A DNA stretch of 40,260 nucleotides, taken from assembly GCA_030694985.1 (NCBI GenBank), contig JAUYTV010000018.1, positions 1 through 40,260 on the forward strand. Direction: 5' to 3'. The position numbers were made by a program, and so were the translations under genes. Positions within the stretch are counted from its first letter, which is position 1; each line of letters starts with the position of its first letter. The notes beneath the pieces are model-generated. The model was not told the DNA's origin, did not search any database, and saw only the letters and a list, made by a program, of their open reading frames with translations. This document shows, piece after piece, positions 1 to 40,260 of this stretch. This stretch comes from Methanoregula sp. (lineage in GTDB: Archaea > Halobacteriota > Methanomicrobia > Methanomicrobiales > Methanospirillaceae).

Positions 1-69
1 TTCGTATTAAATCGCAGTTTATTGTCATCTTGCTTGTTCAATAAAATGCTCTCCTAGTATATTGATCTG

Positions 70-122
70 CCGGTTTGCTTGCGTATTTCAGCGAACCGGG
101 CTCATAAAGCCAAGAAAAAAAA
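70..122 (-). terminator. Possible terminator of the lipoprotein gene
   Basis: On the minus strand, the lipoprotein gene is followed within about 35 bases by a run of eight T (115-122), the usual archaeal termination signal. Just beyond lies an inverted repeat (70-78 pairs with 91-99, stem CCGGTTTGC with one G-T pair). The two may act together or be unrelated. Positions 1-69 hold nothing I recognise. Confidence 0.4.
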
Positions 123-155
123 TGGAGATCTGGATAGTTACAAAGAAAAAATGTA

Positions 156-845
156 TTATCCAAGTTTCCATATGGCATGAGTTTTCGGGTCGAGGTTGCA
201 GAAGAGATAGGTCTTTTTTACCAGAACCTGTGCAGGTACCTCATAGATCAGGTAGCCATCAATAGCGTTGCTCGCACCTGACTGGATATACCCCCCGGTA
301 CCGCCATTGCCGAGCAGGTAATCATACTGCTGTTGCCGAATGCCGGAAATGGTAACATCAGCACTGGCTACCGTCTGGTATGCATACGACATTCCATCGA
401 TACTCACCACGCATTGCTGGGGAGAAGGGGCGTACACTGCATTGCTTCCAGTGCTCGCAGCTTTGATAAAAACGAAGAGGAAAACATTACCCGAGCCGGG
501 AGTTGCAGTATTGTATCCATGCTGCGTCCCAAGCGGGGACCCGGCTTCTGTCTGTTCCCGCGGGCTGTTCCACGAGGGGGAAGTCCACGTGTAATTCTGC
601 ATTACCGCTGTACGATAGATCGTTGCCTCGCCCGTCTTGTCACCGGTTCCAAAGGGAACCTGCGTGTCCAGTTTATGGGCATCAGGATATGGTACCGTAG
701 TCGGAGAAACCGAAGTAATTATTGGTGTTGTTACAACAGTAGGAGTTAACATAGGTGCCTGTGGTGCCGTAGAGGTACACCCACTGATTAAAAGCAGGAC
801 AATCAGGAGAAAACTGACCGCCCCGACAAGAGGGATGGTTTTCAT
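156..845 (-). CDS. Putative secreted lipoprotein, function unknown
   Basis: 229 residues. The N-terminus is a lipoprotein signal peptide: a charged start, a hydrophobic stretch (about residues 5-20) and a lipobox LISGC with the acceptor cysteine at 23. A Ser/Thr/Pro-rich linker follows to about residue 55. The remainder looks like a beta-rich extracellular domain with conserved-looking patches (VFLFVFIKA, YLIYEVPAQV) that recall DUF4352-type immunoglobulin-like domains; that family assignment is a guess. It is probably anchored to the outer face of the cytoplasmic membrane. It is monocistronic, with its own TATA box close to the start. No enzyme motif is visible. Confidence 0.8.
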   Translation of the reverse strand: MKTIPLVGAVSFLLIVLLLISGCTSTAPQAPMLTPTVVTTPIITSVSPTTVPYPDAHKLDTQVPFGTGDKTGEATIYRTAVMQNYTWTSPSWNSPREQTEAGSPLGTQHGYNTATPGSGNVFLFVFIKAASTGSNAVYAPSPQQCVVSIDGMSYAYQTVASADVTISGIRQQQYDYLLGNGGTGGYIQSGASNAIDGYLIYEVPAQVLVKKTYLFCNLDPKTHAIWKLG

Positions 846-868
846 ACCAGTCGCTGGGTTACCTCACT

Positions 869-879
869 AGATAAAACAT
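869..879 (-). promoter_or_regulatory. TATA box of the lipoprotein gene
   Basis: Minus-strand TGTTTTATCT lies about 24-34 bases before the ATG at 845, so transcription should begin within a few bases of the start codon. A GAGGT lies too far upstream (15 bases) to be a convincing ribosome binding site, consistent with a near-leaderless mRNA. Confidence 0.45.
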
Positions 880-974
880 ACGTTGAAAATCATATCATGG
901 AATAAAAGAATCGGGCAATTGACTGAGTCCCATGAATTTAAGAGAAGAAAATTATTTGACGCTTAATGAACGTT

Positions 975-1520
975 TTATTTTTTTGGGGATTCCTTATGTT
1001 TAACCATCTGTTCGTAACAGGTGGGACAGAGCTGTTTTTTTTTGCGGTCAAGCTCATCAAGAGTATTAGGTCTGAACATCACGCATTCCCGGTTATCACA
1101 GTGTCCGAGACCCAGCAGGTGGCCAATCTCATGCGCTCCTTCCTTGACAATACGGTCCATCAGGTCATCATCACTGCCGGAGAGCCCGTAATATTCGTTT
1201 CCTAAACGAGCCGATGATACCACTCCCGCGCCAACCGATTCCCGGGCAAGCCCAAAGACAAAACTGCTGCCGTTTTTAAAAAGATCCTGGTGAACCACCA
1301 GCAGGACAGGTTCTTCAATCCCGTGCCGGTGCTTGTAGGTCTGGATGCTGTCAAGGAGCGCTGCCGCATCGATCTGCCGCCGCTCTGTCACGTATCCCAT
1401 CATGCGCACATGGTTATCAGAAACAGTTGTTGGCACACCAAGTATGGAAGAAATATTACGGGATACGGGCATCTGGAGCCCGGCCGGAGACTGGGCATCC
1501 CAAAAAATATGGACATGCAT
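975..1520 (-). CDS. amzA: Archaemetzincin family zinc metalloprotease
   Basis: 181 residues, the normal length for archaemetzincins. The diagnostic zinc-binding signature is present: H130-E131-x2-H134-x5-H140-C141-x4-C146-V-M, followed by C165-x2-C168, giving the catalytic zinc site plus the family's additional four-cysteine structural zinc site. It is predicted to be a soluble cytoplasmic aminopeptidase-like protease; natural substrates in archaea are not known. The ATG at 1520 is only 17 bases from the start of the divergent UPF0146 gene, so the promoters of the two genes must lie inside each other's coding sequence. Confidence 0.93.
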   Translation of the reverse strand: MHVHIFWDAQSPAGLQMPVSRNISSILGVPTTVSDNHVRMMGYVTERRQIDAAALLDSIQTYKHRHGIEEPVLLVVHQDLFKNGSSFVFGLARESVGAGVVSSARLGNEYYGLSGSDDDLMDRIVKEGAHEIGHLLGLGHCDNRECVMFRPNTLDELDRKKKQLCPTCYEQMVKHKESPKK

Positions 1521-1555
1521 CGCTATATTCTGTTGGAATGGGTGACTATAAACAT
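1502..1555. promoter_or_regulatory. Overlapping divergent promoters inside both coding starts
   Basis: The amzA and UPF0146 start codons are 17 bases apart. A plus-strand AAAAAATATG (1502-1511, within amzA codons 4-7) is correctly placed to start the UPF0146 mRNA near 1533-1537. A minus-strand GTTTATAGT (about 1546-1554, within UPF0146) is correctly placed to start amzA near 1520-1524. Both mRNAs would then be nearly leaderless and their transcription would compete. Spacing is seen directly; promoter function is inferred. Confidence 0.4.
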
Positions 1556-1960
1556 ATTGAAACGAGCGTAGGCAAGTATATCGCCTCTAACTATACCCGC
1601 GCCATCGAAGTCGGTATTGGCAGGAATGAAGACGCGGCAAAAATAGTCAGCAGAGCCAATGCGCTGATCCGTTGTACGGATGTAAAAGCCCTCGGGGTTT
1701 CTGGGAGTCTGCCTTTTTTTCTGGATGATATTTTTTCACCGGAGGATTCCCTGTACATGGGTGCAGAGGTCATTTACGCGATTCGTCCTGCACCAGAGAT
1801 GATTCCGCCACTAATCAAACTGGCACGGCGGATCAATGCGGACCTGATCGTATACCACCTTGGTTTTGAATCCTATGAAAATGGTGGGGAGATCATCGAT
1901 TGCGGTGTGCTCCTCCACAGGTATCATGTTCGTCAGAAGCCATCGAACAGGGTCGACTGA
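1538..1960 (+). CDS. UPF0146 family protein
   Basis: 140 residues from the ATG at 1538 ([10 protein letters not shown]). The frame is open further upstream, but that would run over the start of amzA, and other family members begin near this point. It resembles the archaeal UPF0146 family, a Rossmann-like fold similar to SAM-dependent methyltransferases: a glycine-rich first strand ([13 protein letters not shown], about 26-38), an acidic position after strand 2 (CTDV), and a later segment [16 protein letters not shown] typical of the group. No catalytic activity is established for the family. The last 28 bases overlap the convergent rfcL gene. Confidence 0.85.
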
Positions 1961-3357
1961 GTCTTTGGCGGGGTTTTCTTTTCCGCGGGTTCTGCCGGTG
2001 TAACGGTTGCCGGTTCCGGCTCTTTGGCAGGTTTTACTGCGGGCAGGGGTTCGGATTTTGGCAACGGTTCCTTTTTTGCTCGTTTCTGCGGTTCCTTTAC
2101 CTTCTGCTGCTCCTTTTCTTTTTCCTTCTCTTCTTTTTCGAGCGCTTTTAAAATTTCTGATGCCCTCGCACGATCATTTAAAAAGAAATTGAGCTGGTCT
2201 GCATCCAGCATCATCTCGCGGGTATATCCCGCCGGGTCATTTTCTACCAGCAGTGAGAGTGTGCTAAGGTACTCTTTGCGCAGGGTGCTCTGCGGTATGT
2301 GCATACTACCGGCAATTTTATTGAGCAGGGCAATCCTGATCGCCTTTTGTTTTTTTGCTGTTGACATCTTCTGCCACCGCTCAGGGGGCATGATCCTTGC
2401 GTGGATACCTTTTCCGCCAGCAGCATCGGCAACCCCGAGCAGCATGATCGCCGTTGCATAGCGCCAGAGCGTGTGGTACTGCCTGCGGTAGGTGTTGCCA
2501 AGATATTCATCTGCTCTTGAGAGGTGCTGGTATGCCCGTGCAACAGATGTCGGATCAGAGATCTGGCCAATGTTTCCTTCCACCCACTGCGCTATAGTTT
2601 CAGGAGTGTCATCCACATCATAGGAGAGACGCAGCAGTTCCTCATCGGAAGTAATTTTAAACAGCGCAGATATTAGAGAAAATATGGATACACGCTCGTC
2701 TTTCTGGGAAGTACGCACCTGCGCATCGTCAATCTTTTCACGCCCGATAGCTGAGGCGTAGAGCATGTTGACCGCAGACCGGATATCTCCTTCTGCGCTC
2801 TCTGCAATTGCATGAATTGCTGATTCACTGCAGCTGATCTTCTCAGCAGAGCAGAGATATTTGAGCCGTGGGGCAATCGACCGCGCAGGAACCGCCTTGA
2901 ACTGCACAGGTTCGCACCGTGCCCGCAGTTCGGGAGAGAGCCCGTAAAGGTCATTTGCGATGAGGATGATCGGCTGTTGGGCTCTCCTTATACATTCGAT
3001 AATGGCTTTGGCACCACCACGGTCTGCTGTGCCCTGCAGGTTGTCAGCCTCGTCGAGCACGATGAGCTTCCGCAACGCACCCGTAAGGCTTGCAGTCTGG
3101 CTTCCTGCACCGGCAATGCGTTCGATGACACCGGCAGTCCGCGTGTCACTTGCATTGAGTTCGATGGACTCCCACTTCATATCGTTTGCCAGCGCGTACG
3201 CACATGACGTCTTACCGATACCGGGCTTACCGTAGATCAGGAGAGGTTTTGACTTCCGCGTCCAGTTCTTTGCCCACTCCGCAATCTGCCGTATTGCTGT
3301 TCCGTTGCCGACAATATCCTGCAAATGTGAGGGGCGGTATTTCTCTGCCCAGTCCAT
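1933..3357 (-). CDS. rfcL: Replication factor C large subunit
   Basis: 474 residues. The clamp loader subunit opens PCNA and places it on primed DNA, working with the small subunit RfcS. Seen: N-terminal MDWAEKYRP, Walker A GKPGIGKT (43-50), Walker B with LDEAD (101-105), an AAA+ lid and collar region, then a long charged Lys/Glu/Pro-rich tail ending in the PCNA-interacting motif QSTLFDGF at the very C-terminus. An upstream in-frame ATG at 3381 would add eight residues, but the TATA box lies in that stretch and the family begins MDW, so 3357 is chosen. It ends convergently inside the UPF0146 gene. Confidence 0.96.
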
Positions 3358-3378
3358 ACAGACACGTTGACTGTATAT

Positions 3379-3389
3379 CAAATAAAATC
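3379..3389 (-). promoter_or_regulatory. TATA box of rfcL
   Basis: Minus-strand GATTTTATTT is centred about 26 bases upstream of the ATG at 3357, so initiation would fall at or next to the start codon. This supports 3357 over the in-frame ATG at 3381. No ribosome binding site is seen. Confidence 0.5.
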
Positions 3390-3503
3390 ACTCAGCTGTC
3401 AGCGATCTTTTCTTTTTGTCGGAGTCATATCAAATAAATTATCTCTGATGAAAAGAAATGAGGATGTAAGAAAGAATTTTTTAGCTGATTTTAAGGTGAT
3501 GCC

Positions 3504-4517
3504 GTGACCCAAAACTGCTCAACAGAGACAATTGCAAAAGTAGTCCAGGAATATGAGGGTGTCCGGCGCAAGCACGCCATCGGAGAGATGGTCCGGGCAT
3601 TGAAGATCGATGCCCCGCACGTGGTCGCCTCATTCGGGGAGGATGCAGCAGTAATAGAGCACAATGGCGAAGCACTCCTGCTTGCCGCAGACGGTATCTG
3701 GAGCAGGCTTATGGAAGCTGATCCATACTGGGCGGGATACTGTTCGGTGCTTGTCAATATCCATGATATCGCAGCTATGGGCGGTCACCCGATCGCAATG
3801 GTTGATATTTTCTCAATAGCAAAGACCACCGTGCAGGAACAGGTAGTTAAGGGAATGCACGATGCCTCCGCCCAGTTCGGTGTTCCGATTGTTGGCGGAC
3901 ACCTGCACCCTGACGCCCCATACAGCGTCATCGATGTCTCGATCCTCGGTTCTGCCCGGATGGATTCAGTCATCTACAGCCACACTGCACAGGTAGGCGA
4001 CAGCGTGGTTGCAGCGATCGATATAACCGGCCGGGTCCACCCGTCCTGTGCGCTCAACTGGGACTCGGTAACAATGAAATCCGCAGCAGAAGTCCGGGCC
4101 CAGATATCCATAATGGAGCAGATCGGTCGTAAGCATCTGGTGACGGCCGGTAAGGACATCAGCAATCCCGGTATCATCGGAACATTGGGAATGCTGCTTG
4201 AAGTGAGCGGCAAAGGTGCTGAGATCGATCTTGGCCTGATTCCAAAGCCGAACCTCACGGCAAACGACTTGACGTTTGAACAATGGGTGCGGATGTATCC
4301 GGGCATGGGCTTTATCCTGACGGCAAACAAGAGGCATGTTGAAGAACTCATCCGGCTCTTTGCCAGTGTGGGAATGACGGCACACGAGATCGGCTCGGTG
4401 AATGCATCACGCGAACTGCGGATCCGTTACGAGGGCAAGGACACGCAGGTCTTTGATTTTGTCAAGAACGGTATTATGCACCTCTCTCATGAGGATGTGG
4501 CATGCCAGAGCCGGTAA
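3504..4517 (+). CDS. Methanogenesis marker protein 2 (AIR synthase-related)
   Basis: 337 residues, GTG start. AAGGTGAT (3493-3500) matches the archaeal anti-Shine-Dalgarno and sits just before it. The fold is that of the PurM/SelD/HypE ATP-binding family: an early FGEDAAVI patch (about 44-51), LLLAADGIW, then [17 protein letters not shown] (about 85-101) and a glycine-rich [10 protein letters not shown]. Members conserved across methanogens are called methanogenesis marker 2 (family TIGR03267 from memory). The exact reaction is unknown; an ATP-dependent step in making a methanogenic cofactor or modification is a reasonable inference. The 3' end overlaps mtxX by 16 bases, so the two genes are co-transcribed. 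Confidence 0.88.
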
Positions 4518-5266
4518 GGCGCATCGGGATCGGGATCGGAAAAGATCCAGAGAAGGTTATTGAGTGCGCAAACCGCGTGAGCGGAAAGTTTGAAATCATC
4601 TGTTATTGCTGCCCGGGAATTGTTGACAGGAATGCTGCCGGAAAGTGGTTAATTGTCTCAGAGCATGCGAATCCCGAACAGGCACTCGTTGACGATCTGA
4701 TGGCAGGCAGGATCGATGCGGCGGTGCGGGGAACCCTGCCTGCGAATGCCACGTTAAAAGCTTTGAAAAAAGCAGCAGGTGTCGACCACCTGGAACGCAT
4801 CGCGCTGCTAGAGACCGTTTCTGGTAAAAAATTCCTGCTCACTCCGGTTGGAGTGGACGAAGGGTGGACGGTTGGAGAGAAACTCGAACTGATCAAAAAA
4901 GGCAGGATCATTGCAAAAAAATTCGGCCTGCCGGAAAAAGTCGGCATACTCTCCGGGGGCCGGCTGGGGGATGTGGGAAGACACCCGCAGGTGGATGCGA
5001 GTATGGCCGATGCCGAACTGCTTGCCCGGCTGGGTGATGCCACACACTGCGAGATCCTGATTGAAGATGCAGTTGAAACCTGTGGACTTATCATCGCACC
5101 CGACGGCATTTCCGGCAATCTGGTATTCAGGACACTCGTATTTCTTGGTGGCGGAAAGGGACATGGCGCGCCCGTAGTAAATATCAGCAGAATTTTCGTG
5201 GATAGTTCGCGCGCCTCACCAGATTATTCCAATGCGCTATTGCTCGCAGCATCTTTGTCCGAATAA
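4502..5266 (+). CDS. mtxX: MtxX, methanogenesis marker protein 4
   Basis: 254 residues. It belongs to the methanogen-restricted group related to phosphate acetyl/butyryl transferases (PTA_PTB-like fold), named MtxX from its link to methyltransferase genes in Methanosarcina. Visible features are the N-terminal RIGIGIGKDPEKVIECA, a central glycine-rich LSGGRLGDVGRHPQVD (about 158-173), and a C-terminal FLGGGKGHGAPVVNIS segment. No reaction has been shown for the family. The ATG overlaps the end of the marker 2 gene by 16 bases, implying translational coupling of two uncharacterised methanogenesis-associated proteins. Confidence 0.88.
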   Translation: MPEPVRRIGIGIGKDPEKVIECANRVSGKFEIICYCCPGIVDRNAAGKWLIVSEHANPEQALVDDLMAGRIDAAVRGTLPANATLKALKKAAGVDHLERIALLETVSGKKFLLTPVGVDEGWTVGEKLELIKKGRIIAKKFGLPEKVGILSGGRLGDVGRHPQVDASMADAELLARLGDATHCEILIEDAVETCGLIIAPDGISGNLVFRTLVFLGGGKGHGAPVVNISRIFVDSSRASPDYSNALLLAASLSE

Positions 5267-5422
5267 TTTTAATCGATGATTTCCCTTTTGTTTGTCAAAA
5301 AAACCATTTTAGAGGAAATAAAAATTATTCTGCGAAATTCTGAAGCCCGATTCCTTCTTTCTAAATGGGATGCCGCTTAAAATCGTATTCGAGCAATATT
5401 TGGGTCATTTGCCCGGAAAGTT

Positions 5423-5432
5423 TTTATATATA
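5423..5432 (+). promoter_or_regulatory. Strong TATA box of the histone gene
   Basis: TTTATATATA is preceded by a purine-rich CCGGAAAG that fits a BRE. Initiation about 25 bases downstream would leave a leader of roughly ten bases containing GAGGT (5451-5455), which decides for the ATG at 5463. Confidence 0.6.
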
Positions 5433-5462
5433 TCAATGGGATTTAATTTTGAGGTAAGGAAC

Positions 5463-5666
5463 ATGACCGATTTACCAATCGCAGCAGTTGTAAGGATTGC
5501 CAAGAAGAACGGAGCCGAACGCGTGGGAAGCGATGCAGCAGAAGCACTCGTTATGAGAGCAGAGAAGTACATCGCCACGCTCACCAAGGAATCCAACAAG
5601 CTTGCCGAGCATGCAGGCAGAAAGACGATCAAGAAAGAAGACGTTGATCTGGCAGCAAAGTCCTAG
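5463..5666 (+). CDS. Archaeal histone
   Basis: 67 residues, the standard single histone-fold length. The protein begins MTDLPIAAVVRIAKKNGAER and ends TIKKEDVDLAAKS, the expected three-helix histone fold with the RT-pair-type GRKTIKKED segment before the last helix. It forms homo- or heterodimers that wrap DNA. The frame stays open upstream to 5370, but that stretch contains the TATA box and is not coding. It is a single gene with a strong promoter and a T-rich terminator, as expected for an abundant chromatin protein. Confidence 0.96.
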   Translation: MTDLPIAAVVRIAKKNGAERVGSDAAEALVMRAEKYIATLTKESNKLAEHAGRKTIKKEDVDLAAKS

Positions 5667-5671
5667 ATTAA

Positions 5672-5686
5672 TTCTCTTTTTTTCTC
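5672..5686 (+). terminator. T-rich terminator of the histone gene
   Basis: Seven consecutive T (5677-5683) within a pyrimidine-rich stretch begin about ten bases after the histone stop codon, a typical archaeal intrinsic terminator. The interval from here to about 5908 shows no convincing gene. Confidence 0.6.
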
Positions 5687-5908
5687 GCGGATTTTTGTTG
5701 TTCTCTTTTTGGAATTTTATTTGTCTTGTGAAAGGATTTTTTAGAGGAAAAGGCACCTGCTCGATACTCTTAAAATCGGACATGCCTCCCGCCCCAGAAA
5801 CAAAACCATTGCCCGGCTCCAGCCCTTGAGCAAATATTACATTACAGGTGGCAGGACTTTGTGTTTCGCGAAAGGAGATGGTGAGGATGCGCTAATCGAT
5901 CTCGCCGG

Positions 5909-6254
5909 TCATTTGCGCCCATCATGCAGGTTTGTAGATTCAAGTATCCTGATGAGCCGGGGTATATCCTGATTGACGGTGTCCCAGATTTCATCGATGT
6001 CGATTTTTCCATAGGAATGGATGAGCATATCCCGCATCCGTGCCATGGCCGACCATTCGATGGATGTAAACCGTTTGAGTGTCTCCGGCGAAAGCCGTTT
6101 AAAAGACTTCCCCAATCACTTCAAGACACCGTATGACCGCGTACTGGCACTGGCGATCAGCAATGAATGATTTCCGTGTATGGTTTTTTGTAAAATCGCG
6201 TGCATCCTTTGCCATAAGGAGAAGATCGAGGAGATAGGCATCGTCACGCGCCAT
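5909..6254 (-). pseudogene. HepT-like HEPN toxin (DUF86), frameshifted
   Basis: Two frames together encode one DUF86/HepT protein of about 115 residues. The first 51 codons (6254 down to about 6099: MARDDAYLLD ... CLEVIGEVF) end at TAA. The rest continues in the next frame as KRLSPETLKR ... HDGRK. Removing one T from the TTTT run at GTC-TTTT-AAA (about 6100-6107) restores the full frame. The HEPN RNase motif R-x4-H-x-Y is intact after the shift (R74, H79, Y81 in fused numbering). The start overlaps the end of the antitoxin gene by 11 bases. It could be an inactivated toxin, a sequencing error, or a +1 frameshift at UUU-UAA. Confidence 0.8.
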
Positions 6255-6555
6255 AGACCCTCTCCATAGTTGAGAGAATTGTTTTTTTGCGGATATGGTT
6301 CCGGCTTTGTTCTATAGCCTGTCGGGAGATGAGATCGATGCGCCGGTTAAAGATGTGTTCGAGTTCTTCTTCCATCTGTGCGAGATGGATAAGAGTATGA
6401 CTTGAGCCGGGCGAAAAATCCACGATAATGTCGATGTCACTGTCCGGGCGGAAATCTTTTGTAAGGACAGAACCAAATACCTGGAGTTCCTTAACGTTCC
6501 ACGCTTTACAGAACTCCTCAATCTTTTTTTTATGGTTCTGGATGAGTGCGTTCAT
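6244..6555 (-). CDS. MntA-type nucleotidyltransferase antitoxin
   Basis: 103 residues, typical of minimal nucleotidyltransferases of the MntA family. The signature G28-S29-x10-D40-x-D42 and a third acidic residue (D74 in RRIDLIS) complete the metal-binding triad. In characterised MntA/HepT pairs this enzyme neutralises the HEPN toxin by adding AMP groups to the Tyr of its R-x4-H-x-Y motif. The gene lies directly upstream of hepT with an 11-base overlap, the usual order for this type VII toxin-antitoxin module. The antitoxin looks intact although the toxin frame is broken. Confidence 0.9.
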   Translation of the reverse strand: MNALIQNHKKKIEEFCKAWNVKELQVFGSVLTKDFRPDSDIDIIVDFSPGSSHTLIHLAQMEEELEHIFNRRIDLISRQAIEQSRNHIRKKTILSTMERVYGA

Positions 6556-6857
6556 GTTACCCGATCACCACGATCTTTATACTTTCAATACCTTTCTCAT
6601 TAATTATCTTTACCGCTATCCGCTTATAGATTCCCGGTTGGGATGCACCTATGACCACGTCATCCGTGGCATTGAGAAAGATCTGCCCCTAAAAAAGATT
6701 GTAGGCAGTGAGCAACCTCAAGAAAGTAACCGAACTCAATCTGGAAGAATTTTTAACAAAAAAGAAACGGGCAATTTTGACAACTTTTGAGTTGTCGTTG
6801 GTTAACGCATCATAAACCGTTTTCCGTAAATCTCATCATCGATTCATACCAAAAATA
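6556..6857. other. Intergenic region, possible small ORF or gene remnant
   Basis: No convincing gene. A GTG-initiated frame at 6708-6815 (+) would encode 35 residues (MSNLKKVTELNLEEFLTKKK, then 15 more) with a protein-like composition, and an overlapping frame contains a protein-like YDHVIRGIEKDLPLKKI. Either could be debris from the toxin-antitoxin neighbourhood. No ribosome binding site or family match supports expression. Confidence 0.25.
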
Positions 6858-7439
6858 TCAGAACTTCCCCTTCGTGCTCCGCACTGCCTTCTTATCCCCG
6901 CTCATAGACAACGCCTCCCCAAGCGCAATCCCAAACGCCTTGAACATCGCTTCGCACTGGTGATGATCGTTTTTCCCGGTAAATGCAATATGCGCCGTGA
7001 TACCGGCCCGGTTACACACACTATAGAAGAAGTGCTCGAAGATATCTGCCGGGATATTACCAATAGTCCGGCTGCCAAAAGTGCCGGTAAAGACAAGGTA
7101 TCCCCTGCCCCCGCAATCGAGTACAACAGTAGAGATTGATTCGTCCATCGGGATGATCGCGTGAGAGAATCGTTTTATCCCACTCCCGTCACCCATCACC
7201 TTTTTCACCGCATCGCCAAGCACGATCCCGATATCCTCGATCGTGTGGTGACAATCCACACCAAGATCCCCTTTGGCAGTGCAGGTGAGATCGAATCCAC
7301 CGTGCCTTGCCATCGCATTGAGCATATGATCAAAGAACGGCACACCACTATCAACAATGATTTTACCGGTACCATCGGGGTTTAACCTGATTGCAATCTT
7401 TGTCTCTTTTGTTTCCCGCTTCACTTCCACAACTCTCAT
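6858..7439 (-). CDS. hisB: Imidazoleglycerol-phosphate dehydratase
   Basis: 193 residues, the length of the monofunctional enzyme. It dehydrates imidazole glycerol phosphate to imidazole acetol phosphate in histidine synthesis. Metal-binding histidine clusters are visible: [16 protein letters not shown] (about 37-52), [10 protein letters not shown] (about 63-72), and the duplicated C-terminal equivalents FEHFFYS and [14 protein letters not shown]. It is the last gene of the mat-hisG-hisA-hisB run; its ATG shares one base with the hisA stop (TAATG), indicating translational coupling. Confidence 0.97.
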
Positions 7440-8146
7440 TAACTCTCCTCCAGTGCCTCTTTAAGTCCAATCTTCCCGCTGTACAGGGCAGAGCCGAGCA
7501 CAGCCCCAAACGCCCCGATCTCTTTTAGTCCTGCAACATCTGCCCGTGCGGATACGCCGCCGGCAACTACGACTGGCAGGCGGGTGTGATCGATCAGCCG
7601 CTTCACCGGCTCGAACCGGACTCCCTGCTGCAATCCTTCCACATCCACGTTGGTGTAGAGTAAAAAACCTGCCCCCAGTTCCTCAAACCGGGTGGTCCAG
7701 TCGATGTAATCACCAGCCGTCTCCTGCCAGCCATGCACGGCGATCTGGTTGCCTTTTGCATCAACTCCTGCCATCACCCGTTCGCTGCCGTACTCGTCGG
7801 CAAGTATCCGGATGCACTCCGGTTTCTGGGTGGCAAGCGTTGAGATGATGACCCGTGATACACCGGTATCCAGCCAGTGTGCTGCATCCTCAACCGATCG
7901 GATCCCACCTCCCAGCTCGATCTCGACACCGGTTTTTTTAATTAGATCCGCAATAAGGTCTGCATTTTTTGCCGAGCTCCCAAATGCCCCGTCAAGATTC
8001 ACTACATGGAGGGCTTCTGCACCCAGGTCAAGCCAGCGGGTTGCACAGGAGAGCGGATCACCATAAGCAGTCGCACTCTCCCGTTTTCCCTGCACCAGCT
8101 GGACACACTGGCCCCCGAGAATATCAACAGCGGGAAAAATCTTCAT
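7439..8146 (-). CDS. hisA: Phosphoribosyl-formimino-AICAR-phosphate isomerase
   Basis: 235 residues, normal for HisA. It catalyses the Amadori rearrangement of ProFAR to PRFAR. The TIM-barrel hallmarks are visible: catalytic Asp in [10 protein letters not shown] (D8), VNLDGAFG after strand 2, phosphate-binding ELGGGIRS (about 76-83), a second catalytic Asp region VMAGVDAKG (about 125-133), and the C-terminal VVAGGVSA and [10 protein letters not shown] phosphate loops. It lies 6 bases after hisG and overlaps hisB by one base. HisF, its homologue, is not in the window. Confidence 0.97.
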
Positions 8147-8152
8147 AAAAGA

Positions 8153-9082
8153 TCAGCGGATCATCCGTTGGATAGCCATCACAAGGATATCTTTTGCACC
8201 TGCCCGTCGCAAGGCGTTGATGAGCGAATAGACTCGCTCCTCGTTTACCACAGCATGTACAGCCACCAGATCTTCACTCGATGCAACATCCATGACCGTT
8301 GGTCCTGAGAGGCCGGGCAGCACGCGTTTCACTGCTTCGAGCGAGGAGCGTTTCACGTTCATCATCAGGTAGCACTGGCCGCGTGCCCGGATCACACTCT
8401 CCAGTGCGAGATGGATCTCGTCAATCTTCTCTTTCTTGGTCCGGAGCGATTCTTTGTTTGCAATCAGGAACGTTGACGTCTGGAGCACTTCATCGATCAC
8501 CCGTAGACGGTTGGTCCGAAGCGTAGTGCCAGAACTCGTCAGATCGATGATCGCATCTGCAATTCCGAGGTGCGGAGTGGCTTCACAGGCACCACCGACA
8601 AGCACAACATTGACTTTTATCTTCTGCTGTTTGAAGTACGTGCGGGTGATGACCGGAAATTCAGTGGCAACCTTCTTTCCTTCAAGCTGTTTGACCGAGG
8701 TAATGGATGAATCATCCCGGACAGCCAGCACCAGCTTTCCCTTGCCGGACTGGAGATCGAGGAGCTCTTCTACATCGGACTCCCGTTCGATTACCATATC
8801 GTGACCGGTGATTCCGAGATCGGCTGCACCGGTTGCAACGTATTCCGGAATATCGATCGGGCGGGCAAACAGGATCTCCACATGGGGGTCGAGGGTGCGG
8901 GTGATCAACCGCCGTTCCCCGGTCTCTGCTAAGTGAAGCCCGCTCTTTTCCACCAGTTCCATGATAGGCTCTGCAATCCTGCCCTTATTGGGGATTGCAA
9001 GACGCACAATATCAGAAAAAGGTGTGGGGGTACCAGTTTTTTTCACGGCTTTTATTGTTTTTTTGGCTTTTACAGCGTTCAC
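8153..9082 (-). CDS. hisG: ATP phosphoribosyltransferase, long form
   Basis: 309 residues from a GTG at 9082. This is the first committed enzyme of histidine synthesis (ATP + PRPP). The catalytic part begins at LAIPNKGRI and includes GITGHDMVIE and the PRPP loop region DLTSSGTTLRTN (about 180-191). The C-terminal ~75 residues (from about 230) are the regulatory domain of the long, HisZ-independent form. The N-terminus carries a Lys-rich extension of about 25 residues; AGGAAAG lies just before GTG 9082, but a GTG at the 26th codon would give the more usual length, so the start is uncertain. It follows mat by 18 bases. Confidence 0.95.
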   Translation of the reverse strand: MNAVKAKKTIKAVKKTGTPTPFSDIVRLAIPNKGRIAEPIMELVEKSGLHLAETGERRLITRTLDPHVEILFARPIDIPEYVATGAADLGITGHDMVIERESDVEELLDLQSGKGKLVLAVRDDSSITSVKQLEGKKVATEFPVITRTYFKQQKIKVNVVLVGGACEATPHLGIADAIIDLTSSGTTLRTNRLRVIDEVLQTSTFLIANKESLRTKKEKIDEIHLALESVIRARGQCYLMMNVKRSSLEAVKRVLPGLSGPTVMDVASSEDLVAVHAVVNEERVYSLINALRRAGAKDILVMAIQRMIR

Positions 9083-9100
9083 GGTCTTTCCTGTATGTGA

Positions 9101-10303
9101 TCAGAACGTCCTGAGTTCACCACGGATAACTGCCTCTGTGACTTGGGTGACAGTTGCAAGTTTTTCATCCACAATCGAGTGAATTTCACCGTTGATGTCT
9201 TTTAATTTATACCCGGATTGTGGCAGCACCTGCACGCTTGCAACAAGCGGCTGATCAATGGGTTTACCGATCTGCGAGAGGAGCCGGACATACATCTCAT
9301 CAATTCCATCTACCTTTTTCACACACTCCGTTGCAATCTGGGTTGAGAGAAGGTTGTAGATCTTACCGATGTGGTTGATCGGGTTCTTGCCGCTGGTTGC
9401 TTCCATGCTCATCGGGCGGTTGGGGGTGATTAAGCCATTGCAGCGGTTGCCTCGACCAACAGAACCGTCATCGCCCATCTCGGCTGAAGTACCGGTCACG
9501 GTCAAAAAGACACTCTCCTTTTTGATGTCGTCAGCGGTATTGACATGGACTACAACATTACGCTTGGTGCTCTTCTTTGCAACCTTGACTATCTCTTCAT
9601 TCAGAAGAACCATGTATTCCTTGTACTCCTTTATGTTTGCGCAGTATTTGTCGACAATCGCGCAGGCAATCGTTAACGTGATCGTGTTGCCGTCACGCAG
9701 GCCCATGATCTTGATATCCTGTCCGATTGCAGGATACTTTTTCCGGAGTTTTACATCGATATATTCTGCTGCGTTTTTGATGATGGTCTCAACTTCGGAG
9801 AAGGGGGCATGACCGACACCAAACGATGTGTCGTTTGAGCGCGGGGATTTACCCTGTGAGGGTTTAAAGACATCGCGGAGATCGGTTGAACCGGTTCCGA
9901 GACGGCAGTCAACCATCAGGTCGCGATTGAGATTGAGCTCAGGCAGAATCTTGTGGAGATACGTGTGTGCAGCTTCAACTGCCACTGAATCTGCTGGAAT
10001 CGTGATGCCGTTGAACTGCTTGGTTGCACGCCCGTCGAGCAGGATATAGATCGGGCGGATCATCCGGCCGCCGCCAAATTTCGGGCGGGATTCTCCGGCA
10101 ACTACTTCACCCTGGTCGGTGTTATGGTGAAGCACTACCCCGAACTCTTCGAGATATGCCTTGCAAAGTGCCTGGCTGATCGACTCGGCAATACCGTCAG
10201 CAAGGCTGTCGGGGTGGCCAAGGCATTTGCGTTCAACAAGTTCAATCCGCTGCTTTTCTAAGGGGATCTGGTCCAATGCTTCAATCTGAATATTTCTCTT
10301 CAT
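9101..10303 (-). CDS. mat: S-adenosylmethionine synthetase, archaeal type
   Basis: 400 residues. It makes S-adenosylmethionine from ATP and methionine and belongs to the archaeal MAT family, which is very divergent from bacterial MetK. Typical segments are visible: ERKCLGHPDSLADGIAE (about 27-43), HNTDQGEVVAGES (about 60-72), FGGGRMIRPIYILLDGR, DCRLGTGSTDL, and GDDGSVGRGNRCNGLITPNR (about 278-297). The start at 10303 is supported by GAGGAT just upstream. It heads the probable operon mat-hisG-hisA-hisB. SAM is needed for methanogenic cofactor synthesis, but the link to histidine genes may be positional only. Confidence 0.97.
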   Translation of the reverse strand: MKRNIQIEALDQIPLEKQRIELVERKCLGHPDSLADGIAESISQALCKAYLEEFGVVLHHNTDQGEVVAGESRPKFGGGRMIRPIYILLDGRATKQFNGITIPADSVAVEAAHTYLHKILPELNLNRDLMVDCRLGTGSTDLRDVFKPSQGKSPRSNDTSFGVGHAPFSEVETIIKNAAEYIDVKLRKKYPAIGQDIKIMGLRDGNTITLTIACAIVDKYCANIKEYKEYMVLLNEEIVKVAKKSTKRNVVVHVNTADDIKKESVFLTVTGTSAEMGDDGSVGRGNRCNGLITPNRPMSMEATSGKNPINHIGKIYNLLSTQIATECVKKVDGIDEMYVRLLSQIGKPIDQPLVASVQVLPQSGYKLKDINGEIHSIVDEKLATVTQVTEAVIRGELRTF

Positions 10304-10327
10304 TGATATCCTCGGTCAAACTTCGTA

Positions 10328-10338
10328 ATAATAAAAGG
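10328..10338 (-). promoter_or_regulatory. TATA box of the mat-his operon
   Basis: Minus-strand TTTTATTATT is centred about 30 bases before the ATG at 10303. It would give a very short leader that still contains GAGGAT. The remainder of the gap (10339-10631) contains A/T runs but no gene I can support; a 69-codon frame there lacks family features. Confidence 0.45.
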
Positions 10339-10631
10339 GACTGGTGGTGATATAACCGTTTTCTTCTGAAGCCAAAAAATGATTGGGAGTAATTTAAAAA
10401 AAAAAATTTATGTTACTTTCTCACCGGAAAAGAGATCAATTCGTCTTGTTTTTTGTGTGAAGAAGAAATCCACCAGTGAGAATAATCACCGGTATGAATG
10501 AAGAGCACAGGAAAATTTGTGCAAAAAAATGCCAGAACTTTTTTTGCAGAATTGTGCCGTAAAAAAATATGCGTATGAGATATTTTATCAGAACAAAAAA
10601 AAGAGTCCGATGAATTGTTCATCGAACGTAT

Positions 10632-12026
10632 TTATCGTCTCAGGAACTTGTGGAGGATCGTCATTTCACTGCCCGGGGGGGCCTTTTTTACCGGGGGTTT
10701 TACCGGAGCAGGTGCAACATCGCGCTCATCCTCATCATCGTCATCAGCGTTAGATACCGTGATTTTTGGCACTTTTCTCTGCGGGACTTGCGGTGTGTGC
10801 GCCGGTTTTGCAGAGGCGTGTGCTTCTCCGGCTGCTTTTCCTGCTTTGTGAGCAGATAGTTTGGTTCCGCACCCAGGGCAGAAGTTTGCGGTGTTAAGAA
10901 TTTTCTTGCCGCAGTTATGACAGAACTGGGGATTTGCCACTTCGTCATCCCGTGCTGGTTTTTCATGAGTCTCCGGCTCCTCATCCGGAAGAATTTCAAC
11001 AAACGGGGGGTGTTCGGGTTCTGCAACCGGCTGGCGGCGCATGGGTTCAGCAGTCACTCTTCTCACCGGGGTTGCGGGGGTTTGTTTGAGCGGCTGCATC
11101 GCACTCTTCATGGCAACTTTCATTGCCGACTGGACTTCTGGTTTTTTTGTATGTTTAATGGTCTCATTATCGGTTGGGGGAATCTCCCTGTCATAGCCCT
11201 TGATCGTGATCGGATTTTTTACCGGTTCCTGCTTCCTGACGGGTGAACGCTTTGGCGGTTCTTCTTCTACAGGTTCTGACTCTTTTTCTTCCTCGGGCAT
11301 CTTATAGCTCGAGAGAACTCGTTTTACCGGAGGTTGCTTTTCATGATCCTTGGCCGGCTTTTTTGTGGGGTGCAGTCCCTGCCTCTGGGCGGGTTTTTCT
11401 AAAGGAGCAGCAGATGCCGGTTCTTCATCCTGCTGGACGGGTTCTTCTGCCTTCTTCTTTGCAGACTTCTTGTGAGGTTTTTCAACCTGAAGGAGCGAGA
11501 TCCATTCGTCAACCTCAGTTGTCCGGTCCATACCGTTCTGGGCAAAGACAATCTTCATCGTCTTTATCTCATCATCAGGAGATCGTATAGACAGGACAAG
11601 CACGGGATCTGAATTCTCGGAATCTTCACTGGTGCATCCCGCGATGGTGTCCCTTGCAACATCTTTTGCGGTAACCTTGACTTTCTTTTCCTCAGTATCA
11701 ATTAAAAAAATCCGCCTCTCGGTGAGATATGCATGGAAAAAGAATTTTTTCACAGAGACATTGAGGGACCCGATCTGCACCTGTTCGCCCGGCTGCAGGT
11801 ATGGTGAAAGTCCTCCTTCACCTTCGTCTTCAGTTTCCCCATCTTCATCCTGCGATTTTTTGGGCGTTGTCCCTTTTTTTGCAGGACTCTCTTTTGGTAT
11901 TGTCCTGCCTGCCGCTACGGAATCTTTCTTTAAGTTTTGTGTCTTGCTTTGTGGTATCTTGCCACCGCAATAACCGCATTCCACAATATTGTCGCGTATA
12001 TTCATCCCACAGTGAGGGCACTTCAT
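10632..12026 (-). CDS. Zinc-ribbon protein with PH-like domain and charged linker
   Basis: 464 residues, no recognised function. An N-terminal zinc ribbon has C3-x2-C6 and C17-x2-C20. After a Lys/Glu-rich linker, residues about 75-185 form a beta-rich domain (LQPGEQVQIGSLNVSV, then FFHAYLTERRIFLIDTE) resembling bacterial/archaeal PH-like domains that read like membrane-associated scaffolds. A long low-complexity Pro/Lys/Glu region with many KKP and PVKK patches follows (about 190-365), then a second ribbon (CHNC and CPGC, about 369-387), and an acidic DDDDEDERD patch near the end. GGAGATCC upstream supports the start. It is probably a cytoplasmic scaffold or adaptor; this is inference. Confidence 0.85.
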   Translation of the reverse strand: MKCPHCGMNIRDNIVECGYCGGKIPQSKTQNLKKDSVAAGRTIPKESPAKKGTTPKKSQDEDGETEDEGEGGLSPYLQPGEQVQIGSLNVSVKKFFFHAYLTERRIFLIDTEEKKVKVTAKDVARDTIAGCTSEDSENSDPVLVLSIRSPDDEIKTMKIVFAQNGMDRTTEVDEWISLLQVEKPHKKSAKKKAEEPVQQDEEPASAAPLEKPAQRQGLHPTKKPAKDHEKQPPVKRVLSSYKMPEEEKESEPVEEEPPKRSPVRKQEPVKNPITIKGYDREIPPTDNETIKHTKKPEVQSAMKVAMKSAMQPLKQTPATPVRRVTAEPMRRQPVAEPEHPPFVEILPDEEPETHEKPARDDEVANPQFCHNCGKKILNTANFCPGCGTKLSAHKAGKAAGEAHASAKPAHTPQVPQRKVPKITVSNADDDDEDERDVAPAPVKPPVKKAPPGSEMTILHKFLRR

Positions 12027-12112
12027 CTAGGATCTCCTTTACCGGTATTCAGAGTAGATAACTATAATGTTTACATTACATATGAAAAATCCTATGATCG
12101 GCATCGCTGGAT

Positions 12113-13555
12113 TCACGATTCCGTTTTATTGGGTTGGGCAGGTGGACGGTTCATCAGTGCATCAACAATCCGTGCCCGTTCTTCCTCGTTGTCTACCGCA
12201 TGGAGATACACGGTTGCAGTTTTTTTCTGCATGCAGAGCAGCGCATTGATCCTGCATCGGGTGCCGTCACGGTCAAGGTAACAATCTCCTGCGGTGATCC
12301 GGCTGAACTCAACGGTTAAGGTCTTTTTAAAGGATTCCGGGCTGGAACCTGCGTGACAGGCTTTTCCTTCGGCAACCACAAGGTAAACCCCCTTCCTGCC
12401 GGACAGGGCGCTGTCTTCTACCATAAACGTACCATACTTTTCGTCACCCCACGGATTGAGAAATTCACGATAGAAAGGATCGTGCTTCTCCTTCCTCTCC
12501 CATAAAAAGAGCCCGAGGCGAAGCAAAAGGTAGTTTGCATACTTCTCCTCTGTTTTTGCTTTCAGGTGGGAGTAGACAGGAAGGTTGATGATATCTTTTA
12601 AGCACTTCTGTTCCTTTTCAAAGATATCCTCTTTTAATCCCCCTGAAAAGATCAACCTGACGGGTTTGAAATACAGGATCTTGTCAAGCACAGGAACCCC
12701 TAAAGAACCGTCTTTCATGGGCTGAAGTGTGCCGGTTTTCAGCACTACGGATACAAAGGATTGGCGGGGAGACGAAATATGCGGGGCATTGAACGGGGGT
12801 GTGGGGGCGGTGCGGTGAGAGTGGGGCGGGCTTATGCGCTTTACCGGAGCCGGGCCACTTGCGCGCGCGATCTCGGCCCACGATTCGGGCGAAAAGGATT
12901 TGTTCAAATTATGTTTCCAGATGGGATCGCGGACCGTGGCTATGGAGACTAAGCAGAACAGATCTTTTTCGGGTATGAATTTTGCTCCGCAATGGGTGCA
13001 TTCAACATAATAATCGGTATGGGCAATGCCATACAGCTGCTTTCCGACAACCCGGTTTAAGATACCGGTCCGGCAGACCGGGCAGAGATTCATCCACTGT
13101 GCGGGAGGCGTGTCGCCCAGGGTTCCCGCCCCTGCAGCGGAAAGGGAAGGTGTCGGGGCCGATGCAATATGCCATGTCCATGGGGGGAGCAGCCGTACTC
13201 CCCTGCTCCGCGCGTGGGATACGCTGTCAAGAACTTCAGCGTGCTCTGCAATTCCCGCACTACAGAGCACGCCGGTGATCACAGTAGAGCAGGGATCACT
13301 CAGGTTAAGGTTCAGGCGCTGCTCCAGACACCGGTTGAGTCCTTCTGTGGCCCTGTTTTCATGAGTTTGTTTTGTGGTGACGGCAAGCGTTTTTGAGAAT
13401 TCGGCGTTGAGGCATTCCATGGTCACACCAATAAGATCCTGGGTGACTGAGCACCCATCCTTCATGATCGGTAGCTGGCCAACGCGCCTGTTGATCGTTT
13501 CACAGGCAAGGGCAAGGAGTTCTGGAGAGATGGGGAAAAACTGGGTGGCAGACAT
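12113..13555 (-). CDS. Conserved zinc-ribbon protein of unknown function
   Basis: 480 residues; not recognised. The N-terminal part (1-150) is moderately helical and rich in Cys. A zinc ribbon follows (C158-x2-C161, C186-x2-C189). After a His/Pro/Ser-rich linker (about 230-265) comes a C-terminal domain (about 270-465) with many aromatic and basic residues, including YANYLLLRLGLFLWERKEKH. It has no signal peptide and no membrane segment. It lies 86 bases upstream of the other zinc-ribbon gene on the same strand, so the pair may be co-transcribed. A nucleic-acid-related role is possible but unsupported. Confidence 0.8.
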   Translation of the reverse strand: MSATQFFPISPELLALACETINRRVGQLPIMKDGCSVTQDLIGVTMECLNAEFSKTLAVTTKQTHENRATEGLNRCLEQRLNLNLSDPCSTVITGVLCSAGIAEHAEVLDSVSHARSRGVRLLPPWTWHIASAPTPSLSAAGAGTLGDTPPAQWMNLCPVCRTGILNRVVGKQLYGIAHTDYYVECTHCGAKFIPEKDLFCLVSIATVRDPIWKHNLNKSFSPESWAEIARASGPAPVKRISPPHSHRTAPTPPFNAPHISSPRQSFVSVVLKTGTLQPMKDGSLGVPVLDKILYFKPVRLIFSGGLKEDIFEKEQKCLKDIINLPVYSHLKAKTEEKYANYLLLRLGLFLWERKEKHDPFYREFLNPWGDEKYGTFMVEDSALSGRKGVYLVVAEGKACHAGSSPESFKKTLTVEFSRITAGDCYLDRDGTRCRINALLCMQKKTATVYLHAVDNEEERARIVDALMNRPPAQPNKTES

Positions 13556-13768
13556 AGGTTATGCTCGCTGTTCGTATCGATTGTCACGCTGACGGGATAA
13601 ACGATCGTATGAGATTTCGTATCTTCATCGCTGCCTGATAGCCGAATAATACCTTAAAGGAAAGTCTCGTTTTTTCGCGTTTTGAAGGATAATCTGCCGT
13701 TTGAATTGCGGGAGGAAAGAGTCATTGTATGGATTTTCCTGATAAGAAGAGAGATTGGTGAAAAAAGA

Positions 13769-14050
13769 TTACTTCTTTGCCCCTGTACGGGTGATCTTTT
13801 TTGCCGGCTTGATGGGGCTTGGCTTGTTCGTATGGGCGGGCAGCTCATCGCCATGGGGATGAGAATGCGGCGTGTGCTTTTTTGGGAGCGCGGGCTTTTT
13901 TATCGGCTTATGCTCAGGGTGAGGGAGTGGCCGGGCAATCGGGTGATGCCTTGCATCTTCCAGCTGGCGGTCGCGATCCTGGCCCGGGCCTGCTTTTTCC
14001 AGATGGGTTGCAACCCGCTTGTCTTTGGGAGTGGATTGTCTTGGTGACAT
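13769..14050 (-). CDS. Small His/Pro/Lys-rich basic protein
   Basis: 93 residues from the ATG at 14050 (MSPRQSTPKDKRVATHLEKA). The frame is open to 14104, but a TATA box (14071-14080) lies in that stretch and places transcription at about 14050, so a leaderless start there is preferred. The sequence is low in hydrophobics, rich in His, Pro and Lys, with repeated HPH/PKK patches, and ends in a Lys-rich KKITRTGAKK. It is probably intrinsically disordered; metal or nucleic-acid binding is conceivable. An opposite-strand frame of similar length exists, but has no promoter placement. The gap 13556-13768 holds nothing recognisable. Confidence 0.55.
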   Translation of the reverse strand: MSPRQSTPKDKRVATHLEKAGPGQDRDRQLEDARHHPIARPLPHPEHKPIKKPALPKKHTPHSHPHGDELPAHTNKPSPIKPAKKITRTGAKK

Positions 14051-14070
14051 AGTGAGTGATCTGTGCAGGG

Positions 14071-14080
14071 GATATAAAAA
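14071..14080 (-). promoter_or_regulatory. TATA box giving a leaderless start at 14050
   Basis: Minus-strand TTTTTATATC is centred 25-26 bases upstream of the ATG at 14050. It is one of the clearest TATA boxes in the window. No Shine-Dalgarno sequence precedes that ATG. Confidence 0.55.
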
Positions 14081-14339
14081 AGAGACGGGGAAAATCCCAC
14101 TCATTTTTAATTTGGGAGTTTTTCGTAACTCAAAGATAAGGGAGCCTCCCCATCAAAGCACATACCACAACTTCCTGCATCTGTATTGGTGTAACGATCG
14201 GAGTCATACGGCATGCGATGTTGAGATATCCTTGCGTTCATGAGTTTTTTGAAATTATCGTGCCGGTTCTGCTTGTAGTGAGCGGGAACTAAAAAAGAGG
14301 ATAATGCCTGTCGATGATCCGTTTCAACCGGCGCACGCA

Positions 14340-14349
14340 CTATTTTATC
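14340..14349 (+). promoter_or_regulatory. Possible TATA box of the RNase II-family gene
   Basis: CTATTTTATC lies about 37 bases before the ATG at 14382. It would give a leader of about ten bases. It also falls inside the open frame that extends upstream to 14304, arguing against that longer start. The rest of 14081-14339 shows no gene. Confidence 0.35.
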
Positions 14350-14381
14350 ATCCCCGCCACCAAACCAAAAAACAGTTGCCT

Positions 14382-15854
14382 ATGAAAAACCGCCGCTTCG
14401 TTGACCTAAAAACCGTCTCTTTTTTTGCCATGCAGAAATACGGCTTCAAACCCGAATTCCCAAAGGCAGTTATCCGTGAAGTGAATGCAATACACCCGGA
14501 TACTTCACAAACCATTGAAAAAAACGGGCAGGATCTCCGCTCTCTCCTCTGGTCATCGATCGATAACCATGATTCTGAAGATCTCGACCAGATGGAGTAT
14601 TGCAAACGGGGGCCGGATAACGAAATCAATGTAAGAATTGCAATTGCCGATGTTGATCACTATGTCCCCAAGCACTCGCAGGCTGACCAGTATGCAGCCT
14701 ACAACGGTACCTCAGTCTATACGGGAATTGTCACCTATCCCATGCTGCCCGACCGGCTCTCAAAAGGCATCTCATCGCTCCTGCCGGGCCAGGATTGCAG
14801 GGCAGTGATTATTGAATATACCGTGCTTCCCGATGGCAGCGTCCGGCACGGAAAACTCTACCGGGCTGTCGTTTCCAACAAGGCCAAGCTCATCTACGAA
14901 GAAGTCGGGGACTGGCTTGAAGGTGCCGGCCCCATTCCCCCCAGGGTGCGGGACATTGACGGGCTTGAAGCACAGGTGCGGTTGCAGCACGAGGCCGCTC
15001 TACGGTTAAAAAAATTCCGTGCTGAAAACGGGGCGCTCGAACTCGAAACTATTGAAGCCGAGCCGGTTGTTAAGGACGGAACAGTAAAAGCACTTGTTGT
15101 CCAGAAGAAGAATGAGGCACGGAACATAATCGAGGAGTTCATGGTGGCTGCCAACGGTACTACCGTAGCATTCCTCGGAAATGCCGGGATACCGATGATC
15201 CAGCGCATTGTCCGCATACCAAAATACTGGGGCGAGATTGTACTGACCGCCGCCACGTATGGGGAGATGCTGCCCGACCAACCGGATGCAAAGGCGCTCA
15301 CAGAATTTCTGATTCGGCAAAAAGAAGCCGATCCGATCCGCTTCCCTGACCTGTCACTCACAGTGGTAAAACTGATGGGGGCTGGCGAGTACGTTCCACT
15401 CGATCCCGGTGAGCCCCCGATAGGTCACTTCGCTCTCGCAGTAACAGATTATACGCATGGCACAGCACCGAACAGGCGCTATGTCGATCTCATCATACAG
15501 CGGCTCGTAAAAACGGTTCTGGACAAAACAGAGAGCCCCTATACTATCGAAGAACTCGCGGACCAGTCAGCATGGCTGACCGATAAGGAGAAAGGGTCAA
15601 AGAAGATTGAACGGTTCATGAGAAAAGCCGCTGCTGCCGTTTTGCTCCAGGACAGTATTGGCAATTCCTTTGATGCGCTTGTCACCGGCGCTTCTGATAA
15701 AGGGACGTATGTCCGGCTTATCACTCCCCCGGCTGAGGGGAGGGTGATGCAGGGCCAGCAGGGCCTCAGGGTTGGTGAGAAAGTCCGGGTTCGTTTGCTC
15801 AAGACTGACCCGATGAATGGGTTTGTTGACTTTGCCTGCACTGGCAGGTCTTAA
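14382..15854 (+). CDS. RNase II/RNB family exoribonuclease
   Basis: 490 residues from ATG 14382. It is a 3'-5' exoribonuclease of the RNase II/R superfamily. The catalytic aspartate cluster is S-I-D61-N-H-D64-S-E-D67-L-D69-Q70; the last position, normally Asp, is Gln. The second hallmark HFALAVTDYTHGTAPNRRY (about 362-380) corresponds to the YTHFTSPIRRY region. A C-terminal S1-like OB fold (about 425-488) binds RNA. Cold-shock domains at the N-terminus are absent, so it is shorter than RNase R. Monocistronic. The Gln variant resembles a subgroup I recall from other prokaryotes, so activity is likely but not certain. Confidence 0.9.
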   Translation: MKNRRFVDLKTVSFFAMQKYGFKPEFPKAVIREVNAIHPDTSQTIEKNGQDLRSLLWSSIDNHDSEDLDQMEYCKRGPDNEINVRIAIADVDHYVPKHSQADQYAAYNGTSVYTGIVTYPMLPDRLSKGISSLLPGQDCRAVIIEYTVLPDGSVRHGKLYRAVVSNKAKLIYEEVGDWLEGAGPIPPRVRDIDGLEAQVRLQHEAALRLKKFRAENGALELETIEAEPVVKDGTVKALVVQKKNEARNIIEEFMVAANGTTVAFLGNAGIPMIQRIVRIPKYWGEIVLTAATYGEMLPDQPDAKALTEFLIRQKEADPIRFPDLSLTVVKLMGAGEYVPLDPGEPPIGHFALAVTDYTHGTAPNRRYVDLIIQRLVKTVLDKTESPYTIEELADQSAWLTDKEKGSKKIERFMRKAAAAVLLQDSIGNSFDALVTGASDKGTYVRLITPPAEGRVMQGQQGLRVGEKVRVRLLKTDPMNGFVDFACTGRS

Positions 15855-16053
15855 AGCACTTAACGCGGGAATTTTTTACCAAAACCAGAAATCCATATTG
15901 GCAAAAGAACGGTCTGACAAACTATTGGAGAGGACCGTCATTATATTTTTCACTTGTTCTACCGTGAGCAGGAAGCAAGGAGCATGTGACTGTTTCTTTA
16001 CGAGACAAAAACAGCCGGATTGCACCAGAATTTGATTGGAGCCCGGTACGTTT

Positions 16054-17382
16054 TTATATCCTTGGCTTACCCCGTGTGATGATAATGAGGGGAAAAATTA
16101 TTCCGGCAACCAGCGCAAGAGACACTCCGACGGCATAGAGAGAACTCTGCAGGGTAGTCTGGATAAGTGCAGACTGGACAAGAGTGGATTGATGGGCCAG
16201 CTGGAAGAGACCGTTGAGCCCCATAATGGCGGCAAGCCCGGGGATCATCGAAAGTCCGGCCGCCACAGCGATTACCACTTCTGTCACATGGGTGATCCTG
16301 CCAATCAAAAACGCAAGCAGGGTAGCTGCTGCCATTGCAAGAAAAATACTCATGATAGGATCGATACCGGCAAGAATTGCAATCTCCCGGATTATCCGTG
16401 CAGCCCCCCCGCAGATAAAACACCACGGGAGTGCAGCAAGCGGCATATTCATCATGATGGAAAAACCGAGGGCCGCTATACCGGCTGCTGCGGCGCTGAT
16501 CAGGATGCCGGTCCAGCCGAGGGAGAGGATAACCGGGCCGCCTGATTCCGGTGCTAGAAGGGAGAGAGGAATCAACAGTACCCCGGTAATGACCAGAAGC
16601 TGTGCCATGACCGAGGTGAGCCGGGCAATCCCGCACCCCGTATGATCCCGTACGATATCGAGCCCGCCATTAATGAGAATGGTACCGGGAACAAGGAACA
16701 GGAGGGATGAGATGAGTGCAATCTCAGCAGTTGCAGTTTGGGAAAACGGGAGCAGGAGAAGTGCAGATGCCGATGCAACAAGAGCCGACAGCAACACGGT
16801 GAGATAGAGGTTTCCGGCCCATGGAAGAATATAGAACTTTGCAGCAAAACCTATCGAAGCTGCGATCAGGACAACCCAGAGGGATACAAAATCGGCGTTG
16901 TTCAGCCAGGCAAATGCAGCACAGGCAGCACCTACCGCAATGACCGTGACCCATGCCGGAAAGAGCGGGGGCTGGCCCTTTATCTCCTGAAGTTTACCGC
17001 TGACAGTCTCATGGGTAGCACCGCTTAACCCGATGGAAGCGAGCATCCGGCTGACACCCTGTAAAACGGTTGCATTGACCCGGACAGGTTCGCGAAATGC
17101 ATGCATCCGGATCTGCGTGCGGTTGCCGTCCCCACGGCCAACTTCAATCGCTTCATAGCCTACAAACGCATGGACATCGTCATCCCCAAGAGCATGGGCA
17201 ACGTATCGCACGGAATCGCTGATACGCTGAACGGATGCCCCTGAATCGTAGAGAGTTCTGCCAAGATCAAGATAGAGATCTACCCGGTGCCCCTCGGGAT
17301 CTGGTTCTGTTTTTTCCGCAGACAGCGGATTGCACAAACCGGGTGCCAAAGAAGATCCTAAATTATCCTGTGCAACCGTCAT
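16054..17382 (-). CDS. ThrE-family threonine/serine exporter
   Basis: 442 residues. It has the ThrE architecture: an N-terminal DUF1212 domain with the amphipathic region YLDLGRTLYDSGASVQRISDSV (positions about 37-58, 22 residues, partly conserved) and the first membrane bundle, then a second membrane bundle, about ten hydrophobic segments in all between residues 140 and 435. In bacteria the two halves are often separate (YjjP and YjjB); here they are fused. It is predicted to export threonine/serine or small dipeptides by the proton gradient. It stands alone, 27 bases downstream of the histidine kinase on the same strand, so co-transcription is possible. The gap 15855-16053 shows no gene. 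Confidence 0.85.
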   Translation of the reverse strand: MTVAQDNLGSSLAPGLCNPLSAEKTEPDPEGHRVDLYLDLGRTLYDSGASVQRISDSVRYVAHALGDDDVHAFVGYEAIEVGRGDGNRTQIRMHAFREPVRVNATVLQGVSRMLASIGLSGATHETVSGKLQEIKGQPPLFPAWVTVIAVGAACAAFAWLNNADFVSLWVVLIAASIGFAAKFYILPWAGNLYLTVLLSALVASASALLLLPFSQTATAEIALISSLLFLVPGTILINGGLDIVRDHTGCGIARLTSVMAQLLVITGVLLIPLSLLAPESGGPVILSLGWTGILISAAAAGIAALGFSIMMNMPLAALPWCFICGGAARIIREIAILAGIDPIMSIFLAMAAATLLAFLIGRITHVTEVVIAVAAGLSMIPGLAAIMGLNGLFQLAHQSTLVQSALIQTTLQSSLYAVGVSLALVAGIIFPLIIITRGKPRI

Positions 17383-17409
17383 AGTACATCACTTTTCTTT
17401 ATGCGCAGA

Positions 17410-19656
17410 TTAAAGCCGCCCCATAAACCGGTACGCCCCTTTCGGCACCGCCATCTCAAATCGTGCACCTTTATCCGGCTTACCAGTCTCGCGGATGGTG
17501 ATGCCGGTAATCGAGAGGATCTCCCGTGAAAGTGCTAAACCAAGCCCGGTGTTCTTCCCATATCCCCGCTCGAAGATCTTCTCCTTTTTATCTGAAAGGA
17601 CACCATCACCATCATCTTCACACACAATGAGATGTTCATCACCGGATTCCTCAACAACGAAACGGATGGTTGTGATCTTTCCCCCGTATCGCACCGCGTT
17701 GTCCATCAGGTTGAAAAAGACCTTCCCGATCAGCTGATCGGCAAACACTTCTGCACCGGCAGGGAGATCATTTTTCACCATCACCTTTCCGAGCGAAACT
17801 TCCTTTGCCGCTGTGTTGACGAGCGTGAAGGCATTCTGCCAGACAGGTGCATTGACACCGATCTTCTCGTATTCCCCTGTGAAACGGATCATGCCTGCGA
17901 TGCGTTTTGCAGCAGTTGAAACCGTATGGAAATACTCATCAAGAGTTGGATCATGCACCTTACATTCCAGTATATCCATAAATCCCGCAATCACGGTCAG
18001 CTGGTTGTTGATGTCGTGCCGGGTAATACTGTGAAGGAGATTTAATTTTTTATTTGTCCGCTGGAGTTCCGCAGTCCGTTCGGCTACCCTTTGTTCCAGC
18101 TCGGAGTACAATTTACTGAGATCTTCCTCCGCCCGTTTCCGGTCGGTGATATCCCAGAATATTCCCTGTATGCCGGTGATGGTCCCGTTGATATCTTTTA
18201 CCGGGGTCTTGATGGTATTGATCCAGCGCACCTTCCCGTTGAGCACGAACTGCTCGACGAACTCTTCAGCTTGCCCCGTTGTCATCACCCGTTTGTCGTC
18301 AGCCCGGTATTTTTCTGCCAGTTCGCGGGGATAGAGATCGAGATCGGTCTTCCCGGTAATATCTTCGGAACGGGGGTCTAAGGTAGCTGCAAAGTTCTCA
18401 TTACAGGAAACGTACACGGAATTGAGATCCTTTTGGAAGATATTCTGCGGGATATTCTCTACAAGGGTCCGGTACTTGTGTTCCGATTTCTGTAAGGCTT
18501 CATCCCGTTCCCTGAGTTCCCTGAGGTTCGTTTCAAGACCTTCCAGGGTCTGCCGGAGTTTTCTGGTCATATCATTGAAGGCAACTGCAAGGAGGCCGAC
18601 TTCATCCTCAGTCTGGACCGGGGCCTGCCGGCTGAGATCTCCTGCAGTGACCCGGGCTGCAGCATCGGCAATTTCCAGGACAGGGCGGGTTATCTGGTGG
18701 GCCAGCAGGTACATGCCTGCTGCAAGGATGACAGACAGGAATATCCCGGTATACAATATGGTCAGGGCAAGCTCGCGTGCCGGTGCAAATGCCTCGTCCT
18801 GGCTCATCTCAGCGAGGAGGGCCACGTCCTGGTTATCCAGCCAGCGGTAGACCCCTACCACGGGGATCCCTGCATAATTCCGGTAAACGCCGGAACCATC
18901 TTTGCCCCGGAGTGCAGCATCGATCCCTTCAGACTGGACGAATTGTAAAGAGGTTCCATTCACTATGAGAGGGGTTTCTGAGACAATCCAGTGGGTCTGA
19001 TCAACAAGATAGGTTTCTCCGCTCCTTCCAAGTCCGGAACGTTCAAGGATAATGCGATCAATACGGGCAAGGGAAATGCGTGAGGCCAGTACACCGGTGC
19101 GCTTTCCCTGCATATCGAATAACGGGGTTACGATAAAGATGGCCGGTTTTTCGTCAGGCGTTGAAGGATATATCGTTGTTGCAAGCGTTCTGGATCGGCC
19201 CTGCAGGAAATACGAATCCGTGGCAACCGATCGCCCTTCATGAGTCCTGTCGCTTGAGACAGCTATCGTGCCATTCAGGTCAATAATAAATAGTTCATCC
19301 GTGTATGTTGTCCGGGAAATCAACTGGGGGAGGAAGCCGGAGAGCTCGGCATATGCCTGTTTTCTTTCCGGGGAAGTGTCCGTCGATGAGAAGAGGATGC
19401 CGGACTGTTTTCGGATTCCCGGGATCCCCGCTATCATGACCACATTCTGCGTCTGGTCATCAACCCAGTTGTTCAGCACGTCTTCTTTTAAGGTGGCTAC
19501 AGCTTCGAGCCTGTCATCAACCGAACGGGTAAGGGACTGGGTGGCCTGGAAATAGACGATAATTCCCACGAGACTTACGATCAGCAGGGATAAGATGAGA
19601 AACGAGCAGATCAGTCGGGCTGTCAGATTCCGGCGCCAGAACCAGGTGCTCTTCAT
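17410..19656 (-). CDS. Membrane sensor histidine kinase (Cache-HAMP-PAS)
   Basis: 748 residues. TM1 at about 15-37, an extracytoplasmic double-Cache-like sensor (about 40-295, with YPSTPDEKPAIFIVTPL and GETYLVDQTHWIVSETP), TM2 about 296-320, HAMP to about 375, a short coiled coil, PAS (about 395-515, with PAC-like ITGIQGIFWDITDRKRAE), then the phosphoacceptor region RHDINNQL with His547 and a HATPase domain (GKVFFNLMDNAVRYGG, EDDGDGVL, GLGLALSREIL). It senses an external small ligand. It begins 8 bases after a solute-binding protein gene, which probably supplies or shares the ligand. No response regulator is adjacent. Confidence 0.92.
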   Translation of the reverse strand: MKSTWFWRRNLTARLICSFLILSLLIVSLVGIIVYFQATQSLTRSVDDRLEAVATLKEDVLNNWVDDQTQNVVMIAGIPGIRKQSGILFSSTDTSPERKQAYAELSGFLPQLISRTTYTDELFIIDLNGTIAVSSDRTHEGRSVATDSYFLQGRSRTLATTIYPSTPDEKPAIFIVTPLFDMQGKRTGVLASRISLARIDRIILERSGLGRSGETYLVDQTHWIVSETPLIVNGTSLQFVQSEGIDAALRGKDGSGVYRNYAGIPVVGVYRWLDNQDVALLAEMSQDEAFAPARELALTILYTGIFLSVILAAGMYLLAHQITRPVLEIADAAARVTAGDLSRQAPVQTEDEVGLLAVAFNDMTRKLRQTLEGLETNLRELRERDEALQKSEHKYRTLVENIPQNIFQKDLNSVYVSCNENFAATLDPRSEDITGKTDLDLYPRELAEKYRADDKRVMTTGQAEEFVEQFVLNGKVRWINTIKTPVKDINGTITGIQGIFWDITDRKRAEEDLSKLYSELEQRVAERTAELQRTNKKLNLLHSITRHDINNQLTVIAGFMDILECKVHDPTLDEYFHTVSTAAKRIAGMIRFTGEYEKIGVNAPVWQNAFTLVNTAAKEVSLGKVMVKNDLPAGAEVFADQLIGKVFFNLMDNAVRYGGKITTIRFVVEESGDEHLIVCEDDGDGVLSDKKEKIFERGYGKNTGLGLALSREILSITGITIRETGKPDKGARFEMAVPKGAYRFMGRL

Positions 19657-19664
19657 GTCTCTTC

Positions 19665-20630
19665 CTAAACGGGGATATACCCGAGGGCACTGGTATTAAA
19701 CCAGGCTGTTTCCGTGACGAGATCCTGCCCATAGTATTTCTGTGAGAACTTAAGCAGCGTGCCGTCCTGATTCATCTCCCGGATAATGCCGGTCACTTTC
19801 CTGACAAACGAGAGCGGGTCCCTGCCACTCTTTTTGTCCACTGCTGCACCATCGTAGTCATAAAAAACGGGCCTGCCCAACTGCCTGAGGGGCATACCAT
19901 TTTTCATCGCGTCCTCACCAAGGGGCTGGTTGGTGAGGACGCCATCCAGCTTTACACCATCCCCGAGAGCAAGGTCTGACAAGGCAACGGCTTCATTCTC
20001 GTAGGCAACAATAGTGGCATTTTTGATCGCAAAGTCAATCTTCTGGCCGGGCAGGTCGAGAGTGCCTTCCAGGTAACGCTCAAGAATGCAGCCGGCGCAT
20101 ACACCGACCTTCTTTTCTGACAGATCGCCGGGGTTTGAATAGGCGGTATTGTCCTTATTCACAAAAAGGCTCACCGGACCAGCATAATACGGCTGCGTGA
20201 AATACATCACCTTCATACGTTCCGGCGTGATAGCCAGCGACCCGATATGGATGTCCCATCGGTCGGACCAGCTGCCGCTGATGATCTCGGTCCTTGTCGG
20301 CGTGACAAAACAGGGTTCAACACCGAGCCTCCGGGCGATCTCCACCGCGACGGCGATATTGTAGCCGGTGAATTCATCTGCGGTATATTCGTTCCGGGTG
20401 CATTTCGTGCCTGAAGTGCGGCTGGCACCGGTTATTAATTCTGAATTGGGGGGGTATGCCGCATCGGTAGCGATAACCATCCTGCCGCGAGCCTTGATTT
20501 CGATGAGCTTGTCATCAGGAGTGGCAGGGACGGGGTTAGTCAGAAGGGGCAGGACAAAGGAAACCATGACGATACAGCAAAGGATGAATAGAACAATGAT
20601 TCCTGCCATATAGATGCGCCGGGAAGACAT
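19665..20630 (-). CDS. Membrane-anchored family 3 solute-binding protein
   Basis: 321 residues. One N-terminal membrane segment (about 8-30) without a lipobox anchors a periplasm-side SBP_bac_3 domain: VIATDAAYPPNSEL opening (about 51-64), FTGYNIAVAVEIARRLG (about 88-104), the WDIHIGSLAITPERMKVMYF core (about 124-143, the ligand-site region), and EKKVGVCAGCILERYL hinge. Family members bind amino acids or similar ligands. No permease or ATPase gene is next to it; the co-oriented histidine kinase 8 bases downstream suggests a sensory rather than transport role. An unusual pair of close cysteines lies in VCAGC. Confidence 0.9.
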   Translation of the reverse strand: MSSRRIYMAGIIVLFILCCIVMVSFVLPLLTNPVPATPDDKLIEIKARGRMVIATDAAYPPNSELITGASRTSGTKCTRNEYTADEFTGYNIAVAVEIARRLGVEPCFVTPTRTEIISGSWSDRWDIHIGSLAITPERMKVMYFTQPYYAGPVSLFVNKDNTAYSNPGDLSEKKVGVCAGCILERYLEGTLDLPGQKIDFAIKNATIVAYENEAVALSDLALGDGVKLDGVLTNQPLGEDAMKNGMPLRQLGRPVFYDYDGAAVDKKSGRDPLSFVRKVTGIIREMNQDGTLLKFSQKYYGQDLVTETAWFNTSALGYIPV

Positions 20631-21002
20631 GTCGGATTTCCTTTATTCCTTTTCCTGCCCGGCTTTGCGACGGTACAAAATTTTACCGGGTATAATTCAT
20701 ATTTAGAATTGATGAGTCATTTATTAAGTATATCTATAATAATCCGGGTGCACCGCCATAACTCTGCTCTCAGCTGCCCGGCCCCAGATATGCTTCATTT
20801 TGGTATTAAAGGCCATTTCAACCGGGTGCTGTTGTGTCTGCGGATGATTACCGCTATTTCACGTTGTGAAATTTTTCAAATCAGTCGCCAATGCAACAGA
20901 TCCGGAAATACCTGCTCAAGGTCAAGGAGATCAAAATCAAAGTGATCCACTATAACCTATCAGGAATTATCTCAACATTCTAGTTTCTTATTCTCAGGGG
21001 GG
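20631..21002. other. Intergenic region, promoter only
   Basis: A minus-strand A/T-rich stretch around 20685-20705 (TGAATTATA) can serve as TATA box for the solute-binding/kinase pair. Beyond it, up to 21002, only short frames exist (for example 30 codons from ATG 20890 on the plus strand) without ribosome binding site or recognisable motif. Confidence 0.4.
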
Positions 21003-21027
21003 GTTTTAACAATAAAAAAATAAAAAA
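21003..21027 (-). terminator. T-rich terminator after sucD
   Basis: Immediately after the sucD stop the minus strand reads two runs of seven T separated by A/T bases, ending in GTTAAAA. This is a strong archaeal oligo-T terminator for the whole kor-suc operon. Confidence 0.65.
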
Positions 21028-21028
21028 A

Positions 21029-21904
21029 TCAGCACCCGCAGAAGAGCTTCCGGACCATATCCGGAATCTCTGAGGGGCGGGATGCAACCGGCACGCCGTT
21101 CTTTTTTAAGCGGGCAATCTTTGAGCGGGCATCGCCTTCGCCGCCTTCAACAATCGCACCTGCGTGCCCCATCCGCTTGTCGGGCGGTGCTGATATACCG
21201 GCGATATAGGCAACGATCGGGAGGTCGGTGCATTTCGCCCCTTCCTCTTCAAGGTTGCCACCCACTTCACCGATCAGCACCACGGCTTTTGTCTGCGGAT
21301 CATTCTCAAACTCTTTGAGCACATCTACAAAGGTCTGGCCAATCACCGGGTCGCCACCAATACCAACAACGGTGCTCTGCCCTATTCCGGCACGGGTGAG
21401 TTCATCCACAACTTCATAAGTGAGTGTCCCGCTCCGGGAGATGACACCCACATTTCCGCGTGAGAAAAGGCCCGAGGGCATGATTCCCATCTTCACTTCG
21501 CCGGGCGAGAGTAGCCCGGGGCAGTTGGGACCGATGACCGAAGAACCCTGCATGGTTGCGTACGCTATTGCCTTCATCGTGTCGTGAACGGGGATATGCT
21601 CAGTAATGCAGACGATCGTTTCGATGCCGGCGTTAGCCTCTTCCATGATCGCATCTGATGCTGCGCCGGCTGGCACAAAGATCACGCTGGACCCGATATC
21701 GTGGTCGCACATCGCTTCCTTGACCGTATTGTATACCGGAACACCGTGCACCTGCTGGCCGCCTTTGCCGGGAGTGACTCCCGCAACAACACCCCTGCCC
21801 CCGACTTCGCGGGCATAATTGTTCATGAGCCCGATATGGAACTCACCCTGTTTGCCGGTTGCTCCCTGCACCAGAATCCCTGTCTTCTTATCACCGTAGA
21901 TCAT
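21029..21904 (-). CDS. sucD: Succinate-CoA ligase, alpha subunit
   Basis: 291 residues. It contains the CoA-binding domain ([12 protein letters not shown], about 12-23) and the ligase domain with the phospho-histidine segment [16 protein letters not shown] (His at about 246). [17 protein letters not shown] and [15 protein letters not shown] are also characteristic. It forms succinyl-CoA from succinate, CoA and ATP with SucC. Last gene of the operon; its ATG overlaps the sucC stop by 4 bases. In a methanogen the flux runs from succinate towards 2-oxoglutarate. Confidence 0.97.
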
Positions 21905-22986
21905 GCGGTCACCTCAACTGCTTTCTTGACAACAAGATCCATGGTCGGGAGCATCTCGTAGCCTTTTTCGATTAAGAGACACCGGCCCTCCGCTTCGTTG
22001 GTGCCGGCAAGCCTGACGATAACTTTCTGGGAGATCCCGGCTGCGATGATGCCCTTTGCCACCTCATCGCACTTGGTGATCCCGCCCAGCAGGTTCACGA
22101 CAATGACCTTGACCGTTGGAACGCTTGCAACAAGACGCACCGCGTGCATCACCCGCTCGCTCTCGGCACCGCCACCTACGTCAAGGAAGTTAGCTGCCTT
22201 CCCGCCATAGAATTCGATCAGGTCAAGGGTGGACATCGTGAGCCCGGCACCGTTACCGATCACGCCGATTGCCCCGTTGAGTTCCACGTACGAGAAACCA
22301 TGTTTCTCCGCCTCGCGTTCGCGGTCGGTGAGATCGCGGTTGACGGTGAAGCCCTGCCTTCCGAGTGCATTGTCGTCAACGATGATCTTTGCATCTGCGG
22401 CAAAGACTCCCTGCGGGGTAGTGACCAGCGGGTTGATCTCGGCGAGCAGTGCATCCTTTTCCAAAAAAACCCGGTAGAGTTTGTTGATGATTGGCATGAT
22501 CTCTTTTGGGGCTTTTCCCGCAAGTTCGCGGAGCATGAAAGGAGGGAGATCCCGCATGAGGGGGTTAGCGATCACTTTTTTTATTGCACCGGGATTTTCC
22601 TTTGCAGTGATCTCGATGTCCACGCCACCGGCTTCGGTAAAAAGAATGAGCGGCTGCTTGCTGGAGCGGTCAACAGTTATCGAGAGATAGTATTCGTGCT
22701 GGATATCGAGCTGCTGCTCAGCGAGGATCTCTTTGACCGGTAGCCCTTTGATCTCTTTTTTGAAGAGTGCTTCTGCGGTAGCAACAGCGGTTTTTTTATC
22801 CGCCATCAGGATACCGCCGGCCTTGCCCCTGCCGCCGACATCCACTTGTGCCTTTAAAACAATCTTATCGCCAAGTGCATCGAGATGTGCCGGTAATTCT
22901 GCTGCTGTGCGTATCAGGAATCCTGCCGGGACGGGGATCCCGAATTCCTTAATGACTTTTTTTGCCTCATGCTCACGTAACTTCAT
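21901..22986 (-). CDS. sucC: Succinate-CoA ligase, beta subunit
   Basis: 361 residues, slightly shorter than bacterial SucC. The ATP-grasp half opens KLREHEAKKVIKEFGIPVP and contains the Lys-rich LKAQVDVGGRGKAGGI (about 44-59) nucleotide-binding region. The C-terminal half has GAIGVIGNGAGLTMSTLD, NFLDVGGGA (about 262-270) and NLLGGITKCDEVA. It pairs with SucD. Both ends overlap neighbours by 4 bases (korC upstream, sucD downstream), so subunits of two enzymes acting in succession are translationally linked. Confidence 0.97.
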   Translation of the reverse strand: MKLREHEAKKVIKEFGIPVPAGFLIRTAAELPAHLDALGDKIVLKAQVDVGGRGKAGGILMADKKTAVATAEALFKKEIKGLPVKEILAEQQLDIQHEYYLSITVDRSSKQPLILFTEAGGVDIEITAKENPGAIKKVIANPLMRDLPPFMLRELAGKAPKEIMPIINKLYRVFLEKDALLAEINPLVTTPQGVFAADAKIIVDDNALGRQGFTVNRDLTDREREAEKHGFSYVELNGAIGVIGNGAGLTMSTLDLIEFYGGKAANFLDVGGGAESERVMHAVRLVASVPTVKVIVVNLLGGITKCDEVAKGIIAAGISQKVIVRLAGTNEAEGRCLLIEKGYEMLPTMDLVVKKAVEVTA

Positions 22987-23513
22987 GGTTGCTTTCCCAG
23001 CTGCAGCCCGAGCTGCATGGCTTTTAAGTTGAGATCCTCGGTTCCCTTGGGCACGGAATCGAGGATCGCTTTCCGGAGGGATTCCTCGCTCACGACATGC
23101 GTTGCGGCAACGAGTGCCCCGAGCATCACGATGTTTGCCACAATGTCTTTTTTGAGCGTCAGTTTTGCTTCCCGGGTGGCCGGGATCTCAATGCACCGGC
23201 ACTTCGGCCGGGAGTGGACAAGAGTGGAATCGATAAGCATCACCGAGGGGTCTTCTGCTACTGCCCCGTACTTCTCGAAGCCTTCCTGCGACATGATCAG
23301 GTAGATGTCGGGTGTAGCTACCTTGGGGTAGAGGATTGGGTCGTCGTCAATGATCACCTGACTCATCGAGGCCCCGCCCCGGGCTTCCGGCCCATAGACC
23401 TGCGTCTGGACAGCATACTTGTTGTCGTAGATCACGGCAGCACGCCCGACAATCACTGCCGAGAGGATGATACCCTGGCCGCCAAAGCCCGAGAACCGCA
23501 CTTCGTTCCTCAT
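22983..23513 (-). CDS. korC: 2-oxoglutarate:ferredoxin oxidoreductase, gamma subunit
   Basis: 176 residues, the length of a separate gamma subunit. The hallmark FSGFGGQGIILSAVIVG (about 8-24) and YGPEARGGASMSQVIID (about 40-56) are visible. It forms part of the four-subunit Kor complex that carboxylates succinyl-CoA to 2-oxoglutarate with reduced ferredoxin in methanogens. It overlaps korB upstream and sucC downstream by 4 bases each. Confidence 0.95.
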   Translation of the reverse strand: MRNEVRFSGFGGQGIILSAVIVGRAAVIYDNKYAVQTQVYGPEARGGASMSQVIIDDDPILYPKVATPDIYLIMSQEGFEKYGAVAEDPSVMLIDSTLVHSRPKCRCIEIPATREAKLTLKKDIVANIVMLGALVAATHVVSEESLRKAILDSVPKGTEDLNLKAMQLGLQLGKQP

Positions 23514-24298
23514 GGTTTTACCCCCATGGCCGGCCGTTTCCGCCGGGTGATCTCGCCGACAATGTACATATCCTCGGGGATATGCTCGCCGTTCTCCAGC
23601 ATACGGTCGCGTTTGGCTTTCAGGAGCGAGTGCGAACGAAGGTACTCGACATGGTCGGCTACCTGCCGGAACTTATTCCGGCGCCCGAATGCAGTGGGGC
23701 ACTGGACGAGTGCCTCGATGAACGAGAAGCCCGGGGTTTCAAGACCGACCTTGACTGCCTTCTCCAGCTCCTTTACGTGATACGAGGTCCAGCGGGAGAC
23801 ATAGTTGGCTCCCGCAGCGGTGGCAAGTTCGCAGAGGTCGAACGGGGTCTCGGCGCACCCGAACGGGGTTGTAGACGAGAGACAGCCTTTCGGTGTTGTC
23901 GGGCTTCCCTGCCCGCCGGTCATACCGTAGATCTGGTTGTTCATGCAGATGACCGTGAGGTCGATGTTGCGACGGCAGGCATGAATGAAGTGGTTGCCAC
24001 CAATCGCTGCCATGTCACCGTCACCGGTGAAGACGACAACATGCAGGTCCGGGTTTGCCATCTTGACCCCGGTGGCAAACGCAATAGCCCGCCCGTGTGT
24101 GGTGTGGAGCGAGTCGGTGAGGATGTAACCGGGGGCACGCGAGGAGCACCCGATGCCCGAAACAAAGACCGTATCTTCCTTCTTCCAGTCCATCTGCTCG
24201 ATCGCTGCAAGAGTGCAGTTTATGATCGTACCATTGCCGCAGCCGGCACAGAAGATATGCGGGAGCCGGTCCTGCCGGTACCAGTCCTCGTAGCTCAT
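23510..24298 (-). CDS. korB: 2-oxoglutarate:ferredoxin oxidoreductase, beta subunit
   Basis: 262 residues. This is the thiamine diphosphate-binding subunit. It shows FCAGCGNGTIINC (about 17-29), a [4Fe-4S]/TPP-associated start, FTGDGDMAAIGGNHFIHA (about 90-107) as the GDG...N TPP motif, and NNQIYGMTGGQ with the metal-binding Asn. The ATG overlaps the korA stop by 4 bases. The linkage with sucCD and a four-subunit composition favours 2-oxoglutarate rather than pyruvate as substrate. Confidence 0.95.
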   Translation of the reverse strand: MSYEDWYRQDRLPHIFCAGCGNGTIINCTLAAIEQMDWKKEDTVFVSGIGCSSRAPGYILTDSLHTTHGRAIAFATGVKMANPDLHVVVFTGDGDMAAIGGNHFIHACRRNIDLTVICMNNQIYGMTGGQGSPTTPKGCLSSTTPFGCAETPFDLCELATAAGANYVSRWTSYHVKELEKAVKVGLETPGFSFIEALVQCPTAFGRRNKFRQVADHVEYLRSHSLLKAKRDRMLENGEHIPEDMYIVGEITRRKRPAMGVKP

Positions 24299-25395
24299 GG
24301 GTGCGCCTCCAGGGTGCTTATGAGATCTGCGGGCGTATGCAGTTCACCGCCGATCTTGGGGATACTGATGACCGGTAATTTTATGTGCCGCTCGATCTCG
24401 CGGGCCATCTGGCCGAGGTTCATCTCCGGTATGAAGAAGGCTTTTGCGTTTTTGAACTCCGCAAGAGCCTTCTCCGGAAATGGCCAGACCATGCGAAGCC
24501 GGAGGAACCCGATGTCCGTGTCGTTCAGATCGTACATGACCTGCTGAACAGTCCTCACAGGAGCACCATACGCAATGAAGACCCGGCTGGCGCCGGGATT
24601 GATGACATCGTAGTCCGCCATATCGTTGCGGGCGTTTTCGATCTTGTCAACGAGACGCTGCACCAGGTTCGCGTGCAGCTTCGGGTTCGTTGCTGCAGGG
24701 TAGCCCCGCTCATCATGGGTGAGCCCGGTGACATGGACATGGTGACCTTTGCCGAACTGGGGAAAACCCGGGACAAGGTCAGCATCTGCCTTGAACGGCA
24801 GGGTACCGGGAACGAGAGGTTTTCTGTTCACCCGTTCGACCGTATCGGGGACGATGACCTTCTCCCGCATGTGCCCGATCGTCTCGTCTGCCATGAGAAA
24901 GACCGGCACGCGGTATTTGTCTGCGAGGTTGAAAGCTTTCACCGTCAGCTCGAACATCTCCTGTACGGTTGCCGGGCAGAGCGCGATGATTGCATAATCT
25001 CCCTGCGAGCCGAACCGCACCTGCATCATGTCACCCTGGGCCGACATCGTGGGCTGGCCGGTGGAGGGGCCGCCCCGCTGGACATTGATGACCACGCAGG
25101 GGGTCTCGGTCATTGCGGCAAACCCGATGTTCTCCATCATTAAGGAGAGACCGGGACCGCTTGTTGCCGTCATTGCCCGGGCACCGGTCCATGCGGCTCC
25201 GATGATCGAGGCTATGCCGGCGATCTCGTCTTCCATCTGTATGAAGACCCCGCCTCGCTTCGGGAGCTTTGCTGCCATGTGTTCGGCTACTTCTGTTGAG
25301 GGGGTGATGGGGTACCCGCCAAAGAAATTGCATCCGGCTGCAAGCGCCCCTTCCGCACAGGCAGTGTTTCCCTGCCAGAATTCAGTCCGTGTCAA
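24295..25395 (-). CDS. korA: 2-oxoglutarate:ferredoxin oxidoreductase, alpha subunit
   Basis: 366 residues. The N-terminal pyrimidine-binding domain opens with GNTACAEGALAAGCNFFGGY and PITPSTEVAEHMA; the substrate-selecting loop then reads TATSGPGLSLMMENIGFA and VVINVQRGGPSTGQPT (about 107-122), typical of 2-oxoacid oxidoreductase alpha chains of the Kor group. The later segments are LTVKAFNLADKYRVPVFLMAD and the C-terminal FIPEMNLGQMAREIE. It overlaps korD and korB by 4 bases each. Confidence 0.96.
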   Translation of the reverse strand: MTRTEFWQGNTACAEGALAAGCNFFGGYPITPSTEVAEHMAAKLPKRGGVFIQMEDEIAGIASIIGAAWTGARAMTATSGPGLSLMMENIGFAAMTETPCVVINVQRGGPSTGQPTMSAQGDMMQVRFGSQGDYAIIALCPATVQEMFELTVKAFNLADKYRVPVFLMADETIGHMREKVIVPDTVERVNRKPLVPGTLPFKADADLVPGFPQFGKGHHVHVTGLTHDERGYPAATNPKLHANLVQRLVDKIENARNDMADYDVINPGASRVFIAYGAPVRTVQQVMYDLNDTDIGFLRLRMVWPFPEKALAEFKNAKAFFIPEMNLGQMAREIERHIKLPVISIPKIGGELHTPADLISTLEAHP

Positions 25396-25664
25396 TATTC
25401 AATCGCCACCTTATGGAGTTCGTATGGTTCTTCATCGATCCAGTGAATTGCCTGGTCAGGGCAGGTGAGCTGGCAGACCCCGCAGAGCTGCCGGCCATAG
25501 AGTTTCTGGAGCCGGCAGTTGGCGCAGCGCTCGGGACGGTCAAGTTCAGGTAATGCAATTCCCTTGCGGTTGAGCCGTTTGCCTTCCGAGAAGATCTTGT
25601 ACGGGCAGACTTTCGTACAGAGATTACAACCCTTACACCGGGTCTCGTCAATGGCGAGTTTCAT
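25392..25664 (-). CDS. korD: 2-oxoglutarate:ferredoxin oxidoreductase, delta (ferredoxin) subunit
   Basis: 90 residues; electron-transfer subunit, first gene of the kor-suc operon. Cluster I is canonical: C10-x2-C13-x2-C16-x3-C20-P. The second cluster region is unusual: C47-x2-C50, then a ten-residue insertion, then C61-x2-C64-x3-C68-P, giving five cysteines instead of four in a compact motif. AGGAT just upstream of the ATG can act as ribosome binding site. It overlaps korA by 4 bases. Confidence 0.94.
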   Translation of the reverse strand: MKLAIDETRCKGCNLCTKVCPYKIFSEGKRLNRKGIALPELDRPERCANCRLQKLYGRQLCGVCQLTCPDQAIHWIDEEPYELHKVAIEY

Positions 25665-25698
25665 GGAAAATATCCTAACGTAATATGTAACCGCTGTA

Positions 25699-25724
25699 GT
25701 GAAAAAAACCTACTCATTATATCA
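25699..25724 (-). promoter_or_regulatory. Fumarase terminator and kor-suc promoter
   Basis: Reading the minus strand in the 76-base gap between the fumarase beta gene and korD, a TATA-like ATGATATAATG (25713-25724) comes first, then seven T (about 25701-25707). The T run may end fumarase transcripts, while the TATA box would start the kor-suc mRNA near 25690, leaving a leader of about 25-30 bases with AGGAT. Some read-through from fumarase is possible. Confidence 0.4.
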
Positions 25725-25740
25725 TGCATCCGGACGGGGG

Positions 25741-26295
25741 TCATGACTTTTTGTACCTGCCAAATTCCGCTTCTGCATGTTTACTCACGTCCCCGAAGAT
25801 ATCGGAGCCATGCGAATCGATCCCGACTACAAGGGGGAGCCGGTCGAGTTCGAACACCCAGACCGCTTCTGCCATACCAAGATCCTCGAAGAACACACCC
25901 TTCAGGGTCATGCGATCCGCTGCAAGGGCCGCACACCCACCGGTAAACGCGAGGTAAACGCCCTTGTCCTTTAACTGGCCCAGCACGCGCGTCCCCATGC
26001 CCCCTTTCCCGATGAGCGCCCGCACACCCTTGTCAAATAAGAAACCCGACAACTCGTTCATCCGGGCCGAGGTAGTAGGCCCGGCAGCTACCACCCGCTT
26101 GTCCTGTATCACCGGGCCGCAATGGTAAATCACAGCACCCTTGGGATCGAAGGGTATCCCCTCCTTCTGCATCCGGAGGTGCGCCTCATCCCGGGCCGTA
26201 TAGACAAGCCCCGAGAGTTCGACATGATCCCCCGCATGGAGCGCAAGCACTTCCTCGCCAAGAGGTGTCCGCAGCTGAACGGGTTTTGCCGTCAT
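25741..26295 (-). CDS. Fumarate hydratase (class I), beta subunit
   Basis: 184 residues, equal to the C-terminal domain of single-chain class I Fe-S fumarases. Characteristic blocks are visible: LHAGDHVELSGLVYTARDEAH (about 19-39), YHCGPVI (about 58-64), PTTSARMN (about 74-81), LIGKGGM and FTGGCAALAADRM (about 116-128). With the alpha subunit it interconverts malate and fumarate. Tartrate dehydratase beta subunits look alike, but the adjacent kor-suc genes favour fumarase. Its start overlaps the alpha gene stop by 4 bases. Confidence 0.93.
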   Translation of the reverse strand: MTAKPVQLRTPLGEEVLALHAGDHVELSGLVYTARDEAHLRMQKEGIPFDPKGAVIYHCGPVIQDKRVVAAGPTTSARMNELSGFLFDKGVRALIGKGGMGTRVLGQLKDKGVYLAFTGGCAALAADRMTLKGVFFEDLGMAEAVWVFELDRLPLVVGIDSHGSDIFGDVSKHAEAEFGRYKKS

Positions 26296-27122
26296 CGCTT
26301 CACCTCAACCGTTGCATGCCGGTTCGCCCAGCACTGGATGTTCACCGCAACCGGCAGCGATGCCGTGTGACACCCGGCCGTCTTTACTTTGACTGCGAGC
26401 GCTGTGAAATCGCCACCAAGACCCATCGCACCGATGCCGAGACGGTTCACTGCCGCAAGAATCCCGCGTTCGTAGTCCGTCATCTGGTCGAGCGGCTGGA
26501 GGAGGGCTTCCTTCGCCATCGCAGCTGCCCCGTCAAAGGTTCCCCCGATGCCGACCCCGATTACGATGGGTGGGCAGGGGCGGGAACCCGCGAGGTAGAC
26601 CGTCTCAACTACGAATTTCTCGATCTGGTTCACCTGCGAGGGGAGGAGCATCCCGATGCGGGACATGTTCTCTGCCCCGGCACCCTTGGGGAAGACGGTG
26701 ACCGTGAACTTTTCGCCGGGTTTGACGTGGATGGCCGGCATGCCGTGGCCGGTATTGTCATTGGTATTGTGGCGGGTGATGGGATCCACTACGTTTGGCC
26801 GAAGAGGCACTTCACGGGTCGCTCTCCGGACGCCTTCGGCTACTGCTGCGTAGAGTTCCTTTGTCAGCGGAACATCCGGAGGAATAGTCAGGTAAATCAC
26901 CGGCACACCGGTATCCTGGCACATCGGGACGCCGAGTTTCTCGGCCATGCTGATGTTTTGCAAAATATTGGCAAACTCTCCGCGGGCTACCGGGGATGTC
27001 TCGGCGGCAGCGGCCTGTTCGATCACCCGGAGGACATCCGGGGGGAGGCGGATGACGGCTTCGCGGTACGCCCGGAAGGTGGCGTCGGCGAGGGCTGAAC
27101 AGACGGGGTTTGTGATCTGCAT
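26292..27122 (-). CDS. Fumarate hydratase (class I), alpha subunit
   Basis: 276 residues; the [4Fe-4S]-cluster subunit. Cluster cysteines lie in VPMCQDTGVP (about 60-69), PKGAGAENMSRIGML and IGVGIGGTFDGAAAMAK, matching class I alpha chains. The gene has its own near-leaderless promoter and probably forms a two-gene unit with the beta subunit immediately ahead of kor-suc. It supplies fumarate for the reductive branch; fumarate reductase itself is not in the window. Confidence 0.94.
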   Translation of the reverse strand: MQITNPVCSALADATFRAYREAVIRLPPDVLRVIEQAAAAETSPVARGEFANILQNISMAEKLGVPMCQDTGVPVIYLTIPPDVPLTKELYAAVAEGVRRATREVPLRPNVVDPITRHNTNDNTGHGMPAIHVKPGEKFTVTVFPKGAGAENMSRIGMLLPSQVNQIEKFVVETVYLAGSRPCPPIVIGVGIGGTFDGAAAMAKEALLQPLDQMTDYERGILAAVNRLGIGAMGLGGDFTALAVKVKTAGCHTASLPVAVNIQCWANRHATVEVKR

Positions 27123-27147
27123 TTAATTATACTGGGGAGCGGGGGGT

Positions 27148-27157
27148 AATATATACG
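27148..27157 (-). promoter_or_regulatory. TATA box of the fumarase genes
   Basis: Minus-strand GTATATATTA is centred about 30 bases upstream of the ATG at 27122, predicting a start within a few bases of the codon. It is a strong match to the archaeal TATA consensus. Confidence 0.6.
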
Positions 27158-27205
27158 TGTGCTGTCGGGCGATGACGAGTCAACGAACCGCATCAACTAA
27201 CCAGC

Positions 27206-27328
27206 TTACAGCGTGTCGAACGCGAGCTTTGATTTCCCGGAACCATAGATCCCATTGATTACCAAGAATTTGTCGTAGGAAATCGTGTGGCGGAAATTTT
27301 TGAGCTCATGCGGTCCAGTTGAATGACA
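27206..27328 (-). pseudogene. UvrA N-terminal remnant 1
   Basis: A minus-strand frame ending at TAA (27206-27208) reads PHELKNFRHTIS, then YGSGKSKLAFDTL. This aligns with the start of UvrA (REHNLKNIDVTIP ... GLSGSGKSSLAFDT), including the Walker A lysine and serine. The match starts and stops abruptly after roughly 36 residues, with no start codon or downstream UvrA sequence. It is a decayed fragment. A second fragment covering the same part of UvrA lies near 33.1 kb in the same orientation. The remaining parts of 27158-27450 hold nothing else recognisable. Confidence 0.7.
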
Positions 27329-27450
27329 CTAGCCTTCAAATTAATGTGAGATACAGGTTGATGCCGGTATTTTGATGATGTGAGGATACCGGAATGTGAA
27401 AGGGAATTAAGAAAAATGATGAGATTATCAAGGTCTTTAAATATAATAAA

Positions 27451-28797
27451 TTAAGTAATTTTTTCCTCAACCCTTTCAAAGAAATCTAGCCTCATTTGTT
27501 TGGCTTCTTTCTCGAATCTTTGTGGATCGAATTTTTCGAATGCTGGTTTAAGTTTTTCAGTCAAATCGTATTCTGGATCAATAACATGCCGTGAATTGGC
27601 TGCTACAGCGAGAACATCTTCTAAAAATTTCTGGTTGCCTTTGAATGGAACTAATTGTACCCTACCATCGTAGCGAGCTTCTTTATCTATTAGTCCAATT
27701 ATTTCGAGTGAATTTATTATTTTTTGTGCGGGAGTCACTCCAAATTCTCCAGACAAATCATCTTCGCTAAGACTGGACTCTTTTGTTAATCGATAAAGAA
27801 CCTCATTGGTTTCCGGAACACTTCTCATTAATGTCAAAATTGACTGCGCATTGTCCAATTCTTGATAATTCATGGCTATTAGAGTACCACTAGTAGGTCG
27901 ACTCAGGGCGCTTTCCATTTCAAGGGTATAAGTCCTGTGTGCGATACCCACATTGTCAATAGTTCTTATCATCTGATTTACAATCCTTGGAGGTAAACTT
28001 GTTGCTCGAACAATTTCTGGATGGGAAATAAAACCCCCACTGTCCCCGATAAATTCCATTAATTGTCGAATACCGATTCGCAATTCACTACTTGTATCCA
28101 AGACTGATTCCCAAGTTTCTTTTGATTGGGCTCCGGTAATGAAAGATTTTGAGAAGGTGTATTCACTTCCTTTGATATCCTGAGGACGAACAGCGTCAAT
28201 TTCTTGTAAAGCTACGTAATCCCTAAGAAATTGATACCGCTTTGTCGACGCCGCTTCAAGCTCTGAGGTTAACTGAGGAAAATTGAGAACACCTCTCACA
28301 ATCTCAAATTGATTAATTTGCTGCTCAAAAAGTGGCCCGATTTCGAGGAAATTTTTTTTGACGAATAACTTACTTCCTATCGGATACGGAATTACATTTA
28401 TTACACGAGAACTTGAAGGTTCAAATTCAATGAAACCATCTTTTAATCTTGGGATTACCGATGTTTTTAGATTGTGATTAAAACTTGGTCTCGCGGCAGT
28501 TGTCGGAGTGATTCTCCAAACATCATTTGCAATTTCAATAAGATCTTTCTTATGATGCGCAACATCCAAAAATGCCAATCCTCTTGCTAGAAGAACTGCA
28601 CCACTGAACTGACCTGGGGTAAGTCTTTTTGGTTGGATTTGATCATCTAAATAATATTCCCGTACACTTCGAATTATTTGATCTTCTACTCGAATTACAT
28701 CATTTAATTCTGGAGTGTCTAATACGTCGAGAACACTATCGGGTATGGATTGGACAAAGGGATGATCTAAATATGGCCTGAATTTATCAGAGGCCAA
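27451..28797 (-). CDS. Large winged-helix-type protein of unknown function
   Basis: 448 residues from a TTG at 28797; not recognised. The TTG directly follows the TGA of the upstream gene in the same frame, and GGTGA lies 5 bases before it, so an independent, coupled start is plausible. Helical throughout. Two segments look like winged helix-turn-helix units: about 250-295 (SHPEIVRATSLPPRIVNQMI) and about 328-385 (SLSEDDLSGEFGVTPAQKII). No catalytic motif or membrane segment is visible. The AT-rich composition is unlike the core genes. It could be a regulator or a DNA-binding component of a defence module. Confidence 0.75.
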   Translation of the reverse strand: MASDKFRPYLDHPFVQSIPDSVLDVLDTPELNDVIRVEDQIIRSVREYYLDDQIQPKRLTPGQFSGAVLLARGLAFLDVAHHKKDLIEIANDVWRITPTTAARPSFNHNLKTSVIPRLKDGFIEFEPSSSRVINVIPYPIGSKLFVKKNFLEIGPLFEQQINQFEIVRGVLNFPQLTSELEAASTKRYQFLRDYVALQEIDAVRPQDIKGSEYTFSKSFITGAQSKETWESVLDTSSELRIGIRQLMEFIGDSGGFISHPEIVRATSLPPRIVNQMIRTIDNVGIAHRTYTLEMESALSRPTSGTLIAMNYQELDNAQSILTLMRSVPETNEVLYRLTKESSLSEDDLSGEFGVTPAQKIINSLEIIGLIDKEARYDGRVQLVPFKGNQKFLEDVLAVAANSRHVIDPEYDLTEKLKPAFEKFDPQRFEKEAKQMRLDFFERVEEKIT

Positions 28798-29748
28798 TCA
28801 CTTCACCTTTTTCACCATTGATTTTTTACATTCATCCCCAAAAGCTCGTTTTACCAGAACGTGATCTGTTTTTGAATCAAGAACGATATTTTCAGAATTT
28901 TTTAATGAAATTCTCCAGTTGTGTTGCTTAAAAATTCGGTCCAAATCTATACTATAATCATAATTATTAAGTAAACATTTCATCAATTCATTTTCATCTG
29001 AATTGTTATTCGACAATGCTCTCTCTTTTAGTCCTAAGAACATTGTCACGACTAGATCTAGAAATGGTTTGTATAAATGGGAATTCTCTTCTGAGGTCAT
29101 TCCCATCATTTTGAACCGAGTGGCGGAAGCCAGTCCTCGAATTATTATCAAGGTTTCAACAAGTTCCCGATCGAGTTTTTCAATTTTATACAATGGCTCA
29201 AAAAGACTTACGAAATCGTTTCCTGCTGGATCTCTAATCTTTTTAATCTGGATAATTTTATGAGTATCGCAGATTACAAGAGCACGCCGAATACTATCCA
29301 ATGATGTCGTTGATCCAATTCGTTTATAAATTTCAGTGTCAGTTAATCCCTCTTTGAAATTAACAAGAACTTCCCAGCAACCGTTTTCAAATAAAAGAGA
29401 GAATGGAGAGAAAGGATCGGTAATTAAACGATCATAACTTTCTGCAAGAACAGATGCCCTCATGTGCGATGTATTCGCTTGTTGTAAATCCGATTCGAGT
29501 GTAGGTACTCCACCAACCCATTTTATCGAGGTTTTACCTTTTATTTTATTTTTTATTATCAACCCTTCTTTCTGTAGATTTGAGATTTTTGAAGTAACTG
29601 TACTTTTCTTCAGTCCAAGCTTTTCTATAATCTCGTCATACGTTGCTTGTTTTTGTTCTTGAAGAAATTGCGCAATCTTGACTTCGGTTGCGGTTATCCT
29701 CATTTCTTCAATTTGGGCAGTGGTTGCCAAATTTTTTGAGACGTCCAT
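28798..29748 (-). CDS. MarR-like winged-helix protein
   Basis: 316 residues. GGAGGGA eight bases before the ATG is the best ribosome binding site in the island. Residues about 18-75 form a clear winged helix-turn-helix (TATEVKIAQFLQEQ, YDEIIEKLGLKKSTVTSKI, basic wing KNKIKGKTSIKW). A second HTH-like unit lies at about 125-175 (LTDTEIYKRIGSTTSLDSIR). The C-terminal half is helical with no known motif. The gene ends KKSMVKKVK-TGA and the next gene continues in the same frame, so the two could once have been one 765-residue protein. AT-rich and divergent from the DUF3644 gene. Confidence 0.75.
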   Translation of the reverse strand: MDVSKNLATTAQIEEMRITATEVKIAQFLQEQKQATYDEIIEKLGLKKSTVTSKISNLQKEGLIIKNKIKGKTSIKWVGGVPTLESDLQQANTSHMRASVLAESYDRLITDPFSPFSLLFENGCWEVLVNFKEGLTDTEIYKRIGSTTSLDSIRRALVICDTHKIIQIKKIRDPAGNDFVSLFEPLYKIEKLDRELVETLIIIRGLASATRFKMMGMTSEENSHLYKPFLDLVVTMFLGLKERALSNNNSDENELMKCLLNNYDYSIDLDRIFKQHNWRISLKNSENIVLDSKTDHVLVKRAFGDECKKSMVKKVK

Positions 29749-29973
29749 AATTTCCCTCCTTATTTCTGAAAATGTTCCTCGACTGCTTCTGGATTTGAGA
29801 ATATAATCCTTATATGTAATTATCAGTTTGCTCTTAACAATGATATATCGAAAAGGTATTAGCGGATTGTTTAAGAGAGAGACAGGTTAAGAATCATAAG
29901 ACGAATATTCAATAAACAGAATAACTGAATTGAATGCTTTAACTATTCCCCATCAAGAAAAATTGGAGATTTG
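29749..29973. promoter_or_regulatory. Divergent promoter region of the wHTH pair and DUF3644 gene
   Basis: This 225-base AT-rich region drives both directions. Minus-strand TATA-like sequence lies at about 29802-29818 and gives a leader with GGAGGGA. The plus-strand gene has GGAG (29965-29968) five bases before ATG 29974. The block ATAATCCTTATATGTAATTAT-like (29803-29823) is a rough inverted repeat that overlaps the leftward TATA box and could be an operator for the winged-helix protein. The last point is inference. Confidence 0.4.
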
Positions 29974-31044
29974 ATGAAACGCGAAGTAAAAACATTGTTG
30001 GACAAATCTGTCGCTTCTTTACTACTATCGATTGAGCTCTTTAATCGCCCCCACGATTATGCAAGGACTTGTTCTGTTTTGATTTTGTTAGATCACTCTT
30101 TTGAAATGTTGCTCAAGGCATCAATACTTCAGAAAAAAGGAAGAATTTTTGATAAAATTTCCAATTATACAATCGGCTTTGAAAAATGTTTAAGGATCGC
30201 TGTTGGTGATGGAAATGTCCGGTTTCTTACTAAAGAACAGGTGTTAACCTTACAAACCATAAACAGTATCAGAGACGCCCAACAGCACTACATCATCGAT
30301 GTTTCTGAAAATCAGTTGTACTTGTACGTTCAATCTGGCTTCACCTTGTATCGAGATATTTTGAGAAATGTCTTTGACAAGGATTTGTATGAATTTCTAC
30401 CAACACGAGTATTGCCTATTTCGACAACCCCCCCAATGTCATTAGAAGTTTTATTCGATCAAGAAATTGAAGAAATTAAAAGATTATTAAGCGCGAAGAG
30501 CAGGAAAAAAAGTATAGCAATCTCCAAGCTCAAACCTCTTGAAATATTAGAACGGTCGCTTCAAGGGAACGATCAACCTGTAACCGATCATGATCTAAAA
30601 AAGAAGATTGAGAGAGTGCAACAAGAGAAAGATTGGCGAACAGTTTTTCCAAATGTTGCAGCTATTGAAGTTGTTCCAGATTCATCATCACCATCTATAG
30701 CATTACGTTTCACAAAAAAAGAAGGGATTCCGATTCATGTTGTTCCAGAGGGAACGCCCGGTTCTTTTGTTGTCGCAATAAAGAAAGTCAACGAACTCGG
30801 TTTTTTTAACATGACGTATAGTCAATTGGCTGAAGCAATCCATCAGAACACTGCGAAAACTAATGCATTGATATGGTATCTAAAAATAAAAAATGATGAT
30901 GAATGTTGTAAAGCGATTCAAATGGGCAAGACGACTTTTTACAAATATTCAGTTAAATCGATTTCAAAAATTAAGGATGCATTACAAAAAACAACAATTG
31001 ATGAAATTTGGAAGACCTATAGAGAAAGTGTTTTAAAAAGGTAG
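29974..31044 (+). CDS. DUF3644 family HEPN-like protein
   Basis: 356 residues from ATG 29974, chosen over TTG 29971 because GGAG sits five bases upstream. The N-terminal half matches my memory of DUF3644: LLDKSVASLLLSIELFNRP (8-26) and ILLDHSFEMLLKASIL (37-52), followed by R100-D-A-Q-Q-H105-Y, an R-x4-H motif of the HEPN RNase superfamily. The C-terminal half carries a beta-rich segment, then an HTH-like unit (about 280-340, YSQLAEAIHQNTAKTNALIW and MGKTTFYKYSV). HEPN proteins of this sort often act as RNA-cleaving toxins in antiviral or toxin-antitoxin systems. It is divergent from the winged-helix pair and AT-rich; repeat copy R1 follows. Confidence 0.75.
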   Translation: MKREVKTLLDKSVASLLLSIELFNRPHDYARTCSVLILLDHSFEMLLKASILQKKGRIFDKISNYTIGFEKCLRIAVGDGNVRFLTKEQVLTLQTINSIRDAQQHYIIDVSENQLYLYVQSGFTLYRDILRNVFDKDLYEFLPTRVLPISTTPPMSLEVLFDQEIEEIKRLLSAKSRKKSIAISKLKPLEILERSLQGNDQPVTDHDLKKKIERVQQEKDWRTVFPNVAAIEVVPDSSSPSIALRFTKKEGIPIHVVPEGTPGSFVVAIKKVNELGFFNMTYSQLAEAIHQNTAKTNALIWYLKIKNDDECCKAIQMGKTTFYKYSVKSISKIKDALQKTTIDEIWKTYRESVLKR

Positions 31045-31108
31045 GATCGTTGCCATTAAATTTTGAATAGAAAATTTACAATCAATTGTAAATGTAAGGA
31101 AATATTTT

Positions 31109-31170
31109 TGCCCTCAATTCCGGCAATTGACAACGGTCTCACAACATCCGGTCCCGGGTCCGCCGCATGC
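31109..31170 (+). repeat. Island repeat R1 (short copy)
   Basis: Opens TGCCCTCAATTCCGGCAATT, then GACAACGG, ACAACATCCGG, the core CCGGTCCCGGGTCCG and the tail GCATGC. It starts 65 bases after the DUF3644 stop codon. It is GC-rich inside an AT-rich neighbourhood, as are the other copies. Confidence 0.7.
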
Positions 31171-31241
31171 GTGAAGTCAGTACTTCCGGAAGTAATACTG
31201 TTAACTCAAACTTTATCCCATCCCCAACTAAGTAATGAAAC

Positions 31242-31775
31242 ATGGCGGAGAGAATTAGATTAAAAACCGCTATCGAGTCACAAATTCAGGTCGATAGGTG
31301 TTTTGGAAGCTATGAAACGTACAGAAAATGGGCTAATGAAGAGGGGTATATCTTAATCGAAAATGTAAAAATACCAACGATAAAAGAAAAAGGAATCTGG
31401 TATATCAATCGAGTAGATTTTGATAGAGCGCTCACATTGTATAAAAATAAATATTCATCAGAATTTCAGAAAATGGCCAAATTGATGATGGAAGATTATC
31501 AAAATGGAATTTTCCATTCTGGGAAAATATGGATAACTGACTCAAAATATTATGTGAATAAAGGCGATTTTCGATTGGATGTTGATGCCTATGCTCAGGC
31601 TTGTAAGGCGAGCGATGAGACATGGTTCTGCAATATCTGTAATATACCTGCAAAGACTGAGCACAATAATCCCGAATGTCATAGGTGCAGTGATTGGGAT
31701 GGCTGCGGAACCGACTGTACTTTATCAAAGGTTTATTGCACAAAATGTGGGAAATCTATGCACGTCGGTATATGA
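31242..31775 (+). CDS. Cysteine-rich protein of unknown function
   Basis: 177 residues; not recognised. The N-terminal 125 residues are mixed alpha/beta, rich in Lys, Tyr and Trp, with two similar phrases around an invariant-looking Trp-Tyr (KGIWYINRVDF and KIWITDSKYYVNKGDF), hinting at an internal duplication. The C-terminus packs eight cysteines in about 50 residues (CNIC, ECHRC, CGTDC, CTKC), probably two zinc sites. No ribosome binding site is present, but CTTTATCC about 30 bases upstream could give a leaderless mRNA. AT-rich; repeats R1 and R2 lie on either side. Confidence 0.65.
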   Translation: MAERIRLKTAIESQIQVDRCFGSYETYRKWANEEGYILIENVKIPTIKEKGIWYINRVDFDRALTLYKNKYSSEFQKMAKLMMEDYQNGIFHSGKIWITDSKYYVNKGDFRLDVDAYAQACKASDETWFCNICNIPAKTEHNNPECHRCSDWDGCGTDCTLSKVYCTKCGKSMHVGI

Positions 31776-31838
31776 TAATTTTTCACTGAACCCTCCAAGC
31801 CCAATAACCCTGCTCACACTCACCGATCCATCCGCACC

Positions 31839-31930
31839 GGCGCTCCTCAGTGCCCACATTACTTAGTAATTGACGACGGCCTCACAACATCCGGCCAAGG
31901 GTCCGTCAACCCGAGAGAGGTAGGGTCGAC
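31839..31930 (+). repeat. Island repeat R2
   Basis: Opens GGCGCTCCTCAGTGCCC like R6, then ATTGACGACGGCCT, ACAACATCCGG, a degenerate core CCAAGGGTCCGTCAA, and the tail GAGAGAGGTAGGGTCGAC shared with R3. It starts 64 bases after the preceding stop codon. Confidence 0.7.
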
Positions 31931-32001
31931 CGTGAATTCCATAGAGATTTGTTCAAGAGATTTGATATTATTGTAAATTATAACTCACCGTGTGAAGTCG
32001 A

Positions 32002-32760
32002 ATGTCAGGAAGACTTTTTGATATTATCCCAGATTCAGATGCATTGCTAGCTCTCGAACCGGAAGAGTTAGCAGGTATTGTACTTGAATTTCTAAATTCA
32101 CTCGGTCATGGACAGGCTGACCAATTATTAAATACACATAATTTTAGCCAACCAGACACGGTTGATGGTTATCCTCAAGAAAAGAAAAAGGAAATCCTGA
32201 AAGCACTGATGGAGGCATGGAGTTGGTTAGATAGCGAGGGTTTGATTGCACCTAGACCGGGTTGTATGGATAGTCCTAGTTTTTTCATATCCCGAAGAGG
32301 AAAAAAAGTCTTGAATCAAGAGGAGTTTCGAAAAATTTATCATGGTAATTTACTACCAAAACACTTATTGCATTCAGTTATTGCCCAAAAAGTCAGGTCT
32401 CCTTTTATTCGAGGAGCTTACGATTCTGCTGTTTTTGAAGCCTTCAGAGAACTTGAGATTTTTATTCGAGAAGCTGGTGGATTTTCATCAACAGATTTTG
32501 GTGAAAAATTGATACGAAAGGCATTTGACGAAAATTCGGGGTCGTTAACGGATCTAAATCAACCAAAACCGGAACGTTTAGCACTTCAGAATTTATTTGT
32601 AGCAGCTTATGGATCCTATCGAAATCCACAAAGTCATAGAAATGTATCAATTGATCAGGCTGAAGCAGTAGAAATGATAATGCTTGCGAGTCATTTATAC
32701 AAAATCGTAGAAACCCGACATGGTGCACGAATTGCGAATAATTTAATAAATAACCGTTAA
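32002..32760 (+). CDS. TIGR02391 (Ymh-type) HEPN-like protein
   Basis: 252 residues. The C-terminal domain (about 118-245) matches the TIGR02391/Ymh group: GAYDSAVFEAFRELEIFIRE (138-157), LIRKAF, then Y-R207-N-P-Q-S-H212-R, the R-x4-H motif expected of HEPN RNases, and a helix EMIMLASHLYKIVE. The N-terminal ~115 residues look like a winged-helix-like adaptor. Family members occur in phage-defence and restriction neighbourhoods. A TATA-like AAATTATAA about 26 bases before the ATG suggests a leaderless mRNA. AT-rich; lies between repeats R2 and R3, upstream of the restriction-modification genes. Confidence 0.82.
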   Translation: MSGRLFDIIPDSDALLALEPEELAGIVLEFLNSLGHGQADQLLNTHNFSQPDTVDGYPQEKKKEILKALMEAWSWLDSEGLIAPRPGCMDSPSFFISRRGKKVLNQEEFRKIYHGNLLPKHLLHSVIAQKVRSPFIRGAYDSAVFEAFRELEIFIREAGGFSSTDFGEKLIRKAFDENSGSLTDLNQPKPERLALQNLFVAAYGSYRNPQSHRNVSIDQAEAVEMIMLASHLYKIVETRHGARIANNLINNR

Positions 32761-32883
32761 TCGGGTATTAATACAAAATTTGGACTATAATATCAATAAT
32801 TTATCAATTTTTTTGCAGGAGATAGGGAAATATGGAAGAGAATTTCATTCACTTCAAATGAACATTTCCGTACAATGTTTCTA

Positions 32884-32964
32884 AGTGCTCTCGGTTCCGG
32901 ATTGTGACGACGGCTACCCAACATCCGGTTCCGGGTCCGTCAATCAAAGAGAGGCAGGGTCAAC
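32884..32964 (+). repeat. Island repeat R3, abutting a UvrA remnant
   Basis: Opens AGTGCTCTCGGTTCCGG, then GTGACGACGGCT, CAACATCCGG, the core CCGGTTCCGGGTCCGTCAA and the tail GAGAGGCAGGGTCAAC. It starts 124 bases after the Ymh gene. Its right end lies within three bases of the point where UvrA similarity begins. Confidence 0.75.
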
Positions 32965-32967
32965 ACT

Positions 32968-33180
32968 GACATCCGGCTTATGCATGACGCCAAGGAAATG
33001 GCGGGCATCGGTGGAGAGTCAGGTGTACCGCCGCTGCCCTTTGACGTACAGAGTGACGAACGCGAGCGTCGATTTCCCGGAGCCCGAGACCACGGTGATC
33101 ACCGCGAGCTGGTCATGAGGGATCGTAACGCTGATATTTTTGAGGTTGTGCTGGCGGGCACCTTTGATGGTGTCTTTCAT
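32968..33180 (-). pseudogene. UvrA N-terminal remnant 2
   Basis: On the minus strand from ATG 33180 the frame reads [20 protein letters not shown], then [12 protein letters not shown] and KGQRRY; after one in-frame TGA (33019-33021) it goes on LSTDARHFLGVMHKPDV. This is the first ~75 residues of UvrA with the Walker A motif, then similarity stops at 32968. With an internal stop and no remainder of the gene, it is a remnant. It is longer and better preserved than the 27.2 kb fragment and lies in the same orientation. Confidence 0.8.
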
Positions 33181-33426
33181 TCTGGGGGGATGGGACCAGT
33201 GGAAATTGTTTCGGAGTTTCTGATTTTCCAACATTCGTGGCAAATACCTGTATAACTGTGATATCGAATGATACAACTTGTTTGGAGAAAAACGAAATGC
33301 ATTAATCAAGTTAGAACTGAATCGGTTATACTGAATGACAATTAATCAACAGCCCGATCCATCGTATAAAAAATATCGCTCTGTCGCGCCACGAACGACT
33401 GCGATTAATACCAATGAGGTTCGGTG

Positions 33427-35544
33427 ATGTCGAGACTCACTGACCTTATTCATCAAGCGAAAAGTCTTAACCCTCAGTTGGGTCTGGATCTGGATACAGA
33501 ATTCCGTGCATTGTTAAAACGACGCTCGTTCGGTCTGGTCTTTGAGCGTCACCGTCCGGAGGCGGTAGAACTTCCACAACGCCCCGTGATGAAGGGCGAT
33601 ACGGTCAGGATTCTACCTCCGCGTGGTATTATGGAGAAAGGTGATAAGAGACTCTGGCGGGTGTTAAAGATCGAGCGGAACAACGATTCCAGAATGGCAC
33701 ACCTAATTGAGGTCGGCAAAGATTTACCCGAACGGAGTTCTGTGACTCTGGAAGATGTCGTTGTCGTCGCAGCGTTTCGTGATCCCCTCTACCCCGGTCT
33801 CGTGGAGACTGGACGAATCGAGCGGGGAGGGGTCAAGCCATTTCATACCGTCATCAACGGTGAAAACTACCATGTCTTGGAAATGCTGACATACACACAC
33901 CGGCACAAGGTAGATGCCATCTACATCGACCCTCCCTACAATTCGGGTGCGAAGGACTGGAAATACAATAATGACTATGTCGAGAGTGACGACCTGTACC
34001 GGCACAGCAAATGGCTGGCGATGATGGAACGGCGCCTGACCTTAGCAAAAGAGCTCCTGAATCCCGAGAACAGCGTTCTCATCGTCACGATCGATGAGAA
34101 AGAGTACCTACGTCTGGGGCTGCTCCTAGAGCAGATACTTCCCGAGGCGCGTATCCAGATGATAAGTACAGTCATCAACCCTAAAGGGGTTCCACGAGAC
34201 GGATTTGCGCGTGTGGACGAATACATCTTCTTTGTACAATTTGGATCGTCGGAAATTGTCGGCGATATCAAAGAAGGAAGCGGTGGCACTGAAGTTCGTT
34301 GGCGCAGTTTGACTAGAACAGGCGCGAATGGCACCCGAAGCAAATCTCCAGGGGCGTTCTACCCGATCTATTTCGACAAAGCGGGAAAGATAATCGAAGT
34401 TGGCGATGCACTACCAATTGGAAAAGACGCAAGTTCTCTCGCTCCTCGCAAAGGATTGATTGCTGTATGGCCCACTCCTCGTCCGGATGGCGAAGATGGG
34501 CGGTGGTCAGTCGTTTCCGAACGGCTGAGAGAAATGATCGAAATTGGTGCCGTTAAAGTTGGGCGAGTGAAACTCGATAAAGAACAATTTCCGATCTTCT
34601 ATCTCACATCTGAACAGCTCGCAGCAATCGAATCGGGTGAGTTGGAAGTAAGAGGAAAGACGCCTGAAGGGGTGATGCAGGTTTTCTTCCGTGAAGAGCG
34701 CGGGCGGGTTTCTGCTCCTCGAACGGTATGGGAAAAGGTAAGCCATAGCGCGAGCGAACAAGGCTCTGGCTTGTTGAAAACACTACTGCCAGGGCGTAAA
34801 TTCCCTTATCCGAAGTCGCTTTATGCGGTAGAAGACGTACTTCGACTTACCGTTCGAGGGAAATCCGAGGCTGTTATTCTCGATTTCTTCTCCGGCTCTG
34901 GCACCACCGCCCATGCCGTCATGCGCCTCAACCACGAGGATAGTGGGCGACGGCAGTGCATCTCTGTCACCAACAACGAAGTAGGTGCAGATGAACAGGC
35001 CGAACTGCGCAGGCAGGGCCTACGCCCGGGCGATTCCGACTGGGAGCAGTGGGGCATCTGCGATTACATCACAAAACCCAGAATTCAAGCCGCCATTACA
35101 GGAAAGACACCAGACGGGCAGCCAATCAGCGGCGACTACAGGTTCACGGACGAGTTCCCGGTATCAGATGGGTTCGAAGAGAATGCTGTGTTCTTCACGT
35201 TGACCTATGAGGGGGCGCTCTCCGTCTCCCATCACCGGGCGTTCGAAAGAGTGGCTCCATTGCTTTGGCTCCGGGCAGGCAGCATAGGCCGGATCATCAA
35301 TGCCATTCCGGAACGTGGCTGGGACGTGGCCGAATCGTACGGGGTACTGGTTGCACTGGATGAGACCACTGCATTCGTCAAAGCAATGTCAGGAATAGAA
35401 ACCGTGAAAATTGCCTATATCGTCACGGATGACGACCGGCGCTTCCAGATGATCTGCTCCCATCTGCCGGATCACGTAGCACCCGTGCGTCTTTATGAAT
35501 CATACCTGGCCAATTTTGAGATCAACAGCGGGAGGTGCACCTGA
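33427..35544 (+). CDS. Type III-like N6-adenine DNA methyltransferase (Mod)
   Basis: 705 residues. ATG 33427 is preferred over GTG 33424 because GAGGT lies seven bases upstream. It is a beta-class amino-methyltransferase: motif IV I-D168-P-P-Y171-N-S-G comes before motif I DFFSGSGTTAH (about 486-496), which binds SAM. The target-recognition region lies between them (about 260-450). The long N-terminal region (1-140, with GLVFERHRPE and VRILPPRG) is typical of large Mod-like enzymes paired with a DEAD/DEAH helicase. It should methylate adenine in a specific sequence and protect DNA from the partner nuclease. The stop overlaps the next start by one base. GC-richer than the flanking modules. Confidence 0.9.
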   Translation: MSRLTDLIHQAKSLNPQLGLDLDTEFRALLKRRSFGLVFERHRPEAVELPQRPVMKGDTVRILPPRGIMEKGDKRLWRVLKIERNNDSRMAHLIEVGKDLPERSSVTLEDVVVVAAFRDPLYPGLVETGRIERGGVKPFHTVINGENYHVLEMLTYTHRHKVDAIYIDPPYNSGAKDWKYNNDYVESDDLYRHSKWLAMMERRLTLAKELLNPENSVLIVTIDEKEYLRLGLLLEQILPEARIQMISTVINPKGVPRDGFARVDEYIFFVQFGSSEIVGDIKEGSGGTEVRWRSLTRTGANGTRSKSPGAFYPIYFDKAGKIIEVGDALPIGKDASSLAPRKGLIAVWPTPRPDGEDGRWSVVSERLREMIEIGAVKVGRVKLDKEQFPIFYLTSEQLAAIESGELEVRGKTPEGVMQVFFREERGRVSAPRTVWEKVSHSASEQGSGLLKTLLPGRKFPYPKSLYAVEDVLRLTVRGKSEAVILDFFSGSGTTAHAVMRLNHEDSGRRQCISVTNNEVGADEQAELRRQGLRPGDSDWEQWGICDYITKPRIQAAITGKTPDGQPISGDYRFTDEFPVSDGFEENAVFFTLTYEGALSVSHHRAFERVAPLLWLRAGSIGRIINAIPERGWDVAESYGVLVALDETTAFVKAMSGIETVKIAYIVTDDDRRFQMICSHLPDHVAPVRLYESYLANFEINSGRCT

Positions 35545-38141
35545 TGCGATATACCCTTAAGGATTATCAGACCGATGCTGTCGGCCGTGTGCTAACTAAC
35601 CTGCGCAAGGCGCGCCGGTATTACCATGATGATGGAGACCACTCACAGTTCTCTCTGTCAGCCACGACGGGCGCCGGTAAGACGGTGATGGCTGCTGCTG
35701 TCATAGAAGCCCTCTTTTTCGGGTCCGATGAGTTCGACTTTGAACCAGACACAGGCGCTGTGGTAGTATGGTTTTCCGATGACCCCTCGCTCAATGAACA
35801 ATCGCGGGCACGTCTTCGGGCGGCCTCTGATAAGATTGATCGAATGATTTCGGTAAAGACCACCTTTAACCACCTGAAATTTAATCCACAGACGGTCTAT
35901 TTCCTGAACACGCAGAAATTTTCAAAGCACTCGCTCCTCGTACGTGGAGCCATGACGGAGATAGATAACGATCAGGAGGTGCTGGTCGCGTCGCGTCCCG
36001 ATGAGCAGCAGAACTCAATTTGGGATACAATCACGAACACAATCGAAGACAAATCCTTCACGCTCTACTTTATTCTTGATGAGGCACATCGGGGCATGGT
36101 GACTCGCAATAGCGAACGCCCGACCATCGTGAAAAGACTCATCAACGGTCATGGTGCTGTCCCGCCCCTACCAATCGTGTGGGGTATCAGCGCCACCGTG
36201 GAGCGCTTCGAGAATGCCATGAGTGGCACGGTGGGCCGAACCGCACTCCCATCGGTCGACGTGGACTCGGTCCGGGTTCAAGCCTCCGGGCTCCTCAAGG
36301 ACGATATCATACTTGGATTTCCAAAGGAGTCGGGCCGATTCGATACGGTGCTCCTGAAACGCGCTGTTCGGAAGGTGGTTGAGTCCACCAATGCATGGGC
36401 TGAATATACACGGGATCAGCGGGACACGGAAACCGTGGTGCCGCTTCTTGTGGTCCAGGTTCCAGACAAAGCAAGCGATCAGATGCTCGCCGATGCAGTG
36501 GCAACGATCCAAAACGAATGGCCATCCAATTGTCTCAGTCTTGAGTTTGACGCATTTGCCAATGTATTCGGAGAGCACAAAAACATCGTTGTCGGGCAGA
36601 CATCTATCCCCTATATCGAACCAGAACGAGTACAGGATGCACGTCACATCCGCGTCCTTTTTGCCAAGAACGCGATCTCAACTGGCTGGGATTGTCCCCG
36701 GGCTGAGGTAATGATGTCATTCCGGCCGGCAACGGATACGACCCATATCACTCAGCTCCTAGGCAGGATGGTGCGTACCCCGTTGGCACGTCGTATCCCA
36801 GGCAATGAGATTCTTAATAGTGTATATTGCCTCCTGCCGTTCTTTGACAATGCAACGGCTACTGCCGTTGCGAATAGGCTGATGAAGGGTAGTACGGATC
36901 GCGATGATGAAGAAAACGCGACCGGCACTGGTGGCGGCGAAGGCCGGCGTATCCTTTTCGAACCCATCGAAATGACGCCTAATCCGGCCGTAACAGAATC
37001 CGTATGGGAGCGATATCTCGCATTACCCTCTGAGACAATTCCCAAGAAGAATGCCAAGCCGATTAAACGATTGACCGCTTTGGCACAGGCTCTCTCTACC
37101 GATAACCTGGTGGATCATGCTGGGGATAAAGCTCATAATCATCTTCATAGAGTTCTCGATGGACTGGCCGTTCGATATAGATCCGAGGTTGAGAGCGCCA
37201 TTAAAGACATCCAGACCGTAGAGGGAAAAAATCTGCGAGTCAACATGGTTGATCGCGGCATATCAGATGACGAATTCACCGAGATCGCTGACAACCGGGT
37301 AATAGAAGATGCGTACCGGGCCGCTCGTCGCGCATTCTCCGACGACGTGGCACGCACATATGTCGAATATCTAGCAGGTCCTGGAGGGGAAGATGAGCTA
37401 AGGGAGGCGCACGTGACGGTGGCAGCCTTGGCTCTCATCCCGGAAATCGTAACGGATATCGAAAGCGAAGCCGACAGGTTGGCCACGAAGTGGTTCACTC
37501 AAACACGGGTGGAGCGAACCCGGCTCAGTGACCGCAAGCAGGCGGAATATGATGATATTCAGGCCATGTCATCCAAGCCCCAACGCGTCTCTCTTGGCAG
37601 GCCAAATGTACGCCAGGAGGATACAAGGATAATCGACGATCAGGGTCACGAGATGTCTCTACCGACCCGTACTAAACACCTTCTTGCTGATAGTACCGGA
37701 GCGTTCCCCATTAAGCTGAATGAGTGGGAGACCACTGTCCTCGATACGGAGATGGCCCGACCAGGATTCTGTGCCTGGTACCGCAATCCGAGCCGGGTCT
37801 GTAAGGAATCGCTCGCAGTTTCCTACGAACATGGACCGGATGATTACCGTCCATTTTGCCCGGACTTCATCTTCTTTGTTCAGAAGGACGATGGAAGTGT
37901 TGTGGCCGATATCGTTGACCCGCACGGCTTCTATCTGGCCGATGCGTTACCGAAACTGCGAGGTCTTGCGAGATTTGCGGAGACTTATGGTGCCGATTTC
38001 CGCCGCATCGAAGCGTTCGCCAAAGTAGGAGAAAAACTGAAGGTACTCGATCTAACTAAGCCAACCGTGATCAACGCAGTGAAGGAGTGTACTAATTTGG
38101 AGGATCTCTACGTGAGCGAGCTGTCGCAGGACTATTGCTAA
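35544..38141 (+). CDS. Type III-like restriction helicase-nuclease (Res)
   Basis: 865 residues. It begins at the ATG in TGATG with GGAGGTG (35531-35537) upstream; the open frame starts slightly earlier at a GTG. Superfamily 2 helicase motifs: Walker A T41-T-G-A-G-K-T47, D179-E-A-H182, S216-A-T, and Q404-L-L-G-R-M-V-R411. The C-terminal region has a PD-(D/E)xK-like segment P773-D774-F-I-F-F, then D789-I-V-D-P-H-G where the catalytic Lys position appears as Val. It should translocate or scan DNA and cut unmethylated sites with Mod. If the substitution is real, nuclease chemistry may differ or use another Lys. Confidence 0.88.
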   Translation: MRYTLKDYQTDAVGRVLTNLRKARRYYHDDGDHSQFSLSATTGAGKTVMAAAVIEALFFGSDEFDFEPDTGAVVVWFSDDPSLNEQSRARLRAASDKIDRMISVKTTFNHLKFNPQTVYFLNTQKFSKHSLLVRGAMTEIDNDQEVLVASRPDEQQNSIWDTITNTIEDKSFTLYFILDEAHRGMVTRNSERPTIVKRLINGHGAVPPLPIVWGISATVERFENAMSGTVGRTALPSVDVDSVRVQASGLLKDDIILGFPKESGRFDTVLLKRAVRKVVESTNAWAEYTRDQRDTETVVPLLVVQVPDKASDQMLADAVATIQNEWPSNCLSLEFDAFANVFGEHKNIVVGQTSIPYIEPERVQDARHIRVLFAKNAISTGWDCPRAEVMMSFRPATDTTHITQLLGRMVRTPLARRIPGNEILNSVYCLLPFFDNATATAVANRLMKGSTDRDDEENATGTGGGEGRRILFEPIEMTPNPAVTESVWERYLALPSETIPKKNAKPIKRLTALAQALSTDNLVDHAGDKAHNHLHRVLDGLAVRYRSEVESAIKDIQTVEGKNLRVNMVDRGISDDEFTEIADNRVIEDAYRAARRAFSDDVARTYVEYLAGPGGEDELREAHVTVAALALIPEIVTDIESEADRLATKWFTQTRVERTRLSDRKQAEYDDIQAMSSKPQRVSLGRPNVRQEDTRIIDDQGHEMSLPTRTKHLLADSTGAFPIKLNEWETTVLDTEMARPGFCAWYRNPSRVCKESLAVSYEHGPDDYRPFCPDFIFFVQKDDGSVVADIVDPHGFYLADALPKLRGLARFAETYGADFRRIEAFAKVGEKLKVLDLTKPTVINAVKECTNLEDLYVSELSQDYC

Positions 38142-38376
38142 TGATATAGGTGGGTGCTCAGTCTGGATCGGGTTTAGGGCCTGTCTGGTATAGAACTGAC
38201 GGAGGTTTACGCCCATCCAACCGTGACTTATCATCAACAGGCAGCGCGATTGTTCGACTGTGATTTTATCAGAACCCCTTTTTACCCTGCATATCTTCCC
38301 CTCAAGCTTTCGTAAAATCTTGGTCGCTTTCGTTTATAAGCACGCTATCTGGTTCGTGACCTATATGCGTCTCTCA

Positions 38377-38474
38377 TTGCCCTCAGTACCGGAGAAGCAC
38401 GACGGCGTTCGGTACCGATCGGGTTCCGGGTCCGTTCAATCACGGAGAGGACGGCGCCCCGCCCCACCGCATGC
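38377..38474 (+). repeat. Island repeat R4
   Basis: Opens TTGCCCTCAGTACCGG, then GCACGACGGCG, the core GGGTTCCGGGTCCGTTCAA, the tail GGAGAGGACGGCG and CCCCACCGCATGC. It lies 235 bases after the Res stop. The gap 38142-38376 before it and 38475-38627 after it contain no gene I can support. Confidence 0.75.
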
Positions 38475-38627
38475 AGGATCAAACACAAATATTCCGTTGA
38501 GGGGCACTATCGATCGTATCCATTCGTTGAATGGTATCAAGATCCAGAGAAATAATGTAATCCAGACTAACCAGCCTATAATTCGTAAGTTCAACAATCA
38601 CCAGTCCAACGATATAATATTAAAAAT

Positions 38628-39248
38628 CTAAATCAATTTTGAGAAGAGGTATACTAAAAGTCCTGCTATTAATGTTGTTACAAATGTTATGATTGCTAGA
38701 TCCCCATTTTTTTCCCAATAACTTAAGTCATTTCTCGATTTTTTTAGGTAAACAATTGAGTGTTTATTCATAGAAGTGTAAAACATGTAGAACCAAAATG
38801 CACAAAACATTACTCCAAAAATTATTGAAATCGAAAGATCGTATTTACTTAGTTGTCCTAAAAAAAAACCAACAACAATCATTATTGCGGCATTTCTAAT
38901 AGATAGCTCAAAAAACGATAATATGCTTTTTTTCTTTTTAAAAATTTCTTCAATTCTACCTTTCATCCCTTGTTGGATTATATCCTGAGTGTCAGAAAGA
39001 TACAACCTTGTTTTAAATTTTATTGATTCAAGCGTGATATATGGATCGTGGCCTTTCAGATGATATTCCGAAGTCTCCTTGAGATCTATTTTTTCGATAT
39101 CATCGACAGAATCTAATTCGTACTCACCAACAGTAATTTCAACTCGTTTGCAATTTGTTTTAAAAATTTCTATAAGTTCGATAAAATCTTCTTTGACGAA
39201 TCTAGAAATTGGACAGTAAAAAGATTCGTTCTTGGCCCGTTTTTTCAT
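38628..39248 (-). CDS. Small AT-rich membrane protein of unknown function
   Basis: 206 residues from ATG 39248 (MKKRAKNESF). A TTG three codons earlier is possible, but the TATA-like GTTTTATTATTA at about 39274-39284 fits near-leaderless start at 39248. A cytoplasmic N-terminal domain of about 110 residues, rich in Lys/Glu/Ile, precedes two closely spaced membrane segments (about 120-160: AAIMIVVGFFLGQL, IIFGVMFCAFWFYMFY) and a third at the C-terminus (about 185-204: IITFVTTLIAGLLVYLF). No family is recognised. Its position in a defence-like island suggests a membrane effector, but that is only inference. It is the most AT-rich gene here. Confidence 0.65.
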   Translation of the reverse strand: MKKRAKNESFYCPISRFVKEDFIELIEIFKTNCKRVEITVGEYELDSVDDIEKIDLKETSEYHLKGHDPYITLESIKFKTRLYLSDTQDIIQQGMKGRIEEIFKKKKSILSFFELSIRNAAIMIVVGFFLGQLSKYDLSISIIFGVMFCAFWFYMFYTSMNKHSIVYLKKSRNDLSYWEKNGDLAIITFVTTLIAGLLVYLFSKLI

Positions 39249-39347
39249 TCTAATCAATGACTAGTTGATCTCTAATAATAAAACGAATGTGGTTTAAAAA
39301 TTTCAGTATTTTATATCTACATCGAATTGATTTGTAACGGCACTTAT

Positions 39348-39532
39348 CAGTGCCCTCAGTACCAGCCCTTGACGACGGCCCCCCGCTCCGGTCCCGGGTC
39401 CGCTCATTCAGTACCAGCCCGGCCCCGCCCCACCGCACGCGGCCGATACGAGAGCGGGTGAGCCAGTCCCAACAAAACCCGGCCGGACCGGTCCGGCGCA
39501 TTCATTCCTGTGATCAGAAAATTTCCCGGGCC
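39348..39532 (+). repeat. Island repeat R5 (long copy)
   Basis: 185 bases. It opens CAGTGCCCTCAGTACC, then TTGACGACGGCC, the core CCGGTCCCGGGTCCGCTCA, a CCCCACCGCACGCGG tail, and a long right arm containing GGCCGGACCGGTCCGG and CAGAAAATTTCCCGGGCC. From CCCCACC to the end it is about 93% identical to R6 (seven differences in about 104 bases by eye). Confidence 0.85.
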
Positions 39533-40060
39533 CCAAACGAGAATCGCACCGGAATTTTCCCGGTAGAAGCGGACGAGCAGTACAATTTTGTCCGCTCCAA
39601 AAGGCACCGGCAAAAAATATCCCGGGCCGCTTTTACTCCGGTCGTGCCGGATTTTTTTTACCGGATCGTGTGCGGGCAAAAAAATATTTTCCGGATTAAT
39701 CCGGCCCGGGTGCAAAACTGCCCACCCCCCCTGCCCGGGATCTCAGGAATGCCACCGTCGGAGACCTCCCTCCTGGGAGACCTGGAGGCCCCCGAGAGAA
39801 TTCTGGTACAACAGAGCCCGTAACGGTGCCGGTTGTACCTCTTTTCCCAAACACGCCAAAATCAGAGGTCATAATTCGCAAAAACACAGGAACAGGACCC
39901 GGAACCGGCAGAGGTTTATCGACGGGAATGGATGAGGTCATATTTAGCCGCATTTGGATGGCAAAAGTCAGGGCAGGATGATGTTTATGAGGTTGGGGGT
40001 CCTGGCTGGGGGCCGGATTTTAAGTTTTTGGCACACCCTTCTGTTATGGCATCTTTACAG
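39533..40060. other. GC-rich non-coding spacer between long repeats
   Basis: About 530 bases with open frames on both strands (for example 39588-39935 plus, 39696-39953 minus), but none has protein-like composition or a recognised motif. It is full of CCGG and CCCGGG words. Noted: a perfect 14-base palindrome CCGGATTAATCCGG at 39691-39704, and several A-runs followed by CCCGGGCC that resemble the right end of the long repeats. It may be a decayed cassette or further repeat sequence. Confidence 0.4.
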
Positions 40061-40251
40061 GGCGCTGCTCAGTGCCTTCGGTTCCGGCAATTGACGACGG
40101 GTCCGGTACCGATCCGGTCCCGGGTCCGCTCATCCAGAGAGGACGGCCCCACAGCACGCGGCCGATACAAGAGCGGGCGAGCCAGCCCCAACAAAACCCG
40201 GCCGGACCGGTCCGGCGCATTCATACCTGCGATCAGAAAATTCCCCGGGCC
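40061..40251 (+). repeat. Island repeat R6 (long copy)
   Basis: Opens GGCGCTGCTCAGTGCC, CTTCGGTTCCGGCAATTG, ACGACGGGTCC, the core CCGGTCCCGGGTCCGCTCA, then GAGAGGACGG, CCCCACAGCACGCGG and the same long right arm as R5 ending CCCCGGGCC. It combines the left arm seen in R2 with the right arm of R5, so it is the most complete copy. The window ends nine bases later. Confidence 0.85.
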
Positions 40252-40260
40252 GCTGAACTC

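Follow-up and report, generated by a model that had tools for sequence, protein, structure and literature searches.

Two genes for winged-helix proteins form a conserved unit on archaeal mobile elements and adjoin a separate DUF3644 HEPN gene in Methanoregula

The described systems closest to the locus studied here are the DUF3644 proteins, a family of HEPN proteins; insertion sequences that carry passenger genes next to a SWIM and DDE_Tnp_1 transposase; autoregulated toxin-antitoxin operons; and centromere-binding proteins of the AspA type. To our knowledge, the defence and addiction systems of methanogens have been little studied. Both DUF3644 and Ymh are HEPN families, and such families have been reported beside restriction-modification systems (PMC3710099). 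Integrons, with which repeat arrays of this genus may be compared, have been described in archaea (PMC9668308).

Here we analyse a stretch of 40,260 bp from Methanoregula sp. (contig JAUYTV010000018.1, positions 1 to 40,260; hereafter, the window), which belongs to a genome of 2.49 Mb. The preliminary description of this DNA had singled out a block of three genes as a candidate undescribed module, in which two large proteins with winged helix-turn-helix (wHTH) units, denoted A and B below, are transcribed away from a DUF3644 protein (Table 1). All three open reading frames are present, A and B are divergent from the DUF3644 gene, and 225 bp separate the divergent starts. The block is AT-rich, as had been noted: the GC content of the three genes is 35-38%, and their GC3 (0.24-0.36) is well below that of the flanking genes (0.56-0.72), which marks the block as foreign to its neighbourhood.

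Table 1. Positions of the block and of its surroundings in the window
Feature	Position	Strand	Remark
uvrA-derived fragment	27207-27311	-	left boundary of the block
Gene B, 448 aa, TTG start	27451-28797	-	multi-wHTH protein, family unassigned in databases
Gene A, 316 aa, directly upstream of B	28798-29748	-	wHTH at the N-terminus and another wHTH-like unit; probably represses its own operon
Region between the divergent genes, 225 bp	29749-29973		sequence
Imperfect palindrome GAAAATGTTC	29768-29777		lies where the relatives have the putative operator, 19 bp upstream of A; weak
DUF3644 HEPN protein (PDC-S19)	ORF 29971-31044; 356 aa from ATG 29974	+	separate single-gene defence candidate
85-bp array repeat copy	31109-31164	+	right boundary of the block
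85-bp repeat copies in the window	31109-31164, 31846-31926, 32881-32959, 38373-38454, 39346-39408, 40068-40146		co-oriented
Ymh-type HEPN gene (PF09509, E 1.6e-22)	32002-32760	+	
Second uvrA-derived fragment	33022-33309	-	
Type III restriction-modification pair	33424-38141	+	

A and B constitute an undescribed, conserved two-gene unit that is separate from DUF3644. The homologues of B that the searches detected are confined to four loci: in a second genome of the genus of the window (G159, 49%), in a Methanothrix MAG (L004, 48%), in a genome from a different class (G451, locus L033, 40%) and on an IMG/VR virus contig (L041, 48%); the remainder of the several hundred archaeal genomes searched contained none. 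The first searches, of genome contigs with A alone, of viral sets with two-sequence alignments and of plasmids with A and B by tblastn, gave no matches, and the virus contig was recovered once four-sequence alignments served as the query. In all five known loci, the window included, A lies directly 5' of B on the same strand, and the two genes overlap by 4 to 17 bases in the relatives. With dN/dS values of 0.12 (A) and 0.11 (B), both genes are under purifying selection. The earlier assertion that the pair exceeds what a simple repressor needs holds up.

Structure models of A and B, built on four sequences only and accordingly limited (mean pLDDT 64 for A and 53 for B), allow no claim on domains other than the following. 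The N-terminal wHTH of A (about residues 20-77) is clear both by sequence and in the model, and aligns with MarR/ArsR-type regulators (Z up to 11.9, rmsd 0.9 over 61 residues), and residues 124-192 form a second, wHTH-like unit of middling model quality. In B, residues 310-405 are well modelled and align with SmtB/CadC-type wHTHs (Z 9.0, rmsd 2.5 over 84 residues); judging by the model, residues 65-135 are probably wHTH-like, and the same assignment for residues 237-288 is doubtful. Hence, the attribution of several winged-helix units to each protein stands for one clear unit in A and one well-modelled unit in B, and is less certain for the others. Searches with the whole structures of A and B returned no matches, only single wHTH domains being matched, and B produced no above-threshold sequence match in Pfam, NCBIfam, PADLOC or PDB sequences. 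The possibility that A and B are duplicates of each other was rejected, given a profile comparison probability of 0.9%.

Upstream of A, several of the loci contain a putative operator. The genomes of G159 (2.8 Mb) and of the Methanothrix MAG (G542, 2.3 Mb) each have a single copy of the palindrome TGCAACGTTGCA, in both directly upstream of A; the genomes G000 and G158 have none. Because this palindrome is single in each of the two genomes and always precedes A, A probably represses its own operon through a private site, a prediction drawn from sequence. The recognition helices of A from these two loci are almost identical (SKPTVSRRVR in G159 and SKPTISRKVR in L004). In the virus copy, two adjacent GCAACGTTGC sites upstream of A are the sole matches to the loose palindrome GNAACGTTNC on the 19-kb contig. 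The same loose palindrome is not enriched in G451 (32 occurrences vs 34 for the control), where GAAACGTTTC, located 33 bp upstream of A, is unremarkable alone; the imperfect GAAAATGTTC at the equivalent place in the window is not significant by itself.

The A-B pair is itself a mobile unit, encountered in a transposon, a tRNA-integrating element and a virus. In the Methanothrix MAG, a complete 4.7-kb transposon (L004, 4785-9516) encloses the genes of the transposase, A and B; its ends are GGCTTTGCATCTAAAGT(G/C), its sub-terminal repeats TGCAACTAAAG, and it is flanked on both sides by a perfect 9-bp target duplication, TGTTCATAG. The virus contig carries a near-identical or related transposase-A-B unit with a 16/18 match of the ends, at which no target duplication was seen. 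This unit is the single block of similarity between the two contigs, the surroundings being otherwise unrelated; to judge from its tail-type proteins, among them a tape-measure-like protein of 1282 aa, the contig appears to derive from a tailed virus. In G159, the pair resides in an AT-rich stretch adjoining a tyrosine integrase and a tRNA-Ser gene, and a 15-bp att-like piece of the 3' end of the tRNA is repeated 6.0 kb off, beyond the genes for DprA and a ComF-like protein. The corresponding 6.0-kb element integrated at tRNA-Ser (L003, 7331-13367) comprises DprA, the ComF-like protein, A, B and the tyrosine integrase. At L033, A-B is preceded by part of a related transposase. No terminal repeats above chance were detected around the pair in the window, L003 or L033.

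Given these carriers, A and B might be accessory proteins of transposition that bind TGCAAC half-sites both at the ends of SWIM-DDE transposons and in their own promoter, the copy in the window having lost its transposase. This reading, which we regard as rather unlikely, draws on the transposase-A-B arrangement, which forms one transposable unit in the Methanothrix MAG and the virus contig, on the transposase fragment at L033, and on the half-site GTTGCA/TGCAAC, shared by the operator and the end repeats TGCAACTAAAG, which leaves room for some role of A-B in transposition. However, the same transposase and ends occur without A-B, for which reason the reading was downgraded. The transposase of the L004 type is present in 29 of the 238 genomes of the class of L004, and among the transposase loci examined, in flanks of up to about 1.5 kb, A and B were found solely in the L004 genome itself. 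In G631, two tandem transposon copies with the same ends contain genes for an RHH_5 protein and a 217-aa protein in the position of A-B, and a similar pair, with a 280-aa protein, occupies this position in a transposon of the same family in G578. Moreover, A-B is intact in G159 and in the window, where the transposase is missing. The histories of the pair and of the transposase also differ: A and B of L004 share 97.0% and 93.5% identity with their counterparts in L041, compared with 83.4% for the transposase and 85.0% for the intergenic region, and the identity steps sharply just before A, from which we infer that the two genes were exchanged together from one transposase lineage to another.

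Other gene pairs were observed in or near these transposons. The RHH_5 gene and its partner, which encodes a protein of 217-280 aa with apparent membrane segments, are divergent from the transposase (L117, 1455-3916, in G631; L126, 185-2701, in G578) and possibly represent another regulator-effector passenger. A DUF488 protein and a second small protein are encoded near the L004 transposon (L004, 1142-2490), and a MazE-like/DUF488 fusion is divergent to the same transposase in G570 (L118, 298-882); these DUF488-containing loci are perhaps a further mobile regulator-effector pair.

The third protein of the block is already catalogued: it is the PADLOC single-gene candidate PDC-S19, of a known HEPN family. 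It matches PF12358 (DUF3644) with an E-value of 1.1e-13 and the PDC-S19 profile PDLC04951 at full length (E 2.5e-136, residues 2-353 of 357). Five homologues that are 28-46% identical to the protein of the window all retain R100 and H105 of the R-x4-H motif, in agreement with the initial assignment; a C-terminal HTH-like part, likewise proposed, is seen as a conserved HTH-like stretch, and the C-terminus also gives a sub-threshold match to PF18740 (EC042_2821-like). The composition of the block had been considered undescribed, which holds for the wHTH pair but not for DUF3644. Full-length relatives of the DUF3644 protein were identified on 13 bacterial plasmid records, in one of which the gene adjoins a restriction-modification pair, and no further DUF3644 protein of the same subfamily was found among 232 genomes of the class.

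That the three genes work together, with A-B regulating or licensing a divergent HEPN toxin, is a reading with some support in the window, where the genes diverge around a common 225-bp region, have similarly low GC, and lie in one block between the uvrA fragment and the array repeat. We now hold it to be improbable, and the three-gene module was rejected, as co-occurrence failed in the homologous loci: DUF3644 adjoins A-B in none of the four other A-B loci (0/4), and A and B had no tblastn match in the plasmid collection that holds the 13 DUF3644 records, so that the three genes do not make up a conserved module. An inverted repeat over the leftward TATA box, reported from the window alone, was also rejected, because the best repeats in the 225 bp score 6-7, within the range of shuffled sequences (mean 5.9, maximum 8). 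With five A-B loci known, it is possible that A-B regulates or uses DUF3644 in the genome of the window alone. Least probable is a role of A and B in plasmid-type partition or replication, on the model of AspA, a centromere-binding wHTH protein of archaea: AspA aligns both with the N-terminal wHTH of A and with a wHTH of B, and the genes are found on mobile elements, but many wHTHs score similarly, a ParA-type gene was noticed next to none of the five loci, and A-B travels on a transposon and integrated elements rather than plasmids.

The surroundings of the block are a defence island of a known kind. To the right of the block follow a gene for a 177-aa protein, the Ymh-type HEPN gene and the type III restriction-modification pair. 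Gene blocks inside the island are separated by an 85-bp repeat. Arrays of this repeat are present in many genomes of the genus (L081-L115), with copies mostly 0.5-3 kb apart that are co-oriented in all 23 of the 23 contigs with two or more copies. The consensus folds into a long imperfect hairpin, with weak folding of individual copies and weak covariation. A comparison of the window with Rfam gave no match. No tyrosine recombinase or integrase was found by motif near the arrays, and the ORFs of the arrays show no strand bias. The arrays look cassette-like and are perhaps akin to integrons. Fragments of the N-terminal part of uvrA, two in all and oriented alike, flank the AT-rich block, and a long uvrA ORF is located on another contig. 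One of the fragments abuts an array repeat, and the same junction exists in two related genomes, G187 and G188.

Taken together, we favour, as reasonably probable, the interpretation of A-B as a self-regulated passenger operon of archaeal mobile elements, with DUF3644 as an independent defence candidate beside it. Under this scheme, the N-terminal wHTH of A would bind the palindrome that immediately precedes the A gene, as the site in the relatives suggests, and A would thereby keep expression of A-B low. B, coupled to A and apparently containing several wHTH units, may act with A as a DNA-binding partner or as the effector. B would benefit the carrier, for example through defence against rival elements or through addiction; this is our best guess and the weakest step, made by analogy with other regulator-plus-effector passengers. 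The DUF3644 gene, a candidate separate single-gene defence system of the HEPN RNase type, would have landed next to A-B in an island that also holds the Ymh HEPN gene and the type III restriction-modification system. More tentatively, and with the odds against it, A-B might be a new kind of autonomous module for defence or addiction, which consists solely of large proteins with several winged helices, has a private operator and is swapped as cargo among transposons, integrative elements and viruses.

The analysis tells a catalogued HEPN candidate apart from an undescribed two-gene unit. Element ends, target duplication and passenger exchange mark A-B as selected cargo of archaeal mobile elements, a virus included, and the pair yields a predicted operator sequence and two unannotated protein families in methanogens. 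Defence genes may be captured in the genus by way of the oriented 85-bp repeat arrays.

Compared with known systems, the DUF3644 protein agrees with PDC-S19 in the full-length match, in the retention of R-x4-H, and in its location in an island with restriction-modification genes, as known for the family (PMC3710099); only the archaeal host and the A-B neighbour were found to set it apart. With AspA-type centromere-binding proteins, A and B share the wHTH fold in single-domain alignments, but they are three to five times longer, and a ParA/ParB-like partner was not noticed. Like autoregulated toxin-antitoxin operons, A-B is a compact operon on mobile elements, in which the first gene encodes a DNA-binding protein with its own predicted operator and the second is coupled to it; unlike them, both proteins are large and of the DNA-binding type, and no toxin fold was recognised. 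The elements that carry A-B resemble passenger-carrying insertion sequences (SWIM and DDE_Tnp_1) in the transposase, the terminal inverted repeats, the 9-bp target duplication, and the additional genes, which occupy a constant position and diverge from the transposase, whereas the A-B passenger differs in consisting of large multi-wHTH proteins outside known families and in riding also on a tRNA-integrating element that lacks this transposase.

Follow-up and report, generated by a model that had tools for sequence, protein, structure and literature searches.

What are the two nearly identical, apparently non-coding stretches at the end of this Methanoregula contig, and what keeps them alike? 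The window that we analysed is a complete contig of 40,260 bases (C56) from a 2.49-Mb genome (G000), and the second stretch lies close to the contig end at 40260. A preliminary description had taken the pair (R5 and R6) for recent duplicates or for copies kept alike by recombination, and had proposed either a small non-autonomous mobile element or the edge of an expanding array. Our analysis favours, with a probability of about 0.8, an array that is shuffled at its repeats by a site-specific or a homologous route, in which R5 and R6 would be two sites of a chromosomal gene-cassette array.

R5 and R6 precede the same type of cassette

The pair, described beforehand as about 93% identical and some 715 bases apart, was recovered as a 106-nt direct repeat (39427-39532 and 40146-40251) with 93% identity and a spacing of 719. 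A profile search for the repeat core detected six + strand sites in the window: R1, weak and partial (31108-31168, 38.4 bits), R2 (31846-31928, 30.1 bits), R3 (32882-32966, 60 bits), R4 (38374-38460, 58.3 bits), R5 (39346-39433, 51 bits) and R6 (40069-40156, 77.5 bits). Chance was ruled out for R5 and R6, as the first 27 loci contain 115 same-strand core sites of their family. Within the repeat proper (columns 30-150), the two share 69% identity compared to 50-67% for the other 14 pairs of the window, and their near-identity sets in within the repeat and extends rightward into the head of the next cassette. The "right arm" of R5 (39427-39532, + strand) consists of the end of the repeat plus the head of a non-coding cassette, and its 93% identity to 40146-40251 is explained by R5 and R6 both preceding the same cassette type. 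Recent duplication of the repeat itself was rejected given its identity of 69% and the little homogenisation seen within genomes.

More copies of the repeat are found on contig C58 of the same genome, the start of which overlaps the window end by 13 bases. R6 and the end of C58 differ on their left sides and then share 141 identical bases (40120-40260, + strand), from CCGGGTCCG in the conserved box onward. For the cassette head, recent duplication or upkeep by recombination therefore remains a sound description, whereas for the repeats as a whole it fails, since their identity is 0.718 within genomes (388 pairs) and 0.699 between genomes (5904 pairs). The "expanding array edge" comes close, the structure being an array and the apparent edge the end of the contig. 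C58 itself (L017, 1-3738) is a 3.7-kb contig whose end overlaps its own start by 13 bases; it may be a tandem copy, or else a three-cassette circle.

The repeats form a same-strand family in Methanoregula

The repeat measures approximately 120 bp, its conservation running past the core model on both sides. Double copies occur, with starts 93-130 bases apart, and seven core-to-core gaps are only 28-37 bases long. A genus-wide search with a model built from 48 repeat copies returned matches (E up to 0.001) in at least 33 of the 39 Methanoregula genomes and three or more in at least 20 of 39, with E-values that are rough for this profile (model R1), which was built using copies from several of the searched genomes. 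Among the matches listed, the longer assemblies G017, G035, G042, G043, G048, G049 and G050 contain one cluster each and G006 contains two, with two matches in G011 and one in G031. Outside the genus, a survey of the order under stricter filters gave matches in 3 of 58 genomes: G057 and G090, with a single weak match apiece, and, with two moderate ones (on C14 and C117), G093, a 62%-complete genome from another family of the order, where they reflect either transfer or contamination. Of the 29 stretches that a pattern scan of named genomes returned, 18 belong to Methanoregula or uncultured Methanomicrobiales. The remaining 11, from bacteria (10) and a haloarchaeon (1), have a single match apiece and were interpreted as chance occurrences in GC-rich DNA. 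Repeat matches were absent from the viral contigs (one pattern), phages and plasmids that were searched.

The cores are nearly uniform in direction across 35 contigs or stretches from 23 genome labels, 155 of 158 lying on the majority strand of their own contig. In the counts of strand, homology ends, linkage, families and identity, no contig was entered twice as judged by names and sizes, labels AM5, UBA276 and GL3 lying outside that check; some loci are one contig with two names (e.g. L053 = G043:C2 and L067 = G038:C39). Unlinked repeats are approximately 70% identical and share a conserved box of about 17 bp. Only 3 of 500 label shuffles match the gap between within- and between-genome identity. 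Repeats from the same genome are only slightly more alike, which argues against strong gene conversion, with the exceptions of G001 (0.80 within versus 0.74 between) and G049 (0.77 versus 0.71), in which within-genome identity is clearly higher.

Units of DNA between repeats are probably lost, gained and reordered

Most core-to-core intervals (74 of 87) span 0.3-3 kb. We found 193 interspecies matches in the arrays (≥250 bp, ≥80% identity), and 60.3% of their 345 ends fall within 50 bp of a core compared to 15.8% of random positions, a comparison in which the control spreads ends uniformly and HSPs and pairs are non-independent. Exactly one core-to-core interval is spanned by 38 of the 193 matches. 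When interspecies homology reaches a core, it stops in 220 cases and crosses in 4, one of the crossings being a 2.1-kb match between G048 and G001 that covers parts of two adjacent cassettes. Nearly half of the intervals (48 of 103) belong to one of 13 multi-member families, and of the 19 neighbour pairs of cassette families that were seen, none recurs in a second genome (0/19).

In three species pairs, the best cassette is more similar than uvrA, with identities of 89.4 versus 79.1% (G001-G048), 89.3 versus 80.6% (G000-G043) and 95.2 versus 87.3% (G012-G035); others lie below uvrA (84.7-85.4 versus 87.8% for G006-G035). In the window, the 5.1 kb of the type III restriction-modification cassette (33244-38392) match an array contig from another species (L022) at 96.4% identity, compared to 92.1% for uvrA. 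That the best cassettes are more alike than uvrA points to exchange between species for some of them.

Same-strand arrays, interspecies homology that ends at the repeats, scrambled order and the higher identity of some cassettes than of uvrA are the observations on which we consider a shuffled array very likely. The direct repeat of about 120 bp would separate cassettes, mostly 0.35-2.9 kb in size, the majority of which have one or more ORFs and some of which are non-coding, and recombination between repeats would cause cassettes to be lost, gained and reordered, so that the platform would work like an integron.

Cassettes carry accessory and defence genes in both orientations

The cassettes of the window include a gene on the + strand for a 177-aa protein with a possible zinc-binding domain (31242-31775; PF17977, E = 0.0088, below its cut-off), a gene coding for a 252-aa Hypoth_Ymh protein (32002-32760, + strand; PF09509, E = 1.6e-22), a type III restriction-modification cassette (33424-38141, + strand) composed of mod (33424-35544, PF01555) and res (35535-38141, PF04851), and an ORF of 209 aa devoid of Pfam match on the − strand, opposite to the repeats (38628-39257). 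A DUF3644 gene adjoins the array. Across the genus, we analysed 81 proteins hand-picked, one or a few per cluster, from 198 ORFs of at least 100 aa located within the arrays or up to 1.6 kb from them. Among the 25 most-matched of the 106 Pfam families found, methyltransferases and GNAT acetyltransferases have four members each, and AbiEii, FMN reductase, RibD-C, hydrolases, TetR and DNA methylases two members each. Defence models matched in these proteins include AbiE and type II methyltransferases. Mechanically called ORFs of at least 90 aa, obtained without gene calling, lie on the repeat strand in 43 cases and on the opposite strand in 55, and 10 of 74 intervals contain no such ORF.

Fumarase and 2-oxoacid oxidoreductase genes are located near the arrays of G000, G005, G006 and G035, and uvrA-uvrC near those of G048, G049, G017, G043, G034 and G031 and near the second cluster of G006, the families of the flanking genes being named via proteins of G048 and G006. 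This second cluster (G006:C24:148939-149733) has two copies and lies downstream of uvrA-uvrC rather than upstream of uvrA. The stretch between array and uvrA contains SIR2-like, ApeA, YhcG/DUF1016 and AAA_15 with DUF4435 genes (L092:1164-2507, L089:348-3654, L036:13336-15614), which are known or probable defence genes.

A truncated 5′ fragment of uvrA (32962-33187, − strand) abuts R3 in the window and ends after the ..KPDV codons. By eye, the core abuts this same codon at four places: in the window, in L022 and twice in L019. Truncated uvrA 5′ ends occur at arrays or next to them in several genomes, G001, G012, G017, G048 and G043 hold similar fragments, and the intact uvrA of the window's genome is on contig C7. 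Two origins are conceivable: dispersal, as a cassette, of one ancestral junction, or a uvrA 5′ end that serves as a target for insertions. The window also holds a second truncated uvrA 5′ end (27161-27404).

The cassette between R5 and R6 is non-coding

The cassette that follows R5 (39436-40067, + strand) has relatives over its full length in L022 and L027; elsewhere, the relatives are partial. Its description as a non-coding spacer was borne out: the ORF at 39588-39932, the one tested, has no Pfam match, and the conserved part of the spacer displays little three-base periodicity (mean conservation by phase of 0.719, 0.695 and 0.685). Within it lies a second conserved and dispersed non-coding element (39745-40015, strand unassigned), present in 22 of the 39 genomes of the genus with up to 16 matches per genome, outside arrays too, and containing a nearly invariant GGTACAAC...GTTGTACC. 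Convincing covariation was not found in 46 rows of this element. A fold seen in 20 copies was discarded, as it nearly vanished (−0.8 kcal/mol) in a more diverse, gappy alignment of 46 rows. Rfam searches gave nothing convincing in 26000-40260 at gathering thresholds or in 39250-40260 at E up to 5, and a tRNA scan of the window returned none.

Most of the repeat is linked to the left-hand cassette

Copies below 30 bits were excluded from the average-curve, conservation and linkage analyses and from one of the breakpoint analyses. For the left cassette (15 families), most bins to about column 120 of the extended repeat show positive linkage, the 80-90 bin including zero. For the right cassette (17 families), none of the seven bins that precede column 90 has a confidence interval excluding zero. 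This asymmetry indicates that most of the repeat goes with the left-hand cassette; its left 90 or so columns would travel with that cassette as attC does with its gene. The best inverted repeat, GGTCCGGTACC-AATCC-GGTTCCGGGTC, gave the top score of 182 columns and has its centre near column 94, at the onset of right linkage. It has 11-bp arms, 8 of 11 positions being paired in the consensus, and a spacer of 5-9 bp; of 114 copies, 69 are consensus-like in the left arm and 101 in the right. Columns 90-110 hold 23% of the breakpoint posterior of 18 recent pairs, compared to 12% or 17.5% for a uniform distribution over the whole alignment or over the repeat, respectively. A fixed crossover point, which the average curves had hinted at, found no support in the linkage and breakpoint analyses, given the spread that these show.

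Among the recombinase matches found, none is located within an array or next to one, the nearest being a Xer-type gene 12 kb away in G006. An enzyme of this type, 305-307 aa in length, is the sole tyrosine-recombinase match (PF00589) in G035, G042 and G049; from its size and universal presence, we infer that it is XerA. The gene also occurs in G009, G044, G045 and G046, which have no repeat match among the matches listed. Five of 12 genomes, G035 and G042 not among them, gave serine-recombinase matches, all of them away from arrays.

A site-specific or a homologous route

Because breakpoints are spread across the repeat, homologous recombination rivals site-specific recombination, and we regard the choice between a site-specific route, with XerA as its best candidate, and a homologous one as nearly even. 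The homologous alternative, which we take seriously at somewhat under even odds, is that no dedicated system exists and that the arrays result from ordinary recombination, homologous or driven by microhomology, between the direct repeats of a hot spot in a defence island, which would shuffle whatever DNA they enclose. Besides the spread of breakpoints, it accommodates the lack of an array-borne recombinase among the matches found, the occurrence of genes in both directions (43 same, 55 opposite), some homogenisation in G001 and G049, and the accumulation of truncated uvrA 5′ ends at one locus, as a general insertion hot spot predicts. However, repeats that are about 70% identical and share a conserved box of about 17 bp would make a poor substrate for homologous recombination, there is little homogenisation in most genomes, and linkage is asymmetric within the repeat. 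We lean toward a site-specific recombinase acting in trans: site-specific recombination at the repeat is close to an even bet, and XerA is a candidate only, with rather low odds of being the enzyme.

Other readings fare far worse. It is improbable that the repeat is retained between genes as a structural RNA or regulatory element and that the mosaicism is incidental. The repeat does possess a weak central hairpin of 8 pairs, and although the consensus folds weakly (−5.5 kcal/mol for the top strand, −2.7 for the bottom), both strands fold more stably than 100 column shuffles (z = −7.3 and −3.7, respectively). Against this reading, only 1 of the 8 pairs displays two-sided change, the Rfam searches gave no convincing family for the repeat, and interspecies homology stops at the repeats.

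Slightly less probable still is a true integron cassette array without detected integrase (CALIN) that has unusual attC sites, a reading that would account for the same-strand sites, the cassette sizes, the scrambled order and the GNAT, methyltransferase and toxin-antitoxin-like genes among the cassettes. The paired boxes of attC sites are RYYYAAC/GTTRRRY; paired R″/R′ boxes of this kind were found in none of the 48 repeats of alignment A4. The consensus fold of 8 pairs is weak, if more stable than column shuffles, and the genes have mixed orientation. The integron integrase model TIGR02249 scored above its cut-off in none of the 39 genomes of the genus; sub-cut-off matches occur in 32 of 39, many of them involving a Xer-type enzyme. 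G037 carries an integron-integrase-like fragment (L068, G037:C120; E = 2.9e-50, 146-aa frame), possibly a bacterial contamination, the listed repeat matches of this genome being on C16.

Finally, the small non-autonomous mobile element of the preliminary description, i.e. a MITE-like element inserted many times, would explain the many copies of a short non-coding repeat, but we rejected it as very improbable given the single orientation and clustering of the copies, the interspecies exchange of the DNA between them, and the lack of a target-site duplication at the one unit examined, that of R5, the two ends of which have no 6-mer in common.

Comparison with known systems

Integrons have been reported in Archaea from a screen of 6718 genomes, first for attC and then with IntegronFinder (PMC9668308), and Methanoregula is not named in the main text of that paper. 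Archaeal Xer/dif is treated in PMC2958812, and the main text of a review of archaeal tyrosine recombinases (PMC8371274) contains neither "cassette" nor "Methanoregula". Our literature search, the scope of which excluded bioRxiv preprints and most subscription papers, returned no description of these arrays.

Like integrons and CALINs, the Methanoregula arrays consist of tandem small cassettes with one class of site in one orientation, have a scrambled order and a pool common to several species, and the site is associated mainly with one of the two cassettes beside it. Unlike integrons, they have no integrase above cut-off and no paired attC boxes, their genes lie in both orientations and their breakpoints are not at one base. 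By the tests made, the array is therefore integron-like, yet not an integron. Gene-cassette platforms have so far been equated with IntI and attC, and a cassette array with another site in methanogens would represent a second way to stockpile and reorder accessory and defence genes. The arrays also offer a defined place in which to seek new archaeal defence genes. Such arrays would escape attC-based surveys, which are not built for them. More tentatively, and at odds of perhaps one in three, they could constitute an IntI-independent gene-capture platform, in which cassettes would circulate between species and enter the array site-specifically via XerA or an unrecognised enzyme acting in trans, an independent archaeal counterpart of the integron.

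In the geometry of its best inverted repeat (11-bp arms and a short spacer), the site may also resemble Xer-dif and plasmid pdif modules, such as those of Acinetobacter and the archaeal dif (PMC8371274), and a Xer-type enzyme is present in the array genomes where this could be assessed. It differs in being GC-rich, about 120 bp long and arranged as direct repeats in arrays. Minimal mobile elements and defence islands are shuffled by homologous recombination. With them, the arrays have in common the exchange of accessory and defence genes at a fixed chromosomal place; here, in contrast, the boundary of what is exchanged is a recurrent repeat within an array rather than conserved flanking genes.
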